The notes beneath the pieces were generated by a model. It was not told the DNA's origin. It did not search any database and saw only the letters and a program-made list of their open reading frames with translations. This document shows positions 1-64,000 of a DNA stretch of 64,000 bases, one piece after another (the first letter of the stretch is position 1; the number at the start of each line of letters is the position of its first letter). The position numbers were made by a program, and so were the translations under genes. The DNA is taken from the NCBI GenBank assembly GCA_016928025.1, contig JAFGLN010000023.1, positions 1 to 64,000 on the forward strand. Direction: 5' to 3'. This DNA comes from Deltaproteobacteria bacterium (GTDB lineage: Bacteria; Desulfobacterota; Syntrophia; Syntrophales; JAFGHS01).

Positions 1-104
1 CGCAAGCGGATATGATGGATTTATTTAGAAGTTTTATGATAAGGGATGACTGTGCCGTGGCTGCCGCGGTAGCGGCTTACTTGAACCTGATGATGGAACA
101 GACC

Positions 105-761
105 ATGAAAAAAATTGCACCGTCGATACTATCCGCCGATTTCAGCAGGCTGGCGGAAGAAATCCGGGCCGTAGAAAGAGCGGGGGCCGATTGGGTCCAT
201 ATCGATGTGATGGACGGTCATTTTGTCCCCAATATTACCATTGGACCCGGTGTGATTGCCTCTTTAAGAAAAACGACTCAACTGCCCTTTGATGTTCATT
301 TAATGATTGAAAATCCGGAAAGGTATATCAAGACCTTTGCCGAGGCGGGCAGCGATATGATCACCGTTCATGCGGAGGCGACAACCCATCTGCATCGAAC
401 CATCGGTCTCATTCATGAAGCCGGTGTTCAGGCGGGTGTGACGATTAATCCGGCGACGCCTCTGCTGATGGTTGAGCCGGTCCTTCCCGACTGTGATCTC
501 CTTTTGCTGATGTCCGTCAATCCCGGCTTCGGCGGCCAAAAATTCATCAAGAGCAGTCTGGCAAAAATCAGGGCGGCCCGGCTGCTGATTGACGGGATTG
601 CGCCCGGCGTATTGCTGGAAGTCGATGGCGGTGTAACACTGGATAATATCGAATCGATCGCCAATGCCGGCACCGATATTATTGTTGCCGGTGCGGCCAT
701 TTTCGAAAGCGGAGATTATGCCGATACGATCAGGGCCATGAAGGGCATCATCAAAGCATGA
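105..761 (+). CDS. rpe: Ribulose-phosphate 3-epimerase
   Basis: Interconverts ribulose-5-phosphate and xylulose-5-phosphate in the cytosolic pentose phosphate pathway. The 218-residue product has the full TIM-barrel signature set: the N-terminal APSILSADF strand, HIDVMDGHFVPN with the metal-binding His and Asp, HLMIENP, MSVNPGFGGQKF, and a C-terminal phosphate-binding VAGAAIF. I chose ATG 105 because homology begins there. The frame stays open to the window edge, giving 31 extra codons from ATG 12 (ending AVAAYLNLMMEQT) that are not part of the family, so they may be the tail of an upstream gene or simply untranslated. The next gene starts 12 bp downstream, so the two are probably cotranscribed. 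Identification is secure; the start is likely. Confidence 0.95.
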   Translation: MKKIAPSILSADFSRLAEEIRAVERAGADWVHIDVMDGHFVPNITIGPGVIASLRKTTQLPFDVHLMIENPERYIKTFAEAGSDMITVHAEATTHLHRTIGLIHEAGVQAGVTINPATPLLMVEPVLPDCDLLLLMSVNPGFGGQKFIKSSLAKIRAARLLIDGIAPGVLLEVDGGVTLDNIESIANAGTDIIVAGAAIFESGDYADTIRAMKGIIKA

Positions 762-773
762 TGGCAGGGGAAA

Positions 774-1292
774 GTGCATATCATCATCGATGGCTATAAT
801 ATGATCCGGCAATTGGATACGTTGAGGCGTTCTGAGAGAAACAGTCTGGAGGCGGGACGCCGGGCACTGGTCCGGCTGGTATCGTTGTATAAAAAAAAGA
901 AGGGGCATAAATTAACGGTCGTTTTTGACGGTTGGCAAAGCGGCTCCCCCTTTGAGGAACGTGAATTTGAATCCGGAATCTCTATCATTTACTCCCGGCT
1001 GGGAGAGAGGGCGGATGATGTGATCAAGAGGATTGTTCGATCAAAGGAGGAAGAGGTCGTCGTCGTGACATCGGATCGCGATATCATTTCCTACGTTGAA
1101 CGAAAAAACGTTGCCGCCATTTCTCCTCAGAACTTTGAAGGCAGGATAAGCGATGCCCAAAACAGGCCGGACTATTTTGCCGATACTGACGATGATGAGG
1201 ATAACGGTGTTCCCGGAACAAAAAAGAAAGGTCCCGCTAAACGTCTTTCCCGCAGAAAGAAAAATGAGCTGGCGAAAATGAGAAAATTGTAA
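774..1292 (+). CDS. YacP-like NYN-domain RNA nuclease
   Basis: A 172-residue protein of the NYN/YacP (Rae1-like) family, which are PIN-fold metal-dependent ribonucleases, some acting on translated mRNA. Visible motifs are the N-terminal HIIIDGYNMI with a catalytic Asp, VVFDGWQSG, and VVVTSDRDII with further acidic residues. The last 30 residues are highly basic (KKKGPAKRLSRRKK) and may bind RNA or the ribosome. The start is GTG, supported by an AGGGG ribosome site just upstream. It probably shares a transcript with rpe and is convergent with the next gene. The substrate cannot be read from sequence. Confidence 0.75.
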   Translation: MHIIIDGYNMIRQLDTLRRSERNSLEAGRRALVRLVSLYKKKKGHKLTVVFDGWQSGSPFEEREFESGISIIYSRLGERADDVIKRIVRSKEEEVVVVTSDRDIISYVERKNVAAISPQNFEGRISDAQNRPDYFADTDDDEDNGVPGTKKKGPAKRLSRRKKNELAKMRKL

Positions 1293-1362
1293 GTTGGAGA
1301 TGAATCCCTTCGAGGATGGGTTGGATTGTTTGCCACTCACGGGGTAGATCGTCGTTATTGAT

Positions 1363-2745
1363 TCAGCTGCAGAAACGCACAATAAATCTTTCCAGTAACA
1401 ATTTCGGATCCCTTGCCGTTGTTTTGAAGACCATATCTATTGAAGCCAACTCTTCCAAATAGCTGATCAAGTTGTCCGTTGAAAACCGGTCGGCATTTTT
1501 TAATGTATTATAAATAACATATGGATGCATTCCTGCCAGGTGCTTTCCTCCTTTTCCCTTTGCAGCCGCAATTTTTTTTATGTCCGGATAGACGTTTTTC
1601 TGGAATCGGTTATAGTCCATTTTATTATCGAATGATGTAAAAAGATCCGAGGTTGCATAAATCTTTCCATGCAATAAAAGACGGACTTCCCGGACAAGCA
1701 TGGCTAAGATCTGAAGGGGATTCATGCCGCGTTCCAGAAGCTCATCGAGACTCATCAGGGCAGCGCCCAGATCTTTCTTTATCAAGGGGGCGGTCAGATC
1801 AAAAACCTGATCCTCTTTCGTCTTTCCGATGATTTCCTCAACATCTCCTTCTTGAATAAGAGATCGGTCTCCCGTATAAGAAATCAGTTTTTCGAGGGCT
1901 TCCATGGATTCCCGCAGGCTGAAGCCTGTTTTCCTGCCGAGGCCCGTCCAGGCAAGAGGTGCCATTTTCTTGCCGCTTGCTGCGAGTCGGTCGCGGGCCA
2001 TTTCCATGACCATGGTCCGTTGTTGGGATTCCGCTTTGGATGGGGTGAATTCGAGAACGATTCCCCTTTCGACGATTGTCTTATAGATTTTTTTTCTCTT
2101 GTCCACAGAACCTGCCGTCAAGATCAAATGATTTCCTGAAGGTATGCCTCGTGATAGAACCTCATGGAGAATGTCTGTTCGATTTTTGGGCGGATTGATT
2201 GTCAATTCGTGATCATGACTATACGTAACGATCTTGGACAGCCAGGCATTTCTTGATTCGGCGCTTTCCATGACGCCGACCATGTCCAGCCATTGGTCGT
2301 CCGAAATTTTTTCCCACCCGCCGTTGATCAGATCGTCCATCTGCAAACCGGTAATCCCCAGGAAAACGCCGAAATCTCTAGCTGCCCGGGAGGGATCCTG
2401 ATCGTGATACAGGCGTATCTTCTCAATTAAATCAGATACGTTCTGACGGGAATAAAATATTTGGGTGTTTTTTACCCATATGACTTTTTCCCCGGCGATC
2501 AGGGACGGCGTTAGCAAAGATGTGCATAGATGATCTAAATTTTCCTGTTCACCCTCCATAACAAAGAAATTCCAATCTCTGTCGAGGGACGGGAGGATGG
2601 CGTTAACGATTTTTTCGGCAGCGTCTCTGACGAGATAATCTTCTTCTCCGAAAATCAAATAGCAAGGCGAAATCCGGCCCTGTTTTATGCTGTGTAAAAT
2701 GTTTTCCAGGGCGTGTCCCGGATCCGGAGAAAGGCGGGATGGCAT
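1363..2745 (-). CDS. holA: DNA polymerase III delta subunit
   Basis: Clamp-loader delta subunit, which opens the beta clamp during replication. The N-terminal PCYLIFGEEDYLV, the central VDKRKK, and the C-terminal helical domain around NPLQILAMLVREVRLLL are typical of HolA. The product is 460 residues against roughly 340 for most members. The excess lies between about residues 97 and 200, between WVKNTQIF and HLILTAGSVDKRKK, where an acidic, helix-rich insertion (including RDFGVFLGITGLQMDD) has no family counterpart that I recognise. The gene ends 70 bp from the YacP-like gene on the opposite strand. Assignment is good; the role of the insertion is unknown. Confidence 0.85.
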   Translation of the reverse strand: MPSRLSPDPGHALENILHSIKQGRISPCYLIFGEEDYLVRDAAEKIVNAILPSLDRDWNFFVMEGEQENLDHLCTSLLTPSLIAGEKVIWVKNTQIFYSRQNVSDLIEKIRLYHDQDPSRAARDFGVFLGITGLQMDDLINGGWEKISDDQWLDMVGVMESAESRNAWLSKIVTYSHDHELTINPPKNRTDILHEVLSRGIPSGNHLILTAGSVDKRKKIYKTIVERGIVLEFTPSKAESQQRTMVMEMARDRLAASGKKMAPLAWTGLGRKTGFSLRESMEALEKLISYTGDRSLIQEGDVEEIIGKTKEDQVFDLTAPLIKKDLGAALMSLDELLERGMNPLQILAMLVREVRLLLHGKIYATSDLFTSFDNKMDYNRFQKNVYPDIKKIAAAKGKGGKHLAGMHPYVIYNTLKNADRFSTDNLISYLEELASIDMVFKTTARDPKLLLERFIVRFCS

Positions 2746-2784
2746 GGTTATCCTCTTGATGGCGATCAGTAAATTGGAGCGTGT

Positions 2785-3468
2785 TTACAGAATGACAAAC
2801 TTCTGAATATGTTTAACGGCTTCTTCAGGGTCATCAATGATCTGGATCAAATCGATATCCTCCGGTAGAAGTTTGCCCTCGCGTAGAAGGGTGCCTTTCA
2901 TCCAGTCGATCAGACCTTGCCAGTATTCACTTCCCATCATAATGACGGGAAAACTTCGGATCCTCCGTGTTTGAATCAATGTCAACGCTTCAAAAAGTTC
3001 GTCCAAGGTTCCAAAACCGCCGGGCATGATCACATAGGCTAAGGCATATTTAACGAACATGACCTTGCGGATGAAGAAATAATGATAATCGAGACTGAGG
3101 TTTGCATAGGGATTGGGCTTCTGTTCGAAAGGCAGACGAATGTTCAGTCCCACGGATATGCCGCCTCCCTCGGCAGCGCCTTTGTTGGCCGCCTCCATAA
3201 TACCGGGACCGCCGCCGGTAATGACGCTGAAGCCCTTTTCGGCAAGCCGGCGCGCGAGGCGTTCCGCTTTTTGATAATACGGGTCGTCGGGCTGAACCCT
3301 CGCCGATCCAAAAATAGTAACCGCCTGTTTGAGCTTGGAAAGATCCTCGATGGCTTCAACAAACTCGGCCATGATACGGAAGATGCGCCAGGATTCTTCT
3401 ATGGATAGAGAGTCTATGAGGTATTGTTTCTCTTCCGTATTGATTATTCTTGAGTGTATATCTTTCAC
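2785..3468 (-). CDS. LOG-family nucleotide phosphoribohydrolase-like protein
   Basis: A 227-residue Rossmann-fold protein of the LOG family (TIGR00730), whose characterised members hydrolyse nucleoside 5'-monophosphates such as AMP or cytokinin monophosphates. GGGPGIMEAANKG at residues 85-97 and PGGFGTLDE at 149-157 carry the signature PGGxGTxxE with the catalytic Glu. The first 40 residues are an extra helical segment. The start is GTG. It lies 38 bp downstream of rpsU on the same strand and 39 bp upstream of holA, so it may be cotranscribed with either. Its physiological substrate in bacteria is not settled. Confidence 0.85.
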   Translation of the reverse strand: MKDIHSRIINTEEKQYLIDSLSIEESWRIFRIMAEFVEAIEDLSKLKQAVTIFGSARVQPDDPYYQKAERLARRLAEKGFSVITGGGPGIMEAANKGAAEGGGISVGLNIRLPFEQKPNPYANLSLDYHYFFIRKVMFVKYALAYVIMPGGFGTLDELFEALTLIQTRRIRSFPVIMMGSEYWQGLIDWMKGTLLREGKLLPEDIDLIQIIDDPEEAVKHIQKFVIL

Positions 3469-3506
3469 CGTTGAAGTCCCGTTATAATGGTATTAAAAAT
3501 TGTAAA

Positions 3507-3698
3507 TTATGAGCTTCTTCGCCGCTGAACTTTTGCAAATCGCCTGCGTGCTTCGATCGCCTTCCTTTTTTTCTTCACGGAGGGCTTTTCATACGCTCTT
3601 CTCAACTTCAATTCCTTAAACAAGCCGCTTTTGGAGAGCTTATTTTTCAGGATTTTCAAAGCCTTTTCCACGTCATTATCAAATACTTTTACTTCCAA
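3507..3698 (-). CDS. rpsU: 30S ribosomal protein S21
   Basis: A 63-residue, very basic small-subunit protein. The N-terminal VKVFDNDVEKALKILKNK and the following LKLRRAYEKPSVKKKRKAIEARRR are characteristic of S21, which contacts the anti-Shine-Dalgarno end of 16S rRNA during initiation. The only start preceding the conserved N-terminus is TTG, with AAGGA about 10 bases upstream, which predicts weak or regulated initiation. A strong intrinsic terminator stands 75 bp upstream, so rpsU needs its own promoter in that AT-rich stretch. Identification is secure. Confidence 0.93.
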   Translation of the reverse strand: MEVKVFDNDVEKALKILKNKLSKSGLFKELKLRRAYEKPSVKKKRKAIEARRRFAKVQRRRSS

Positions 3699-3772
3699 AA
3701 TGTTCCATCCTTTCCATGTTATTGATTAATATATATATTTGCTTTAATGTCCTGCCTGATGAAAATCGACAT

Positions 3773-3823
3773 AAAAAAAGGGCAGTACGGCGTTCCACGT
3801 CAAACTTGCGCCGTAAACTACCC
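3773..3823 (-). terminator. Intrinsic terminator upstream of rpsU
   Basis: Read on the minus strand, GGGTAGT...CGGCG pairs with CGCCG...ACTGCCC (one mismatch and one small bulge) and is followed by seven T. It would end the gcvH-lipM transcript. Only about 75 bp, ending in an AT-rich run with a TATATT, separate it from the rpsU start. The surrounding stretch from 3699 to 4009 holds no other gene that I can see. Confidence 0.75.
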
Positions 3824-4009
3824 TGATTTTTATCCCTTATGAGATCACGCTCCTTACTTTTTCAACCCAATAATTCTTAGCAAATTGCGGGCTTTCTTTT
3901 TTTACATCTGTTGCTTCTTAGAGCCAATTCTTTATTTAAGTGACTTTTTATATGATATATTTTGAAAAATAGCAACAAAAAATAACCGTGATTTCATCTG
4001 AAATAATAT

Positions 4010-4858
4010 TTACACCGGGAAAGGGTTCGGAGACGATGTCGTCAAACACCGATGGGTCTGGTTCCATTCATTGCTTTTATATTTATGGATTAAATGTTCT
4101 TTTAACGTTTTTTCTTCACGGGTAAGATGTCCATCGATCAAGCGGATCTTCAAGGAGTCTTCAATCCCTTCCCGAAAGGCGCGGCAGATGGTAGGGATGT
4201 CTATCTCGCCCTGATAATGGTCCGTGAGGGATGTGACGGATCGTAAAAGTTCGGAAACCTGAGTATTTCTATCGAGATGAGGCAGCAGAACTTCCTGTGT
4301 TTTGAAAGGATCGAAGCTGATCATTAGTGACCCGTGCTGGAGAAAGGAACCATGAGATCTTACTTGAGCGCTTCCGCATATCTTTTTCCCGTCGACGAGC
4401 AACTCATGGATGCTGGGAACGGAAAAACAAAAGGTTTCTAAGGCGTTTTCAATGGAAGGCCTTTTTTTTTCGGCCATTTTCGTCTTTATGTTAAGTTTTG
4501 CCAAACCCTGACAGATACAATGGCTGATCACTTTATAGGTCCCAATGACGTCGTCGGTAAAGGGCTGATTATTTATTTTGCCGATGACGGCATAGGTCAA
4601 ATCATTAAAATGAAAAACGGCCTTGCCTCCTGTTGGTCTGCGGACAATGTCATACTGGTATTTTCGGCAGGTCTCCTGATCGACTTCTTTTGAAATATCC
4701 TGAAAATAACCGATGGAAACGGATGGGACGCTCCAGCCATAAAGACGCAATGTGGGTGGAACGTCATTTTTTTGATTTTCTCGAAAAACGGCCTCGTCGA
4801 TCGCCATGTTTTCAAAGGCGCTCAGTTTTTCAAAGGGAAGGCACCTCCATCGATTCAC
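4010..4858 (-). CDS. Lipoate ligase-fold octanoyltransferase, LipM-like
   Basis: A 282-residue protein of the biotin/lipoate ligase fold. RRPTGGKAVFH at residues 73-83 and GKKICGSAQ at 157-165 form the acyl-adenylate/acyl-transfer pocket. FCFSVPS places Cys144 where LipM-type octanoyltransferases have their catalytic cysteine (CFDAPS in B. subtilis LipM), which favours octanoyl transfer from ACP to GcvH over free lipoate ligation. The start is GTG 6 bp after the gcvH stop, with GGAGG inside the gcvH end, so translation is probably coupled. Its neighbour gcvH is the expected acceptor. A generic LplA activity cannot be ruled out. Confidence 0.75.
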   Translation of the reverse strand: MNRWRCLPFEKLSAFENMAIDEAVFRENQKNDVPPTLRLYGWSVPSVSIGYFQDISKEVDQETCRKYQYDIVRRPTGGKAVFHFNDLTYAVIGKINNQPFTDDVIGTYKVISHCICQGLAKLNIKTKMAEKKRPSIENALETFCFSVPSIHELLVDGKKICGSAQVRSHGSFLQHGSLMISFDPFKTQEVLLPHLDRNTQVSELLRSVTSLTDHYQGEIDIPTICRAFREGIEDSLKIRLIDGHLTREEKTLKEHLIHKYKSNEWNQTHRCLTTSSPNPFPV

Positions 4859-4864
4859 GCTGAC

Positions 4865-5263
4865 CTATTCGACCTCCAGTTCCTGAACCAGAAAGTCGTG
4901 ATACCCTTCGGCATCCAAAAGCTCGTCCAACTCTTCCATATCGCTTAGCTCAACGACAATCAACCATCCTGTATCGTGAGGATCACTGTTGATAATGCCG
5001 ATATCGTCGGCAATATCTTCATTGATATTAATAATCTCGCCGGTAACGGGCGATATGAGTTCAACAATGCCTTTCGCGGATTCGATGGTGCCGAAGGGCT
5101 CATCCATTTCCACGGTAGACTCATCTTCAGGAAGTTCGATATTAAGAATTTCTCCCATCTTTTCCTGAGCGTAATCCGTGATGCCGACAACGCCCACTTC
5201 GCCGTCAACCCTTATCCAAATGTGTTCTCGACTATACAGAAGATCATCGGGAAATACTTTCAT
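4865..5263 (-). CDS. gcvH: Glycine cleavage system H protein
   Basis: Lipoyl carrier protein of 132 residues. The lipoylation site is Lys64 in the ESAKGIVELISPVTGEI hairpin, and the N-terminal YSREHIWIRVDGEVGVVGITDYAQ is typical. In glycine cleavage it shuttles the aminomethyl group between the P and T proteins. No gcvT or gcvP lies in the window; the next gene encodes a LipM-like octanoyltransferase. Stand-alone H proteins also serve as the entry point for protein lipoylation, so either role is possible here. AAGGTG precedes the ATG. Confidence 0.93.
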   Translation of the reverse strand: MKVFPDDLLYSREHIWIRVDGEVGVVGITDYAQEKMGEILNIELPEDESTVEMDEPFGTIESAKGIVELISPVTGEIININEDIADDIGIINSDPHDTGWLIVVELSDMEELDELLDAEGYHDFLVQELEVE

Positions 5264-5309
5264 TTACATGCACCTTGTTAATAAAATTTTTTTTCTTATC
5301 TATAAAATT

Positions 5310-6401
5310 TCAAACGAATACCCTGAGATTTTTGGGTGTTTTTGTTAAGATTTCACAACTGTCTTCTTTGATTAACGCCATATCCTCGATACGTATGCCC
5401 CATAAATCCGGTATATAGATGCCGGGTTCTATGGTCACGACCATGCCCGCTTTCAAAACGGTATCCGATGTGACCGCTATGCGTGGTGTCTCGTGAACGT
5501 CCAGGCCGACGCCATGCCCGGTGCCATGGGGGAAAAAACCGTCAAAACCGCTGTCTGCAATGTATGACCTGGCAATTGCATCAACATCCTTGGCGTTTAT
5601 GCCGCTTCTTAGTTCGCCAAGCGCTCTGTCGTGGGCTTTCTTGACGATGTCATAGACTTCCTTTTGCTTGTCGTCGGCGTGACCGATAAAGCATGTCCAT
5701 GTTTCATCCGAATGATACCCCCGATATGTTGCGCCGTAATCGATAACCAAGGCATCTCCGTCTTTGAGCTTGCGACGGCCCGGTGATGCATGGGGCAGGG
5801 CGGAATTGATGCCGGATGCCGCTATGGTCGGAAAGGATACCTGTTCCGAACCGTTTCTGCGCATTTTATATTCCAGTTCTAAGGCGATATCCATTTCACT
5901 GATTCCCGGCCTCAATATCGGTTCGACGGATTTTAATGCCTCAGCGGATATGTCAATGGCTTTTTTAATGAGATTGATTTCGTCTTCACTCTTAATTGCC
6001 CTCATGGAATTCAACAGATCCATTAACGGAGTGAGAAAGATATCATTCGCTCCATCTATAATCTTTAAATAAATGTCGGCGCTCATGGATACCGGTTCAA
6101 AACCGACATTTTTTATATTTTTATCTTTGATAACGGTCAGAATGCCGGTTGTTTTGTCACGATATTCGTATATGTCCAAACCTTGAGATTCTCTGCCCGC
6201 CTGGGTGACATATCGTCCGTCGACCATCAATAGGGCAAATTGTTGACCAATGAAAAGGGCTCCGTCGCTTCCCGTAAAACCGGTCAGGTAACGAATGTTC
6301 TTCAGGTCCAAAATAAGGACGGCCTCGGTATCAAAAGCCGTGAGCTGAGACTGAATAAAGCTGATCTTTTTTTCGGAATTCGGATTGATATCAGGCCGCA
6401 T
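5310..6401 (-). CDS. M24 family Xaa-Pro aminopeptidase
   Basis: A cytosolic metallopeptidase of 363 residues that removes residues next to proline. It has an N-terminal creatinase-like domain (about residues 10-135) and the pita-bread catalytic domain. All five metal ligands are visible: Asp221 and Asp232 (DYGATYRGYHSDET), His296 (GTGHGVG), Glu325 (IEPGIY) and Glu339 (RIED). The start overlaps the end of the upstream TPR gene by 11 bp, so translation is coupled. It could be labelled pepP or pepQ; the length fits PepQ/YqhT-type short aminopeptidase P. Confidence 0.88.
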   Translation of the reverse strand: MRPDINPNSEKKISFIQSQLTAFDTEAVLILDLKNIRYLTGFTGSDGALFIGQQFALLMVDGRYVTQAGRESQGLDIYEYRDKTTGILTVIKDKNIKNVGFEPVSMSADIYLKIIDGANDIFLTPLMDLLNSMRAIKSEDEINLIKKAIDISAEALKSVEPILRPGISEMDIALELEYKMRRNGSEQVSFPTIAASGINSALPHASPGRRKLKDGDALVIDYGATYRGYHSDETWTCFIGHADDKQKEVYDIVKKAHDRALGELRSGINAKDVDAIARSYIADSGFDGFFPHGTGHGVGLDVHETPRIAVTSDTVLKAGMVVTIEPGIYIPDLWGIRIEDMALIKEDSCEILTKTPKNLRVFV

Positions 6402-7080
6402 AATTTCTGACTCTGTTGATATTTTTTATCCACTTTTCCAATTCGGCAATGAACCTCATGGTTTTTTGCTTGTCCTGGCTACCTGTGGCATTTATTGGCG
6501 GATTTGTTATTTGATGCAGTCGATCGGCCGCCGTTTGATTGTCCGGTTCATTCCTCAGGATTTCTTTTAATATTTCGGCCGCCATGTCCGGATGACCCTG
6601 TCGAATATATAATTCGGCCATTGTCAGGGTCCGGAAATGGGGCGCTACCTGGTTGATGTTTTGGCTCTCCTCATCCCCGTTTTCTTTGGCCTCCGTTTTG
6701 GAGTTGTTGTGAAAGGAATGTAATATCTGACGTATCTTGGCTGCTTTACCGGATTTGGGATTAAGATAAAGGAATTTTTTGTAAGATAAAACAGCTTCCT
6801 GATATTGCTCCCTTCCCATTTGAATATCTCCCATATGGGCATATATTTTCGACAATTTGAGAAAGGTATCTTCCAATTCGTCAATGATCACGGCTGCATC
6901 ATCATGCCGTTCCATCTTCATCAAGATATCGCAGTACGTCATTTTTAAATCGATATCAAAGGGGAAGCGATTCAGCCGCTCAATGGTCTGGGACAAGGCC
7001 ATTTGATCCAACCCCCGGTCCAGATAACCATCGAGGTTGGAGAGAAAAGAGGCTCTTTCTTTGAGGTCGTCTTTTTTCAA
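6391..7080 (-). CDS. TPR-containing protein
   Basis: A 229-residue soluble protein with two or three tetratricopeptide-like units: DLKMTYCDILMKMERHDDA, MGREQYQEAVLSYKKFLYLNPK, and TLTMAELYIRQGHPDMAAEILKEILRNEP. These are protein-interaction modules without enzymatic residues. The start is TTG at 7080, decided by an AAGGAG six bases upstream. It overlaps the M24 peptidase gene by 11 bp. I do not recognise a specific family. The 320 bp upstream (7081-7402) hold no gene or clear signal apart from this ribosome site. Confidence 0.6.
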   Translation of the reverse strand: MKKDDLKERASFLSNLDGYLDRGLDQMALSQTIERLNRFPFDIDLKMTYCDILMKMERHDDAAVIIDELEDTFLKLSKIYAHMGDIQMGREQYQEAVLSYKKFLYLNPKSGKAAKIRQILHSFHNNSKTEAKENGDEESQNINQVAPHFRTLTMAELYIRQGHPDMAAEILKEILRNEPDNQTAADRLHQITNPPINATGSQDKQKTMRFIAELEKWIKNINRVRNYAA

Positions 7081-7402
7081 GAATGCTCCTTAATTTTAAG
7101 GATTTCAGATGAAAGCAAAAACGGCGGAAACCTAACACAGCGACTATATCGTGTCAAGAAGGAAAAATTCGTGGTCTTGTGAACATTATTTGAAGAAATT
7201 ATGTCATTACGGAATTATAAATTACTCTATGTGTTTCATCCGGATTGGGAAAGAATTATTCGTGCATTCCGGATAAAATACGTCATAAGCAAATTGATAT
7301 GAGGGATGTTTTTTCAGCTATCCGCTTTTGTATTTTACCATCACCTTAATTCCTTACCTTCATTCTTATAAAAAGTGAGGAGCTCTAATACAATTCGAAA
7401 TG

Positions 7403-9298
7403 CTAATTATCGTCCGCGCAGGTTGTGGACGAACCATAGGGACTGTCGGGTGGCAACGAGCTTGTGTAATCATCTGCAGCAAAACGGAGTAAATATATCT
7501 GATGGGCCGTTCCTTCCGTGCCGCCGACAGAGACGGTCACATCCAGCCTGACATACACCCAGGAGGCATACTGCTTGGTATAAAAAATACTGACGGTCCC
7601 CAGTCCATTTTCGTCGGTGGTAACGGAAGACGAGACCGCCGCAATATTCCCCGGATCGAGGCTGCCGTTTCCATTGTAATCTTCATATTCATCGAGCCAG
7701 CCGTTTAATGTACGGCTGGTATCCGGCCAGTATGTTATATCCTCGTTTCCACAGTGGTTCATTGTGAGCAACGGATCGGCATAGGGCGATAATGGTGGAT
7801 TCGGGTGCGATGAACCCAATGTTAGAACCTGCCCGGCAGCTGTATAGATTCCTTTCAAATAGGCGATGGGCGTCAAACGGGCCGTCACATAAGCATCCGG
7901 GACGGCATGGCCGGCTGCATCTGTTACAATGACGGTAAAGTCTTTTCTATAGGTCTCTGTATTGTGCTTCGATATCTTATCGCCCGTACCCACGGAAATA
8001 AACAGCGCCGTTCCCGCCACTGTGAGGTTGACGGTTTTTGAAAGGGTCGTTCCTTCAACCGATGCCTGGATCACAACACCGTCAATGCCGCTGGAGGACG
8101 ATCCGGCAATGTAGTAAACGCTTGCCGAGCCGAAGCTGTTCGTCGTTGCCGAATCGGGAGAGAGAAACCCGACACTGGGATCGGATGTCAGAGTGAAATT
8201 GACTTTTTTGTCTTTGACCGGATTATTGGCGCTGTCACGCAAAACAGCCGTGATGGTGCTTCTCTGCGTTGTCGCTGATCCGATATTTGTTACGATGACC
8301 GATGGATTTGCCTGCAGCTCGATGGTGACAGGATTTGTGGCAAGGAATTCCACGGGCAACTGGGTGGATGGACCCGCGGCGACGGAGGCCGTTAGAATGG
8401 CCTCCCCGACATTGGTTGATTGGATCTGAATGGTTGCATTGCCTGAAGCGTTTGTCACGGCCGTATCGGCGCTCAGGACACCACGGGACGTTGTAAACAA
8501 GATGGTTACCCCCGCTTGTGGTGTGGCACCGCTGGTGTAGTTTACCGTTACATTGGTTGGGGTGTTAATATTAATCGTTGAGTTTGCCGTCGGGGCCGTA
8601 AAAGTGAATGTTACCGTATCGACATTGACGGTCTTTATCCCGGTGGCTCCAAATGCGCTGGCAGAAATGGTATCCTCATGACCCACGCTGTCCGTCGCCG
8701 TGAGGGTGGCGGTTCCCTGCCCGCTGCCGTTGGTCGTTATGATTGAACGGTCAAGCGTGTTATACAGGCTGCTGATGGTCATCGTCTGGTTGGGGATGCC
8801 GTTGCCGGCGGAATCCTTCAGCGTGAATGTGTATTCAGCGGATGAATTATAGGCCAGGCCGTCCTGACCGCTTATGTCTATCGTTGTTCCGACGACGGCA
8901 ATCGTATTGGTTGAAGTAATGGAACCGGACGTCGCCGTGACCGTAATGGTGCGATTCGATTTATCTCCGCCCGTCCCCAGCGTGGCGGTTGCCTGGCCGG
9001 ATGCGTCTGTTGTCGCGCTGTTGACGATTAAGGAACCCGAATCGGCTGAAAAATCGACGGTGGCTCCGGATAACGCTCTGTTACGGCTGTCCTTGACAAG
9101 CGCAGTCAGTGTGACGGTTGATGTTCCGGCACTGTTCATTTCGGATGAAGAGGCTAATAAGTCCAGATAACTGGCGGATGTTGTTGATGAAGAATCGGAT
9201 TCCGACTCACCCACCGGACCTCCGCATCCGTAAAGAATATAAAGCAAAAGGATCGGTATCAATAATTTAAGGTACTTAACCTTGAGCATCCGTGCCAT
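7403..9298 (-). CDS. Lipoprotein with repeated bacterial Ig-like (Big_1/invasin) domains
   Basis: A 631-residue surface lipoprotein. The signal peptide ends in LLYILYGC, with Cys25 as the lipidation site. It is followed by a Ser-rich linker and about four or five Ig-like repeats recognisable by DSRNRALSGATVDFSADSG, TTDASGQATATL, TTNGSGQGTATL and TNASGNATIQI, the invasin/BID_1 style. Near the C-terminus DYNGNGSLDPGN resembles a calcium-binding EF-hand-like loop. AGGGGGAT precedes the ATG. It follows pilQ on the same strand after 138 bp, so it may be an adhesin or an outer-membrane part of the pilus system; that role is inferred from position only. Confidence 0.8.
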   Translation of the reverse strand: MARMLKVKYLKLLIPILLLYILYGCGGPVGESESDSSSTTSASYLDLLASSSEMNSAGTSTVTLTALVKDSRNRALSGATVDFSADSGSLIVNSATTDASGQATATLGTGGDKSNRTITVTATSGSITSTNTIAVVGTTIDISGQDGLAYNSSAEYTFTLKDSAGNGIPNQTMTISSLYNTLDRSIITTNGSGQGTATLTATDSVGHEDTISASAFGATGIKTVNVDTVTFTFTAPTANSTININTPTNVTVNYTSGATPQAGVTILFTTSRGVLSADTAVTNASGNATIQIQSTNVGEAILTASVAAGPSTQLPVEFLATNPVTIELQANPSVIVTNIGSATTQRSTITAVLRDSANNPVKDKKVNFTLTSDPSVGFLSPDSATTNSFGSASVYYIAGSSSSGIDGVVIQASVEGTTLSKTVNLTVAGTALFISVGTGDKISKHNTETYRKDFTVIVTDAAGHAVPDAYVTARLTPIAYLKGIYTAAGQVLTLGSSHPNPPLSPYADPLLTMNHCGNEDITYWPDTSRTLNGWLDEYEDYNGNGSLDPGNIAAVSSSVTTDENGLGTVSIFYTKQYASWVYVRLDVTVSVGGTEGTAHQIYLLRFAADDYTSSLPPDSPYGSSTTCADDN

Positions 9299-9436
9299 TT
9301 TATCCCCCTAAAAGGAAATGAGATATCGCCGAAACGATTATGTAAGCTATGGGTTTTATACAATACCATCAATGACCAAAAGTTTAGTGCTATTTGTCAG
9401 TCATGATGAACAAACACAATGGATACACTAAACAAG

Positions 9437-11074
9437 CTATACCCGATTGTCCTGGATAATTTTTGGCGTCACAAAAATCAGCAGGTGCCTCTTGGTTTTG
9501 GTTATACTCTCGGTCTTGAAGAGCCAGCCCAGAATGGGTATCTTCGACAGCCAGGGCACACCGCTCGTTCCCTTCGTGTCTTCCGTTTTTAAGACACCCC
9601 CAATGACAATCGTATCACCATCCCTTACCACAACGGTTGAATTAACCTCGTTCTTGACAATGGGAACATTACCCTGAAGTTCCGTGACCCTCGCATAATT
9701 GCCGCGGTCATTTGACGCCAAAATCGTCATGGAGATCTTATTGTCTTCCGTAATCTTGGGGGTTACTTCCAGTTTTAGGAGAGCGTCCTTAAAGCTGACG
9801 GTCGGGTTACCCTCGTTATCGACGGTCGTGTAGGGTATTTCCTCCCCCTGTTTAATCGTCGCTTTGACATTATCCATCGTTGTAACCTTTGGTGAAGAAA
9901 TGATTTGACCCTGGTTATTTGTCTCCAGGGCGGACAATTGGGCATCTAAAACCGCTTTCGTGCCCCCGACGATGAATCCTATACCGGGCGTTCCCGCGGT
10001 GATTGTGGACGGGAAATTAATGGCCAGGTTGCTTGCGGTTAAGCCAATGTCATTCGGCAGAGTCGTCGTCGCTCCGACTTCAGGGTTTGTTCCCGCCACC
10101 ACGCCATAAGGCGTGCTTCCTATGCTGGAGGCATTGGCCACACCCCAGTGAACGCCTAAGTTCCTGACAAAATCTTCCGACGCCTCGACGATTTTCGCTT
10201 CGATGCTGACCTGTCTCAGTTTCCCTTTTTCAATCAGTTCAGCCTGTTGCGTCTTTTTGAATTCATCTTCAGCGGCTTTTCGGTCCGCTTCGTCCTTTTT
10301 AAATCGACTCAGGGTCATGACGGTAATAACGTTGCCTTCTTGTTTCTTGGTCAGGCTCTTAATGGCAAGGACCGTATCGAGGGCCTGCGACCAGGGAATC
10401 CGCTTCATACTGACGGTGACGGCACCTTTTACATCATCTCCAGAAACGATATTCACATTGCCCGTTTCCGCCAGAAGGCGCAGGACACTCTTGATATCGG
10501 CGTTTTGAAAATCGATGGTAATCTTACGTTCCTGATCGACGGCCGGGGCGTTATCTGAAGGACTTGCGGTGTCCGGCTCTTTTTTTTCCGGGCGATTCAT
10601 CGCCGAGGTAATAGGCGATTCTTCCCCGACCGGAGATGCGGCACTGATATTGAAATCGAGAAAAATGCTGCGGTTTTCCTGCTTTACACTATACGGTGCC
10701 CGTTGTTTTGTTTCCGTTTCCAGGACAACCGCTTGGTTGCCGTTAGTGGTATTCTCATACGGCAAAACTTTTATGATGTTCTTCATCAGACCTTCGCCAA
10801 GAGGTCGCTTAAGATCATTGGCGAGTACCATATTCTCTAATGTCATAATGACAGAATTGGCCTTTGGGGATTCAATTTTAAGAACGGGCTGCTTGGAAAC
10901 GGAAATGGCGATCCGTTCTTTTCCCACCATTTTTTCGAAGGTGATGTCTTCAACATATCCAATGCCGACATCCTGCTGAGTGGTGGATTCAGCGATTGCT
11001 GATTGATGGTTTTCCATAAGCACCAACGAAAAGATCGCCAGAACAATCATCAGCCATTTTATGTGTAATCTCAT
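9437..11074 (-). CDS. pilQ: Type IV pilus secretin PilQ
   Basis: Outer-membrane secretin through which the type IV pilus passes. The 545-residue product has a signal peptide, an AMIN domain (about residues 35-145), an STN/N0 domain (KITIDFQNADIKSVLRLLAETGNVNIVSGDDVKG), an N1-like domain, and the C-terminal secretin core with NQGQIISSPKVTTMDN and the closing VPWLSKIPILGWLFK. It begins with a 4-bp overlap on pilP and is the last pil gene of the operon. With a single AMIN domain it is shorter than many pseudomonad PilQ proteins. Confidence 0.93.
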   Translation of the reverse strand: MRLHIKWLMIVLAIFSLVLMENHQSAIAESTTQQDVGIGYVEDITFEKMVGKERIAISVSKQPVLKIESPKANSVIMTLENMVLANDLKRPLGEGLMKNIIKVLPYENTTNGNQAVVLETETKQRAPYSVKQENRSIFLDFNISAASPVGEESPITSAMNRPEKKEPDTASPSDNAPAVDQERKITIDFQNADIKSVLRLLAETGNVNIVSGDDVKGAVTVSMKRIPWSQALDTVLAIKSLTKKQEGNVITVMTLSRFKKDEADRKAAEDEFKKTQQAELIEKGKLRQVSIEAKIVEASEDFVRNLGVHWGVANASSIGSTPYGVVAGTNPEVGATTTLPNDIGLTASNLAINFPSTITAGTPGIGFIVGGTKAVLDAQLSALETNNQGQIISSPKVTTMDNVKATIKQGEEIPYTTVDNEGNPTVSFKDALLKLEVTPKITEDNKISMTILASNDRGNYARVTELQGNVPIVKNEVNSTVVVRDGDTIVIGGVLKTEDTKGTSGVPWLSKIPILGWLFKTESITKTKRHLLIFVTPKIIQDNRV

Positions 11075-11628
11075 TGTGTTACCTCACCTTCGCTTGTATG
11101 AAGTTTCATGGTTATATGTTTTACTTTAATTCTGCCCAGAACCTTGGACTTTTCTTCAATCACCACTCGATCAACGAGAATTTCCTTTATCACGCCATTG
11201 TTTGTGCCGATGGCCGTTCCCACCTCAATGGGATAAAACTTCTTCTGATTGTCCTCCACAATCGCTTTTCGAACACGATCGTTGCCGGCGATGCCGACGA
11301 GTCTGATTTCACTAAGTTCGAGTCTTTGCAACGGAGATATGGGACGTGAACCGACCGCTTTCTTTTTTTCCTTTTTTTCCGCCTTTGCCTTAATTTCAAT
11401 AAAGGGCTTGAAAGGATCGGGCCGTCCTATCCAATTGTATCGATAGTTCGGTTTAAAGGCTAAATCTTGCGTTGCGGTGATTGTTGACTTTGTTTCATCC
11501 TTTGCATTTGCGCTACAAGTTTTTTCCGCCGAAAAGGGGGAAAGAATGAGAAGTAGAGCAATTCCAAAGGTAATCCTGTCAATTCTTATTCTTCTTTTAG
11601 CGTCGCTATTTCTTTTTTTCATCCTCAT
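11071..11628 (-). CDS. pilP: Type IV pilus assembly lipoprotein PilP
   Basis: Inner-membrane or periplasmic protein linking PilMNO to the PilQ secretin. The 185-residue product has an N-terminal hydrophobic segment (ITFGIALLLILSPF), a proline-poor linker with DPFKPFIE, and the conserved beta-domain LQRLELSEIRLVGIAGNDRVRKAIVED. No clear lipobox is seen: the Cys in EKTCSAN is not preceded by a normal one. The start overlaps the end of pilO by about 20 bp, and ATG 11622 is an equally possible start. Confidence 0.85.
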   Translation of the reverse strand: MRMKKRNSDAKRRIRIDRITFGIALLLILSPFSAEKTCSANAKDETKSTITATQDLAFKPNYRYNWIGRPDPFKPFIEIKAKAEKKEKKKAVGSRPISPLQRLELSEIRLVGIAGNDRVRKAIVEDNQKKFYPIEVGTAIGTNNGVIKEILVDRVVIEEKSKVLGRIKVKHITMKLHTSEGEVTQ

Positions 11629-12262
11629 TTCCCAGAAACATATACGTTTTCATTAAGCAGGATGTTTTGATAATATACCCTTTTTCTTTAACATCTTGTC
11701 CTTCGCCCATCGTTATTTCTTCAATATTAATAATTCGGGGCAGGTTTGCCACTTTTTCAAAGAAAAGAACGATGTTATGAAAACCACCGCTCACGGATAT
11801 CTTTAAAGGTATCTCTTCATAAAATTTTTCCTTTTCGGACACCTGGGCGGACGACTTTTTGTTTTTGGCGGTCCTTTGGGGCGGTGCCGGTTTTGCCTTG
11901 GTCACCCGCTCAGGCTGGAATAGGATAAAGTCAACGCCCGTATTTTTGCCTGATACGGCGACGGATTGAAAAAGTTCCGGTATTTCACGTTCGTTGGGCA
12001 GTTTCTGTAAGACGGTTTCAAGATTTTCCTGCAGCAGGGCCACCTCCCTCAGATAGCGGTCTTTTTGTGCCGCCAGGCGCGATTTTTCGGTTATCTGCTG
12101 CTCAAGCTTTGTCTGCTGTTTCGATAGAGCGGCCTTCTTGGCGATGGCCGATTGTAGAAAAAAGAAATAGTAGAAATAGCCCAGCAAAGCCAATATGATC
12201 AATATTGCAATGGCTTTTCTTTGGGGAGATAAGTTCTTGATGGTATCGAGTGTTATATCCAT
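11606..12262 (-). CDS. pilO: Type IV pilus inner-membrane protein PilO
   Basis: A bitopic inner-membrane protein of 218 residues. It has a short cytoplasmic N-terminus, one membrane helix (AIAILIILALLGYFYYFFFL, about residues 17-36), a coiled coil to about residue 100, and a periplasmic ferredoxin-like domain (LPNEREIPELFQSVAVSGKNTGVDFILFQP and KISVSGGFHNIVLFFEKVANLPRIINIEEI). It pairs with PilN in the alignment subcomplex. It is three bases from pilN in the same operon. Confidence 0.9.
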   Translation of the reverse strand: MDITLDTIKNLSPQRKAIAILIILALLGYFYYFFFLQSAIAKKAALSKQQTKLEQQITEKSRLAAQKDRYLREVALLQENLETVLQKLPNEREIPELFQSVAVSGKNTGVDFILFQPERVTKAKPAPPQRTAKNKKSSAQVSEKEKFYEEIPLKISVSGGFHNIVLFFEKVANLPRIINIEEITMGEGQDVKEKGYIIKTSCLMKTYMFLGNEDEKKK

Positions 12263-12265
12263 AGG

Positions 12266-12814
12266 TTATTTTCCCTTATGAAGCACGCAAGATAATGTAA
12301 ACTCCTGAAGGTCCGTGTTGGCTTTTCTGACTTGCTTTGAAGATATGATTTCGACGGATGAGATATAACCGGACATTTCAACAGCTTTCATAAAAAGGCT
12401 GACAGCGATATTATCCCTGCCGACCCCCTTTATTTGCAGACGTGTTCCCCGTTGGGAGATGTTCTCCAGCCAGATGTTATTAGTGGGCACCAAGGATGCG
12501 ATTTCATCCAGCAACTGTACGGGATAAAGGCGGTTTCCTTCGAGGCTGTTGATGGCGGCTAATTTCAGTTCCAATATTTTTTTGTCTTGTTTTGCTTTTT
12601 CAATGTCGCCGATCGTTTTGGTTAATTTGGCCAGGGTGGCTTTCTTTGTCTTGATATCCGCTTGCAAACTTGAAATGCTCTTCATCATATAAATCTGTAT
12701 GAAAGCTATAATCAAAAAGAAAATTCCGACAGTGCCGACAATGATGATTAACTGACGGGCGATATTCGCTTTCTTTTCCTTTTCAAGGTATGGAAGGAGG
12801 TTGATACTAATCAT
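12266..12814 (-). CDS. pilN: Type IV pilus inner-membrane protein PilN
   Basis: A 182-residue bitopic protein. MISINLLPYLEKEKK at the N-terminus is the conserved PilM-binding INLLP motif. It is followed by one membrane helix (about residues 21-45), a coiled coil, and a periplasmic domain with LYPVQLLDEIASLVPTNNIWLENI and IAVSLFMKAVEMSGYISSVEI. It binds cytoplasmic PilM through the N-terminal motif and PilO through the periplasmic domain. The ATG overlaps the pilM stop by 4 bp. Confidence 0.92.
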   Translation of the reverse strand: MISINLLPYLEKEKKANIARQLIIIVGTVGIFFLIIAFIQIYMMKSISSLQADIKTKKATLAKLTKTIGDIEKAKQDKKILELKLAAINSLEGNRLYPVQLLDEIASLVPTNNIWLENISQRGTRLQIKGVGRDNIAVSLFMKAVEMSGYISSVEIISSKQVRKANTDLQEFTLSCVLHKGK

Positions 12815-13890
12815 TTGTCGCCTACTCTCCTTAAAGCCAATCCAATCCCCACGGCTACGGCGGGACCCATATTTTCAATATACGATTCGTCCATATTTTT
12901 TCTATTATATTCAAGTTTTCTAAAAGGATCGATGATGTCGGTATCAATATTAAGCCGTTGCGTTAGGTCGGTAGCGAGTCCGGGGATTTTGGCGCCTCCC
13001 CCCGACAGAAGGATTTGTTTGATGTTTTCGCCGCCTGATGTCGATCGAAAATAATCAACGGACCTTTCGATTTCCAGGCAGATGACCTCCGCAAAACTAA
13101 GCAGGCTTTCTCTGAATTCACGCTCCGCCGTTTCATCACCTCCGGTTCCTTCCTCTTTCATCTTTTCGGCTTCTTCGAAGGATACACCGAATTTTTCCTG
13201 AATGGCTTCGGTGACAACGTTTCCCCCTAAACTAAAGTCTCTGAGGAAAATGGGGGCGCCGTTTTTCACAACATTGATATTGGTGATACTGGCCCCGATG
13301 TTGATGAGAACATCCAAGTCATTTTCTTCCGGATCGTAATTGACCTCATACATGTTTTCAATGGCAAATGAATCGACATCCATAATGGCAACGGAAACAC
13401 CGGCATTTTCGATGGCATCGACGAAAGGCTCGATATAATCCTTCTTTACCGCCACAATCAAAGCATCCATTTGGTTCGGATTGTATTCGTTTTCTCCCAG
13501 AATTTGAAAATCGAAATCAACATCGTCCATATTATCAAAAGGCAGATATTTACTGGCTTCGTCATGGATCATGTCGCGGACTTCACTTTCTTCCATCGTG
13601 GGGATGTTGACTCTTTTGACAATGACCGACTGTCCTGACAGGGACGTGACGACATGCTTGGGTTTAAATTTGGCTTGTTTAAAAAGGTTTTTTATCGTGT
13701 CCGTTAAGACGTCATACTCTACAAGCATGCCATCGACAATGACGCCGGTCGGGAGGGAAATTTGAGAAAATCGGTTGAGAAGGTATCCTTTGGGAGTATC
13801 TAATACTTCGGCCATTTTAATTGCACGGGAACCGATGTCTAACCCGACCAGTTTCTTACTGCCTACAAATAAACTCTTTATGTCAAACAT
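12811..13890 (-). CDS. pilM: Type IV pilus assembly ATPase-fold protein PilM
   Basis: A cytoplasmic actin/FtsA-fold protein of 359 residues and the first gene of the pil operon. LVGLDIGSRAIKMAEV is the phosphate-1 loop, DVLINIGASITNINVVKNG the phosphate-2 loop, and QILLSGGGAKIPGLATDL the adenosine motif. It recruits PilN and organises the inner-membrane platform. The 135 bp upstream, before ftsB, are AT-rich and carry no gene that I can support. A promoter there is likely but not clear. Confidence 0.93.
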   Translation of the reverse strand: MFDIKSLFVGSKKLVGLDIGSRAIKMAEVLDTPKGYLLNRFSQISLPTGVIVDGMLVEYDVLTDTIKNLFKQAKFKPKHVVTSLSGQSVIVKRVNIPTMEESEVRDMIHDEASKYLPFDNMDDVDFDFQILGENEYNPNQMDALIVAVKKDYIEPFVDAIENAGVSVAIMDVDSFAIENMYEVNYDPEENDLDVLINIGASITNINVVKNGAPIFLRDFSLGGNVVTEAIQEKFGVSFEEAEKMKEEGTGGDETAEREFRESLLSFAEVICLEIERSVDYFRSTSGGENIKQILLSGGGAKIPGLATDLTQRLNIDTDIIDPFRKLEYNRKNMDESYIENMGPAVAVGIGLALRRVGDK

Positions 13891-14025
13891 GGGATCACCG
13901 CTAAATAATCATTAGAACAAAAGAATTAAAAAAATTGTTATGTGCGAATCAATCATCCTAAACTTATTCAAAATTAATGCCAGTTATGCGGAGAGATGCA
14001 TTAAATGTGGCCATTCCCTTCCGAC

Positions 14026-14292
14026 TCATCTCACCGTCCGGTATACAATATCACCTTCTTTGACCATCCCCAATTCGTTTCGAGCTATGGTTTCGATGTA
14101 TGAAGGATCATTTCTCAGAAGCATAATTTTTGCTTTTAACTGATTGTTTTTCAGGGCAATTTCGCGGTTGGTCTGTTTGAGCGTTTGGAGTCTTTTCCCC
14201 ATCATATAATTGTCTAATATCCCTCTGTTGCCAAGTGCGATGAGGCTTAAAACCAGCACAATCAATACGATAAAGTATCTACCAAGCTTCAT
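14026..14292 (-). CDS. ftsB: FtsB/DivIC-type septum protein
   Basis: A small bitopic cell-division protein of 88 residues. It has a short N-terminus, a membrane helix (YFIVLIVLVLSLIALGN), a coiled coil (MMGKRLQTLKQTNREIALKNNQLKAKIMLL), and the C-terminal motif YIETIARNELGMVKEGDIVYR that is diagnostic of FtsB/DivIC. It works with FtsL and FtsQ in the divisome. The start at ATG 14292 is chosen over an in-frame extension because AAGGAT lies nine bases upstream and homology begins at MKLGRYF. Confidence 0.88.
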   Translation of the reverse strand: MKLGRYFIVLIVLVLSLIALGNRGILDNYMMGKRLQTLKQTNREIALKNNQLKAKIMLLRNDPSYIETIARNELGMVKEGDIVYRTVR

Positions 14293-14424
14293 GCTTAAAG
14301 ATATCCTTTCGCAATGCAGGAAAGAAATAGAAAAGAGCTTCCGTGTCTCATATAGCAAATGTTTATTTTGTGCAATATAAAATAGTCGAAATAATATAAA
14401 AAGCTCTAATGCTGCGCTAACTTT

Positions 14425-15627
14425 CTACCCATCCGTAAGGGGAAGTCGTTGTTGCGGTTCGCCCAGAAAAAAGGAACCCCGCTCAATCCACTCCTTCAGG
14501 ATGTTGGCAATGTCTCTTGCCTTATAATAACTTGATAGAGGGGCGGTGACCACTTGTTCCCCTTTGAAGGTTATTTCTCCGCTTCGGAGATCCTTGTAAC
14601 TGACTTCACCAAGGCTTTTTGCGGTTCCTTTGGGAAAATCCATACTGTAATCGTAAATCTGTGTATAGATGTCTTCATCTTTGATCGCCGTATAACGGGC
14701 CATTTCCTCATTCAACAGAGGGATGGGAATCCCTATGCCGACATATAAGGAAACCCCATAACCCAGCATGCTGGCGCCGATGAGCCATTGGGCGCTCATT
14801 TCCTTGAGGTTTCCCACTGTGGCAAGGGTTCCTGCCCCCTCCCGCGGTACGCCGTTTTTACCCCTTGGCGCCTCAGGGTTGTGTTGCGTGCCGTGCCATG
14901 CGACGAAGCCTTGTGCGCCGCCTAAAAAGATTCTTGTTCCGATACCGATGGTTTTATAGTAGGGATCATTTAAAAGCGGGCTCAATTGACCGGATGTGGC
15001 GTAATTGGCATTCGCCATACGCGGCCTCAGCATACCCATATACGTGTAAATGGTCTTATCGGACAAATTGATGGCACAACTGTAGTTTTGGTAAGCATTT
15101 CTGGGGTTGAATAAAATGGCATTACGCAACTCGTTGATGGTTATGTTTTTTTCGTGTTTTCTCGATGGATAGCAGTCGGTCCCGTAGCCTTCCATCCTTA
15201 AGCGGATGACATTGCCGGCCACCAGATCTTCGATCACATGTCCCCCCCCGTAATTAAATTCCCCCGGGTAGACTCGGTTAAGCGGATCACCTTCCGCCAC
15301 TTCGGTTGCGCCGATATAACAATCGACGGCACCAACGCCGCCATAAGCGGGAACATCGTTGAGCCAGACCCGGGATGCCCTTATCCGGGGTGACGTATGG
15401 CCGACATTCAGGAAGGCGCCTGATGAACACATGGGACTGAATGTTCCCGTCGTCACGACATCCACTCTTTTAGCTGCTTCCACATCACCGTGTTTCTCGA
15501 CGATGTCGATGATTTCTTCTGCCGTGACCACAACCGCTTTTCGCTCTTTGATCCTGGCATTGATTTCGGCGTATGTTTTGTTGACGATATGTTTTTTATC
15601 GACGCTGCTTTTTTTAGTTCGAATCAT
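14425..15627 (-). CDS. DUF39 homocysteine biosynthesis protein
   Basis: A 400-residue protein of the DUF39/HcyBio family, implicated genetically in methanogens and sulfate reducers in making homocysteine from aspartate semialdehyde and sulfide. The conserved MCSSGAFLNVGHTSPRI holds the cysteine thought to be catalytic; YNYGGGHVIEDLVAGN-like and IFLGGAQGFVAWHGTQHNP blocks are also typical. The usual ferredoxin/CBS companion is absent: there is no C-terminal CBS pair here and no partner gene beside it. The start overlaps the dut stop by 4 bp. This suggests sulfide-based methionine synthesis, as expected of a strict anaerobe. Confidence 0.85.
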   Translation of the reverse strand: MIRTKKSSVDKKHIVNKTYAEINARIKERKAVVVTAEEIIDIVEKHGDVEAAKRVDVVTTGTFSPMCSSGAFLNVGHTSPRIRASRVWLNDVPAYGGVGAVDCYIGATEVAEGDPLNRVYPGEFNYGGGHVIEDLVAGNVIRLRMEGYGTDCYPSRKHEKNITINELRNAILFNPRNAYQNYSCAINLSDKTIYTYMGMLRPRMANANYATSGQLSPLLNDPYYKTIGIGTRIFLGGAQGFVAWHGTQHNPEAPRGKNGVPREGAGTLATVGNLKEMSAQWLIGASMLGYGVSLYVGIGIPIPLLNEEMARYTAIKDEDIYTQIYDYSMDFPKGTAKSLGEVSYKDLRSGEITFKGEQVVTAPLSSYYKARDIANILKEWIERGSFFLGEPQQRLPLTDG

Positions 15628-16073
15628 TTTGTGTGACCAAATCCTCCGCGGCCTCTTTCGGTTTGATTGACATTGCCGTTTTCATCCCATAAGACTTGAC
15701 AAACAGGGCGAATAAGCAATTGTGCGATACGGTCGCCCCGTTTTACAACAAATGGTTTCGTACCGTGATTGATCATAATAATGCCGACCTCGCCCCGGTA
15801 ATCTGAATCGATGGTGCCGGGTGAGTTTAAAAGTGTTATCCCGTGGTGGATAGCCAGACCGCTCCTGGGCCTGACCTCGCCCTCGTATCCTTCAGGAACT
15901 GCAATGACGATACCCGTTGGAATGAGTTTGCGCTCACCGGGAAACAGGGTGGTTTCTTCGTTGACGGCGGCAAATATATCCATCCCCGCCGCATGTTCCG
16001 TCATGTATTTCGGAAGGGGCAGATCATCATTTCCAGCCATTTTCTTCACCGATACTTTTAATGCCGTTGTCAT
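15624..16073 (-). CDS. dut: Deoxyuridine 5'-triphosphate nucleotidohydrolase
   Basis: Hydrolyses dUTP to dUMP and pyrophosphate. The 149-residue product has the five trimeric dUTPase motifs, including AGMDIFAA, RSGLAIHHGI, NSPGTIDSDYRGEVGII, GDRIAQLLI and the C-terminal RGRGGFGHTK that closes over the active site. It lies 36 bp downstream of the M16 peptidase gene and overlaps the DUF39 gene by 4 bp, so it is part of the long pnp-side transcript. Assignment is secure. Confidence 0.96.
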   Translation of the reverse strand: MTTALKVSVKKMAGNDDLPLPKYMTEHAAGMDIFAAVNEETTLFPGERKLIPTGIVIAVPEGYEGEVRPRSGLAIHHGITLLNSPGTIDSDYRGEVGIIMINHGTKPFVVKRGDRIAQLLIRPVCQVLWDENGNVNQTERGRGGFGHTK

Positions 16074-16109
16074 ATGATGGGATCAATCTCCCCCCAATGA
16101 TTTTATGAA

Positions 16110-17366
16110 CTATGACCTGATGATATCAAGGGTCAAATCATTTTCCGATACGTGGCCCATGGCGGCAATGGAAATATTGCCGGGATTGAAAATTTCACAG
16201 GCCAGGTTACGGACGCCTTCCTTATCAATTTCTTCTATAAGGTCGATAATTTCCTGCATGGAAATATTCCGGCCGAAGCAGATTTCGTTTTTCGCAAGTT
16301 TGATCATCTGGTTGTCCGTACTTTCCATACTCAGGAGATAGTTGCCTTTCAATAGCTCCTTGGCCGACAGAATTTCTTGATCCGTCAACGGATCGTTACA
16401 AAGTCGATATAATTCGTCAAAGATCAGGGAAATAACCTCATGCAGGTTGTCTTCCGCAACGCCGGCATAGATGCCCAGCATGCCCACGTCCATATACTGG
16501 GCCAGATAGGAATGGATGGCATAAACTAACCCTCTGTTTTCCCTTATGTTTTGAAAAAGTCTCGAACTCATGCTGCCACCAAGAACGGTATTGAGTAAAA
16601 GGCTTTGGTATCTTTTGGGGTTAATGGCCGAGGGGGCAAGGGTTCCGATGACGAAATGGACCTGCCCCAAGTCTTTTTCCATCACGGCGATGGCGGATGA
16701 TACATCCGGCAATACGTTTATCTGGGAATCGGGTTGTTGTTCCGGAGAATCAAATGCCTTTTCGACCATGGCCGCCAAGCCGTCGTGGTTGAGGTTGCCG
16801 GCGGCGGTTATAACAAGGTTTTTCCCGATATATCGCGACTGAAAGAAACGGACCAGGGCTTCTTTCTCAAAGGTTTTGATCAGATCTTTTGTTCCCAGGA
16901 CGGGGAGACCGAGGGAATGCTCTTTCCAAAACAGGGCTTCAAAGAAATCATGAATGTACTCATCGGGTGTATCCTCTACCATCTTGATTTCCTGGAGGAT
17001 CACCGATTTTTCTTTCCCGATTTCCGCCTCTTCAAAAAGCGAATTTTTAAAGATATCGGCCAACAGATCAATGGCCAGGGGAAGATGATAGTCGGGTATC
17101 GTAATATAGAAAGCCGTCAACTCTTTGCCGGTGAAAGCATTCATCACACCGCCCACGGAATCGATGGCCGATGCGATATCAAAGGCGGAGCGTTTTGGGG
17201 TGCCTTTAAAGAGCATATGTTCAATAAAATGGGCCAGACCGTTTGTTTTGCTGTCCTCGTAACGCGATCCGCAATGGACCCAGACACCGATGGTTATGGA
17301 TCTTACGTGATCGATCTGTTCCGAGATGACCCGAATGCCATTGTCCAGAACGGTCTTATTGAACAT
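16110..17366 (-). CDS. M16 family zinc metallopeptidase (processing peptidase-like)
   Basis: A 418-residue pitrilysin-family protease. The inverted zinc motif HFIEHMLFKGT (HxxEH) near residue 46 and the downstream Glu in KEKSVILQEIKMVEDTPDEY are present, so this is a catalytically competent member. The C-terminal inactive half carries the usual substrate-binding GSMSSRLFQNIRENRGLVYAI. Linkage to pnp, with an 11-bp overlap, is common in bacteria (B. subtilis MlpA/YmxG). It probably degrades peptides in the cytosol. The substrate is unknown. Confidence 0.9.
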   Translation of the reverse strand: MFNKTVLDNGIRVISEQIDHVRSITIGVWVHCGSRYEDSKTNGLAHFIEHMLFKGTPKRSAFDIASAIDSVGGVMNAFTGKELTAFYITIPDYHLPLAIDLLADIFKNSLFEEAEIGKEKSVILQEIKMVEDTPDEYIHDFFEALFWKEHSLGLPVLGTKDLIKTFEKEALVRFFQSRYIGKNLVITAAGNLNHDGLAAMVEKAFDSPEQQPDSQINVLPDVSSAIAVMEKDLGQVHFVIGTLAPSAINPKRYQSLLLNTVLGGSMSSRLFQNIRENRGLVYAIHSYLAQYMDVGMLGIYAGVAEDNLHEVISLIFDELYRLCNDPLTDQEILSAKELLKGNYLLSMESTDNQMIKLAKNEICFGRNISMQEIIDLIEEIDKEGVRNLACEIFNPGNISIAAMGHVSENDLTLDIIRS

Positions 17367-19476
17367 GAGTGCCCAGTGCTTCCTTTCGGCTTAAGCGAAT
17401 TTTCCCCTGTTTATCGATTTCCAGAACCTTGACCATGACCTCCTCGCCTTCGCTGAGAATGTCCGTCACTTTGTTGACCCTTTCCTTCGCCAATTGAGAA
17501 ATGTGCAACAAGCCTTCCGTTCCGGGCAGTATTTCGACAAAGGCGCCGAAATCGACGATCTTTTTAACGACACCTTTGTAAATTTTACCGATTTCCGCCT
17601 CTTCCGTGAGCCAGCGGACCATGGCGACGGCCTTTAAGGCGGCGTCGGCGTCAATGGATGCTATCGTCACAGTTCCGTCATCCTCTACATCAATATTGAC
17701 ACCCGTTTCACTGATGATTTGTCGGATATTCTTCCCGCCCGTCCCAATGACATCCCGGATTTTGTCTGGTTTGACCTTAATGGTTGTGATTCTGGGTGCG
17801 TAGATGGAAATGTCTTTTCTCGGCTCCGAAATAGTTTCGCGCAGTCTTTCAATAATAAAAATCCTGCCGTCTTTTGCCTGCTGGAGCGCTTTTCTCAAAA
17901 TATCTTCATTGATGCCGTCGATCTTGATATCCATCTGCATGGCGGTAATGCCGTTTTTCGTCCCGCAGACCTTAAAATCCATGTCCCCCGCGTGATCTTC
18001 ATCGCCCAAAATATCGGAAAGGATGACGACTTGATCGTCGGCCTTCAACAGTCCCATGGCGATCCCGGCAACGCTGTCTTTAACCGGCACGCCGGCATCC
18101 ATCAGACTCAACGATCCACCGCAAACCGACGCCATGGACGATGACCCGTTGGATGATAGAATCTGGGAAACGATTCTAATCGTATAGGGAAATGTTTCCT
18201 GGGACGGGAGAACAGGAACCAGGGCCTTCCTTGCCAGGTTCCCATGGCCAATCTCTCTTCTTCCCGGGCTTCGTAAAGGTCTTGCTTCGCCGACACTGAA
18301 GGGCGGAAAGTTATAATGCAGCATAAAGGAGCGCATCTCTTCGCCATTAATATAATCCAACCGCTGTTCATCCGATGACGTCCCCAGCGTCAGTGCAACG
18401 AGAGCCTGAGTTTCCCCTCTGTTGAACAGGGCCGATCCGTGAGCACGCGGCAGAATTGAAACCTCGGAACTGATCGGCCTGATCTCCGTGTTGCTCCGGC
18501 CGTCGATCCGTCTTTTTTCCTGCAATATCATATTACGCAAAATTTGACGTTCCAGCTCTTCAAGCAGATTTGCCGCTTCTGCCGAAAGTGCCGGATCATC
18601 AGGGGAAATCTTTTTCAGAGTTTTTTCCCTGATTTGATCAAGTTTGGCGTTTCGTTCCTGCTTTCGCGGGGTTGTATAGGCATCCCTCAGGTCACGTTCC
18701 GCAAGTTCGGAAATCCTGGCCAGCAGATTTTCATCCGCCGCTTTGACTTCAAAGGTTCTTTTCTGTTTGCCGATCTGCTGGCGCATGGCATCCTGTAATT
18801 CGATCACGGGCCTGATACTTTCCAGTCCAAAGTTGATGGAGTCAACGACAACGTCTTCACTGACTTCGCTGGCATCACCCTCCAGCATCACCAGGTTGAC
18901 GTCGAATTCCGCTCCGTCGGTGTCCCGGGGGACCTTCCGACCGACCATGAAAATATTCAGGTCGCTTTGCTCCATTAACGCAGAAGGTGGATTGCAAACC
19001 AACTGACCCTCGATACGTCCGATGCGGACGCCGGCAACAGGTCCTTTAAAAGGAATATCCGATATTGCCAAAGCGGCTGATGCCGCCGTCATTGCCGTAA
19101 CGTCGGAATCATTTTCGCTGTCAACGGACAACACCGTTGCGACCAGCTGAGTTTCAGAGGTGTAACCCTTGGGGAACAACGGGCGTAGGGAACGGTCGAT
19201 GATTCTGGATGTTAATATTTCCCGTTCATTGGGGCGTCCTTCCCGTTTAAAGAAACCGCCGGGAATCTTCCCTGCGGCAAAGGTCATTTCCTGATAATCA
19301 ACCGTTAAAGGGAAAAAATCGATTCCTTCTCTTCCGGTTTTCATGGATACCGCCGTCACCAAAACGACTGTATCGCCATATGTCGCGAGGATGGAACCGT
19401 CCGCTTGGCCGGCCATGTAGTCCGCCTTGAGTGAAATGGGTCTTCCCGCGAAATCCGCACTAAAACACTTAGCCAT
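17356..19476 (-). CDS. pnp: Polyribonucleotide nucleotidyltransferase
   Basis: Phosphorolytic 3'-5' exoribonuclease of 706 residues that forms a trimer and joins the RNA degradosome. The order is two RNase PH domains (the second with SGRREIGHGNLARKAL and DGGSLSLMDAGVPVK-like motifs and the catalytic DILGDEDHAGDMDFKV), then a KH domain (IRDVIGTGGKNIRQIISETG) and an S1 domain (YKGVVKKIVDFGAFVEILPGTEGLLHIS). It follows rpsO after 105 bp containing a hairpin, the same order as in E. coli. Confidence 0.97.
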   Translation of the reverse strand: MAKCFSADFAGRPISLKADYMAGQADGSILATYGDTVVLVTAVSMKTGREGIDFFPLTVDYQEMTFAAGKIPGGFFKREGRPNEREILTSRIIDRSLRPLFPKGYTSETQLVATVLSVDSENDSDVTAMTAASAALAISDIPFKGPVAGVRIGRIEGQLVCNPPSALMEQSDLNIFMVGRKVPRDTDGAEFDVNLVMLEGDASEVSEDVVVDSINFGLESIRPVIELQDAMRQQIGKQKRTFEVKAADENLLARISELAERDLRDAYTTPRKQERNAKLDQIREKTLKKISPDDPALSAEAANLLEELERQILRNMILQEKRRIDGRSNTEIRPISSEVSILPRAHGSALFNRGETQALVALTLGTSSDEQRLDYINGEEMRSFMLHYNFPPFSVGEARPLRSPGRREIGHGNLARKALVPVLPSQETFPYTIRIVSQILSSNGSSSMASVCGGSLSLMDAGVPVKDSVAGIAMGLLKADDQVVILSDILGDEDHAGDMDFKVCGTKNGITAMQMDIKIDGINEDILRKALQQAKDGRIFIIERLRETISEPRKDISIYAPRITTIKVKPDKIRDVIGTGGKNIRQIISETGVNIDVEDDGTVTIASIDADAALKAVAMVRWLTEEAEIGKIYKGVVKKIVDFGAFVEILPGTEGLLHISQLAKERVNKVTDILSEGEEVMVKVLEIDKQGKIRLSRKEALGTHVQ

Positions 19477-19513
19477 TTAATTGTCGCCTTTCAAATTGAA
19501 TTTATTAATCGTG

Positions 19514-19534
19514 GTCCGGCACGAAGCCGTGGAC
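19514..19534 (-). ncRNA. Hairpin in the rpsO-pnp intergenic RNA
   Basis: GTCCGGC and GCC..GGAC pair around an ACGAA loop with a two-base bulge. On the minus strand no T-run follows, so it is more likely an RNA-processing or stability hairpin than a terminator. The same position in E. coli carries the RNase III site that controls PNPase synthesis. The functional parallel is inferred. Confidence 0.35.
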
Positions 19535-19581
19535 AAGGATATATGAATGTCAAACGGCCTACTATGTCACGAGATCATTAC

Positions 19582-19848
19582 TTATTTTCGGAGACCAAGA
19601 CGTGAAACGGTGGTTCTGTACCTTTCAACGTCTTTATTTTTCAGATAGTCCAGAAGCCTTCTTCTCTGCCCCACGAGTTTTAAAAGACCTCTGCGAGAGT
19701 GATGGTCTTTTTTATGGGTCTTAAAGTGCTCCGTTAAGTATTCAATCCGTGCCGTCAGCAAGGCGATCTGGACTTCCGGTGATCCTGTGTCATTCTCGTG
19801 CAATTTGTAATTACTGATGATCTCGCTTCTTTTTTCTGAATCTAACAC
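19582..19848 (-). CDS. rpsO: 30S ribosomal protein S15
   Basis: An 88-residue primary 16S-binding protein of the platform. [53 protein letters not shown] contains the conserved rRNA-binding residues of S15. The start is GTG with AGGAAG just upstream. It lies between truB and pnp in the conserved nusA-infB-truB-rpsO-pnp order. S15 is often feedback-regulated at its own leader; nothing clear is visible in the 120 bp upstream. Confidence 0.97.
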
Positions 19849-19968
19849 TGCTTCCTATCCTCCATTCAATATTCAGATATATTTATTGATCATTTAAAAT
19901 TCTTTTAAGCTAACAACCAACCACCTTATGACATAATATCCTATCCGCCGGTCATGGTTTTCAATGCC

Positions 19969-20898
19969 TTAGTGATTGAATACCCTCATTATTTTTACCG
20001 CCGGCTGTGTATTTCGCAGCGTATTGATTTCGTCATGGGAGTACAGGACCTTTCCGATGGCTATCAGGCTGTTATTTGTTGCAAACTTTACCATAGCTCC
20101 GGCATCAAGAAAAGGAAATTGATGCGTATTCATATTTTCCGCGGTCGGTTGATGCCCCGATTTAATTTTATTCGCCAAGGTTTCATCAATGGCGATGGAT
20201 GTGAAATCCATCAGGGTATCCACCAGGGGAATAATACATCTTACCAGGGCATGTTTTTTTTCTTCCTGGGCGATCACTTCCAGGGCGATCGCCGACTGAT
20301 CGTAAAATTCGCCGTTTCTCGTCCTTCTCAGTCCGGTGAGGCATGCCCCGCATCCTAACGATTCGCCGATATCCGAGCAGAGGGACCGTATGTATGTTCC
20401 TTTCGAGCAGGAAACGTTAAAGGTTACGAAAGGAAGCTTAATGTCTTCAATCGTGATAGAAAGTATCTCAACATGCCTTGGCTTGGCCGCAATATTCACG
20501 CCCTGTCGGGCCCATTTATAAAGGGGTTTGCCCTTAAATTTCAAAGCTGAATACCGGGGAGGGGTCTGTTTTATTGTACCGATCCATTTGGTCACTTCCT
20601 CCTCAATTTCTGCCTGATCGACATTAATTTGACGCTGAGTGACAATTTTCCCGTCACTGTCGAGAGTATCCGTTGTAACACCCAGCAACATCGTCGCCCG
20701 ATAATCTTTGGTTCCGGTTGCGAAAAACTGAGCCAGCTTCGTGCCTTCATTAATGCAAACGGGAAGAACACCTGTGGCCAGGGGATCTAATGTCCCCGTA
20801 TGCCCGGCCTTTTTGATTTCGAGAATCTTTTTGACCTCTTTCACCACGTCGTGAGAGGTTTTTCCCGATGGTTTATCAATAACGACAATGCCATTCAT
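19969..20898 (-). CDS. truB: tRNA pseudouridine(55) synthase
   Basis: Makes pseudouridine 55 in the T loop of all tRNAs. The 309-residue product starts with NGIVVIDKPSGKTSHDVV, and HTGTLDPLATGVLPVC contains the catalytic Asp. YRATMLLGVTTDTLDSDGKI and SKGTYIRSLCSDIGE are also typical. A PUA-like C-terminal segment follows. It is 25 bp downstream of the DHH gene in the rimP operon. Assignment is secure. Confidence 0.96.
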   Translation of the reverse strand: MNGIVVIDKPSGKTSHDVVKEVKKILEIKKAGHTGTLDPLATGVLPVCINEGTKLAQFFATGTKDYRATMLLGVTTDTLDSDGKIVTQRQINVDQAEIEEEVTKWIGTIKQTPPRYSALKFKGKPLYKWARQGVNIAAKPRHVEILSITIEDIKLPFVTFNVSCSKGTYIRSLCSDIGESLGCGACLTGLRRTRNGEFYDQSAIALEVIAQEEKKHALVRCIIPLVDTLMDFTSIAIDETLANKIKSGHQPTAENMNTHQFPFLDAGAMVKFATNNSLIAIGKVLYSHDEINTLRNTQPAVKIMRVFNH

Positions 20899-20923
20899 CT
20901 CTAATGCTGCGTAGCGTTTGTTT

Positions 20924-21880
20924 CTATTTTAAATAGAATCCGATCGTCTTGATTACGTCTCGTCTGATATCCTCTAACCTGCCTTCTACGGTAAACGCGG
21001 CGGCGTTTGGATGCCCTCCGCCGCCATAAGCTCTGGCGATCTTTTCGACATTGATTTTTTCTTTTGATCTCATGCTTAATTTAAATTGATTTTCGGCCAA
21101 TTCATTATACAGGATCGAAATCTGGACACCTCTTATCGAGCGGGGAAATTCGACAAAGCCCTCACTGTGCTCGGCAAGCGCACCCGTTGCCTCAAGAATT
21201 CGTCGATCAACGATGATGGATGCGACTTTGTCGTCCAGATCAAAAGATAATGTTTCCAGAACCTTTGCCAAAAGCCTGATTTTGGCAAGCGGTTCGTTAT
21301 CATATATATTTTCCGATATCCACTGAGGATCGGCGCCCCGTTCGACCAGCCGGCCCGCGGCAAATAATGTTGCCTCCTTCGTATTTCCGTAGCGAAACCC
21401 TCCGGTATCCGTCAGGATAGCGGCATACAAATTGGTTGCCGCCTCCTTTGAAAGACGGATGTCCATCTGTTCAAAGAGACGATACAACATTTCCCCCGTT
21501 GAACTGACATGTTCATCACGAAAGGTCAAACCGCCACCTCCGCCGCTTTCAATGTGATGATCGATACTGATGATATGTTTCATCTCTGCCAGTCGATGTG
21601 CTTCTTTACCGATCCTTTTCAAGGTACTGCAATCCAACACAAAAACCACATCCATTTCCGTCGTATTCGGCCATTCATGGACGATGACCCGACTGCCGGG
21701 TAAAAAACGGTAGCGTTCCGGTGTGGTATCTTCGTTGTAAATGGTAACTTTTTTCCCCATCGCCGTCAGTACATGGTATAAGGCCAGCTCCGATCCCAGC
21801 GCGTCGCCGTCCAGTCTGACATGCGACGTAAGCAGAAAATTGCCGTGATGGTGTATCCGTTCGATGATTTTACTTATCAT
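20924..21880 (-). CDS. DHH/DHHA1 phosphoesterase, NrnA-like oligoribonuclease
   Basis: A 318-residue protein with an N-terminal DHH domain (HVRLDGDALGSELAL, VVFVLDCSTL, IISIDHHIESGGGG) and a C-terminal DHHA1 domain (ARAYGGGGHPNAAAF). This arrangement matches NrnA, which degrades nanoRNAs and 3'-phosphoadenosine 5'-phosphate in bacteria lacking Orn. It lies between rbfA and truB, the common position for such genes. It overlaps rbfA by 11 bp. Substrate preference is not decidable here. Confidence 0.88.
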   Translation of the reverse strand: MISKIIERIHHHGNFLLTSHVRLDGDALGSELALYHVLTAMGKKVTIYNEDTTPERYRFLPGSRVIVHEWPNTTEMDVVFVLDCSTLKRIGKEAHRLAEMKHIISIDHHIESGGGGGLTFRDEHVSSTGEMLYRLFEQMDIRLSKEAATNLYAAILTDTGGFRYGNTKEATLFAAGRLVERGADPQWISENIYDNEPLAKIRLLAKVLETLSFDLDDKVASIIVDRRILEATGALAEHSEGFVEFPRSIRGVQISILYNELAENQFKLSMRSKEKINVEKIARAYGGGGHPNAAAFTVEGRLEDIRRDVIKTIGFYLK

Positions 21881-22232
21881 TCGTTTCCTCTGATTGGTGG
21901 ATTTCCGCGATCAACTTTTCAATACGGCTGCCGTGCGCAAATGAGTTATCTACGATAAAACGGATGTCCGGTACGTATCGGAGTTGTAATCTTTTCCCCA
22001 ATTCTCTTTTCAAGAATCCCGTAGCCTTTTCCAGCCCCAGCATGCACTGTGGATCGCACTCATCCTTGCCCATTTCAATAAAAAATATTTTTGCCGAACG
22101 GAGATCATCCGTCAGCTTAACGTCTGTAATCGTCAGCATTTTCAGCCGCGGATCCTGTATCTGTCGCAACAGGATATCCGATAATTCAATTTGAATAAGA
22201 TCGGCGACACGATCAGCCCTCTTAAACGGCAT
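21870..22232 (-). CDS. rbfA: Ribosome-binding factor A
   Basis: A 120-residue KH-like factor for 30S maturation and cold adaptation. FKRADRVADLIQIELSDIL, DPRLKMLTITDVKLTDDLRSAKIFF and LGKRLQLRYVPDIRFIVDNSFAHGSRIEKLI are the family blocks. The start is ATG 22232, where homology begins, overlapping the DUF503 gene by 11 bp; a longer in-frame version from 22292 would add 20 unrelated residues. It is part of the nusA-infB operon. Confidence 0.93.
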   Translation of the reverse strand: MPFKRADRVADLIQIELSDILLRQIQDPRLKMLTITDVKLTDDLRSAKIFFIEMGKDECDPQCMLGLEKATGFLKRELGKRLQLRYVPDIRFIVDNSFAHGSRIEKLIAEIHQSEETNDK

Positions 22233-22560
22233 CGTATTTGCCTTCAATATAATGACTGGGATCCATCCAGTCGGAAAAATGCGAAATTTCAAATTTCGTA
22301 TTGATGATTTCGGCCAGTTTCATACGGTCTATAAATCTCAGAATATGATCGATCTTGGCGTTAATATAACCGGTGTCGTTACCGACGACACTGAATCCGA
22401 CTTTTGCTTTTTTCCAGTTGTCATTGTCGCCGACCTCCGCAATGGATACATTAAACTCGTTTTGTGTCCGTTTAATGATGCGGCTTAAGACGCCTCTTTT
22501 CTCTTTGAGAGAATTACATCCCACGATCCGCAACTCGATCAATCCGATTCCCACAACCAT
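22222..22560 (-). CDS. DUF503 (YlxP-like) family protein
   Basis: A 112-residue protein of the DUF503/YlxP family, often encoded between infB and rbfA and associated with ribosome maturation. VVGIGLIELRIVGCNSLKEKRGVLSRIIKRTQNEFNVSIAEVGDND is the diagnostic N-terminal half. It begins 19 bp after the infB stop and overlaps rbfA. No enzymatic motif is visible; a role in translation is inferred from its invariable neighbours. Confidence 0.9.
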   Translation of the reverse strand: MVVGIGLIELRIVGCNSLKEKRGVLSRIIKRTQNEFNVSIAEVGDNDNWKKAKVGFSVVGNDTGYINAKIDHILRFIDRMKLAEIINTKFEISHFSDWMDPSHYIEGKYDAV

Positions 22561-22579
22561 GATGCCGGTGACTCTTTAA

Positions 22580-25252
22580 TTATAATGTTCTTTCAATTTT
22601 TTCATTAATGTAAGACTCGATAATATCCCCCGGCCTGACATCGTTGAAATTTTCTATGCCGATACCACATTCAAACCCGAACGTCACCTCCCGCACGTCA
22701 TCCTTGAATCTTTTCAGGGAGAAGATTTTACCGTCATAGACGACGACGCCGTCTCTGACCAGCTTGAGCTGGGCGTTTCGGGATATTTTACCATCGGTTA
22801 CATAGCTGCCGGCAATGGTGCCCACCCGGGGGACTTTGAACAGTTCCCTTACCTCGGCCCGTCCTTGGACCACTTCCTTATAGATCGGTTCCAACAGGCC
22901 TTCCATCGCCGCTTTCACGTCGGCGATGACGTTGTAAATAATGTCATAGAGCTTGATCTCCACGCCTTCCTGCTCGGCCAACTCCATAACTCTTGCATCC
23001 GGTCGGACATTAAAGCCGATAATAACGGCATCGGATGCCGAGGCGAGCATCACATCGGTTTCCGTAACGGTTCCCGTGGAACTATGAATAATTTTCAGCT
23101 TGATGTCCGAGGTGCTTAGCTTATTTAAGGCCTCCGTCAGGGCTTCGATTGATCCCTGGACGTCTCCTTTGATAATCACATTCAGGTCCTTCACGCCTTC
23201 TTTGATTTTTTCATACAACTGCTCAAGAGTGATCTTGGACGATCTGGAAAGCTCCTTTTCCCTTTCTTTTCTGATCCAGTAATCCGCAATATTCCGCGCC
23301 TTCTTTTCATCCTCAATATTCACGAACTCCATGCCCACCTGAGGGACTCTTGAAAAACCGATCACTTCAACCGGCATGGACGGGCCTGCTTCTTTAACCC
23401 GCTGTCCCTGATCATTGATCATGGCCCGCACTCGGCCGGCTTCCGTTCGTGATACAAATGCCGCCCCTTCGCGCAAGGTGCCTTCCTGGATTAAGACCGT
23501 CGCAACGGGTCCTCTTCCCCGGTCGAGTTTCGCTTCAATGACGACGCCGCGGGCCGGTATATCATGATCGGCCCGTAATTCCATAATATCAGCCTGAAGA
23601 AGAATCATTTCGAGAAGGTCTTCAATCCCCTGTTTCTGCTTGGCCGATACTTCACACATAATGGTATCGCCACCCCATTCTTCCGATACGAGATTATATT
23701 CCGTCAGCACCTGTTTGATTTTTCCCGGATCCGCGCCGGGTTTATCGATTTTATTGATGGCGACGATAATCGGTACACCCGCCACACGAGAATGATTGAT
23801 GGCTTCAATGGTCTGTTCCATGACGCCGTCATCGGCGGCGACGACAAGGACGACGATGTCTGTTACCTTTGCGCCTCTGGCCCTCATGGCCGTAAAAGCT
23901 TCGTGACCCGGTGTGTCAAGGAAGACAATATCCCGGTCTTTAATATGAACGTGATAAGCGCCGATGGCCTGGGTGATACCACCCGCTTCGCCGTCAATAA
24001 TATTGGTTTGCCTGACGGCGTCGAGCAGGGATGTCTTTCCGTGATCGACGTGCCCCATGATTGTCACCACCGGTGCTCGCGGTTTCAGATTTTTGATTTC
24101 CCCTTCAGCTTTCTGCAGCGATTCATCGAATTCATAATCGGCTTGTTCCACCTGGTATCCGAATTCATGGGCAATGAGGACAGCCGCGTCATAATCAATG
24201 GGTTGGTTGATCGTCACCATCAAACCGAGTCCCATGAGTTTGTTAATAACTTCATTGGCTTTGGCGCTCATTCTTTTGGCCAGTTCGGCAACGGTGATTG
24301 CTTCGCCGATTTTAAGCCTCCTTTTGATCGGCTTCGGGACGGTAATGAGAGTCTTTTTCATTTTGGCGACGGCCGTTTTCTTCTCATCCCGCCATTTGTT
24401 CGGTCTTTCTTCCCTTTCCTTATCTTCCCGGCGGTCTTTTTTATCGACAAGCTTTTTAATGAAAGCCTTTTTCTTCGTCGGGGCGGGTTCGTCCATTAAA
24501 ACTTCGACGGGCCTCTTCCCTTTTTTCTTCAACCGCTCCGCTGCAGCTGCCGGCGTTTCCGCTTTCGCAGGCTCGGCGTCTTTAACGATCTTCAGCTCCG
24601 GCTTCGGAGTAATTTCCTTTTTGTCCTCTTTGGGGAGGGGGCGTTCATCTTTCGGTGCAGCCTTTTGTCCTTCTACCTTCTTGAGGGTCATTTTGACCAC
24701 TTCTGCGGATGCTTCCGGTTGGTCCTTCTCCAGAGCCGACCGTTTCTTCTCAATGACTTTTGCTTCTACCGGGGGCTGCTTTTCCGCTTTGGCTTCAACC
24801 GGTACCGTTTCAGCCGGTTCCTTTTGGGGGAGTTCTTTTGCCGGCGGCGCCTTGGCCGGTTCAATCAGAGGCTCGGTTTCCTTTGCTTCTTTTGCTTTTG
24901 AGGTAATACCTTCAGATGCGGGGACTTCTTTCTGCGGCTTTTTGGCTTTTTTCAATTCCGTTTGGTCAGGTGGCGCTTCTTCTTCCGCTTCTTTTATTGC
25001 CGGTTTTTCTTTAATTTCCTCTATGGGGGGACGAACGGCTCTTCTTCTGATTACGGTGGATTTAATTCGCTGTTCCACCATTTCCGTGGGTTCTTTAGAG
25101 GACAGTGCCTGCTGAATCCTCTCTAACTCGCTGTCTTCCAGTGTGCTTGAATGGGACTTTACGGCGATTCCCAACTTTTCCAAACGGGAGATGAGTTCTT
25201 TATTTTCCATACCCATCTCTTTAGCCAATTCATAAACTCTTTTCTTCGGCAT
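22580..25252 (-). CDS. infB: Translation initiation factor IF-2
   Basis: GTPase that places fMet-tRNA on the 30S subunit. The 890-residue product has an N-terminal IF2 helix domain ([26 protein letters not shown]), a long Lys/Glu/Ala/Pro-rich linker (about residues 60-310), a second IF2_N ([24 protein letters not shown]), then the GTPase core with [13 protein letters not shown] and NKID, followed by domains II-IV. The start at ATG 25252 is supported by GGGGG about eight bases upstream and by the family N-terminus. Confidence 0.97.
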
Positions 25253-25319
25253 GCGTAAAACCCCCAATAATCTCTCTTCCTGATTAAATAAAAGGATATT
25301 TAATCCGTTTCACTGAATC

Positions 25320-26582
25320 TTATGCATTTTTCTTTTCGAATGCTTCCTGATCAATAATCTTACCGGCTTCTTCAATCCACATGGAGGCCGTTTTTTGGCC
25401 GACACCTTGTATCATGGATAACGATTCGGCATCCATTGTAGCGATCATGGCAACGCTTTTCAAACCTTCCTTAAAGAGACGTTCCGCCATGGCTTCGCCG
25501 ATTCCCGGTATCTTCATCAAAGAGGCATGTCCTTGTTCTTCCTGTTTTACCGCCATAGATTCACTTTTAACATCGATTTTCCATCCCGTTAATTTTACGG
25601 CCAGGCGGACATTTTGTCCGTTCTTGCCGATGGCTAAGGATAATTGATCATCCGGTACAATGACTTCCATCGAGCGGTTTTCTTCATCCAGAAATACCTT
25701 GTCGACCTTAGCCGGTGCCAGCGCACTGCAGACGTACTTTGCCTGATCATCCGACGCCGGGACAATGTCTATTTTTTCACCCTTCAATTCCTGCACAACA
25801 CTCTGCACACGAGAGCCCCGCATGCCGACGCAGGCGCCTACGGGATCAATATCTTTATCCTTTGTTTTAACGGATATCTTTGCCCGTTTACCCGGTTCTC
25901 TGGAAACATCAACAATTTCGATGAGGCCTTCGGAAATTTCCGGCACTTCCAATTCAAAGAGTGCCTTCAAGAATCCCGGATGCGTCCGCGAGAGGATGAT
26001 CTGCGGTCCTTTGGCGATTTTTTTTACATCAATGATATAGGCCCGGATGCGGTCTCCTCTTTTATATCCTTCGCGAAAGATCTGTTCAGACGGCGGAATG
26101 ATGCCTTCCGTCCTGCCGATATTTACAATAATGCTGCCTCCTTCAAATCGTTGGACGAAACCGCTGATGATTTCGTTTTTTCTCCCTTTATATTCGTCAT
26201 AGATATTGTTTCGCTCCGCATCCTTAACCCGTTGAATAATGATCTGTTTCGCTGTTTGTGCGGCGATTCTCCCGAAGGTGCTGGTTTCGATTTTCATACC
26301 GAGACTGTCGCCCAGTTGTGCTTCTTCATCGAAATTTTCTCGAGCTTCTTTCAAGGAGATCTGGGTATCCTCGTCAAGGGCTTTTTCAACCACTGTTTTA
26401 AACAGAAATACCTCGATTTCTCCGGCCTCTTCATTGTAATGGGCTTCAATATCTACATGCTGTCCCATTTTTTTCCGGGCAGCGGTCAGCATCGCGGTTT
26501 CTAAAACCTCAACGATGATGTTCTTATCGATGCCTTTATCCTTACCCATCTGTTCGATCAGACGTTTAAGTTCTGGGAACAT
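25320..26582 (-). CDS. nusA: Transcription termination/antitermination factor NusA
   Basis: A 420-residue RNA polymerase-binding factor: an N-terminal NusA domain, S1 (ISGFVQRFEGGSIIVNIGRTEGIIP), two KH domains (DPVGACVGMRGSRVQSVVQELKGEKID and LSLAIGKNGQNVRLAVKLTGWKIDV) and a C-terminal helix-hairpin-helix segment (LMKIPGIGEAMAERLFKEG). GGAGGATTTTTA places the ATG firmly. It sits between rimP and infB. A strong attenuator-like terminator precedes rimP, and NusA itself may act on it. Confidence 0.97.
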   Translation of the reverse strand: MFPELKRLIEQMGKDKGIDKNIIVEVLETAMLTAARKKMGQHVDIEAHYNEEAGEIEVFLFKTVVEKALDEDTQISLKEARENFDEEAQLGDSLGMKIETSTFGRIAAQTAKQIIIQRVKDAERNNIYDEYKGRKNEIISGFVQRFEGGSIIVNIGRTEGIIPPSEQIFREGYKRGDRIRAYIIDVKKIAKGPQIILSRTHPGFLKALFELEVPEISEGLIEIVDVSREPGKRAKISVKTKDKDIDPVGACVGMRGSRVQSVVQELKGEKIDIVPASDDQAKYVCSALAPAKVDKVFLDEENRSMEVIVPDDQLSLAIGKNGQNVRLAVKLTGWKIDVKSESMAVKQEEQGHASLMKIPGIGEAMAERLFKEGLKSVAMIATMDAESLSMIQGVGQKTASMWIEEAGKIIDQEAFEKKNA

Positions 26583-26712
26583 TAAAAATCCTCCATTTTA
26601 AGCTGAAAAACGTGTGATGATTTCCATCCCGATCAGATTCAAAAATATCATTTCCAGCCATGCCGGAAACGTTCTGACGGATGTTAACAATAAAACCTTA
26701 ACCTGATTGTTT

Positions 26713-27180
26713 TTAAAACGTTTCTTCGAGATGTGCCTTCGTAACCAGTTCTCTGGGAATACGATAAGATTTTCCCGATACCGAGACAAGCAGGATTTTG
26801 TCTCCTTTTTCATCTAATAAATCGATCAGTATTCCGCGAAAATTCCTTACCCCTTCCAGCTTTTCTTTAACTTTGACATTAATGTCACGGCCTTTGAATT
26901 TTATAAAATCCTTGTCTCGTTCAATCGGCCGATTGAATCCCGGTGAAGATACCTCAAGGGTATAAGGGCCCGGGGGAATATCATGAACGTCCAGGATGTC
27001 GCCAAGCTGATTGCTGATTTCCGCGCAGTCATCAATGGTAACCCCCCCATCCTTATCAAGATAGAGCCTGACCAGCCAACGCAATTTCATTCTGAAACAT
27101 TCAACGTAAATCAAGTCCATCCCTTCAGATTCTACAACAGGCTCTGCGAGGCGCCGGATTTCTTCACGGTATGATTCCAT
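26713..27180 (-). CDS. rimP: Ribosome maturation factor RimP
   Basis: A 155-residue factor for 30S assembly. GMDLIYVECFRMKLRWLVRLYLDKDGGVTIDDCAEISNQLGDILD and GPYTLEVSSPGFNRPIERDKDF are the signature blocks. The start is ATG 27180 at the conserved N-terminus; an in-frame ATG further upstream lies within the terminator hairpin and is rejected. It is the first gene of the long operon that runs to the DUF39 gene. Confidence 0.93.
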   Translation of the reverse strand: MESYREEIRRLAEPVVESEGMDLIYVECFRMKLRWLVRLYLDKDGGVTIDDCAEISNQLGDILDVHDIPPGPYTLEVSSPGFNRPIERDKDFIKFKGRDINVKVKEKLEGVRNFRGILIDLLDEKGDKILLVSVSGKSYRIPRELVTKAHLEETF

Positions 27181-27203
27181 GGTTATCTCCGCATCATCGT
27201 ACG

Positions 27204-27229
27204 AAAAAAAAAGTGGGCAAAGGCCCACT
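27204..27229 (-). terminator. Attenuator-like terminator in the rimP-nusA leader
   Basis: On the minus strand AGTGGGC pairs perfectly with GCCCACT around a CTTT loop and is followed by nine T. The T-run ends only 23 bases before the rimP start codon, leaving no room for another promoter, so the operon must be expressed by read-through. Confidence 0.8.
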
Positions 27230-27251
27230 CATCGATAGAACACGACGATTT

Positions 27252-27287
27252 TGCAGATTTTCTAACACAAAAATGTTCGTGATGCAA
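27252..27287 (-). promoter_or_regulatory. Sigma-70-type promoter for rimP-nusA operon
   Basis: TTGCAT and TAGAAA are spaced by 17 bases on the minus strand. The predicted transcript would begin near 27252 and meet the terminator hairpin within about 25-50 nt. The rest of the gap up to the HEAT gene (27290-27449) shows nothing else that I can support. Confidence 0.5.
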
Positions 27288-27449
27288 GAGAAAATTATGT
27301 ATTTATAAAGTCTTTGTGTGAAGAGATGATAATTGGCAAACAAAGTTTAGCGGTAAAAGAAAGCTTCATCCGTTCTGCCTGGACGGAAAGTATTTTAATG
27401 GTCATTGAAGGATTTATTTAGATAAGCTTTTCCGCTGAGAAGATAGCTC

Positions 27450-29648
27450 TTATGAATGGTTTGCCGCATCCATTTTTGGATGCTTTTTCCTAATCGATGT
27501 CAAAGCTTTTCCGGCGGCGATCTTCAGTTTTTCGGGGTAGGCCCGGAGGCGCAGGAAGGAACCGGAGTCTGCTATTTCCGATAGGCAGGGTATGGCTGCG
27601 GAAGAACCGATTGTTCCCAGGGCAGAGCAAATCTTTTCTTCCAGTTGAGACCGGAGAGATGTCACAACCAATGGCCTCGATTTTAAAATGTCAATCAGAT
27701 CGGCAATAATATCATCACATTTAGCGTTACCGATGGCCTCAATGATATCAAGTTTAAATTGATCGTCAGCATCAGCCAGGGCGGATATGAACATCTGTCC
27801 CCGCTTTGTTCCTCCCGTTCGATAAATGCTTTTTAATGCTTCCTGCTTCAGCCGGTTGTCTTTGTGGCGCATGAGGGGCTCAAGCGCGGCGGCACTTTCT
27901 TCATTGCCGATCTGCCCCATTAAGTAGGCGAGGTTGCGCAGATAATACCAGGGTTCATCATTGTTGATTCTACCCTTGATGAAGGGAATCGCTGTCGGTC
28001 CGAAGTCGATGACGAGATGCATGATATGAACTCGCTCATCACTGTTTTCGGTGTCCCGAAGAATGTCGAGCAGAAAGTTCAACGCTTTCTCGCCCAGCCG
28101 GACCAGTAACCGGCCGGCGGAGACTTGTTTGTCCGGCGAGTTTTTGCGAAATGCTTCATAAAGACGTTGAATATGATCTTTGCTTGCCAGTTTGCTAATG
28201 ACGGTGGAGGCGTTATTGCGAATCTTGTCGTTTTTTTCCAGTATACCACAGCTGATATCGTTGAAAACATCCAGGACAGGAATGGCTTCTTCAAATTTTC
28301 CGGCGTCGATCATATGATCAATGAGGCTTTGCAGCTTGATGCAGATCTTTTGATAGGTGGGCATGGCGATGGTTTCATCCTTGACCCACTGGGCCAAACG
28401 GTCGGAAGACCGTTCGATCATTTCCATTTGCCTCCCCGGGGCGAGACTCTCCAGAATATCGATCAAGGCTTCAGATTCCCGGAAGCGTACCTCGGCATCT
28501 TCGCTGAACATATTTTTGATGAGACGATCGACGATGATTCCTATCGTTTCTTCCTGCTTTTGTTCAAAAAGCTGATCGATAATCTTCGGCAATACAGACA
28601 TTAAAGAGGTATTCAATGACGGCGTTCTTTCTTCTTTTACAAGCATGCCAAGGGCTTCCTGAAGATCAATAGCCCGACTTTGATGTTCCGGGGTATCTGC
28701 GTTTGGGTTACTATGGTTGCCGGAGGACGGGCTCCCGGTATGTGTAGTCTGTTCTTCCCCCATGTCCGTCCGCGACAATTCCTTGGCGAGATACTCCATC
28801 AACATTCCCCCGAAGAGATGTTCGATATTTTGGGTATCCAGTTGGCGGGTTATGCCCTGACCGACGGCGGCAAGAGACTTGCCGATGTCTTTTGACAACA
28901 GATCCTGATCCCGCACATCCAGACGGCCGGCCACTTTATCCACAAGCATCATCAAATTTACTATTTTATCAGACTTTTCTCTGATGGTTGAGTCACCGGC
29001 GTCGGCCATAATTTGTGATAACCCGGTATGAAAAATCCGGGATATGCGCTCCGGATTGTCGGCCTTTTCTTGCAGTTGCTGCAGATCATCAAGGGATACA
29101 AAATCGGCGTTCATGAGGTATTGAGAAATCTGATCGTCTGTAATATCGAGATTTGAAATGATTTTATGATTCTTGTCGACCGCGACATAGACCTTTTGAT
29201 CGAGATCGATGTGCGACAAATGATGGTCGGCCATAATCTTTTGCAGGCCGCCCTCATCTTTTATAGTTTCAGGCTTTTTCGACAGCAACTCGATGAAGGT
29301 GCCGAGGTCTTCCTTTGACAGTTCTTTGTTGAAGGTGATGCTTTTAGCGCCGAAACCGGTCAGAAGATCCGATAAGGCTTTGATGTAAGGTTTTTCCTGA
29401 TCCTTCTGGGGTAAAAGCTCGTCGTTAATCAGGATATTTTTCTCGGATTCCGCCAGAGTCAGGGATGTGGTTTGATCCATAACATCCATGATGCTGGAAT
29501 ACAACCTTTGGATGGTTGATATAATGGTCGCACTTGTCGGCGGATAAAGACGGATATTTTTGATGGCCGTATTGAAAATCGTAAGTGTCTCCAGCACTTT
29601 TTGCTTCGCTTGTAAATCTTCCATAGCGCTTATTCCGAATGCATTCAC
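27450..29648 (-). CDS. HEAT-repeat protein
   Basis: A 732-residue soluble protein with an N-terminal helical region (LETLTIFNTAIKNIRLYPPTS...) and a C-terminal half of HEAT-like repeats (FLLDILRDTENSDERVHIMHLVIDFGPTAIPFIKGRINND, LRNLAYLMGQIGNEESAAALEPLM, IIADLIDILKSRP). The form is typical of deltaproteobacterial proteins with a cyclic-nucleotide or phosphodiesterase partner, but no catalytic motif is visible. The start is GTG 29648 or the internal ATG 29624. It stands alone between a tRNA and the rimP leader. Its function is unknown. Confidence 0.6.
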   Translation of the reverse strand: MNAFGISAMEDLQAKQKVLETLTIFNTAIKNIRLYPPTSATIISTIQRLYSSIMDVMDQTTSLTLAESEKNILINDELLPQKDQEKPYIKALSDLLTGFGAKSITFNKELSKEDLGTFIELLSKKPETIKDEGGLQKIMADHHLSHIDLDQKVYVAVDKNHKIISNLDITDDQISQYLMNADFVSLDDLQQLQEKADNPERISRIFHTGLSQIMADAGDSTIREKSDKIVNLMMLVDKVAGRLDVRDQDLLSKDIGKSLAAVGQGITRQLDTQNIEHLFGGMLMEYLAKELSRTDMGEEQTTHTGSPSSGNHSNPNADTPEHQSRAIDLQEALGMLVKEERTPSLNTSLMSVLPKIIDQLFEQKQEETIGIIVDRLIKNMFSEDAEVRFRESEALIDILESLAPGRQMEMIERSSDRLAQWVKDETIAMPTYQKICIKLQSLIDHMIDAGKFEEAIPVLDVFNDISCGILEKNDKIRNNASTVISKLASKDHIQRLYEAFRKNSPDKQVSAGRLLVRLGEKALNFLLDILRDTENSDERVHIMHLVIDFGPTAIPFIKGRINNDEPWYYLRNLAYLMGQIGNEESAAALEPLMRHKDNRLKQEALKSIYRTGGTKRGQMFISALADADDQFKLDIIEAIGNAKCDDIIADLIDILKSRPLVVTSLRSQLEEKICSALGTIGSSAAIPCLSEIADSGSFLRLRAYPEKLKIAAGKALTSIRKKHPKMDAANHS

Positions 29649-29754
29649 ATCGCTCGAACCCTTTGATGATGAGGTAAGACAATATCATGAGATGGTGATG
29701 GACATGAAGACATCGCAAGAGGTGTACCGAGAAGACCGACTTTTAAACCATCAT

Positions 29755-29850
29755 TTAACATTGCCGCCGGTGACTCACTGCGAACCCCACGGACCAATCC
29801 CAACCCCCGAAAAGTGCCTTGAGTTCTGTTTGTAATGCTTTTTGTGTCAT
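29755..29850 (-). CDS. Possible 31-residue ORF with ribosome site
   Basis: ATG 29850 is preceded by GGAGG at a spacing of about 12 bases and opens a 31-codon frame (MTQKALQTELKALFGG...), ending at 29755. It lies in an otherwise gene-free stretch (29649-30106) between the tRNA and the HEAT gene. It could be a small protein, the broken N-terminus of a lost gene, or chance. I recognise no homologue. The rest of this interval holds only AT-rich sequence and a T8 run near 30025. Confidence 0.2.
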   Translation of the reverse strand: MTQKALQTELKALFGGWDWSVGFAVSHRRQC

Positions 29851-30106
29851 TTAACAGAAGTTCCTCCATGCACTAATCATTCCAATTATTTCATGAGCAT
29901 CTTTATTTTTAAACAGGTTTTGGTGGTGATTAGTGTGTGGCAGACTTGGATGGAGTGCAATGGTGTTGGTTATGCAACCATTTGTAATATATGAAGATAC
30001 ATCTTTTAATTGCCAGTTTTAAAAAAAATAGGTGATTGATGCGCGGCCACAAACGGCTGGATGATTGCCGAAAGGAGATGCAGGAATGGAAATGCGAATG
30101 ATAATC

Positions 30107-30181
<75 letters not shown>

Positions 30182-30243
30182 CTTCGATTGGCTGCCAATG
30201 AGACCGGGGCGCATCTTATTAATCAACACCCCTGTTTGTCAAG

Positions 30244-31536
30244 TTATTTTCGCGAAACTCTCGCTGTGACGGATTCTCCATGCCCGCCGAGCCCTTCGAG
30301 CTCCGCGAGCCTCACGGTCGGCGCGCTGTATTTATCCAGGGCGTCCCGGGAAAAGGAAATCACGCTGGTTCGTTTGACAAAATCATATACGCCCAGAGGC
30401 GATGAGAAACGGGCCGATCCTCCCGTGGGCAGGATATGGTTTGGTCCGGCGAGGTAGTCGCCCAGGACGGCGGGCGTATGGTATCCCAGCAGGACGGCGC
30501 CCGCATTTTTGATTCGGTCCAGAATCGACTGCGGATTTTCCACCATCAGCTCCAGATGTTCGGGTGCTAATTGATCGGCTATCTCGACGGCTTCGGTGAG
30601 ATCTTTCGTGACAACGATGGCGCCGAAATCATGGAGTGCTTTTCCGGCGATAGCTTTCCTTAAAAGGACCTCAAGCCGGCGGTCGATTTCCCCCGCTGCT
30701 TTGATCGCAAAGGATTCATCCGGTGTCAGCAGAATCGCACTGGCCAGTGCATCATGTTCCGCCTGCGCCAGCATGTCGGCGGCGACAAAGGCGGGATCCG
30801 TTTTGCCGTCGGAAATGATGATGACCTCGCTGGGACCGGCGATCATATCGATGGCCGTTTGTCCGTAAACCATCTTTTTGGCCGTTGTCACATAGGCGTT
30901 GCCGGGACCGACGATTTTGTCCACCCGGGGGACGGATTCGGTACCGTAAGCCAGGGCCGCGATGGCCTGGGCGCCGCCGATTCTGTAAACGCTTTGAATA
31001 CCGCAGATGGTTACGGCTGTCGCCATCAGGGGGTGGATCGTGCCGCCTCTGGTCGGCGTCGCCAGGATGACATCGCGGACGCCGGCGATTTTTGCGGGAA
31101 TGGCGGCCATCAGAACCGTTGAGGGATAGGCGGCCGTACCGCCCGGGGCGTAAATCCCCACCCGCTCCAGAGGCAAAACGCGCTGCCCGAGTTGAATGCC
31201 CGATTCGTCCGAAAAAGACCAGCTTTCAATGGTTTGTTTTTCATGAAATCGCTCAATGCGGCCGGCGGCCAGTTTCAGGGCGTCAGTGTCTTTTTCCGCT
31301 GTCTGGGAGGCTGCCTTTTGAATTTCTTCCTCCGACAGCATGACGCTGGCCGTGCTGAGCTCATAGCCGTCAAATTTTTCCGTGTATTCGAAAAGGGCCT
31401 TGTCGCCGTTGGAGGCGACACGATCGATGATATCCTTGACGGTGGTCCAGATTGTCTCGTCGGAAAGGCGGCCCCGTTCGACGATTTTGTTTAACTGTGA
31501 TTTGAATTGCGGGCTGTTTGTTCTGATGACCTTCAT
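30244..31536 (-). CDS. hisD: Histidinol dehydrogenase
   Basis: Catalyses the last two oxidations of histidine biosynthesis (histidinol to histidine with two NAD). The 430-residue product shows [26 protein letters not shown], the [35 protein letters not shown] signature, and [16 protein letters not shown]. The ATG overlaps the murA stop by 4 bp, an unusual coupling of histidine and cell-wall synthesis. No other his genes are in the window. Confidence 0.96.
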
Positions 31537-32792
31537 TTGGTTTCCCTGACCCTTCTGATATCGGCGCCTAAAGCCGAAAATTTCTTCTCAATGTCCTCAT
31601 AACCTCTGTCGATATGATAAACCCGGGACACTTCGGTGCGACCTTCAGCGACCAGTCCCGCCAGAATGAGCGAGGCCGATGCCCGCAGGTCCGTTGCCAT
31701 AACCGGCGCTCCTCGAAGGTGATCAATGCCCTTGACGATGGCTCTGTTGCCTTCGATCATAATATCGGCTCCCATCCGCATCAGCTCGCCGACGTGCATG
31801 AACCGGTTTTCGAAAACCGTTTCCGTAATGACGCTCAGTCCACCGGCGATCGTCATGAAGGAAAGCATCTGGGCCTGGAGATCCGTAGGAAACCCCGGGT
31901 AGGGTTGGGTCTTCATGTCCACGCTTTTTGTTTTTTTGCGGCCGAGCGCCCGGATCCCGCCATCAATAGATGTTATCTCTATGCCGGTGCTCCGGAGCTT
32001 TGTAATGACGGTTTCCAAATGAGACGGATTGCACCCCAGAATCCGTATGTCCCCCCGGGTCATTCCCGCGGCAATCAGGAACGTTCCCGCTTCGATCCGA
32101 TCGGGAATAACCGAAGCTTCAACCGACGATAATTTCTTCACGCCGTCGATCCTGATGACGTCCGTCCCCGCACCGGATATTTTTGCCCCCATACCGATTA
32201 AAACATCGGCAAGATTGACGATCTCCGGTTCTTTGGCGGCGTTTTCCAGGAGGGTGGTCCCTTCGGCCAGGCAGGCGGCCATCATAATGTTTTCCGTTCC
32301 TGTGACGGTCGGCATGTCGAAATAGATGGTGCTGCCCTTCAGTCGCTTCGACCTGGCTTCAATGTATCCTTCCTTGATGTCCACTTCCGCGCCCATATCC
32401 CGGAGGGCCTTGATATGCAGATTGACAGGCCTTGCACCAATGGCACAACCTCCGGGAAGGGATACTCTGGCTTGACCCATCCGGGCCACAAGAGGACCGA
32501 GAACCAGGATGGAGGCCCGCATGGTCTTGACCAAGTCATAGGATGCCTCGCAATGGTTAATATGGTCCGCGTTGACCCTGATCGTTGTTCCGTTTGTTTC
32601 AATCTTGGCGCCGATGCTGATTAACAGCTTTTTGATGGTTTTGATATCCACGAGGTCCGGGATATTATGGAACGTATTCCAGCCCATCGTGAGGAGTGCG
32701 GCGGCCATGACGGGCAGTGCCGCATTTTTGGCACCGCTGATCTGCACATCCCCGGAGAGTTTCTTTCCGCCGTTAATGATGATCTTATCCAT
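31533..32792 (-). CDS. murA: UDP-N-acetylglucosamine 1-carboxyvinyltransferase
   Basis: First committed step of peptidoglycan synthesis: transfers enolpyruvate from PEP to UDP-GlcNAc. The 419-residue product has the EPSP-synthase fold, [13 protein letters not shown] with the catalytic Lys, and [17 protein letters not shown] with the active-site Cys targeted by fosfomycin. The presence of that Cys predicts sensitivity. It overlaps both prmC upstream and hisD downstream. Confidence 0.96.
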
Positions 32793-33648
32793 CGGTCAGC
32801 CTTCTCCATGCCGTGACGCAGCGGTCGATCCCGCCGTAATCTTTTCGGAACCAGGCGCCTTCATATGCGGGTTCTTTACGAAAAAGATCGGCAATTTTTT
32901 CTTTTTGTCCCGGACCTATCTCCATAAACAGCCGTCCCCCTTCTTTTAAATGATGTTTGCCCTCCCGGATCAGGCGCCGATGAAACTGCATGCCGTCCGG
33001 TCCGCCGGACAACGCCGTCCGGGGCTCAAAATCCTTCACTTCCCGCGATAATGTCTCATACAGCCTATCATCTATATAAGGCGGGTTTGAAACAATACAA
33101 TCAAACCGTCCGGTTGCGGGAGTAAATAAATCGCCGACGGAAAATGAAATACGGTGAGCCACACCGTGGGTTTCGGCATTTCTCCGGGCGACTTCGACGG
33201 CCTTGGCGGATATATCGCAAGCCCAGCAGGAGGCATCCTTCAATTCCAGGGCCAGAGCGATAATAATCGCGCCGCTTCCGGTTCCCACATCCAGAATCCT
33301 GATCTCTTCCTTATCTGAATTGCCATAGACTTTCAATACTTCTTCTACCAGAATTTCCGTGTCCGGTCTCGGGATCAAGACATCGTGATTGACTTCGAAA
33401 TCGAGGGACCAGAATTCTTTTCGGCCCGTGATATAGGCGACCGGCTCACCCCGCAAGCGCCTTTCAACCCAACGTTGAAAGCCGTCAAGTTCCTGGGCTG
33501 TCAATACCTTGGCCGGATATTTATAAAGTTCGACACGATCAGCGCCCAGACACCGTGCGAGAAGGACCTCGGCATCCAGTCGTGGTGAAACCAGTTTCCG
33601 ATCGGCGAATTCTCTTGTGGCCCTGTTCAAAATATCATGAATATTCAT
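32785..33648 (-). CDS. prmC: Peptide chain release factor N5-glutamine methyltransferase
   Basis: Methylates the glutamine of the GGQ motif in release factors, and lies here next to prfA, its substrate gene. The 287-residue product has the N-terminal helical domain, [31 protein letters not shown], the SAM-binding [16 protein letters not shown], and the catalytic VSNPPYID. It overlaps murA by 8 bp. Confidence 0.95.
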
Positions 33649-33694
33649 GGAATAACACTGGTTCGGGGTGAATCTGGCATCGAAAAAAAGGTGG

Positions 33695-34774
33695 TTAAAC
33701 TTTCGCGTTTGCGGACTGTTTCAAGGCTTCGGCCTGATAGTGGGTGGTCAGGGCGTCAATAACCGGTTGGATATCGCCGTTTAGGAAATTTTCCAGATTA
33801 TAGAGGGTCAAACCGATGCGGTGGTCCGTGATGCGTCCCTGAGGGAAGTTATAGGTGCGGATCCGTTCGCTCCGATCTCCGCTGCCCACCTGGCTTTTCC
33901 TGGTTTCCGAAATTTCCGTATTTTGTTTGGTCACCATGATATCGAGAAGCCGTGCTCGTAAGACTTTCATGGCTTTGGCTTTGTTTTTCAGTTGCGACTT
34001 TTCGTCCTGGCAGGTGACGACAAGACCTGTCAACAGGTGGGTAATCCGGACGGCGGAGTCCGTCGTATTGACGCTTTGTCCCCCATGGCCGGAAGAATGA
34101 TAAACATCGATTCTTAAATCATTGGGGTTGATATTGACTTCCACGTCTTCCGCTTCAGGCAATACGGCGACGGTGACGGCGGAGGTGTGAATTCTGCCCT
34201 GGGCTTCCGTCACGGGAACCCTTTGCACCCGGTGAACGCCGCTTTCGTACTTAAGCTTGCTATAGGCGCCTTTGCCTTCGACAAGGGCGATAATCTCTTT
34301 GAATCCCCCCATGCCACCCGCCGGGCTGCTGCTGATTATCTCGACCTGCCAGCGGAATAGCTCTGCATAACGCGCATACATGCGAAACAGGTCGCCCGCA
34401 AACAATCCGGCTTCATCGCCGCCCGTGCCGGCCCGGATTTCCAAAAAGACGTTTCTCTCATCATTGGGATCTTTCGGCAGAAGCAGGAAGGTGAGTTGCT
34501 CTTCAAGGCCGGCCAGACTTTCTCTTAAGGCCGGCAGTTCTTCCTTGATAATTTCTTTGAGCTCTTCGTCATTTTCTTTAAGCAGTTTTTGGTCTTCTAC
34601 GATGTGCTCTTTTACTTTTTCATATTGCCTGTGCGTCTCGACGAGTTCCTGCAGATCGGAGTGTTCTTTGGCATACCTCTGGTAAAGGCTGGGTTTCCCG
34701 ACCACATCGGCATCACTCAACAACCGTTCCAGTTCTTTGTATCGAAGCTCAATTTCTTTTAATTTGGTGAACAT
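33695..34774 (-). CDS. prfA: Peptide chain release factor 1
   Basis: Terminates translation at UAA and UAG. The 359-residue product has the tripeptide anticodon-like region and [20 protein letters not shown] with the GGQ motif that PrmC methylates. RF1 does not read UGA, which leaves UGA in fdhA to compete only with RF2. It heads the prfA-prmC-murA-hisD group. The 220 bp between prfA and rpmE hold no gene. Confidence 0.97.
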
Positions 34775-34994
34775 AGTGTCAGTATCTTTATCACCATGGT
34801 TTCCATGATGCCGCTTAATAGATGGCCAATATCTTAATTGTTACAATGGCTTTATTTGAAGAGCGTTCTTGCGGGCGGCATGGATGATGGCAAAAATCGG
34901 GAAAGCTGCCGTCAATGGGAGGAGAAAAGGTCGTTTTTCCCTGTTGTTCCTCCGTGACATTTTGGTTGATTGAAGATGAAGAAATGGGCGTTTT

Positions 34995-35213
34995 TCAGAC
35001 CTTTCCTTTTTTTTCCCCTCTGCCGTATTTTTTGTTGAATCGTTCCACCCGCCCCGCCGTATCGATGATTTTCTGTTTGCCGGTCATGAACGGATGGCAT
35101 TTTGAGCAGATTTCAATCTTGATATCCTTCTTGGTGGAACGCGTCTGAATAACGTTGCCGCAGACACAAGTAATGGTTGTTTCCGTATATTCCGGATGGA
35201 TATCCTTTTTCAT
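34995..35213 (-). CDS. rpmE: 50S ribosomal protein L31
   Basis: A 72-residue L31 of the zinc-binding type: CVCG and CSKCHPF provide the four zinc ligands and MKKDIHPEY the conserved N-terminus. The C-terminal [11 protein letters not shown] is typical. TAGGAG precedes the ATG. It lies between rho and prfA, a common order. As a C+ paralogue it may be replaced under zinc limitation if a C- copy exists elsewhere. Confidence 0.96.
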
Positions 35214-35375
35214 CGTGTTTTCATCTCCTAATCAATTATAATCCATTTGCCTGTTTTTTTTCAGGTTTGCGCCGACAAATGAGGGTGCATTATAAACATC
35301 TTTTAAATAAATTCAAGTAAATTAATTTTTAGAGGCGAATTTGGGTTTTGTTTTTATTTCTCTGGATGGTTTGCA

Positions 35376-36623
35376 TCACTGATTCATTGAATCGAGGAAG
35401 CCTTGATTGGTCTCCGTTTTTCTCATCTTGTCACTGATGAATTCCATGGCGTCCACCGGATTCATTTCCTGTAAAAGTCTTCTGAGGATCCATATCCGGT
35501 TAAGGTTATTCTTTTGGATCAACAATTCTTCTTTTCGCGTTCCGGATCGGATCAGATCAAAAGCGGGGAAAATTCTGCGGTCGGCAATGCGTCGGTCCAG
35601 ATGAAGCTCCATGTTACCCGTGCCCTTGAATTCTTCAAAAATGACCTCGTCCATCCGGCTGCCTGTGTCAATCAGGGCCGTGGAGATAATCGTCAAACTG
35701 CCGCCGTTTTCAATGTTGCGGGCGGCGCCGAAGAAACGTTTCGGTTTGTGCAGGGCATTGGAATCGACACCGCCGGACAGAACTTTGCCGCTGGGGGGAA
35801 CCACAGTATTATAAGCCCGGGCCAGCCGCGTAATACTGTCCAGGAGGATAACGACATCCATTTTATGTTCCACGAGCCGTTTTGCCTTTTCGATGACCAT
35901 TTCCGCCACCTGAACGTGCCGTGTGGCCGGTTCGTCGAAGGTCGATGAGATCACTTCCCCCTCAACACTTCGCTGCATATCGGTGACTTCCTCCGGACGT
36001 TCGTCGATCAACAGCACCATTAGGATCACTTCCTTATGATTAGCGGTGATGCTGTGGGCAATATCCTGCAGCAGGACGGTTTTACCGGCTCTGGGCGGTG
36101 ATACGATCAAGCCCCTCTGACCCTTTCCGATGGGCGTAAAGAGGTCCATGATTCTGGTTGATAAATTTTCGGGATCCATTTCCAGATTGAATTTCTCTTC
36201 CGGATACAGGGGGGTCAGGTTGTCGAAAAGAATTTTATCTTTGGCTACCTCAGGACTTTCAAAATTCACCCCGTCTACCTTGAGGAGGGCAAAGTATTTT
36301 TCACCTTCCTTGGGGGGTCTTACTTCCCCCGAAACGGTGTCGCCGGTTCTCAAGCCGAAGCGCCTGATCTGGGAAGGCGATATATAAATATCGTCGGGAC
36401 TTGGCAGGTAATTGTAATCCACGGCGCGGAGAAAACCGAAACCGTCCGGCAGGATTTCCAGAACGCCGGAACCGGATATGACACCGTTTTTTTCAGCCTC
36501 TGCCTGTAGGATGGCAAAGATCAGGTCCTGTCTTCTCATGCCGCTGGCACTGGCAACGTTCAGGTCTTTGGCCAGATTCGCCAGTTCACTAATGGGTTGT
36601 CTCTTGATGTCTTCAATGTTCAT
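35376..36623 (-). CDS. rho: Transcription termination factor Rho
   Basis: Hexameric RNA helicase of 415 residues. It has an N-terminal Rho_N helical domain, a cold-shock-like RNA-binding domain ([27 protein letters not shown]), the Walker A loop SPPRAGKT, Walker [17 protein letters not shown], and the Q/R loops. GAGGAATCACTTT precedes the ATG. The 365-bp leader upstream may serve autoregulation, which is common for rho. Confidence 0.97.
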
Positions 36624-36858
36624 AAAGTGATTCCTCGTCTATGCTTTTCTATGCAACATGACATATAAAGCTCTTCATTGTACTGCTTTGTCGTTCTATA
36701 TTTTTTTATTAGTCAGAAATGTCCATTAGATAAAGTATGAAGATCTTATTTGCAACGAGCTATGAAAATTTTAATAGATAAAATGGGTTGCTAATTTGAA
36801 CTTCTGAAGCACTCCAAACAGGAAGGACTTAATATATGCCTTTCACAGATTGATTACC

Positions 36859-36887
36859 TCCCTATACCAATCGTTGACCTATGTCAA
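36859..36887 (-). promoter_or_regulatory. Putative rho promoter with FNR-like palindrome
   Basis: On the minus strand TTGACA and TAGGGA are spaced by 17 bases. The -35 box is inside the perfect palindrome TTGAC-N4-GTCAA (36874-36887), which resembles sites of the CRP/FNR family (TTGAT-N4-ATCAA). The transcript would have a leader of about 230 nt before rho. Nothing else is recognised in 36624-36988. Confidence 0.35.
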
Positions 36888-36988
36888 GTAATTTTTATTA
36901 CTGTCCTTTTTATTTTTGCCGGCCGTTAATAATGGATAAGTTTATCGAGAATCATCAAAACATGATTATTAAAACGTCTACGACCCTA

Positions 36989-37798
36989 TCATTTCTTCAG
37001 CATGATAAAATTGAGCTGTCGTCCTGTTTGGCCCCTTTCGCCACGGTGTGAAAAGAACATGTCCGTTTGGCAGGCGGTACAGAGGTCGGAGGTAAATATA
37101 TTTTCTTCCGGAATGCCCATTGACAGGATATGCAATTTATTTGCCAAAGGGAGATCGAACATCCATTTTCCCGGATTTTTAGTTGAACGGCCAAAAAGAT
37201 GCTTTTGTTTTTCATCATGAGCCATGGCGTTATAAACCCGCGTGTCTACTTCATAACAACATGGCCCGATGGCCGGACCGATAACAGCCAGGATATCTTC
37301 AGGTTTCGAGTTGAATTGCTTGACAAGTATATCGACCGTTTTTGCGGCAATCTTGAGCGTCGTACCCTGCCATCCCGCATGAACGGCGCCAATGACCCGC
37401 TGCGTTTTATCCAGAAGAAGAATAGGGACACAATCGGCCGTTTTGATGCTCAAAGCCAGATCCGGCTGATCGGTAACCATGGCGTCGAAGGCGGCGGATT
37501 CATAAGGCGCATGACTGCCCAATGGTTCGTCCAGGACCAGTATTTTATCGCCGTGAACCTGATCGATGATCAAAAATCGCTGGGCATTCATTTGAAAGGC
37601 GTCCGCAATGAGATCCCGGTTATGTAAAACTTTTTCCTCGTCGTCTCCCACGTGCAGGCTGATATTCAAGCTGCTGAAGGGGAAATCGCTGACGCCTGTG
37701 TGACGCGTACAAAAGGCATGGTGGATGAAATCGTATCTTTCCAGTGCGGGGCATAGTAGAGTCGTAACCGGACCCTGGTCCCTGAAAGCGAAATGCAT
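36989..37798 (-). CDS. pgeF: Laccase-domain (YfiH/PgeF) purine nucleoside phosphorylase-like protein
   Basis: A 269-residue copper/zinc-site protein of the YfiH family, now known as a purine nucleoside phosphorylase/adenosine deaminase and linked to peptidoglycan-editing phenotypes in E. coli. Metal ligands are visible in IKTADCVPILL, AVHAGWQGT and IGPAIGPCCYEV. It starts one base after the rluD stop, the usual rluD-yfiH pairing. Assignment to the family is secure; its biological role is less so. Confidence 0.9.
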   Translation of the reverse strand: MHFAFRDQGPVTTLLCPALERYDFIHHAFCTRHTGVSDFPFSSLNISLHVGDDEEKVLHNRDLIADAFQMNAQRFLIIDQVHGDKILVLDEPLGSHAPYESAAFDAMVTDQPDLALSIKTADCVPILLLDKTQRVIGAVHAGWQGTTLKIAAKTVDILVKQFNSKPEDILAVIGPAIGPCCYEVDTRVYNAMAHDEKQKHLFGRSTKNPGKWMFDLPLANKLHILSMGIPEENIFTSDLCTACQTDMFFSHRGERGQTGRQLNFIMLKK

Positions 37799-38758
37799 TT
37801 AAACGCCTCTTTGTAATAAGTCGCAAAGATCCGCCATATCCGCAGGCATGGGAGAGGAAAAGGCCATCGAAATTTTTTGGACGGGATGACAAAATTCGAT
37901 GGCACTGGCATGCAGAGCATGTCTGTTCAAAGATTTGATTTTCCTTCTGACGGCCATGTTCTGTAAGGTATTTATTCTTTTAGGATTTCCATACAGGCCG
38001 TCCCCTAATAAGGGATAACCGGCGACGGTCAAGTGAACTCTGATCTGATGTGTTCTGCCCGTTTCCGTCTTAATCTCCAATAAGGTTACCGCTCCGTATC
38101 TTTCGCAAACTTGCCAGTAAGTGACGGCTTCTTTGCCTCGCCGGCTTTTTGTGGACATCTTTTTCCGGTCGACCGGATGCCTGCCGATAGGGATATCGAT
38201 GGTGCCCGAATCTTCCTGAAACTGCCCGTACACCAGGGCCTGGTATGTTTTTTTAATCTCATGTTTTTTAAATTGAGCAGCCAGTTCATGATGAGCGTCA
38301 TCGGTTTTCGCGACGATCATCATGCCGGACGTTCCTTTATCGAGACGATGAACGATGCCGGGCCTGAGGACGCCTCCAATCCCCGATAAATCTCGACAAT
38401 GAAAAAGAATGGCGTTAACAAGGGTGTTTTCGTAATGGCCTGCCGCGGGATGAACCGTCATCCCGGCCGGTTTATCCACAATGAGTATATGGGGATCTTC
38501 AAAGAGGATAGTCAGAGGAATGTCCTGAGGGACAACATTCGACGGAACGGATTCCGGCAGGTAGAGGCGGATCATGTCTCCTTCCTTTAATTTATAACCG
38601 GCTTTGGCGGCCTGACGATTCACCTGTAAATGGCCGTCATCGGCTGCCTTTTTAATCTGCGATCGGGACAGGTTGATATCCTGCCGGGCGAGAAAAACAT
38701 CAATTCTCGAGTCCTTTTCGTTGCCTGTCACTTCAAATTCAAATGTCCTGGCATTCAT
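37799..38758 (-). CDS. rluD: Ribosomal large subunit pseudouridine synthase, RluD-type
   Basis: A 319-residue enzyme modifying helix 69 of 23S rRNA. The N-terminal S4 domain (RIDVFLARQDINLSRSQIKKAADDGHLQVNRQ) is followed by the catalytic GIVHRLDKGTSGMMIVAKT with its Asp, and TKTETGRTHQIRVH-like sequence (residues ETGRTHQIRVHL). It lies downstream of selA with a 9-bp gap. Assignment to RluA/RluD is secure; D is the best fit given its neighbour pgeF. Confidence 0.93.
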   Translation of the reverse strand: MNARTFEFEVTGNEKDSRIDVFLARQDINLSRSQIKKAADDGHLQVNRQAAKAGYKLKEGDMIRLYLPESVPSNVVPQDIPLTILFEDPHILIVDKPAGMTVHPAAGHYENTLVNAILFHCRDLSGIGGVLRPGIVHRLDKGTSGMMIVAKTDDAHHELAAQFKKHEIKKTYQALVYGQFQEDSGTIDIPIGRHPVDRKKMSTKSRRGKEAVTYWQVCERYGAVTLLEIKTETGRTHQIRVHLTVAGYPLLGDGLYGNPKRINTLQNMAVRRKIKSLNRHALHASAIEFCHPVQKISMAFSSPMPADMADLCDLLQRGV

Positions 38759-38767
38759 GTTTTCATT

Positions 38768-40213
38768 TTAAACCTTGGACCTTGTTCCTTGATTTTTCTC
38801 CTGCGTCACGGTCTTTAGTCCTTCAATAATGAATGAAAATTCCTTGTCGTCGATCGTTCGCAAATCCATCAAAACTTCATCGTCGGCGATTCGGACAATG
38901 ACCGGGATGTCAAGACGCCGGAGGTGCTCGTCAATCATATGACAAGACAGCCGGTCCGATGTCAGGGCGATGCAAAACGTTGGAATGTCCTCCATCGGAA
39001 GCGATCCGCCCCCCGAGCGGGAAATTCCCTTCCTCAGAGAGACATGAATTCCCGCAAGCTTTAATCGTCGGATGGCGGCAAGGAGTTTCCTGGCTTTCTT
39101 TTCCACCTGTTCGACCGGATCTGTCAGGGCCCGCAGAACTCTTGACCGGGAGCGGGCCGTTTCGGGATTGAGATATAACATCAGCGTTGCCTCCAGGGCG
39201 GCAAGGGTCAGTTTGTCAATGCGAAGCGCCCGGTTGAGGGCATTCTTCTTGATGTCTTGCAGGAGGGCTTTTTTGCCCAAGATGATGCCGGCCTGGGGAC
39301 CACCCAAAAGTTTGTCGCCGCTTAAGGTGACCACATCGGCGCCCGTTGCCAGGGCGTCCTGGACCGTCGGTTCCCTGATCAGCCCGTATTGGTCGAGTTC
39401 GAGGAAACAACCGCTGCCCAGATCGTTGAAGACGGGAATTCCGAAACGTTTTCCCAGGGCCACCAGGGTGAACAGGTCTATTTCTTCCGTAAAACCCAGG
39501 ATTTTATAATTGCTGGTATGCACTTTCAGGATCAATCCGGTATTTTCATGGATCGCTTTTTCGTAGTCCGCAAGGTGCGTGCGATTGGTTGTTCCGACTT
39601 CATGCAAAATGGCACCGCTCTTTTCCATGATTTCGGGGATGCGAAATTCCCCGCCGATTTCTATCAGCTCACCTCTCGAGACAATGACATCCTTACCGTC
39701 GGCCAGGGTGTTCAGAACCAACAGAACCGCGGCGGCGTTGTTATTCACCACAAGGGCATCTTGGGCACCCGATATGACGCAAAGGAGTCTTTGAACATGA
39801 TCGTAACGAAGACCGCGGCGCCCGGTTTTCAGATTGTATTCCAGATTTGAATACCCCGCGCCGATGTCCGAAAGCCTCCTGACGGCTTCATCGCAAAGCG
39901 GCGCCCGGCCCAGATTTGTATGCAGGATGACACCCGTGGCATTGATGACCCGTTTTAAATGGTATTGATGCAGGGCGTCGATGATTGCCGTCACATCCGC
40001 CAGAATGTCTTCTGCTTTCGGTGTCTGAAACGAATCCGGAGAGATATTTTCGGCTTTCATGATGCGATATCGCAGGTTTTCAACAACCGTGCGACAGGCC
40101 TCTTTGACAACGTCTTTCGGGGCTCTTTCGAATATATTTTCTTTTTCCAGATTTTGCATCATGCCGTCAATCTTCGGAAGGGTCTTCAGCAACGCTTTTT
40201 GGGTGTCGTTCAT
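38768..40213 (-). CDS. selA: L-seryl-tRNA(Sec) selenium transferase
   Basis: PLP enzyme that converts Ser-tRNA(Sec) to Sec-tRNA(Sec) using selenophosphate. The 481-residue product has LKRVINATGVILHTNLGRAPL, GYSNLEYNLKTGRRG, and SGDKLLGGPQAGIILG with the PLP lysine at about 301. GAAGG lies upstream of ATG 40213; an earlier in-frame ATG overlaps the lytic transglycosylase stop. selB and selC are not seen nearby, although they often follow selA. The fdhA gene in this window needs its product. Confidence 0.96.
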   Translation of the reverse strand: MNDTQKALLKTLPKIDGMMQNLEKENIFERAPKDVVKEACRTVVENLRYRIMKAENISPDSFQTPKAEDILADVTAIIDALHQYHLKRVINATGVILHTNLGRAPLCDEAVRRLSDIGAGYSNLEYNLKTGRRGLRYDHVQRLLCVISGAQDALVVNNNAAAVLLVLNTLADGKDVIVSRGELIEIGGEFRIPEIMEKSGAILHEVGTTNRTHLADYEKAIHENTGLILKVHTSNYKILGFTEEIDLFTLVALGKRFGIPVFNDLGSGCFLELDQYGLIREPTVQDALATGADVVTLSGDKLLGGPQAGIILGKKALLQDIKKNALNRALRIDKLTLAALEATLMLYLNPETARSRSRVLRALTDPVEQVEKKARKLLAAIRRLKLAGIHVSLRKGISRSGGGSLPMEDIPTFCIALTSDRLSCHMIDEHLRRLDIPVIVRIADDEVLMDLRTIDDKEFSFIIEGLKTVTQEKNQGTRSKV

Positions 40214-40237
40214 TTGCGGACCTTCAAAATGTTTCAT

Positions 40238-41383
40238 TCATTCCTGAAACGGTGGATCCTGAGTGGAGGTATTTGGATAGACAATCAGCTTTTCCCCGAC
40301 AAAAAGTTCCCTTGCCATGTCTAAGCGGTTCCAGACCAAAAGTGCGGGAAGCGGCACGTTGAAACTCGTGGCGATTGAGGAAAGACTGTCACCATCCTTG
40401 ACGGTATAAATGCTTTTTTTACTATCCTCCTGCCATTGGCGGAGAAGTTTTTCGTATTTAACATGGAAGCTTTCCGCGGCCCCTTCAGGAACGGCGATGC
40501 TGTGTTGACCCTTAACCAGGTAGTGTCCCCGGATTTCAGGATTCAGTTCCTTGATGACTTTAAAATAAGTATCCGCGGCTTCGGCGATGATCTGAACAGG
40601 CGTATCTTCGGAACACGTGATGTCCACTTGGTCAAAGGTCAGCAGAGGGTAAAAGTCTTTATTATTTAAGAAAAAACCGTATTGCCCCGGATTGCTGATG
40701 ATTAATTTGGCGGAAATGATCCTGAAGATATATCGCTGGGTTTCGATGGGCAAATATAACTGATAATAATCATTTACTTTCTGGATCAGGATCTCCGCTT
40801 TTAATCCCTCTTCTCCCATATTGTATGCGGAAGCCGCCAGTGTCCAGGATCCGAACATCCCGTGGAGGGTGTCGAGATAGCGGATCGCCGCATCGGTAGA
40901 CACAAAAATATTTCGGCGCTCGTCAATATGATCATCAATGGTCAGGTCGTACGTTTTCCCTGTGCCTTCCATGAACTGCCAGTATCCCATGGCGCCTTTT
41001 GGTGACCCGGCATAAGATAGGAGACTGCTTTCCACAATGACGAGATATTTTAAGTCATCCGGCATTCCGTTTTTTTTGAGCATCTTTTCGATATGGGGCA
41101 TATAGCGACTGGAACGTTTCAGCCAGAGAATGGTTTGGGGACGATTCCAGAGCATCAACATAAATTCTTTTTCGAATCGTTCGCGAACGTCCCGATTATG
41201 GAGCGGGACCGGCTCGCTGCAGAAATGAATCGGACCGTTGATCCGGATGGTGGAAAGCAGGGACGGAATATATTCGGATGTTGGGCGAATAGGCTCACTC
41301 CCGCAAGCCGCTTGCGTTGTTAGGATTCCCCAAAAGAGAATTGCCGAGAACCGGAAAAGAACAAGATGAGCAGCGCCCCTCAT
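40238..41383 (-). CDS. MltD-like lytic transglycosylase with LysM domain
   Basis: A secreted or periplasmic peptidoglycan-cleaving enzyme of 381 residues. An N-terminal signal segment (LFRFSAILFWGILTTQAACG, possibly a lipoprotein) is followed by an SLT domain with LVIVESSLLSYAGSPKGAMGYWQFMEGTG (catalytic Glu in VESS) and WTLAASAYNMGEEGL, and by a C-terminal LysM (IYTVKDGDSLSSIATSFNVPLPALLVWN). The stop abuts the selA start region, so it is in the S1-selA transcript, though its role is unrelated. Confidence 0.87.
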   Translation of the reverse strand: MRGAAHLVLFRFSAILFWGILTTQAACGSEPIRPTSEYIPSLLSTIRINGPIHFCSEPVPLHNRDVRERFEKEFMLMLWNRPQTILWLKRSSRYMPHIEKMLKKNGMPDDLKYLVIVESSLLSYAGSPKGAMGYWQFMEGTGKTYDLTIDDHIDERRNIFVSTDAAIRYLDTLHGMFGSWTLAASAYNMGEEGLKAEILIQKVNDYYQLYLPIETQRYIFRIISAKLIISNPGQYGFFLNNKDFYPLLTFDQVDITCSEDTPVQIIAEAADTYFKVIKELNPEIRGHYLVKGQHSIAVPEGAAESFHVKYEKLLRQWQEDSKKSIYTVKDGDSLSSIATSFNVPLPALLVWNRLDMARELFVGEKLIVYPNTSTQDPPFQE

Positions 41384-41386
41384 GGA

Positions 41387-42619
41387 TTATTCCTTTCTTT
41401 TTGCGGGAAATTTATCTTTCAGCAACTCCTGAAAGGATCCGAGAGATTTGGCGGGCTTGGATAAATACCGGCGATAGTCATCTTCGTCTTCTTTTGCCTT
41501 TCCTGGAGAATCGTCGTCACCTGAAGCCAGGGCCAGGGAGATGCGTTTGGAAGCTTTATCAACCGCCTCAATTTGGACGTTGAGAGATTGGTCGATTGTT
41601 AAAAACGGCTTCGAGCCTTTGACTTTCTTGTCTGCTTTGAGTTTGGAGATATGAAGCAGCCCGTCAATTCCCGCCTCCAGGGAAACGAACGCTCCGAATT
41701 TCGTCATGCTGGTCACTCTGCCCATATGGATCGTGCCCACGAGGTATTTTTTATCGACGTTATCCCATGGGTCGGCAAGGGTTTCTTTAAGGCTTAGAGA
41801 TATGCGATCACTGTCCCAGTCCAGTTTTAAAATGAGCGCTTCCACTTCCTGACCTACTGATAGATGTTCATTGATATCGGAAACCCGGGACCAGCCGATT
41901 TCGGAAATAGGAATCAGACCCTGGATGCCGCCGACATCCATGAAAGCGCCGAATTTCCTGATACTCGTGATTCTCCCTTTGACGGTCATTCCCTCCTGCA
42001 AAGACTGTTTCAGGAGCTCTTTGTGCTTTTTTTCCTCTTCCTTTAATATCTCTTTGCGCGACAGAATAATGTTCCTACCTTTTTCGCCATACTCCACGAT
42101 GTTGAATAAAAGGTGTTTTCCTATATAGTCATCGGGGGTTTCATCTTTTTTCAATCCCATTTGGGAATAGGGACAGAAACTGCGCATATCGCCCGCAATT
42201 TTAACCTCGTAGCCGCCCTTGATTTCTTTTTCGATAAAGCCTTCAATAGGAATGCCGTTTTGCCAGGCGTCTTCCAGATACGTCCGCCCCGCCTCACCGC
42301 CACCGACCTTGGTCGTGAAGAGTTTTTCATTGTTGCGCGAAGACAGAAAATACGCCCGAATTGTATCACCTTCCTTTAGATCGATATGACCGTCTTCATC
42401 ATTAAGTTCCCTTCGATCGAGGTAGCCTTCGCTTTTGCCGCCCAGGTCGAGAAAAATCCAGTCCGATGTGATTTTGACAATCTTTGCTTCCACTTTTTGG
42501 CCCGGTTGCAGCCAGTCTTTGCCGATTTCCGTTTCCGCCAGCAAGTCGGCGAAGCTCTTTGTTTCGTCTGTATCGGTTAATCCTTTTTGTTCGTTGTTCA
42601 TGTATTTCTCGTTATCCAT
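41387..42619 (-). CDS. S1-domain RNA-binding protein (RpsA-like)
   Basis: A 410-residue protein with four S1 motifs. Typical blocks are AKIVKITSDWIFLDLGGKSEGYLDRREL, KGRITSIRKFGAFMDVGGIQGLIPISEI and GRVTSMTKFGAFVSLEAGIDGLLHIS. It is shorter than a six-domain ribosomal S1, so it is probably an auxiliary S1-like protein acting in translation or RNA turnover. The start is ATG 42619 (MDNEKYM) rather than an in-frame ATG 48 bp upstream. It is the first gene of the selA operon. The 220 bp upstream show AT-rich sequence only. Confidence 0.75.
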   Translation of the reverse strand: MDNEKYMNNEQKGLTDTDETKSFADLLAETEIGKDWLQPGQKVEAKIVKITSDWIFLDLGGKSEGYLDRRELNDEDGHIDLKEGDTIRAYFLSSRNNEKLFTTKVGGGEAGRTYLEDAWQNGIPIEGFIEKEIKGGYEVKIAGDMRSFCPYSQMGLKKDETPDDYIGKHLLFNIVEYGEKGRNIILSRKEILKEEEKKHKELLKQSLQEGMTVKGRITSIRKFGAFMDVGGIQGLIPISEIGWSRVSDINEHLSVGQEVEALILKLDWDSDRISLSLKETLADPWDNVDKKYLVGTIHMGRVTSMTKFGAFVSLEAGIDGLLHISKLKADKKVKGSKPFLTIDQSLNVQIEAVDKASKRISLALASGDDDSPGKAKEDEDDYRRYLSKPAKSLGSFQELLKDKFPAKRKE

Positions 42620-42839
42620 ATCCGTTCCCTTGCCGGGTTTTTGACTTATTATATATGAAGAATGCATTGGGATGTCAATGAGATGACACGCCTAATGAAA
42701 TAAATGGTTCTTGTGGCATGGGTTTTATACTGTAAAATATAAGATTTATTATGTGTGTAAAAATAAAATTTTTCCATTTCGATTGCACATCTTGGAATGG
42801 GAGAAAAAAGGAACAGATCATGAAGGAGAAAGAGATGCT

Positions 42840-43172
42840 TTAATCTTTCATCAATGATGTTAGCTTGCTTCCGCTTTTGACCAGCAACTGTTCAAAAGCC
42901 TTTTCCAATTTTTCGTATTCCGTTAAAATGTCTTTTGCTTCTTCTGTCAGCCGCATACCTCTTTTCAGCGGATCGACGATGACGATCTTTTTCCCCAACC
43001 GCTCTTCGGATGCTTTGAGGCGCCCCCAGGCGGCTCGATAGGACATATTCAATTTTTCGGCCGCCGCTTTGAGGCTTTTGCATTCATCAATGGCGTGGAA
43101 GAGCTCCTTGCGGCCTTTTCCAAAGATGACCTTATGATCATGTTCGAGCCAGATTTTATATTTTATTTCCAT
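42840..43172 (-). CDS. ModE-like winged-helix repressor without a molybdate domain
   Basis: A 110-residue DNA-binding protein. The KYKIWLEHDHKVIFGKGRKELFHAI start and the helix-turn-helix SLKAAAEKLNMSYRAAWGRLKASEERLG match the N-terminal domain of ModE. The GMRLTEEAKDILTEYEKLEKAF wing and dimer helix follow. The C-terminal Mop/TOBE molybdate-binding pair is missing, so either another ligand or a different sensor is used, or it binds DNA constitutively. It is divergent from fdhA, separated by about 700 bp that contain three palindromes. The likely role is repression or activation of fdhA and the neighbouring molybdoenzyme; this is inferred from context. Confidence 0.75.
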   Translation of the reverse strand: MEIKYKIWLEHDHKVIFGKGRKELFHAIDECKSLKAAAEKLNMSYRAAWGRLKASEERLGKKIVIVDPLKRGMRLTEEAKDILTEYEKLEKAFEQLLVKSGSKLTSLMKD

Positions 43173-43355
43173 CACGTTACTTCATAATGCATATTTCAAT
43201 TTTGATCAATATAAAAAAATCTCCCTCATTGCGAGCTTTTTCTCATCAATTCCGACCATTTTCATTTGGGTAAAGCGACCTTGAGGAACGGATAAAAAGC
43301 GCGGCATCGTGGAACCATGATCGATCAAACAGATGCGTGATATGACAAAAAATAC

Positions 43356-43417
43356 TTGACAGTCCCCTGAAAAGAAAATATGTGATCGCTATCGTTTATA
43401 TGTCTTATCTGGCATAT
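43356..43417 (+). promoter_or_regulatory. Promoter P1 with operator palindrome, upstream of the fdhA leader
   Basis: TTGACA (43356) and TATGTG (43379) are spaced by 17 bases. They are followed by ATATGTC-N6-GGCATAT at 43398-43417, with one mismatch in seven base pairs, placed just after the expected transcription start. The sequence CGCTAT lies between. Its direction points into a stretch without a convincing gene. Confidence 0.5.
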
Positions 43418-43447
43418 GAACCGTCATATTTTCGAGTCAGCTGGTGT

Positions 43448-43652
43448 CGGGCGGTTTTATCATGCCCGGTTCTGAAAATACCGCGTCATCATTCGCACTT
43501 GCGGTTCGATGACACATTATATGAGAGCTTTGAAGAAAGAACGCCCGGCTTTCTGTATGATAGGCGTGGAGGCCTAATCGCACGGGAAACTCCCCGCATA
43601 TCTTTTGCGCTCCTCAGAAAGTTACCGGTGCGTAACCATTCGAAGCTCTCAT
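43448..43652 (+). ncRNA. Candidate structured RNA / long leader upstream of fdhA
   Basis: The stretch folds repeatedly in RNA form: CGGGC/GCCCG at 43448-43468; ACCGC/GCGGT and GTCATC/GATGAC at 43480-43513, which cross and so are alternatives or a pseudoknot; and a 14-bp closing stem, 43521-43534 with 43639-43652 (one G-U pair). The closing stem encloses ACGCC/GGCGT, CGGG/CCCG and GTTAC-CGGTGC-GTAAC hairpins. A T-rich run follows. The interval 43176-43874 contains no gene that I believe in; a GTG-initiated frame at 43382-43774 lacks a ribosome site. I do not recognise the motif as a known riboswitch. Confidence 0.4.
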
Positions 43653-43770
43653 TATTTTTCTTAAAATATGGTGCGGTGCCCACTTTGTTTTTATCATTTC
43701 CGACTTCAATCCAGCAATTTTACATTTCAAGATGTTATCATAAAAAAGTGATGGATTCCATTCTTAGGTG

Positions 43771-43830
43771 TTGACTTCTTGTAGCCGGATATTGTAAAAG
43801 TCGACACGCTATATGTCTTAAATGACATAA
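43771..43830 (+). promoter_or_regulatory. Promoter P2 of fdhA with operator palindrome
   Basis: TTGACT (43771) and TGTAAA (43793) are spaced by 16 bases. TATGTC-N6-GACATA at 43812-43829 is a perfect palindrome covering the expected start of transcription. The layout repeats P1 almost exactly. A repressor bound here would block initiation. Confidence 0.55.
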
Positions 43831-43831
43831 G

Positions 43832-43851
43832 ATATGCTACAAATAGCATAT
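43832..43851 (+). promoter_or_regulatory. Second palindrome in the fdhA leader
   Basis: ATATGCTA-CAAA-TAGCATAT has perfect 8-bp arms and lies 2 bp after the P2 operator and 23 bp before the fdhA start. It could be a second protein site or a small RNA hairpin near the ribosome site. Its half-site differs from the TATGTC motif. Confidence 0.45.
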
Positions 43852-43874
43852 TAACTATCTCTTTGGAGGCGGTT

Positions 43875-46574
43875 ATGGGTGATACCTTTATGTTGAATGG
43901 GAAAGAAGTTGAATTTAAAAAGGATGATACGATCCTGGATGCGGCCAAACGTGTGGGAGTGGAAATTCCGACACTTTGTTTTCTGAAAGGGGCTACACCG
44001 ACAGGGGCCTGCCGTATGTGTCTGGTGGAGGTTGTTGGTGGGCGAGCATTAATGACGGCCTGTTCCACACCGGTGACGAAGGGGATGGAAGTCATCACGG
44101 ACAGCGAGCGTGTTCACAAAGCGCGAAAAATGAATGTCGAGTTGCTTCTGAGCAGCGGCAAGCATGATTGCATAGTTTGCGAAGCCAACGGTTGCTGCCG
44201 CCTGCAGGACCTGGCCTACTTTTATGGCATCAAAGAACCCCGTTTCACACAGACGCCGGTGGAAGAGCTATACCCGGTCGAAGATGTGAACCCTTTTATC
44301 GTTCGTGACTTCAGCCGCTGTATCCTATGCGGACGATGTGTTCAGGCCTGTAATGAAGTGGTGGTCAACCGAGCCATCAGCTATGGCTATCGCGGTTCGG
44401 CCAACAAGATCGTGACCGGTGGTGACCTGCCTTACAACGATTCCGAATGTGTGTTTTGCGGTCAGTGTGTTGAGGTCTGTCCGGTTGGCGCCTTGACGGA
44501 GAAAAAAGCCAAGGGGCTGGGACGGCCCTGGGAGGTCGAGAAAATACGTACCACCTGTCCATACTGCGGCGTCGGTTGCCAGCAGTGGCTCCATGTGAAA
44601 GACGGCAAAATCGTAAAGGTTACGGCCGTTGAAAACGCCGAACCCAACCAGGGACGTTTGTGTATCAAAGGCCGTTTCGGCTACGATTTTATTTATTCCG
44701 AAGATCGACTTAAAACTCCCCTCATCCGCGAGAACGGCAAATTTCGAGAGGCCTCCTGGGATGAAGCCCTTGATCTGGTTGCGGCGAAGTTCAAGGACAT
44801 CATGGAGCAGCATGGCCCGGACGCCATTGCCGGTGTCAGTTGTGCCCGAAGCATCAATGAGGATTCCTATCAGATGCAGAAGCTCTTTCGCGCCACTTTT
44901 GGAACAAATAATATCGATCATTGTGCCCGTACTTGACACGCTCCGACGGTCGCCGGTCTGGCGACCTCTTTTGGTTCGGGTGCCATGACAAATTCGTTTG
45001 CCGACTTCAAAAAAGCCCAGATGATTTTTGTCATCGGCTCTAACATGACAGAAGCCCATCCGGTCGCGGCTACGTTTGTCAAACAGGCCGCCATTAATGG
45101 CGCCCAGCTGATTGTTGTTGATCCCCGCCGCACGGGCCTTGTGGATTTTGCGAACCTCCATGTGCCGATCAAAGTCGGTTCGGACATCGCGTTTCTCAAT
45201 GGCGTAATGAATGTTTTGATCAACGAAGATCTTTATGACAAAAAATATGTTGAGTCATGCACGGTTGGATTTGAAGATCTGAAAGCCAAGGTTATGGAAT
45301 ATCCGCCGGAGCGGGCCGCCGAGATCAGCGGTGTCAGCGCAGACACAATACGCGATGTGGCGCGGCGAATGGCATCCGTAAAACCCGCCATGCTCATGTA
45401 TACACTGGGTATCACCGAGCATATCTGTGGTGTTCGGAACGTCTTGTCCTGCGCCAATATGCAGATGCTTCTGGGTAACGTCGGTTTCGAATGCGGCGGT
45501 GTGAATCCCCTGCGGGGTCAAAACAACGTTCAGGGGGCCTGTGACATGGGCGCCTTGCCGAATGTTTTTCCCGGGTATCAACGTGTGGACAATCCCGAAG
45601 CTCGGGCGAAGTTCGCAGCCGCATGGAGTGTTGAAAAATTGCCGGAGAAGCCGGGCATGATGATTCCCCAGATGCTTGACGGTTTGCTTGACGGTAAGGT
45701 GAAGGGCTTCTACGTGTTCGGTGAAAACCTGGCCAATACGGAACCCGATATCCGGCACGTGGAAAAGTGTTTGAGTTCGGCGGAATTCCTGGTGTGCCAG
45801 GATATTTTTCCGACGGAGACGACGTGGTTTGCCCATGTCATTCTGCCGGCAGCCGCCTGGAGCGAGAACGACGGCACCTTCACGAACAGCGAACGACGCG
45901 TAAACCGGGTCCGCACGGCAAGCAAACCGCCGGGCGATGCCAAACCGAACTGGTGGATTTTCAAGGAAATTGCCAAACGGATGGGACAAAAATGGAAGTC
46001 GAACAGTGCCCGGGATATTTGGGACAAGGAAATTGCGCAACTGACACCGTCCATGGCCGGAATCAAGTATGCCCGGATCGAGAACGACGGCCTTCAGTGG
46101 CCTGTTCCGAGTGAAGACCATGCGGGAACGAGTTTCCTCCATGCGGAAGGTTGTTTCACCTGCGGTCTCGGTGCCCTGACGCCTGTGGACTGGGTGCCGC
46201 CCGCGGAGGTCCCGGATAAAGAATACCCATTGACCTTGAGCACGGGCCGGCGATTGTACCACTATCATACGCGGACACAGACAGGACGGTCTCCGGGGAT
46301 CGATGATCTGATGGGGGAAGAGACGGCCGACATTTCACCCATTGATGCCCGTGATCGCGGGATTCTTGACGGCGAAATGATCAGCGTCAAATCGCGGCGG
46401 GGCGAGGTGAATGTCAAGGCGAATGTTACGGATCGGATGCCCGAAGGAATGGTCTGGATGGCCTTTCATTTTCGGGAAGCCTGTGCCAACTGGCTCACGA
46501 ATCCGGCTTACGACCCCACTACGCAAACGGCGGAATATAAGGCCTGTGCCGTGCGCATTGACAAATTGAAATAA
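43875..46574 (+). CDS. fdhA: Selenocysteine-containing formate dehydrogenase, catalytic subunit
   Basis: Oxidises formate (or reduces CO2) at a molybdenum or tungsten bis-pterin site. The product is 899 residues with Sec354 encoded by TGA at 44934. Without recoding the gene appears as two ORFs, 43863-44936 and 44985-46574. Domains in order: a [2Fe-2S] domain (Cys35, 46, 49, 63), a His/Cys [4Fe-4S] segment (His97 to Cys108), two ferredoxin clusters (Cys149-159, Cys192-202), the molybdopterin 4Fe4S domain (CPYCGVGC, 228-235), and the pterin-binding domains. The Sec context is DHCART-U-HAPTVAGL. The size and cluster content match the NAD(P)-linked Moorella-type FdhA, whose Sec is at a similar position. 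GGAGG fixes ATG 43875. No FdhB-like partner is beside it. Confidence 0.93.
44934..44966 (+). promoter_or_regulatory. UGA codon and bacterial SECIS hairpin in fdhA
   Basis: The in-frame TGA (44934-44936) is followed after 11 bases by a perfect 7-bp stem, GGTCGCC (44948-44954) with GGCGACC (44960-44966), closed by the loop GGTCT. The spacing and the GGUCU loop match the E. coli fdhF SECIS element bound by SelB. The reading frame continues for 546 codons of conserved formate dehydrogenase sequence. Confidence 0.9.
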
Positions 46575-46581
46575 CCGGACT

Positions 46582-46629
46582 TTTTCCTGAAAGCGACCTC
46601 GCAAATCTGCAGAGGTGCTTTCAGGAAAA
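46582..46629 (+). terminator. Long hairpin after fdhA
   Basis: TTTTCCTGAAAGC pairs with GCTTTCAGGAAAA, and ACCTC with GAGGT, leaving one bulged base and a loop of about 11. It begins 8 bp after the fdhA stop. There is no T-run on its 3' side, so it may protect the mRNA 3' end or end transcription only partly. Confidence 0.5.
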
Positions 46630-46753
46630 GGGATGAGTGTTATTATCGCATAGAAATCATAGGGCAACAATACCTTTTATATGAGTTAGTACGGGAAATT
46701 TTTTCAGAGAAATCATTGCAGCTCAATATTACAATTAATCTGTTTCTTCGTTA

Positions 46754-46811
46754 TTGACTTCAAGTATTTCAAGATAGTATGAGTTTCTGGATATCTGTCA
46801 TTCTTGGCATA
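46754..46811 (+). promoter_or_regulatory. Promoter P3 with operator palindrome upstream of the molybdenum hydroxylase
   Basis: TTGACT (46754) and TATGAG (46778) are spaced by 18 bases. They are followed by TCTGTC-N6-GGCATA at 46794-46811, the same operator form as P1 (TATGTC-N6-GGCATA), again about 40 bases after the -35 start. The leader to the gene is about 240 nt; I see nothing else certain in 46630-47055. Confidence 0.45.
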
Positions 46812-47055
46812 GAATGATAAACGCTAAATCTCTTTTACGACAGAGAGACAGGACTGGGGAGGCTTATCGGATATTAACCGCGGTCATTCACAGGAAACAG
46901 CGGGATGGAAACAATTGTCGTTTTGAACTGTGCTGACAGGTAGATGCCTGGTTGAAATTGATCTATTTAATCTTGTTTAGGTGGTAGTGGATTCCGGCCA
47001 GCATCCGAAATGATAGGTAGGTTTTATTAAAAATATCGAGGAGGCGGAGGAGCAA

Positions 47056-49728
47056 ATGAAAGAAGTTAATCTGACAATCAATGGCGTTAAGAAGCAATTC
47101 ACTGTCGAGCCCGATTATGTGCTCCTTGATCTATTGCGTGAGGATTTGGGCCTGACCGGCGCCAAGCAGTCTTGTGACCGTAAGGGGCAATGCGGGGCCT
47201 GCATGGTCATCGTAGACGGAAAAGCCGTCCATTCCTGTTTAAAGAAGGTGGTCGATCTGGAAGGTGCTTCCGTCATTACCGTCGAGGGTCTGGGGACACC
47301 GCACAATCCGCACCTGATTCAGGAAGCCTATGTACTTTCCGGAGCCGTCCAATGCGGCTATTGCACACCGGGCATGATCATGGCTACCAAGGTGCTCCTC
47401 GATAAAAATCCCGATCCTGACGATGCGGCAATTAAAAGGGCTCTGGCCAGGAACCTTTGCCGCTGCACGGGCTACACTAAAATCATCGACGCCGTCAAGC
47501 TTGCTGCGCGGTTTCTCCGCAATGAAACAACGCCGGACGAATATCGCCAGAACATTGAGGCAGGCGCCATGGGCGTGTCCCATCCGCGGCCATCGTCGAT
47601 TCTAAAGGCCTGCGGCGTTGCCCAATTTACCGGAGACATCAAGATGCCGGGCATGATTGAGCTGGCTCTTGTCCATAGCACGGAACACCATGCGATTATT
47701 AAATCCATCGACACTCGGATGGCGGAGAAGATGCCGGGTGTCATCGGAATTATGCGGCCGGAGGATATCAAAGGGACCAACCGTATCCGGGTCATTGTGC
47801 CCGATCAGCCGGTTCTCTGTGAAGACAAGGTTCGAATTCTGGGTGATCCGCTTGTTGCCGTTGCCGCCGAGACGCGGGTCCAGGCCCGGGCCGCCGCCGC
47901 CGCGGTCAAGGTACAGTATGAGCCCCTGCCCGTTATGCTGACGCCGGCGGAAGCGTTGGCTCCGGATGCCCCGCAGATTCACACGCAGTTGCCTAATCTC
48001 TGTTTCTCTCAGCCTTTGATTAAGGGAGATGCCGAGGCAGCCCTGGGGGCATCGGCGGCCGTCGTCGCAGCTGAATTTTCAACGCAGATGAATCATCAGG
48101 CCCCCCTGGAGCCGGAAGCGTGTGTTGCCTATCTCGATGGCGAAGGCGAAAACGCCCGGCTGGTTGTGATCGGCCGGAGCATCAACATCCATTCCCATGC
48201 GGCACAGATTAAAGAAGCCGTTGGTTGGGAAAATATCCGCTACAAAGAAGCCTATTCCGGCGGTCAATTCGGTATCAAGGCGGCCGTCACCAGTGAGGCT
48301 GTCACCGCCGCGGCGGCCATGCATTTCAAACGGCCGGTCCGTTATATTCCAAGCCTTCAGGAATCAATCATTACGACGTCCAAAAGGCATCCCTATGAAA
48401 TGAAGCTGAAACTGGCTGCCGATGCCCAGGGCCATATCACGGCTTATGAAAATGATTTTACCATCAATAAAGGAGCGTACACTATTTTAGGTCCCATGGC
48501 CATATCGAGAAGCCTCCACATGCTCTCAGGGTCCTACCATATCCCCAACATTAATGCCCTGGGAAAACTAGTATATACCAATAACGGCTATGGCGGAGCC
48601 GCGAGGGGTGCCGGACCTCCCCAGACCATCTTTGCCCTCGAGTCGGCGGTGGACATGCTGGCGGAGAAGTTAGAAATCGATCCTTTGGAGTTCCGGCGCA
48701 GGAATTCTCTGCAACCGGGTGGGACGAAGGCCACCGGTATGGTTGCTGCTCAGTGGCCGTTTCCGGAGGTTTGTGACGCCATCAAACCTCACTATGACAG
48801 GGCCAAAAAAGAGGTGGAAGCTTTTAATCAAAAAAACGACAGGATCAAACGAGGTGTCGGCATTGCCGCTATGTCCTTTGGGATCGGCGGGAACGCTGAC
48901 CGGGCAAAGCTGGCCGTCGAGGTCGATCCGGATGACGGCATCACGATTTACGCCGCCGTTGCCGATCCGGGCGAAGGCAATGAGTCCATGCTAGCGCAGA
49001 TTGCTGCCCATGCCTTGGAGATGCCTCTGGAGAAAGTACGCCTCTACACGCGTGATACGGAAAAGACGTTTCCCGCCGGGCCTTCGGCGGGGAGCCGTCA
49101 GACCTGGATGGCGGGCGGTGCCTTGATGGATGCCATCCAGCAAATGAAGGAAGCTATGGAAGCAGTCGGATCGAAGACGTATGAAGGCCTGCAAAAGACA
49201 GGAAAACCAACCCGCTATGAAGGGCGCCGCAAGAACAAAGGCGAATTAATGCTTGATCCCAAAACCGGTCAGGGGGATTCATTTTTGTCCGAATGCCACA
49301 ATCTTCAGATGGTGGAGGCGGAAGTGAACACGGAAACCGGTGCGGTTGTGGTGAACAAGATTACGACCGTTGTGGACGCAGGGCCGGTAATCCATCCGCA
49401 GAATCTCGAGGGCCAGTTGGAGGGTGGGATGGACCAGGGCGTCGGCTACGCGCTCCGTGAAGAATATGTCCACGGCAAAACGAAAGATTATGTCAGCTTC
49501 AAATTTCCCACTATGCGGACCGCCTTCAAAACGGAGATTATCACGTTGGAAACACCTCGTATTGGCGGGCCCCTGGGAGCCACGGGCATCGGTGAGATGA
49601 CCATGGTGTCCACGGCGCCGGCGGTGATCAACGCCATCTATAATGCCTGCGGCGCCAGAATCTTCGATCTGCCGGCGACACCGGCCAAAGTGAAGGCGGC
49701 AATTGAGGCCAGGAACAAAACAATGTAA
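47056..49728 (+). CDS. Molybdenum hydroxylase, aldehyde oxidoreductase (Mop) type
   Basis: A single-chain xanthine-oxidase-family enzyme of 890 residues. Two [2Fe-2S] clusters are bound by Cys40, 46, 49, 61 and Cys100, 103, 135, 137; from about residue 170 the two molybdopterin domains follow, with GGQFGIKAAVTSEAV, GGAARGAGPPQTIFALE and the catalytic Glu847 in GATGIGE. Fused clusters without an FAD domain match Desulfovibrio gigas Mop (about 907 residues), which uses the cytosine dinucleotide cofactor. The downstream genes supply sulfuration, insertion and cytidylylation. GGAGGCGGAGGAG precedes the ATG. The substrate (aldehyde or N-heterocycle) is not decidable from sequence. Confidence 0.9.
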   Translation: MKEVNLTINGVKKQFTVEPDYVLLDLLREDLGLTGAKQSCDRKGQCGACMVIVDGKAVHSCLKKVVDLEGASVITVEGLGTPHNPHLIQEAYVLSGAVQCGYCTPGMIMATKVLLDKNPDPDDAAIKRALARNLCRCTGYTKIIDAVKLAARFLRNETTPDEYRQNIEAGAMGVSHPRPSSILKACGVAQFTGDIKMPGMIELALVHSTEHHAIIKSIDTRMAEKMPGVIGIMRPEDIKGTNRIRVIVPDQPVLCEDKVRILGDPLVAVAAETRVQARAAAAAVKVQYEPLPVMLTPAEALAPDAPQIHTQLPNLCFSQPLIKGDAEAALGASAAVVAAEFSTQMNHQAPLEPEACVAYLDGEGENARLVVIGRSINIHSHAAQIKEAVGWENIRYKEAYSGGQFGIKAAVTSEAVTAAAAMHFKRPVRYIPSLQESIITTSKRHPYEMKLKLAADAQGHITAYENDFTINKGAYTILGPMAISRSLHMLSGSYHIPNINALGKLVYTNNGYGGAARGAGPPQTIFALESAVDMLAEKLEIDPLEFRRRNSLQPGGTKATGMVAAQWPFPEVCDAIKPHYDRAKKEVEAFNQKNDRIKRGVGIAAMSFGIGGNADRAKLAVEVDPDDGITIYAAVADPGEGNESMLAQIAAHALEMPLEKVRLYTRDTEKTFPAGPSAGSRQTWMAGGALMDAIQQMKEAMEAVGSKTYEGLQKTGKPTRYEGRRKNKGELMLDPKTGQGDSFLSECHNLQMVEAEVNTETGAVVVNKITTVVDAGPVIHPQNLEGQLEGGMDQGVGYALREEYVHGKTKDYVSFKFPTMRTAFKTEIITLETPRIGGPLGATGIGEMTMVSTAPAVINAIYNACGARIFDLPATPAKVKAAIEARNKTM

Positions 49729-49738
49729 TACAAGGCTG

Positions 49739-49789
49739 AAGATCGGCAGGTCGACACCCATTTAATGATGTCGATCTGCCGATCTTTTT
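49739..49789 (+). terminator. Intrinsic terminator inside the hydroxylase gene cluster
   Basis: GATCGGCAG-G-TCGAC pairs with GTCGA-T-CTGCCGATC (15 bp with one G-U) around a loop of 14 and is followed by TTTTT. It ends 27 bp before the desulfurase start, too close for a separate promoter, so the maturation genes are probably expressed by partial read-through at a lower level than the enzyme. Confidence 0.8.
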
Positions 49790-49816
49790 GTTTGACGATT
49801 CCGCAAGTCATTTCAT

Positions 49817-51184
49817 ATGATGCCGGCCATGATTATTTCCCCCAAAGGTATATCCCTGGACATCATCCGTAACGATTTTCCGTCGTTAAGGAGGATGAGA
49901 GACGGAAAGCCGCCCATCTATTTCGATAACGCCTGTACAACTTTGGTGCCACAGCAGGTCATCCGCGCGATAACGGACTACTATGAACAACATCCGGCCT
50001 GCGGCGGTGGCCGAAGCCGCCACTGGTTTGCCGAAGAAGTGATCGCAGAAATTGACGGCGATGCGGCGGCGGAAATTGAAGGATCGCGCCAAATTATTGC
50101 GGACTTTATCAATGCCGGCTCCGAAAAAGAAATTGTCTTTACCGCCAATGCCAGTCATGCCATCAATATTGTGGCCCTGGGTTTTCCCTTCCGTCGTGGT
50201 GATGTCGTGCTGCTTACGGACCGGGAACATAATTCGAATCTTGTTCCCTGGCTGAGATTGCAGAATAAAGGATCGATCAGGGTTGATTATTGCGGGACGG
50301 GAGAGGATGGTGCTTTTGATCTTGAAGCCTTCCGGGGTAAGTTGGAAAGCGGCCCTGTCCGCCTGGTCAGCATGGCCTACACCTCGAATGTGACCGGCTG
50401 CACCCTGCCGGCCAAGGCGATCATCGACTTGGCCCATTGTTGCGGTGCCAGGGTCCTTCTGGATGCGGCCCAGACGGCGCCGCACCGGGCAATGGATGTT
50501 CAGGACCTGGATGTGGATTTCCTGGCCTTCTCCATCCACAAAATGTGCGGTCCCCGGGGCGTGGGTATCCTGTATGGCAAAGGAGCGCTTTTAAGGCAGG
50601 CCGAGCCCGGGATTGGCGATGACGGTGAAGATGCTATCGAACCGGTACTCCTGGGTGGCGGCGCGGTCCATGATGCGACCTATCAGGGTTATCGTCTTTT
50701 GGATCCGCCCGAGCGGTTTGAGGTCGGCGTGCAGAACTACGCAGGCCAGATTGCCGCCGGCGCCGCCGTGAACTATTTGCAGGCCATTGGAATGGACCGC
50801 ATTGACAAACGGGAAACCGAATTAAACGGCTTCCTGACTGAGGAACTGCTCAAGCGATACGGAGACACCGGCTGGTTCAGGATTATCGGTCCCCGCGAGG
50901 CGGCGCAAAGAGGCGGCCTCCTCACCTTCGAGATTAAAAGGCCCAATGCCGTGGGCATCACGGAGGAGCTGAGCGCCCGGAGCAGCATCATGATCCGCGA
51001 CGGTGTTTTTTGCGTTCATTCTTACTTCAACAAGCTCTACGGTGAGGGCTGGACCAGGCCGAAGCCGCCGTCGGAGCACAAAATGGTTTACCGTCTGTCT
51101 CTGTATTTTTACAACACCCTGGAGGAATGCCGGACGTTCCTGGACACGCTGCATGACATTTTTGAAGAACGCAGCTATATTTGA
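49817..51184 (+). CDS. Cysteine desulfurase (SufS/NifS4-like) for cofactor sulfuration
   Basis: A PLP enzyme of 455 residues with class II (SufS/CsdA-like) features: YFDNACTTLVPQQV, DREHNSNLVPW with the PLP-stacking His138, VLLDAAQTAPH, the PLP lysine Lys242 in SIHKMCGPRGVG, and the active cysteine Cys399 in RDGVFCVHS. No separate Suf or Isc operon is present; it lies between the hydroxylase and an IscU-like gene plus xdhC. In Rhodobacter capsulatus a dedicated NifS4 sulfurates the cofactor held by XdhC, and the same task is inferred here. Selenide delivery is an alternative. The start is ATG 49817 or 49829. Confidence 0.8.
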   Translation: MMPAMIISPKGISLDIIRNDFPSLRRMRDGKPPIYFDNACTTLVPQQVIRAITDYYEQHPACGGGRSRHWFAEEVIAEIDGDAAAEIEGSRQIIADFINAGSEKEIVFTANASHAINIVALGFPFRRGDVVLLTDREHNSNLVPWLRLQNKGSIRVDYCGTGEDGAFDLEAFRGKLESGPVRLVSMAYTSNVTGCTLPAKAIIDLAHCCGARVLLDAAQTAPHRAMDVQDLDVDFLAFSIHKMCGPRGVGILYGKGALLRQAEPGIGDDGEDAIEPVLLGGGAVHDATYQGYRLLDPPERFEVGVQNYAGQIAAGAAVNYLQAIGMDRIDKRETELNGFLTEELLKRYGDTGWFRIIGPREAAQRGGLLTFEIKRPNAVGITEELSARSSIMIRDGVFCVHSYFNKLYGEGWTRPKPPSEHKMVYRLSLYFYNTLEECRTFLDTLHDIFEERSYI

Positions 51185-51221
51185 TAGTTATCCGGTTTTT
51201 GCGAAACCGAAGCTCGTTATT

Positions 51222-51620
51222 ATGGATGAAGCCGTCATCAAATATTACCGCAAACTGTTGAGATCGGGCTTTAAGTATGCCGGCACCGTCGATAATCCCG
51301 ACATTTTCATCGACACCGTAAGCGAAAATGTTCCGCTCTGTGGCCATGCCGGCGACTACTTGCATCTTTACATCCATGTTCGGGACGGTAAAATTGCCGC
51401 CGCCAGGTATCTATGCACGTGCGAACCGACAACGAATGTCGTTGTGGAAATCCTTTGCGGTCTGGTTCAGAATAAAACCTTGGCGGAGGTTAAACAAATC
51501 AATGAAAATTTTTTTTCCGAAGAATTGGCCAGTGACGGCAAAGACCTGCGACACAAAGCCGCCGGTCTGCTGGAACTTCTGCACAGAGGACTGGATAGAT
51601 ATCTGGCGGAGAGAATCTGA
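51222..51620 (+). CDS. IscU/NifU-N-like scaffold protein with incomplete cysteine set
   Basis: A 132-residue protein with the NifU N-terminal fold: NPDIFIDTVSENVPLCGHAGDYLHLYIHVRDGKIAAARYLCTCEPTTNVVVEILCGLVQNKTL aligns with IscU around Cys40, Asp45 and Cys65/67. The third cluster ligand (Cys106 in IscU) is replaced: DLRHKAAGL keeps His111 but has Lys next to it. It follows the desulfurase by 37 bp and precedes xdhC. It may pass sulfur or selenium to the molybdenum cofactor rather than build Fe-S clusters. No clear ribosome site is seen before ATG 51222. Confidence 0.7.
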   Translation: MDEAVIKYYRKLLRSGFKYAGTVDNPDIFIDTVSENVPLCGHAGDYLHLYIHVRDGKIAAARYLCTCEPTTNVVVEILCGLVQNKTLAEVKQINENFFSEELASDGKDLRHKAAGLLELLHRGLDRYLAERI

Positions 51621-51637
51621 GATAAAGGAGTCATTGC

Positions 51638-52696
51638 ATGAACGATAACAAGTATCTTTTGAAAATGATCTGTGAAAAACTGGGAACAGAAGCGTCACTC
51701 GTTCTGGCCTCCATTGTCAGTATTGAGGGCTCGTCGCCCCGGCATGGGGGAGCGAAAATGATCGTCGACGAGCGGGGAAAAAGTTACGGAACCATCGGCG
51801 GCGGAGCAATGGAAGCGACAGTGATTAGGGAGGCGTCAAATGCCCTATCGACAAAGCAATCCTGCCTGATGCGCTTTGATTTGACCGGTGAAGACGCCTC
51901 CGCCAAAGACATGATCTGCGGCGGAACGGCCCTGGTTCTGCTGGACGTCGTTGAGGCAACGTCGGAGAATATTGCCTTCTTCCGGGGATTTCAGGAAGCA
52001 GTGCAGGCGGATAACAACGGCTGTTTTTATACGCTGTTTCGCGGCGCTGATCAGGCCGTCGATATCCTTGGCCGTACACTGTACATCCCCGGTAAGAAAA
52101 GCACCGGCACTTATGTCTGGCAAGAAACAGATCTGGAAAAGGTTATATCCGCCTCGAAAGGTCTTTCCACAGCAGAAGTCCTTTCCCTGGGGGCAGTGCG
52201 GGTTGTTCTGGATCCGGTTAGAAAAACGGAAACGCTTTACTGCTTCGGGGCGGGGCATGTGGCCCTGCCGGCGGCCCATATGGCTGCCCTGGTGGGATTT
52301 CGCGTCGTTGTCATCGATGATCGGGATGAGTTTGCCAACAGGGATCGCTTTCCCGAAGCCGACGAGGTTCGCGTTATCGAAGACTTCAACCACGCCCTGG
52401 ATGGGCTGCCCATCGACGCTGATTCATATATCGTAATTGTCACGAGGGGGCATGCCTTTGACCGGGTCGTTCTCGAACAGGCCTTAAAGACCAAAGCCGG
52501 CTACATTGGCATGATCAGCAGTCGTAAAAAAAGAGAGCAGATTTATTCGGCGTTGATGGAGGAGGGTGTGAGCAAGGAGGCGCTGGCGTTTGTTCATTCT
52601 CCCATCGGCATTCCCATCGGCGGCGATACACCGGAAGAAATTGCCGTCAGCATTGTTGCCGAGCTCATCGGCGAACGGTATAAGAGGAAGTCATGA
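51638..52696 (+). CDS. xdhC: XdhC-family molybdenum cofactor insertion protein
   Basis: A 352-residue protein with the N-terminal XdhC/CoxI domain (SIEGSSPRHGGAKMIVDERG, GTIGGGAMEATVI and DMICGGTALVLLD with conserved Cys94) and the C-terminal Rossmann domain (LYCFGAGHVALPAAHMAALVGFRVVVIDDRDEFANRDRFPEA). XdhC binds the molybdenum cofactor, holds it during sulfuration and inserts it into the hydroxylase. AAAGGAG precedes the ATG, and the stop overlaps the next gene by 4 bp (ATGA). Confidence 0.92.
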   Translation: MNDNKYLLKMICEKLGTEASLVLASIVSIEGSSPRHGGAKMIVDERGKSYGTIGGGAMEATVIREASNALSTKQSCLMRFDLTGEDASAKDMICGGTALVLLDVVEATSENIAFFRGFQEAVQADNNGCFYTLFRGADQAVDILGRTLYIPGKKSTGTYVWQETDLEKVISASKGLSTAEVLSLGAVRVVLDPVRKTETLYCFGAGHVALPAAHMAALVGFRVVVIDDRDEFANRDRFPEADEVRVIEDFNHALDGLPIDADSYIVIVTRGHAFDRVVLEQALKTKAGYIGMISSRKKREQIYSALMEEGVSKEALAFVHSPIGIPIGGDTPEEIAVSIVAELIGERYKRKS

Positions 52697-53811
52697 CAGA
52701 TACCCGTTATGCCGCTATCATCCTTGCGGCCGGCCTTTCGTCGCGCATGAAATCCTTCAAACCTCTGCTGCCTTTGGGAGCAGAATCAATTGCTGACCGG
52801 GTTATCTCGTCATTTACAAAAAATAGCTGCGATGTGCTGCTCGTGATCGGATGGAATAAGGACCTTCTGCTATCCGGCCTGAAAACCCGGTACATCACAA
52901 TTGTCGAAAATCCCGATTACGAGCAGGGAATGTTTACCTCTGTCCTGGCAGGCATCCATCGCCTGCAGCCACAGCTCGATGGATTTTTCATCATGCCGGT
53001 TGATATTCCCCTCGTGAGACCGGCGACGGTTCGCGGGCTCATGGACGAAGCGGCAAAACAGCCGGGGAAAATTATCTATCCCGCCTTCGGGAGGGAAAGA
53101 GGGCATCCGACTTTTGTTCCGTCTTGCCTCGTTTCCGGTATTGCGTCGTGGCAGCAGGACGGAGGTTTGAAGGCATTTCTCCGGATCCGCGAAGAACTTT
53201 CTCTGGATTTGCCCGTGCCCGATCGCAACATCCTGTTTGATATCGATACGGCCGATGACTATCAAGAGGCGCAGGAGCGTTTTCGCACCTATGATATACC
53301 GACGGATGAAGAGTGCGACGTCATCATGGATGTCATTCATCCTGTGGCAACCAATGTCCGCCGGCATTGCCGGAAAGTCGCCGAAGTGGCCGTGTTCCTT
53401 GGTGAAAAATTGCGGCATCAGGGTCAAGACATCAACTTGCCTTTGGTCCGGGCTGCAGCCCTACTGCACGATCTGGCCAAAGGAATGCCGGATCATGACA
53501 CGGTGGCGGGTCGGATGCTGAATGACATGGGCTTCGGTGCTGTCGGCAACATCGTGGCTCTGCACACCGATTTAACGGAGGGGGCTGAAATTGTCTCCCT
53601 GGAAACCAAGATTGTGTATCTTGCGGACAAGTTTGTGGAAAACGACAAGATTATACCGCTGGAAGAGCGCTATCGCACCTGGGACCGCCGGTTTGCCGTT
53701 ACCCCGGATGTCAAGGTCGGTATCCTAAGGCGCAAAAGCCGCGCCCTTCAGGTAAAGCAAGAATTGGAAGTAATCCTGGGCGGCCCGTTGGAAAATATTA
53801 TTAATGTCTAA
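52693..53811 (+). CDS. MocA-like nucleotidyltransferase fused to an HD domain
   Basis: A 372-residue fusion. The N-terminal half (about 1-200) is a MobA/MocA-type NTP transferase: IILAAGLSSRMKSFKPLLPLG at 9-29, EQGMFTSVLAGI, MPVDIPLVRP and HPTFVPS-type motifs; MocA adds CMP to molybdopterin to make the cytosine dinucleotide cofactor used by Mop-type enzymes. The C-terminal half is a metal-binding HD domain: His225, His259-Asp260 (LLHDLAKGMPDHD) and Asp-containing KIVYLADKFVEND. HD proteins are phosphohydrolases, perhaps for pyrophosphate or nucleotide turnover here. It is translationally coupled to xdhC. Confidence 0.82.
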   Translation: MTDTRYAAIILAAGLSSRMKSFKPLLPLGAESIADRVISSFTKNSCDVLLVIGWNKDLLLSGLKTRYITIVENPDYEQGMFTSVLAGIHRLQPQLDGFFIMPVDIPLVRPATVRGLMDEAAKQPGKIIYPAFGRERGHPTFVPSCLVSGIASWQQDGGLKAFLRIREELSLDLPVPDRNILFDIDTADDYQEAQERFRTYDIPTDEECDVIMDVIHPVATNVRRHCRKVAEVAVFLGEKLRHQGQDINLPLVRAAALLHDLAKGMPDHDTVAGRMLNDMGFGAVGNIVALHTDLTEGAEIVSLETKIVYLADKFVENDKIIPLEERYRTWDRRFAVTPDVKVGILRRKSRALQVKQELEVILGGPLENIINV

Positions 53812-53915
53812 AGACCATTTCCCGATGCAGGGGGCGTTTCTTCTATCCGCTTTTCTGCTTTAATTTATGTCGGCACGCCGGACATTTGCATGAGCGCCCC
53901 AACGTTACAATGGGC

Positions 53916-55181
53916 TTACGACCTTTCGGACGGTTTGGCCAGAGCGGAAGAGATCAAGCCGATGACCAGGACCATCAGAATCAAAATGAACGCCATATCA
54001 TAGCTGCCGAATTTTTCCTGTACATAACCGGCACCCGCCGGAATGAAGGCGCCCAGGACCGTCGTCAGAGGGAACACCAAACCCATAATGCTGGCATAAT
54101 TTTCCGGTCCGAAATAATTGCCGTACAATGTAGGCATCATCACCAGGATAGTGCCGTACGTGAGACCAAAGATAAAACTCATGACCATCAGGATCGGCAG
54201 ATTGGGAGCCTTCCAGATGAAAAAATACCCGACCAGCATGGCCATATAAGCAACCACACTGATCCAGCGAGGTTCAACGCGGTCAGCCAACCAGCCGCTC
54301 GGGAAGCGGGCGATGCTGCTGCCCAGGAGCATCATGCTGATAACCGAGGCGGCTTGCATTTTAGTATAACCCACATCCGTGACATGCAATACACCATGGG
54401 CCAAGAGCATGACGAGCGGCATCATATGCACCGCGCTGAGAACAGTAATAAACCAGAATGACGGCGTCCTCAAAATTTCTCTATAGGTCCATACCCGGGA
54501 AGTATGGAAGGTTCTGGCCGCCTTGACCGGATTGTCTGTCAGCGTGTCGCCCTGTGCCAGATCAATGCCGTCGACTGACTGGTTCAGATCTTCGGGTTTA
54601 TTGACAACGAAAAACATTAGAATAATGCCGACAATAACGAACCCGCAGGCGGACAGCCAGCCGAACCGCCATGATCCGGTTTTGAGGATGAGCCAGGTCA
54701 GGGTCGGCTGGGCGAGAAAACCGGCCAGAGGCGCGGCGGTCATGACCAGACCCAGAACCATGGCCCGCTTGGCGCTGAACCAGTGCATGAGGATCGTCTG
54801 AATGGAAAACAAACCGCCTAGAGCGATGCCTAAAGGGATGATCAGCCCCCAAAGCACGATCCACAGCCAGAGCTGCCTGGTGATTGTGCCCAACAGAATC
54901 AGGGCGAATGCGATGATGGTCAATCCCGTCATGATTGTTTTTTTCGCCCCGAATTTATTGATTGATATGGCCATAACCGGCGCCAGAAACCCCATGGCCA
55001 GCACATTGATGGTATGGGCGATGGAAGCCTGCCCGCGGCCCCATCCCAATGCGTCGATCATGGCCGGGAAGATGGCCGCAAAGCCGTAAACGACGATGCC
55101 CGTTGTACAAAAATAGATTACAAAAAGAAGTATTGCGTTGATCCAACCATAAAATTTCCCATTTTCCTTTTGAACCTTCAT
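53916..55181 (-). CDS. MFS transporter, oxalate/formate antiporter-like
   Basis: An inner-membrane carrier of 421 residues with twelve predicted membrane segments. The start region NGKFYGWINAILLFVIYFCTTGIVVYGFAAIFPAMIDALGWGRGQAS and loop motifs such as NKFGAKKTIMTGL and GWLADRVEPRW match the OFA/monocarboxylate branch of the MFS. Its neighbours make formate or an aldehyde acid plausible as substrate, but this is only contextual. The start is ATG 55181; a TTG seven codons upstream is also in frame. It is convergent with the MocA-HD gene. A 14-bp palindrome lies upstream near a TATAAT. Confidence 0.8.
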   Translation of the reverse strand: MKVQKENGKFYGWINAILLFVIYFCTTGIVVYGFAAIFPAMIDALGWGRGQASIAHTINVLAMGFLAPVMAISINKFGAKKTIMTGLTIIAFALILLGTITRQLWLWIVLWGLIIPLGIALGGLFSIQTILMHWFSAKRAMVLGLVMTAAPLAGFLAQPTLTWLILKTGSWRFGWLSACGFVIVGIILMFFVVNKPEDLNQSVDGIDLAQGDTLTDNPVKAARTFHTSRVWTYREILRTPSFWFITVLSAVHMMPLVMLLAHGVLHVTDVGYTKMQAASVISMMLLGSSIARFPSGWLADRVEPRWISVVAYMAMLVGYFFIWKAPNLPILMVMSFIFGLTYGTILVMMPTLYGNYFGPENYASIMGLVFPLTTVLGAFIPAGAGYVQEKFGSYDMAFILILMVLVIGLISSALAKPSERS

Positions 55182-55213
55182 TGATTTACCCACTTTCTTC
55201 AATCGAATCTGAG

Positions 55214-55342
55214 ATGATACAGTCAGAAAATCAGATTGAAATTATACGGCCATGGCCGTCCTGGATCTTTTTTACATTCATGCTCTTTTTCTGCGGTATT
55301 GTCTGTCTTGGCGTTCTAGAAAAGGCTTTCGATATTGAATAA
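55214..55342 (+). CDS. Possible small membrane protein (42 residues)
   Basis: The frame starts MIQSENQIEIIRPWPSW and continues with one hydrophobic segment (IFFTFMLFFCGIVCLGVL) and a charged tail (EKAFDIE), which looks like a bitopic membrane peptide. It is divergent from the MFS gene and precedes another small ORF. No good ribosome site is visible, and the palindrome at 55246-55259, a possible regulatory site for the MFS gene, lies inside it. This could equally be a leader region. Confidence 0.3.
   Translation: MIQSENQIEIIRPWPSWIFFTFMLFFCGIVCLGVLEKAFDIE
55246..55259. promoter_or_regulatory. Perfect 14-bp palindrome near the MFS promoter
   Basis: ACGGCCATGGCCGT reads the same on both strands. 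On the minus strand it is directly followed by TATAAT (plus-strand 55241-55246), a good -10 box for the MFS gene, so the palindrome lies in the promoter spacer where an activator or repressor would act. No good -35 box is seen. Confidence 0.35.
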
Positions 55343-55354
55343 GGCTTCAAATTA

Positions 55355-55522
55355 ATGCCTGATCAGGAGTTCCTCGACGCACTCTTAAGCATGCTACTCC
55401 CCAAAATCCAGGAAAGTCAACAGGAAGTTGACAAAAATTTTTATCTGCAGATTTTCTTGTCGGATTTAAATGGCCGTCTGGTTGGAATTTGCCCAAGTTG
55501 TAACGATTATATGTCGAAGTAG
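55355..55522 (+). CDS. Possible small CxxC protein (55 residues)
   Basis: An acidic small frame starting MPDQEFLDALLSMLLPK and ending with GICPSCNDYMSK, a CxxC pair that could bind a metal. AAGG lies about ten bases before the ATG, and the preceding small ORF ends 12 bp upstream. I know no homologue. It may be a real small protein or the remnant of a larger one, since the next ORF is itself broken. Confidence 0.3.
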   Translation: MPDQEFLDALLSMLLPKIQESQQEVDKNFYLQIFLSDLNGRLVGICPSCNDYMSK

Positions 55523-55616
55523 TATTGAATTGTCCATCCGGTGAATGATCGCTGATAATTATGTGCGCCGGAAATTTCAGGGAGCCTTTCGGTATCCCGT
55601 CAGGAGCATTTAGCTG

Positions 55617-56181
55617 GTGAATTTTTCCCCTTTTATTTCTTTTTTGAGCAGTCTGGTCTGCCTTTTTGTCGGCAGCCTTGTCTATTTTCAGAGCAGCAGA
55701 AGGCCCCTGCACACGGCGTTTATGGTATTGTGCCTGATGAATGCTTATTGGGGCTTTGTTGCATTCATGTATTTTTCCGCCGGGGACCCGGAAACGGCCC
55801 TTTTCTCTGTCCAATGGGTGCCGATCGACTTTTTTGCCGTTTCGGTCATGCTTCATTTCGTACTCATTAGATACCTCGAATCAAAAAAGGATAGAAGCCG
55901 AGCGGGTGCAATTGATCGGGGAGCTTCGGGATGCCCTGAGCAACATTAAGACATTGCGGAGGTTGATTCCGATTTGTTCGAGCTGCAAAAAAATCAGAAA
56001 CGGTAAGGGATACCGGCAGCAGGTGGAGAAATACGTTAAAGAGCGCACCGATGCTGATTTCCGTCATGGTATCTATGAAGACTGCACAAAAAGACTTTAT
56101 CCGGATCTCTTCAAAAAATTAACGTTAAATCCAATGACGTTGTTCGACGAGGTCGCCGAAAAAAATATTCGGATTTCCTGA
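55617..56181 (+). pseudogene. Frameshifted membrane sensor remnant with CSSCKKIR tail
   Basis: The first frame (55617-55949, GTG start with AGGAG upstream) encodes three membrane helices like the first half of a histidine-kinase 7TM input domain, ending FVLIRYLESKK. The continuation is in the next frame (to 56181) as RIEAERVQLIGELRDALSNIKTLRRLIPICSSCKKIRNGKGYRQQVEKYV and HGIYEDCTKRLYP, the zinc-like tail common at the end of deltaproteobacterial PAS/GAF sensors. The switch coincides with an A6 run at 55883-55888, so one base too many explains it. The middle of a normal sensor (rest of the 7TM, PAS, kinase) is missing. Confidence 0.7.
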
Positions 56182-56241
56182 TGATCTGAAACTCGGCCGG
56201 CCAATCAAATTTAGCGGCTGCCCGAAGGAAGGTCCAAGAGT

Positions 56242-57165
56242 TTAACCTTTATCGAGACGATAAATACCTTCCTCCTTTGCCATGTTCACGGCGTCTTTGA
56301 ATTCTTTGCCCGTAATTCTTCTGGAAAGGGGCGAGCCGGGCGGGATGAGATCGCCGCAGGGATGGTACTGGGCCATAATATTGACATAGGTATTGGGGGA
56401 AATCTCGGCGGCGAGAAACCGCATGGCCTCGCGGGTTCCTGCAAGGCCCTCCGGCAGGACGAGGTGCCGGACCAGAAGACCGCGCACGGCAATGCCGTCT
56501 TCATCTGTGTCCAGATCTCCCGTTTGTCGGTGCATTTCCCGGAGGGCGGCTTTGACAACCTCAGGATAATCGGGTGCGTCGGAATACTCTTTCGCGATAT
56601 CACTTCGGGTATATTTGAAATCGGGCATGTAGATATCGACGATGCCGTCCAGAAGTTTTAAGGTTTCAACCGAATCGTATCCACCCGTATTGTAAACGAG
56701 GGGAACCGTGAGCCCCCGCTCGACGCCCGCCGGTAGGGCCTTGATAATGTGAGGGACGAAATGGGAGGGGCTGACGAAATTGATGTTATGGCAGCCGCGC
56801 TGCTCGAGGGCCACCATCATGGCACTGAATTTTTCGAAAGAAATCCGATGTCCCCGGCCGAAACGGCTGATTTCGTAATTCTGGCAAAAGATACAACCCA
56901 GGTTGCAATAGGTCATAAAGATGGTCCCCGACCCGCCGTATCCGACGAGGGAACTCTCCTCGCCGAAATGGGGGCCGTAGGATGAGATGACCGGAAACGC
57001 ACCGGCCCGGCAAAATCCCGTTTCACCGGATATCCGGTCGACGCCGCACCTTCTTGGACAGACCGTGCATTCCGTGAGCAGAGAGGAGGCTTTCTCGATC
57101 AATGCGGGGAAAAGACCCTTCTCGTAGGTTGTCAGATAAGCAGCTCGGAAATCGGCCCGCTTCAT
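56242..57165 (-). CDS. Radical SAM protein of the PflX/AmmeMemoRadiSam type
   Basis: A 307-residue [4Fe-4S]/SAM enzyme. The cluster motif is TYCNLGCIFCQNYEIS (CxxxCxxC); upstream TECTVCPRRCGVDRISGETGFCRAG is the extra Cys-rich segment seen in PflX-type proteins, perhaps holding another cluster. VSPSHFVPHIIKALP, NTGGYDS and DIYMPDFKY follow the partial TIM barrel. Such proteins are annotated as activating enzymes, but the partner is unknown; no glycyl radical enzyme lies in the window. The 60 bp before the sensor relic hold nothing. Confidence 0.85.
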   Translation of the reverse strand: MKRADFRAAYLTTYEKGLFPALIEKASSLLTECTVCPRRCGVDRISGETGFCRAGAFPVISSYGPHFGEESSLVGYGGSGTIFMTYCNLGCIFCQNYEISRFGRGHRISFEKFSAMMVALEQRGCHNINFVSPSHFVPHIIKALPAGVERGLTVPLVYNTGGYDSVETLKLLDGIVDIYMPDFKYTRSDIAKEYSDAPDYPEVVKAALREMHRQTGDLDTDEDGIAVRGLLVRHLVLPEGLAGTREAMRFLAAEISPNTYVNIMAQYHPCGDLIPPGSPLSRRITGKEFKDAVNMAKEEGIYRLDKG

Positions 57166-57224
57166 CTTGGATCACCTTGATTAAAATTTGCGCAGAAGGT
57201 TTCGAATACCCTACATTGAGCCGG

Positions 57225-57518
57225 TCAAGAAGCACCTCAGGATACCGCCGCTGAGCTGGATGACGGTCACATGGGAGTCTTAAGCCGGTTCCATCACAAT
57301 AACTTCGTCGCCCGGCCGGACAACGGCAGCGACGGCGGTAAATCATGCTTCCGTGGCCCGGAGGCCACGGTGCTCTGCGTTTCCGGATCGACGTCGGCTT
57401 CATACGGCAGCTTTACTTTTTCGGCGAGGCGACGGCGCAAGAGCGGGACGCTCTACATGGGCGTATATTGATTGAAGGCCTCACACATATACCTGCTGAC
57501 CAGTTGGGTCGGCCGCAT
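57225..57518 (-). pseudogene. Relic of a YbdL/methionine-type aminotransferase, downstream of dapL
   Basis: Translating the minus strand directly after the dapL stop gives SRYMCEAFNQYTPM-stop-SVPLLRRRLAEKVKLP, then VDPETQSTVASG, then after a one-base loss ATEA-stop-FTAVAAVVRPGDEVIVMEPA, a stop, and DSHVTVIQLSGGI. These match the N-terminal PLP-fold blocks (FNQYTPM, ITVTSGATEA, VRPGDEVIVMEPAYDSY, LSGG) of kynurenine/methionine aminotransferases. Three stops, one frameshift and the loss of about three quarters of the gene mark it as dead. It fills most of the 350-bp gap between dapL and the radical SAM gene. Confidence 0.75.
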
Positions 57519-58745
57519 TTACTGTCCGATCACCTCTGCGATTCTATCCATGGCGACCTCGACCTGCTCGTATTGATTGAATGCGCTGAGGCGGATATAC
57601 CCCTGGCCGCAGGCGCCGAACCCGCTCCCCGGGGTACAGACGACGGCAGCCTTGTTCAGGAGAAGATCGAAGAAATCCCAGGAATCCCTCCGCGTATTGA
57701 CCCAGATGTACGGTGAATTTTCCCCGCCGGCGCAGGTAAACCCGAGCCCTCGCATCTTTTTGAGGATGAGGGAGGCGTTCCTCAGATAGTAGTCGGTCAG
57801 CTGACGAACCTGTTCCTTTCCCTCATTCGAGTAGACCGCCTCAGCAGCGCGCTGGATGGGGTAGGAGACACCGTTGAATTTAGTCGTGTGACGGCGGTTC
57901 CACAGGGCGTGGAGGGTGTGGGCGTTCCCCGCGCTATCGTAGCCGACGCAGGTCTTGGGAATGATGGTGTATGCACATCGGGTCCCGGTGAAGCCGGCGG
58001 TTTTTGAGAAGGACCGGAACTCGATCGCCACGTCACGGGCTCCTTCGATCTCATAGATGCTCCGGGGAAGAGAGTCGTCCCGGATGAAAGCGACGTAGGC
58101 GGCATCATACAGGATTAATGCCTTGTTTTCCCGCGCATAGGTGACCCAACCTGAGAGTTGTTCTCTCGTGGCCGTGGCCCCTGTGGGGTTGTTGGGGAAA
58201 CAGAGGTATATCAAATCGACCGGTTCGGTCGGGATTGCCGGGACGAAGCCGTTCTCTTCCGTGGCCTCGAGGTAGAAGAGCCCCCCGTATCGACCGTTGT
58301 CCCACCTGCCGGTCCTCCCGGACATGACGTTGGTGTCAACGTAGACGGGATAGACCGGGTCGGGGACGGCAATGGTCATATCGGTGGAGAAGATATCGAG
58401 GATATTGCCGGTATCGCACTTTGCTCCGTCACTGATGAAGACCTCGTCGGGACGGATATCGGCCCCCACCGTCTGGAAATCGTTTTGTGCGACGGCCTCG
58501 CGGAGAAAGGCATATCCCTGCTCCGGGCCGTAGCCGTGGAAGGTGCTGTCGAACGACAGTTCGTCGACGGCCTCGTGAAGGGCGGCGATGCATGCCCCGG
58601 GGAGGGCGCGCGTCACGTCACCGATCCCGAGACTGATGATCTCTCTTTCGGGGTTCGATGCAGCGAAGGTTTGAACCCTCTTCGCGATGTCGGAGAAGAG
58701 GTACGATGACCGGAGTTTCAGGTAATTCTCATTGATCTGTATCAT
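57519..58745 (-). CDS. dapL: LL-diaminopimelate aminotransferase
   Basis: Converts tetrahydrodipicolinate directly to LL-diaminopimelate using glutamate, giving lysine and peptidoglycan precursors. The 408-residue product has [33 protein letters not shown]-type motif [20 protein letters not shown], and the PLP lysine in [16 protein letters not shown]. The start is ATG 58745, preceded by GGGGAG; the 34-codon in-frame extension upstream is not homologous. Aminotransferase relics lie on both sides. Confidence 0.95.
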
Positions 58746-58892
58746 GGCGCTCCCCTTTTTTAATTTTGTTGATGATCTAAAATATACGGGAAGGGACGTG
58801 CGTGTCAATGTCAAAACAGAAGCTTTTGGATCAACAGGTATCTCCAAGAGCTCTGCATTATATAGAAATGTTTAATTTTAACCATTGTGAGC

Positions 58893-59138
58893 TTAATCCA
58901 CGGCATTGATATGACTGACGGAGAAGCAACAAATAAGATAAGGGTGAGCAGGGCACACGAAGAGATAACCGGTAATAAGGTCCGGCCGGACATTGGCGGT
59001 GACAGAGGCAAACAGTGCTTCCGTGGCCTCGGAGATTACGGTATTTTGCATTTCCGGCTGCGAGATTTTAACGGAACGGATGAAATAAATAAGTTGTTTG
59101 ACATAAAACAGGGCTTTTTCTATATTCAGAGTTGACAA
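58893..59138 (-). pseudogene. Second aminotransferase relic, upstream of dapL
   Basis: An 81-codon minus-strand frame contains PEMQNTVISEATEALFASVTANVRPD, matching the ITVTSGATEALFASVTANVRPGDE block of the same YbdL-type aminotransferases. The sequence on either side has lost similarity and the PLP lysine region is absent. The DNA aligns with the relic downstream of dapL over about 85 bases (CCGGCCGGACA, CTTCCGTGGCC, CATTTCCGG shared in order), so they are paralogous remains. The frame itself is open only by chance. Confidence 0.65.
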
Positions 59139-59174
59139 GGGAACACATTATCAGAATTGACGGATGGTCATAAC

Positions 59175-59693
59175 ATGGCGGATTCTCAATATTACATTCC
59201 GGTCATGGTTGAAGTCTCAGCGGCAATGCCGGAGCATCAGCCCGTGGTAGCGAATTTGTTCGAGCTGTATGCCCATGATATGAGCGAATTTATGGATCTT
59301 GAACTGGGCGCTGACGGCCGTTATGGTTATATACATCTGTCGGCCTACTGGAAGGAACCGGACCGGTACCCGTTTCTCATCAAGGTCAGGGGCGATCTTG
59401 CCGGCTTTGCCCTCGTCTGCAGACAGTCACAAAGTTCAAACGATGATTGCGTCATGGATGTGGCGGAGTTCTTTGTCATTCGAGGTTTCCGTAGATTGGG
59501 TGTGGGGACCGGGGCCGCCTGCGACATTTGGAAAAAATTCCCCGGGAAATGGAAAGTACGGGTAAGGGGACAAAACGGGCCGGCAAAAGCCTTTTGGGCG
59601 CAGGCCGTTGAAGCTTTCACTGGTAAGGCTGTCTATCCTGTGCCCGCTCAGATCAATGGCGAACTATGGCAGGCCTTTACCTTCGAATCATGA
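59175..59693 (+). CDS. GNAT-family N-acetyltransferase
   Basis: A 172-residue acetyltransferase. YGYIHLSAYWKEPDRYPFLIKVRGDLAGFALVCRQ and the acetyl-CoA loop DVAEFFVIRGFRRLGVGTGAACDIWKKFPG (RRLGVGTG) are characteristic; VRGQNGPAKAFWAQAVEAFTG is the C-terminal part. The start is ATG 59175, with an in-frame TTG six codons before. It stands alone on the plus strand in a decaying neighbourhood; the substrate is unknown. Confidence 0.85.
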   Translation: MADSQYYIPVMVEVSAAMPEHQPVVANLFELYAHDMSEFMDLELGADGRYGYIHLSAYWKEPDRYPFLIKVRGDLAGFALVCRQSQSSNDDCVMDVAEFFVIRGFRRLGVGTGAACDIWKKFPGKWKVRVRGQNGPAKAFWAQAVEAFTGKAVYPVPAQINGELWQAFTFES

Positions 59694-59816
59694 CGACTGC
59701 CGATCATCAATGTCCTGAAGCAGTGATCAATCCATCCTGAAGATTCCGGCCGGTGTCAAATCAAGGATAAAACGATCAATTTGCGATAAGGCCGGGACGA
59801 CTTTTAGTGTGTTGAT

Positions 59817-61529
59817 CTATTTCAAGTTCCTGAGGTCCGGATTCATACGAACAGCCGTTTCATGATGGATTTCGGCTTTCCGACCGGCACCTTTTTCTTT
59901 TAAGGCCTTTGCCAGATAGAAATGAGCCATAACCAAATCAGGCTGGAGCCTTACGGCTTCCCGGAGATGCTTTACGGCCTCGTCATATCTTTTCTGTCTC
60001 ACGAAAAGCAAACCCAGGTTGTTATGGGCGATGGCATGGGTCGGCCGGAGCTGAAGCGCCGTCATATATTCCTGTTTCGCCTCTTGATCCTTTCCCAGCA
60101 TATCCAAGGCAACCCCCAAACTGTTATGAAGGGTGGGATCATTTTTCTTTAACGCGATGGCTTTTTTTAAATGTTCGACCGCTTCCCGGGGCTGTTTTTG
60201 ATCGATCAAATACAGGGCGAGATTCTTATGAGGCAGGTAATGTTGTGAAGAGACCCGGATTGCGTTCTGATAGAGTGTGTAGCTGTTTTCCCAGTAACGG
60301 ACCTGCTTGTCGGTTAAAATCATGAGAATCGCGATGATTCCCACGCAAACAAAGGCCGTTGCTTTTGTCGAAATTCTTTTTTTCAAGAGGGTGGTGAAAC
60401 CCCATGTCAATATTAAAAAGAGGCCGACGAAAGGGATATAGGCATACCGGTCCGCCATCGACTGATGCCCCACATGAACGATGCCGATGACGGGAACCAG
60501 GGTTCCCAAATACCAGAACCAGCCGACGGGCAGATAGGGGTATTTGCGGTAATATCTGCACATCAAGACTGTGACGGCCAGAATCAGCAAGGCGGCCAGG
60601 ATAATCTGCCAAAGGGGGATCTGGTCGTTAAAGGGGTACAATACGGAAAAGTCAAAAGGCCAGAGGATTTTTTTTAAATACAGAGCATACGAAACAATAA
60701 CATTGGCGATTCGCTTATCAAATGGTATGGCCTGAAGAGTCACGATTGAGTTTGCCGCTTTGGCGGCATAGACAGTCATAAAGATTGAAAAGGCGGACAA
60801 AGCAAATAAGGGAATCTTCTCCAGAACCAGGAAGGTAAGTTTAGCTTTTGGGGCGGCTTTAAGATGGCTGGGTGTCTGATCGGCGTGGTTCAAATCGATG
60901 GGTGTGCGTTTCAGAGGCCAGTAGTCCAACAGCAACAAGGCAAACGGCAGGGTTACCACCATGGGTTTGGACATGATTCCCAAGGTAAAGCTCAGAACGA
61001 CGGGCAAATAGGTTTTCCAGCCGGGCCGCCTGACATATCGGACATAAAGCAAGAGGGTTAAGATCCAGAAAAAGGTGCAAAGAACGTTCTTGCGCTCCGC
61101 GATCCAGGCCACGGACTCCACGTTGATGGGATGCACGGCAAACAGGGCGGCGATGAGGGCGCTGCGCCCCAGGAAGCCGGTCGTCGTTTTCAAAAAGAAG
61201 AACAGCAGGACCGTGCTGATGATGTGGATGATGATATTCGTCCAGTGATGGCCACCGGCGTTTTTTCCGTAGATTGTCCAGTCCAGCATGTGGGACAGCA
61301 TCGTCAGGGGATGCCAGTTGGACGTGCTGATGTCGGTAAAGGCATATCTGATACTGGTGGCTGTAAAGCCCGATTGGATGTTTTTGTTGTTCAATACATA
61401 TAACTGGTCGTCGAAGTTTGTGAATTCGTAAGATTGCACCTGCCAGTAAGCGGCCAGAATTATGGCGGATAAGAAAAGAACCGTCAAAAGGGTTTTTTGC
61501 CTGTTTAGTGAATATAAATCATTGGACAT
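59817..61529 (-). CDS. TMTC-like TPR membrane glycosyltransferase-family protein
   Basis: A 570-residue integral membrane protein with roughly ten membrane helices followed by TPR units (EHLKKAIALKKNDPTLHNSLGVALDMLGKDQEAKQEYMTALQLRP and the next repeat). The luminal-type loop YEFTNFDDQLYVLNN, WHPLTMLSHMLDW and AVHPINVESVAWIAERKNVL are the hallmark of the bacterial relatives of eukaryotic TMTC O-mannosyltransferases (GT-C fold). Sugar transfer in the periplasm is therefore plausible but unproven. The start is ATG 61529 or 12 codons upstream. About 125 bp of gene-free sequence separates it from the GNAT gene. Confidence 0.75.
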   Translation of the reverse strand: MSNDLYSLNRQKTLLTVLFLSAIILAAYWQVQSYEFTNFDDQLYVLNNKNIQSGFTATSIRYAFTDISTSNWHPLTMLSHMLDWTIYGKNAGGHHWTNIIIHIISTVLLFFFLKTTTGFLGRSALIAALFAVHPINVESVAWIAERKNVLCTFFWILTLLLYVRYVRRPGWKTYLPVVLSFTLGIMSKPMVVTLPFALLLLDYWPLKRTPIDLNHADQTPSHLKAAPKAKLTFLVLEKIPLFALSAFSIFMTVYAAKAANSIVTLQAIPFDKRIANVIVSYALYLKKILWPFDFSVLYPFNDQIPLWQIILAALLILAVTVLMCRYYRKYPYLPVGWFWYLGTLVPVIGIVHVGHQSMADRYAYIPFVGLFLILTWGFTTLLKKRISTKATAFVCVGIIAILMILTDKQVRYWENSYTLYQNAIRVSSQHYLPHKNLALYLIDQKQPREAVEHLKKAIALKKNDPTLHNSLGVALDMLGKDQEAKQEYMTALQLRPTHAIAHNNLGLLFVRQKRYDEAVKHLREAVRLQPDLVMAHFYLAKALKEKGAGRKAEIHHETAVRMNPDLRNLK

Positions 61530-61597
61530 TAAAACATCCGGACATTTATTAAATCGATGCGTCACCGATCAATTTTGTTTTTTATGTTCATGCAATA

Positions 61598-61620
61598 ACC
61601 GGACCCTGAATGGGTCCGGT
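61598..61620 (-). terminator. Hairpin after the aldo/keto reductase gene
   Basis: ACCGGACCC pairs perfectly with GGGTCCGGT around a TGAAT loop. It lies 126 bp after the aldo/keto reductase stop on its strand. No proper T-run follows on either side, so termination would be imperfect; it may instead belong to the leader of the TPR gene. Confidence 0.45.
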
Positions 61621-61631
61621 CTGGTTTAAAT

Positions 61632-61653
61632 CCCCCCCCCCCCCTTTTTTTTT
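61632..61653 (+). repeat. C13-T9 homopolymer tract
   Basis: Thirteen C are followed directly by nine T in a non-coding gap between two minus-strand genes. Such a tract is far longer than expected by chance and is prone to slippage or to assembly error. Confidence 0.9.
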
Positions 61654-61745
61654 AAGGTATTAGTTCCAAGATCATTGAGCCGGCAGTTTTTCAAAGTTTT
61701 CCTTACATCTTAAAATCGGTTCCGGGTCCCGGCTCATGTCGATTT

Positions 61746-62765
61746 TTACGCCGTTAACCCCTCTCGATGGTTCTGTATTCTTTTCTTTCTATTGTCGGCT
61801 TCACGTGCCAGCATGTTGTGGGGGAAGCCCGGGATAATGGCGCTCACGGTATTGAGTCTTTCCATCTGCTCTTCATTGAGGGTTATATCAAGGCAGCCGA
61901 GATTATCTTTGAGTTGCTCGACCGTCCGGGCACCGACCAGTGGTACAATAACGGCCGGACCCTGGCGGACCCACGAGAGGGCAACCTGGCTGGGTGTCGC
62001 GCCGATTTCATCGGCGACGGCCATGACTTCGTCGGCTATGGAAAGCGACCGCTCATCGAGCAGACCGCGCGCTTTTGCTCTTCCCGCTGCATCATTGTCC
62101 TTGTTGTATTTTCCGCTCAGAATGCCTGAAGCGAGCGGACCCCAGGGAGTGACGCAGAGATCCAGCGCACGGGCCATGGGAAGCAATTCGCGCTCCACGC
62201 TTCTTTCAATCAGGTTGTATTGAATCTGGAGACCGACAAATGGTGTCCAGCCTCGCAGCTCCGCCATGGTATTGGCGCGGGAAACCACCCAGGCCGGAGC
62301 ATCGGAAATGCCAACGTAATTTATTTTACCTTGGCTAACCAGATCATCCAGGCCCCTCATCAGCTCTTCCAGAGGTGTCAGGGGATCCCAGATGTGGACC
62401 CAGTAAATATCGATATAGTCCGTATCGAGACGCTTTAAACTGGCATGTAAGGAGGTCATCATGTTCTTGCGGGCATTTCCCGAGGCATTGACGTCCCGGC
62501 CCCACATGGCTCCCGTATACTTTGTGGCGAGGACAATGCGTTCGCGTTCCTGAGCCATAAATTCCCCCAGGAATTTCTCACTGGTCCCCAAATTATAGAT
62601 ATTGGCCGTATCGATGAAATTGCCGCCGGCTTCACGAAACGCCTCATAGACTTTGCGGCTTTCCTCCTTGTCGACACCGATGTTCCGCTCCGTCCCGAAG
62701 GTCATGGCGCCAAGTCCGAGTTCTGATACCTTGAGGCCACTTTTCCCGAAGAGTTTGTATCGCAT
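61746..62765 (-). CDS. Aldo/keto reductase
   Basis: An NADPH-dependent carbonyl reductase of 339 residues with the (alpha/beta)8 fold. GTERNIGVDKEESRKVYEAFREAGGNFIDTANIYNLGTSEKFLGEF provides the catalytic Asp and Tyr, ATKYTG the Lys, and DYIDIYWVHIWDP the His. VIVPLVGARTVEQLKDNLG binds the cofactor phosphate. It resembles the YajO/AKR11-12 branch. AAAGGAG precedes the ATG. It is 48 bp downstream of the acid phosphatase gene and may be cotranscribed. Confidence 0.92.
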   Translation of the reverse strand: MRYKLFGKSGLKVSELGLGAMTFGTERNIGVDKEESRKVYEAFREAGGNFIDTANIYNLGTSEKFLGEFMAQERERIVLATKYTGAMWGRDVNASGNARKNMMTSLHASLKRLDTDYIDIYWVHIWDPLTPLEELMRGLDDLVSQGKINYVGISDAPAWVVSRANTMAELRGWTPFVGLQIQYNLIERSVERELLPMARALDLCVTPWGPLASGILSGKYNKDNDAAGRAKARGLLDERSLSIADEVMAVADEIGATPSQVALSWVRQGPAVIVPLVGARTVEQLKDNLGCLDITLNEEQMERLNTVSAIIPGFPHNMLAREADNRKKRIQNHREGLTA

Positions 62766-62813
62766 CGTCCTCTCCTTTTTTATGGAATTAATCAGGTCCG
62801 GATACCATTCCTT

Positions 62814-63659
62814 TTATGGTCGGACAGCCATTGCCGCGGCTTCAGCCGAGCAATCACATGTGGGTTTTAGACCCTTGGCCCGGATCGCTGCAATTTCGGC
62901 CTTGGCAGCCTCCAGGTCGGAGAGGAATTGAGGATTAGCGTGAAGCCGTGCGACGGTTGCGGCCCCCATGAGACGCCCCTGAACAACATCGCTGTACCAA
63001 TGGACGTTGCAAACATTTCGGCTCTCACCAAAGGTGAGACCGCGCGCGAGGATGGCATTGGCCTGCTCCGGCGATATTTCACTCAGGATAAGGGCCCAGG
63101 CCCAGCCGATGGCCGTATGACCGGACGGATAGGAGCCGTCTTTTTCCAGTTTTGCTTTATCCTGCGGGGTACATATGGCTTCGTTGTTTGACATAAAGGG
63201 GCGGCGGCGTTTGTATTTCCTCTTGGCGCCGTAAGTGGAAAGGCCCGCATCCGTCAGGGTACGGCGCAACAGCATATAAAGGAACGGTGTCTCCTTTTCC
63301 GAAATCGGAGCGTTGAGGGCACAGGAATAAGTATCCGTTGCCTCGGGGAACTTCAGATCAGCGTCCGACGCGGCCAACTTCCAGCGTGCGGTGCCTTGTA
63401 AAGCGATGCATCGTTTGCTGTATTCTTCATCGAAGGCCAGGGCTGCCGAGCCTTCCGCCGGGGGAGGAGGGACCAGTACCGCGCTGCTGCCGACGTTCTC
63501 ATTCATGTCCAAATAGCCTTTCAAAATTCCCGGCCTCAGCTCAGGCACGGGTTCGGGTGAACGACTTGCCGCGCTGCTGGCACAACCTGCAAAAATGACT
63601 ACCCACGCCAAAACAAGCAGCATCCGGTACCGTTTTGTGATCCGCACAACGTTCAACAT
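62814..63659 (-). CDS. Class A non-specific acid phosphatase lipoprotein (PhoN-like, PAP2 superfamily)
   Basis: A 281-residue exported phosphatase. The signal peptide ends in VIFAGC, making Cys26 a lipidation site. All three PAP2 motifs are intact: K146-X6-R153-P154, PSGH at 178-181 and SR(213)-X5-H220-X3-D224 containing the nucleophilic His. It would release phosphate from organic esters in the periplasm. GGAGGAGGG precedes ATG 63659, which I prefer to an in-frame ATG 20 codons upstream that has no ribosome site. Confidence 0.9.
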   Translation of the reverse strand: MLNVVRITKRYRMLLVLAWVVIFAGCASSAASRSPEPVPELRPGILKGYLDMNENVGSSAVLVPPPPAEGSAALAFDEEYSKRCIALQGTARWKLAASDADLKFPEATDTYSCALNAPISEKETPFLYMLLRRTLTDAGLSTYGAKRKYKRRRPFMSNNEAICTPQDKAKLEKDGSYPSGHTAIGWAWALILSEISPEQANAILARGLTFGESRNVCNVHWYSDVVQGRLMGAATVARLHANPQFLSDLEAAKAEIAAIRAKGLKPTCDCSAEAAAMAVRP

Positions 63660-63850
63660 GATAAACCCTCCTCCGTATTTATAAAAAAATAAAAAAGACC
63701 GTAACCGGCGAATCGTCAATCGTAACGAGTTTGAAGATTATTCATTAAATAAATTCATTCTGCGATCACTCGTTACAGATTATTTGTACTACCGTGGTGT
63801 TACCCGTCGGGGCCGAGGGAGTCGTTCTAACCGTCCCGCTTGCTTGTATT

Positions 63851-64000
63851 TTAAATGGCCCGGCAACCTATCGCAAATTCATACCACCTGCCGGCTTCTA
63901 TATCCACAAACTGAGCCTTTGATTTTTTTGCCAGCAAACCGGCAAAATCCCGGGCCATACGATGGGCGTTCTTCATGCCGCTGCCGTCATGATGGGTGGG
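63851..64000 (-). CDS. C-terminal end of an unidentified gene (partial)
   Basis: An open frame of 49 codons runs in from the window edge on the minus strand and stops at 63851. The visible tail includes HDGSGMKNAHRMARDFAGLLAKKSKAQFVDIEAGRWYEFAIG, which has good coding character, but I cannot name the family. The 190 bp between it and the acid phosphatase gene show nothing certain. Confidence 0.55.
   Translation of the reverse strand, partial: PTHHDGSGMKNAHRMARDFAGLLAKKSKAQFVDIEAGRWYEFAIGCRAI

Follow-up and report, generated by a model that had tools for sequence, protein, structure and literature searches.

A candidate orphan noncoding RNA between two putative operator-bearing promoters of a selenocysteine formate dehydrogenase gene

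Among the closest described counterparts of the arrangement examined here is the moaA locus of E. coli, in which the Moco RNA is located downstream of a ModE-controlled promoter (PMC2408646), and a hallmark of this RNA is a GNRA tetraloop in P4 with its receptor in a bulge of P2 (PMC2408646). As is predicted for the locus described below, a ModE-type promoter is followed there by a multistem RNA that precedes Mo/W-related genes. ModE operator and regulator systems combine LysR-type HTH proteins similar to the ModE domain with operators at Mo/W enzyme genes that are palindromic and rich in AT, features that are also present here. Promoter-proximal small RNAs and attenuated leaders show the succession that is predicted for this locus, of promoter, structured body and stem followed by a U-tract, and the MITE-like long-hairpin intergenic repeats of Deltaproteobacteria share its intergenic position, its size (~130 nt) and a terminal inverted repeat. 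The locus also departs from each of these systems. Its regulator consists of the HTH only and falls under the cut-off of the ModE model; its structured domain is an orphan without an RF01055 (Moco/Tuco) match or GNRA tetraloop, and is separated from the gene by a second promoter and ~210 unstructured nt; a 104-nt branched domain replaces the short loop of the small RNAs and attenuated leaders, its ends being predicted from the sequence and no target being proposed; and, unlike the long-hairpin repeats, the domain is single-copy, unrelated in sequence and multibranched in its interior.

We analyzed a window of 64,000 nt from an 86-kb contig of a genome with 89% completeness, belonging to an order that appears to be syntroph-related, with formate exchange central. 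The stretch of interest (43418-43770) lies between a ModE-like regulator gene on the minus strand (42840-43175) and the divergent gene fdhA on the plus strand (43875-46574). The regulator gene starts with GTG, with an ATG three bases in, and encodes a protein of 111 aa with an HTH domain only (Pfam HTH_1, 5e-12); against the ModE repressor domain model TIGR00637 this protein scores 46 bits (4e-12), below the 98.5-bit cut-off. The product of fdhA is a selenocysteine formate dehydrogenase alpha (TIGR01591, 836 bits, above cut-off) whose selenocysteine codon is the in-frame TGA at 44934-44936, as seen in the read-through translation, and the gene is preceded by a ribosome binding site, GGAGG, at 43865-43869. 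The closest fdhA matches in public genomes come from MAGs named Syntrophus, Smithella or Deltaproteobacteria, which makes a Syntrophales-like host probable. The surrounding region (38768-52696) is a selenium/molybdenum enzyme cluster in which selA-like, selenocysteine fdhA, aldehyde oxidoreductase, SufS-like and XdhC-type AOR maturation factor genes are grouped together.

A preliminary description of this DNA had placed the stretch between two fdhA promoters, and both are plausible. Putative promoter P1 (43356-43384, plus strand) reads TTGACA, 17 nt, TATGTG, which is identical in hexamers and spacing to the fdhA promoter of a related locus (L088); its -10 is poor, and it received no call in a consensus promoter scan that demands a T at position 6. 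Putative promoter P2 (43771-43799, plus strand) has TTGACT and a weak -10 around TGTAAA, and occupies the position of the promoter in relatives. Downstream of each is an exact match to TATGYC-N6-GRCATA, operator 1 (TATGTCTTATCTGGCATA, 43399-43416) and operator 2 (TATGTCTTAAATGACATA, 43812-43829), so that the sites flanking the element, at 43399 and 43812, match each other as TATGTC-N6-G[A/G]CATA. Only three exact sites of this kind occur in the 3.7-Mb genome. The third (L118 1501-1518, equivalent to G000:C69:3834-3851) lies beside genes resembling the NCBIfam families DVU_1556 (methyltransferase) and DVU_1553 (AMP-dependent ligase), which we take to be part of aldehyde-oxidoreductase maturation clusters. 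Both of these family matches are partial and fall in one 296-aa frame, which may represent a fused or a broken gene.

The presence of a regulator gene together with shared operators at Mo/W genes is the pattern of a ModE regulon. Of the 41 related loci examined, 23 carry an operator-type site, perfect or with a single mismatch, in the 100 nt that precede fdhA, and a homologue of the ModE-like gene adjoins fdhA in 15 of 80; together these counts make it likely that a ModE-type repressor or activator acts on fdhA, presumably by binding at these sites. TATGTC-N6-GACATA resembles ModE operators in being palindromic and AT-rich, and a literature search for the regulator TunR returned nothing usable. 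Some insight into the history of the region comes from a locus with the same divergent modE-fdhA arrangement (L032), where the intergenic gap measures 219 nt versus 700 nt in the window. It has one promoter-type operator before fdhA and a second operator match at the 3' end of modE, and its gap contains no structured domain and no special fold. From this comparison P2 looks ancestral, whereas P1 would have been added in this lineage along with its operator and the folded domain, and the shared TATGTCTTA suggests a duplication of promoter and operator.

The stretch had been described as strongly folded, and its fold is indeed far beyond chance. On the plus strand, the 146 nt at 43515-43660 reach -56.1 kcal/mol where shuffles average -34.9 (sd 3.7), a z of -5.72 equalled by 0 of 200 shuffles. 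The domain also had the lowest z among 852 stretch/strand combinations scanned across the 64-kb window, although the value of -8.35 obtained for the domain in that scan is rough, with 24 shuffles for each combination. The whole 353-nt region (43418-43770) has a z of -3.70, and the sequences to either side of the domain fold ordinarily (43425-43515, z -1.3; 43660-43800, z +0.1). The domain itself (43521-43652, plus strand) is bounded by the 14-bp closing stem of the preliminary description, found at the same positions, in which 43521-43534 (ATGAGAGCTTTGAA) is paired with 43639-43652 (TTCGAAGCTCTCAT) through 13 Watson-Crick pairs and one T-G; its formation is near-certain, with a pair probability of 0.76-1.0 whether the P1 transcript or a transcript reaching fdhA is folded. 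The three short hairpins said to be enclosed by this stem are present (43559-43579, 43584-43594 and 43595-43609), but they are joined to it by a feature absent from that account, a 15-bp inner stem (43541-43555 with 43615-43633, bulged at 43622-43624 and 43629) that connects the closing stem to a three-hairpin multiloop junction. The 44 pairs of the domain include 43 Watson-Crick pairs and 1 G-U, and the predicted loops are GTGGAG, AAC and TATCTTT.

Upstream of the domain, at 43480-43513 of the plus strand, two stems of 5-6 bp had been proposed as mutually exclusive or pseudoknotted. Both pairings are real (ACCGC 43480-43484 with GCGGT 43501-43505, or GTCATC 43485-43490 with GATGAC 43508-43513), within a hairpin region (43478-43515) of modest fold (z -2.6). 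Because ACCGC and GTCATC abut, with zero nucleotides in between, formation of a complete pseudoknot is unlikely, and mutual exclusion is the better reading.

The non-coding character of the stretch, also proposed previously, was evaluated against a GTG-initiated open frame at 43382-43774 that would encode a small protein of 130 aa. Its length (142 codons from stop to stop) is reached by 41 of 4000 dinucleotide shuffles (1%), which speaks for this alternative. However, the codon score of the frame is -0.12, compared with +0.14 to +0.27 for genes, GC is flat across codon positions, and the strong RNA fold sits inside the frame. No Pfam family was matched, and a protein search of 155 genomes gave two chance-level matches alone. 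With neither coding statistics nor conservation behind it, the protein-coding reading was rejected, and a small protein gene appears highly improbable.

Membership in the Moco riboswitch family, defined by a covariance-model score of at least 36 bits for RF01055, would be in keeping with the Mo/W enzyme context and with the presence of such RNAs in the order, where our positive control detected them in 41 of 155 genomes. The preliminary description had judged the stretch unlike this family and had called for an Rfam search, and the search agrees with that judgement: there was no match in the stretch at gathering thresholds, and at E up to 5 the 701-nt search returned two chance-level minus-strand matches alone, neither of them RF01055. 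There is also no Moco riboswitch in the whole host genome or in its congener, and the defining GNRA tetraloop is not found among the predicted loops of the domain. Identity with RF01055 is ruled out at the level of sequence and structure, leaving a divergent Moco riboswitch with a probability close to nil. At another fdhA locus (L029), a Moco riboswitch (6433-6551, 71.6 bits) lies downstream of fdhA, beyond the adjoining ModE-like gene.

To look for relatives of the domain we used a covariance model consisting of the single sequence and its fold, for which the self-match in the window scores 188 bits. The window's copy alone was recovered from 155 genomes of the order (the class search covers the same 155) and, at E up to 10, from the host genome and its congener, while no homologue was found in 395 genomes of the phylum or in 84 fdhA-related loci; the multi-genome searches used stricter filters, and a one-sequence model is expected to miss homologues much under ~60% identity. 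The model gave just two further matches, the minus strand of the window itself (E 0.27) and a site in L073 (E 0.67). The latter sits at a terminator-like hairpin that follows the upstream one of two tandem fdhA copies. Of these copies (L073 6-4063), the second has a Cys codon at the selenocysteine position (NIDHCARVC). DNA similarity searches revealed no second copy in the host genome, no copy in the congener and chance-level matches of 20-43 bp in the order; plasmids, phages and a single pattern scan of viral contigs yielded nothing. A further locus, L031, can be aligned to the window at 43768-43831 only, and where the sequence ahead of fdhA is structured, as in L012, L022, L046 and L073, it seems to consist of unrelated hairpins, terminators or a repeat.

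The domain is an element without detected relatives across the order, the sampled phylum, the congener and the fdhA loci, and it shows neither a junction that is conserved nor a gene with which it is recurrently associated. Covariation evidence is absent because there are no homologues, rather than because of contrary evidence. The lack of any conservation is what would be seen if the sequence were non-functional, a remnant of rearrangement or promoter duplication that folds well by chance, and with thousands of intergenic stretches per genome some extreme folds should arise in any case. The counterarguments are the lowest z of 852 stretches, the 0 of 200 shuffles, the position between two putative operator-bearing promoters and the U-tract that follows the stem, and we regard a chance fold as rather improbable.

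A second explanation considers the element at the DNA level, as a MITE-like or other mobile palindrome inserted between two promoter copies, with RNA folding as a by-product. The minus strand of the domain also folds well (z -3.8, compared with -5.7 for the plus strand), because the DNA is near-palindromic, and the 14-bp inverted repeat is flanked on either side by a 3-bp TAT, possibly a target duplication. Since G-U pairs are nearly absent (1 of 44) and the distribution is patchy, the element being missing from the congener and from the syntenic L032, a palindrome at the DNA level, or the remnant of a mobile element, has to be taken seriously as a rival. A long-hairpin intergenic element is also found upstream of fdhA in L012 (545-694, z -5.0); it perhaps resembles what we presume to be repetitive, MITE-like long-hairpin intergenic repeats of Deltaproteobacteria. 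MITE-like elements are recognized by multiple copies or matching terminal repeats; here the domain is present once in the 89%-complete genome, and no other terminal-repeat pair occurs in it, with two single matches at one mismatch where the control gave 2-3. The searches of plasmids, phages and viral contigs likewise speak against mobility, and the bulges and three-hairpin junction exceed the elaboration usually seen in a simple palindrome. On balance we consider this explanation unlikely, though less so than a chance fold.

Riboswitch aptamers are conserved, and the previously suggested cofactor-, formate- or selenium-sensing leader finds no support in our results. In such a reading the domain would act in cis and found a new class of riboswitch-like leaders, binding a Mo/W cofactor, a selenium compound or formate and thereby altering how far P1 transcripts read through into fdhA. 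The multistem junction between two long helices is compatible with this, as is the position after a ModE-type promoter and before a Mo/W selenocysteine enzyme, a layout comparable to that of E. coli moaA with its ModE-activated promoter and Moco RNA (PMC2408646). However, no aptamer conserved across species emerged from the 155 order and 395 phylum genomes or from other fdhA leaders. P2 would bypass the domain, and the fdhA start lies beyond a further ~210 unstructured nt. No expression platform is visible at fdhA, and no second terminator or RBS-sequestering hairpin is seen. The sensing leader would be a quite unlikely interpretation, and more doubtful still is a broader version, a previously undescribed class of structured RNA under ModE-type control, seen so far in one lineage, that would either sense Mo/W, selenium or formate or serve as a small RNA acting on Mo/Se enzymes.

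The reading that we tentatively prefer, at a confidence a little short of even, is an orphan, lineage-specific noncoding transcription unit under ModE-type control, located upstream of the ancestral fdhA promoter. Transcription would start from P1, through its own ModE-type operator, near 43391, and the domain at 43521-43652 would form in the transcript. Most transcripts would then end at the closing stem and the U-tract that comes straight after it (TTATTTTTCTT, 43652-43662, plus strand), yielding a stable structured product of ~270 nt, either a short RNA or an attenuated leader, while some would continue into fdhA. P2 has an operator copy of its own and would drive fdhA independently. A P1 transcript ending mostly near the candidate termination point at 43662 is the most economical interpretation because the U-tract adjoins the stem and the ~210 nt beyond are unstructured. 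Because the U-tract directly follows the closing stem, a small RNA, the other suggestion of the preliminary description, would fit the anatomy somewhat better than a sensing leader. The better folding of the plus strand than of the minus strand supports this noncoding unit, while the absence of homologues and hence of covariation, the poor -10 of P1 and its lack of a promoter call argue against it. The loop of the closing stem is also large and structured, unlike that of a textbook intrinsic terminator; our terminator scan covers loops of 3-8 nt, and the 104-nt loop of the domain lies outside this range.

That P1 is transcribed, that the ModE-like protein exerts control, that transcripts terminate at the U-tract and that the RNA has a function are all inferred from the sequence, and we regard the locally striking element overall as a well-founded candidate for an orphan noncoding RNA. 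Predicted antisense pairing to the starts of fdhA and ten neighboring genes was at chance level (z -1.3 to +1.6), and no target is proposed for this reason. If transcribed as predicted, the element would be an orphan regulatory RNA connected with the way in which molybdenum/tungsten controls a selenocysteine formate dehydrogenase, and the locus would have two operator-bearing promoters of which only one gives a transcript that carries the RNA.

Elsewhere in the enzyme cluster, a stretch at 49665 ranks second lowest in the window by folding z. Straight after the stop of the aldehyde oxidoreductase gene (49728) lies an 18-bp inverted repeat with 94% identity (49739-49786), which is probably a terminator or attenuator preceding the SufS-like gene.

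Follow-up and report, generated by a model that had tools for sequence, protein, structure and literature searches.

FdhA of Moorella thermoacetica is a NuoG-fused selenoprotein similar in length to the protein considered here, and the Moorella SECIS RNA seen in SelB crystal structures has an unbulged stem and a GGUCU loop, as has the hairpin described below. The other well-known counterpart is FdhF (formate dehydrogenase H) of Escherichia coli, taken as the reference at NC_000913 4297219-4299366. Among bacterial selenoprotein families, FdhA is described as one of the most widespread; in a table of PMC1794560, four selenocysteine (Sec) FdhA genes are given for Syntrophus aciditrophicus and six for Syntrophobacter fumaroxidans. 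A literature search returned nothing on a Smithella formate dehydrogenase with selenocysteine and nothing on the Moorella SECIS bound by the SelB winged-helix.

The window, i.e., the whole stretch of DNA that was analysed, is 64,000 nt long and corresponds to the forward-strand positions 1-64,000 of contig JAFGLN010000023.1 (GCA_016928025.1) from a Deltaproteobacteria bacterium. Its fdhA is almost certainly a single selenoprotein gene in which UGA 44934 is decoded as Sec354 (Table 1), and at the level of sequence this reading is borne out by the frame, by homology, by the Sec machinery of the genome, and by a covarying hairpin. The protein is identical to E. coli FdhF at 292 of the 690 aligned positions, with residue 354 opposite TGA codon 140; the peptide around the TGA is NNIDHCART-U-HAPTVAGL, the motif in which an earlier, sequence-only reading had recognized a Sec/Cys position. 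In both genes, the apical stem is reached after 11 bases and GGUCU starts 18 bases after the UGA. In contrast, FdhF is devoid of the NuoG-like iron-sulfur N-terminus, the alignment beginning at window residue 221, and a single bulged U interrupts its predicted apical stem, whereas the window stem has no bulge; the likeness to the E. coli fdhF hairpin proposed in the sequence-only reading therefore holds for spacing and loop but not for the stem. The Sec FdhA proteins of Deltaproteobacteria, as described in PMC1794560, belong to the same protein family with the same use of Sec, and on this description no substantial difference from them was noticed. Among the best 80 of 134 relatives, the fdhA genes in Syntrophus, Smithella, and Syntrophaceae records are at most 81% identical to that of the window and have TGA at the site. 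Since the closest named records include these taxa, an anaerobic life can be inferred for the host, which is probably also syntrophic.

Table 1. Features of the fdhA locus and of the selA gene in the window
Feature	Position	Strand	Basis or remark
selA, L-seryl-tRNA(Sec) selenium transferase	38768..40237	-	TIGR00474, 598.5 and 598.6 bits, cut-off 267.9
GGAGG, likely ribosome-binding site	43865..43869	+	5 bases ahead of ATG 43875; inferred from sequence
fdhA, formate dehydrogenase alpha subunit with NuoG-like N-terminal part	43875..46574	+	899 residues, Sec354; TIGR01591, Pfam, structure-relative search
N-terminal iron-sulfur part (Fer2_4, NADH-G_4Fe-4S_3, Fer4; residues 4-208)	43884..44498	+	Pfam
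Catalytic part (Molybdop_Fe4S4, Molybdopterin, Molydop_binding; residues 223-892)	44541..46550	+	Pfam
Rfam SECIS_3 (RF01989) match	44931..44989	+	41.9 bits, E 1.7e-06; gathering score 63 not reached
In-frame TGA, selenocysteine 354, aligned with Sec140 of E. coli FdhF	44934..44936	+	TGA in 77/85 aligned genes
SECIS apical hairpin GGUCGCC-GGUCU-GGCGACC	44948..44966	+	inner six pairs conserved, outermost not

The codon was compared in an alignment of 85 fdhA genes. Besides that of the window, these are two paralogues of the same genome, two genes from one genome of the same genus (the search for this family and genus yielded no further genome), and 80 loci taken from records of named genomes. 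The latter are the top 80 among 134 relatives that peptide patterns had brought up. At the Sec site, 77 genes have TGA (both same-genus genes among them), seven have TGC, and one has TGT, with no residue besides Sec and Cys. The two paralogues, C101:105577-108246 and C73:17521-20190, are respectively 65% and 53% identical to the window fdhA and possess one TGA each, at the same site, together with a SECIS-like hairpin. In sequence, FdhA comes closest to the solved formate dehydrogenases 7vw6, 7e5z, 9wxb, and 6tg9, and Cys occupies the Sec site in three alignments of FdhA with solved formate dehydrogenases.

The TGA is followed by 11 bases (44937-44947) and by a perfect 7-bp stem (GGTCGCC, 44948-44954, and GGCGACC, 44960-44966) enclosing the loop GGTCT (44955-44959), exactly as the sequence-only reading had described. 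The use of this hairpin as support for Sec is justified by the silent-site covariation reported below but not by the stem alone. In fact, in synonymous shuffles that kept the protein and used the codon usage of fdhA itself, a 7-bp stem with G-U pairs allowed arises at the same place in 11654 of 200000 cases (5.8%), a 7-bp stem plus the GGTCT loop in 2831 of 200000 (1.4%), and an equally stable folding in 217 of 3000; dinucleotide shuffles give a z of -1.50, with 14 of 200 equally stable. The stem on its own is modestly beyond chance and represents weak evidence for a SECIS, because the codons for VAGLAT readily yield a palindrome, and as stand-alone proof it was rejected on the basis of the 7-bp stems in the synonymous shuffles. 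The SECIS search suggested earlier does give a match at the right place, albeit under the gathering score, and for this reason the hairpin is not filed under SECIS_3; the two paralogues score 48.4 and 36.5 bits with the same model, likewise below 63, and an Rfam scan of the window at the gathering score found no SECIS family, a tRNA being the only hit.

The comparison of the 72 distinct Sec segments is more informative. The inner six stem pairs are formed in 424 of 432 cells, and the share of formed pairs drops to 19.7-68.5% when the stem register is slid by 1-3 bases, while pairing at the outermost of the seven positions occurs in 32 of the 72 segments and the conserved stem therefore consists of six pairs. 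The loop is GGTCT in 55 segments, GGGCT in 11, GGACT in three, GGGTT in two, and AGTTT in one. Two of the pairs, 14/26 and 17/23 (numbered from 0 at the first base after the TGA), join third codon positions: pair 14/26 (Val-Ala) is CG in 56 segments, TA in 11, and GC in five, and pair 17/23 (Ala-Leu) is CG in 65 and GC in seven. Both are thus matched in 72 of 72 segments, a result reached for either pair in none of 20000 permutations, which ignore relatedness, and protein conservation does not explain these matched silent sites. A FastTree phylogeny, for which long branches were warned of, was calculated on 83 of the 85 rows; the two loci with other frame breaks (L105 and L108) were kept out of the tree and retained in the codon and pair counts. 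On this tree, pair 14/26 shows at least eight state changes and both sides change together in eight of eight independent row pairs (sign test, p 0.0078), and pair 17/23 co-changes in four of four (p 0.125, too few for a sign test); Sec/Cys exchanges, taken without direction, number at least six. In the Cys genes, pair 14/26 is matched in two of eight and pair 17/23 in seven of eight. Silent-site covariation can be considered stronger evidence for a SECIS than the window stem by itself.

These data bear on the possibility that FdhA has Cys at this site and that TGC or TGT was turned into TGA by faulty sequencing or assembly, an idea with which the Cys codon found at the site in eight of the 85 aligned genes would agree. 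However, the TGA recurs in the two same-genome paralogues and in the two same-genus genes, and the window hairpin has both silent pairs matched, like 72/72 Sec segments, whereas six of the eight Cys genes are without one, which makes an error for Cys very improbable. The sequence-only reading had indicated a TGC or TGG at 44934 as the observation that would speak against Sec, and such a true codon is very unlikely because the two paralogues and 77 of the 85 aligned genes carry TGA.

The frame from ATG 43875 to TAA 46572-46574 comprises 899 codons with a single interruption, TGA 44934-44936 at codon 354, and the chance of 545 open codons past the TGA, calculated from base composition, is P ~4e-12. 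The joined product obtains 836.5 bits against TIGR01591 and passes the cut-off of 666.25, while the separate halves obtain 181.1 bits (first) and 604.3 bits (second), both below it; the same-frame continuation of the conserved sequence across the TGA, on which the sequence-only reading was founded, is therefore confirmed. From its sequence, FdhA is a NuoG-like iron-sulfur part fused to the catalytic subunit. A genuine stop, or a pseudogene mutation leaving the halves separate or dead, would be in line with the open reading frame list, in which the region appears as two frames (43863-44936 and 44985-46574), the two truncated products anticipated for a standard gene caller, and in which TGA is the stop of nine of the 29 window genes picked. 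Against it, the sole stop in 899 codons falls exactly where E. coli FdhF has Sec, the same TGA is present in 77 of the 85 genes, and the FdhA cut-off is passed only by the joined protein; such a stop is therefore hardly credible. Among the other joined frames listed by a scan of the longer window frames with TGA read as Sec, the pair at 12-1292 (+) was rejected, since a ribulose-phosphate 3-epimerase gene and a YacP-like gene merely lie in one frame.

As judged from sequence matches, the bacterial Sec-decoding trait (selA, selB, selC, and selD) is present in the genome, whose assembly consists of 126 contigs and is 89.1% complete, with selC cut at the 3' end. In particular, selB on contig C81 scores 376.8 bits (cut-off 242.25) and has two SelB winged-helix domains, and selD on contig C14 (L025:1483-2529) also encodes a selenoprotein, its one in-frame TGA lying in the stretch GAG-U-ACK. 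The tRNA-Sec match on contig C34 (56.9 bits, gathering score 47) has the loop CUUCAAA with anticodon UCA and runs into the contig end, so that the final 3' bases are missing, which is presumably the reason why ARAGORN gave no call for it. The other tRNA-Sec candidates L010, L011, L013, L014, and L016 were discarded, being assigned by ARAGORN to Ser, Leu, Trp, Ser, and Arg, respectively, as was L015, which holds Tyr and Thr tRNAs; L009 and L012 received no ARAGORN call, L012 being below the gathering score. A minus-strand scan of locus L022 found nothing. The genes that the sequence-only reading expected elsewhere in the genome were thus recovered, with selA in addition, and the presence of selA, selB, selD, and tRNA-Sec excludes a lack of Sec machinery. 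The reading of TGA as tryptophan in a changed code, or an unspecific readthrough, for which no supporting point was found, has a negligible probability, given that TGA terminates nine of the 29 window genes counted, that Trp is found at the site in none of the 85 aligned genes, and that dedicated Sec machinery is encoded in the genome.

Adjacent to selA, a murein-transglycosylase-like gene (40238-41383, minus strand) ends with a TGA stop that abuts the selA ATG with no gap and in the same frame (40235-40240). UGA readthrough from this gene into selA would yield an 871-residue fusion; the junction is probably an example of plain translational coupling.

In the decoding of fdhA as a selenoprotein gene, the ribosome would meet UGA 44934 and SelB with Sec-tRNA-Sec would bind the hairpin 44948-44966, with the consequent placement of Sec as residue 354 in lieu of termination, according to known bacterial Sec insertion. 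The 899-residue product would be the alpha subunit of a Mo/W formate dehydrogenase in which, on the basis of established knowledge of FdhA, Sec354 would be the active-site metal ligand and the N-terminal iron-sulfur chain would hand electrons to a partner, with formate oxidation or CO2 reduction as the predicted reaction. With regard to the partner, NuoE- and NuoF-like genes precede the C101 paralogue, a response-regulator gene standing in between, and the C73 paralogue has a formate/nitrite transporter gene downstream. The comparison of the window with the C101 NuoE and NuoF gave no match at E 1e-5, so that the window fdhA does not show the neighbouring NuoE and NuoF genes by which an NADH-linked (NuoE/NuoF-partnered) FdhA would be recognized.

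Downstream of fdhA, an aldehyde-oxidoreductase-like gene is found along with maturation genes of the XdhC and NTP-transferase types. The cluster (47056-53811, plus strand) includes a molybdopterin aldehyde-oxidoreductase-like gene, with 768.8 bits to NF045668 and the cut-off of 1100 not reached, a cysteine-desulfurase-like gene, and the genes of an XdhC-family AOR maturation factor and a DVU_1551-type NTP transferase, both of which exceed their cut-offs. Upstream, an open frame of 130 codons (43382-43774, plus strand) gave no Pfam/NCBIfam match at the thresholds used and none in the 80 related loci, and may not be a gene. In the same 80 loci, whose flanks extend for at most ~4 kb, the S1, murein-transglycosylase-like, selA, aldehyde-oxidoreductase, and cysteine-desulfurase genes of the window had no match (0/80 at E 1e-8); selA is located 3.6 kb upstream of fdhA and is therefore reached only in part by these flanks, which makes the test weak for this gene.

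The window fdhA extends the list of Sec FdhA genes in a bacterial group for which several are known. If Sec is not provided for, a gene caller splits it and would report the formate dehydrogenase as two fragments, and the silent-site covariation is a worked example of how a functional SECIS can be separated from the palindrome that the protein sequence readily gives. A further proposal, which may prove right or wrong with equal probability, is that strong selection at the RNA level acts on the silent bases of the VAGLA codons as long as the site has UGA and is lifted once a Cys codon stands there, with a loop that tolerates GGUCU, GGGCU, GGACU, GGGUU, and, once, AGUUU. If this is true, the 77 Sec and eight Cys fdhA genes could represent a natural mutational scan of the recognition between SelB and a SECIS with an unbulged stem, and could also mark where Sec and Cys were exchanged recently.
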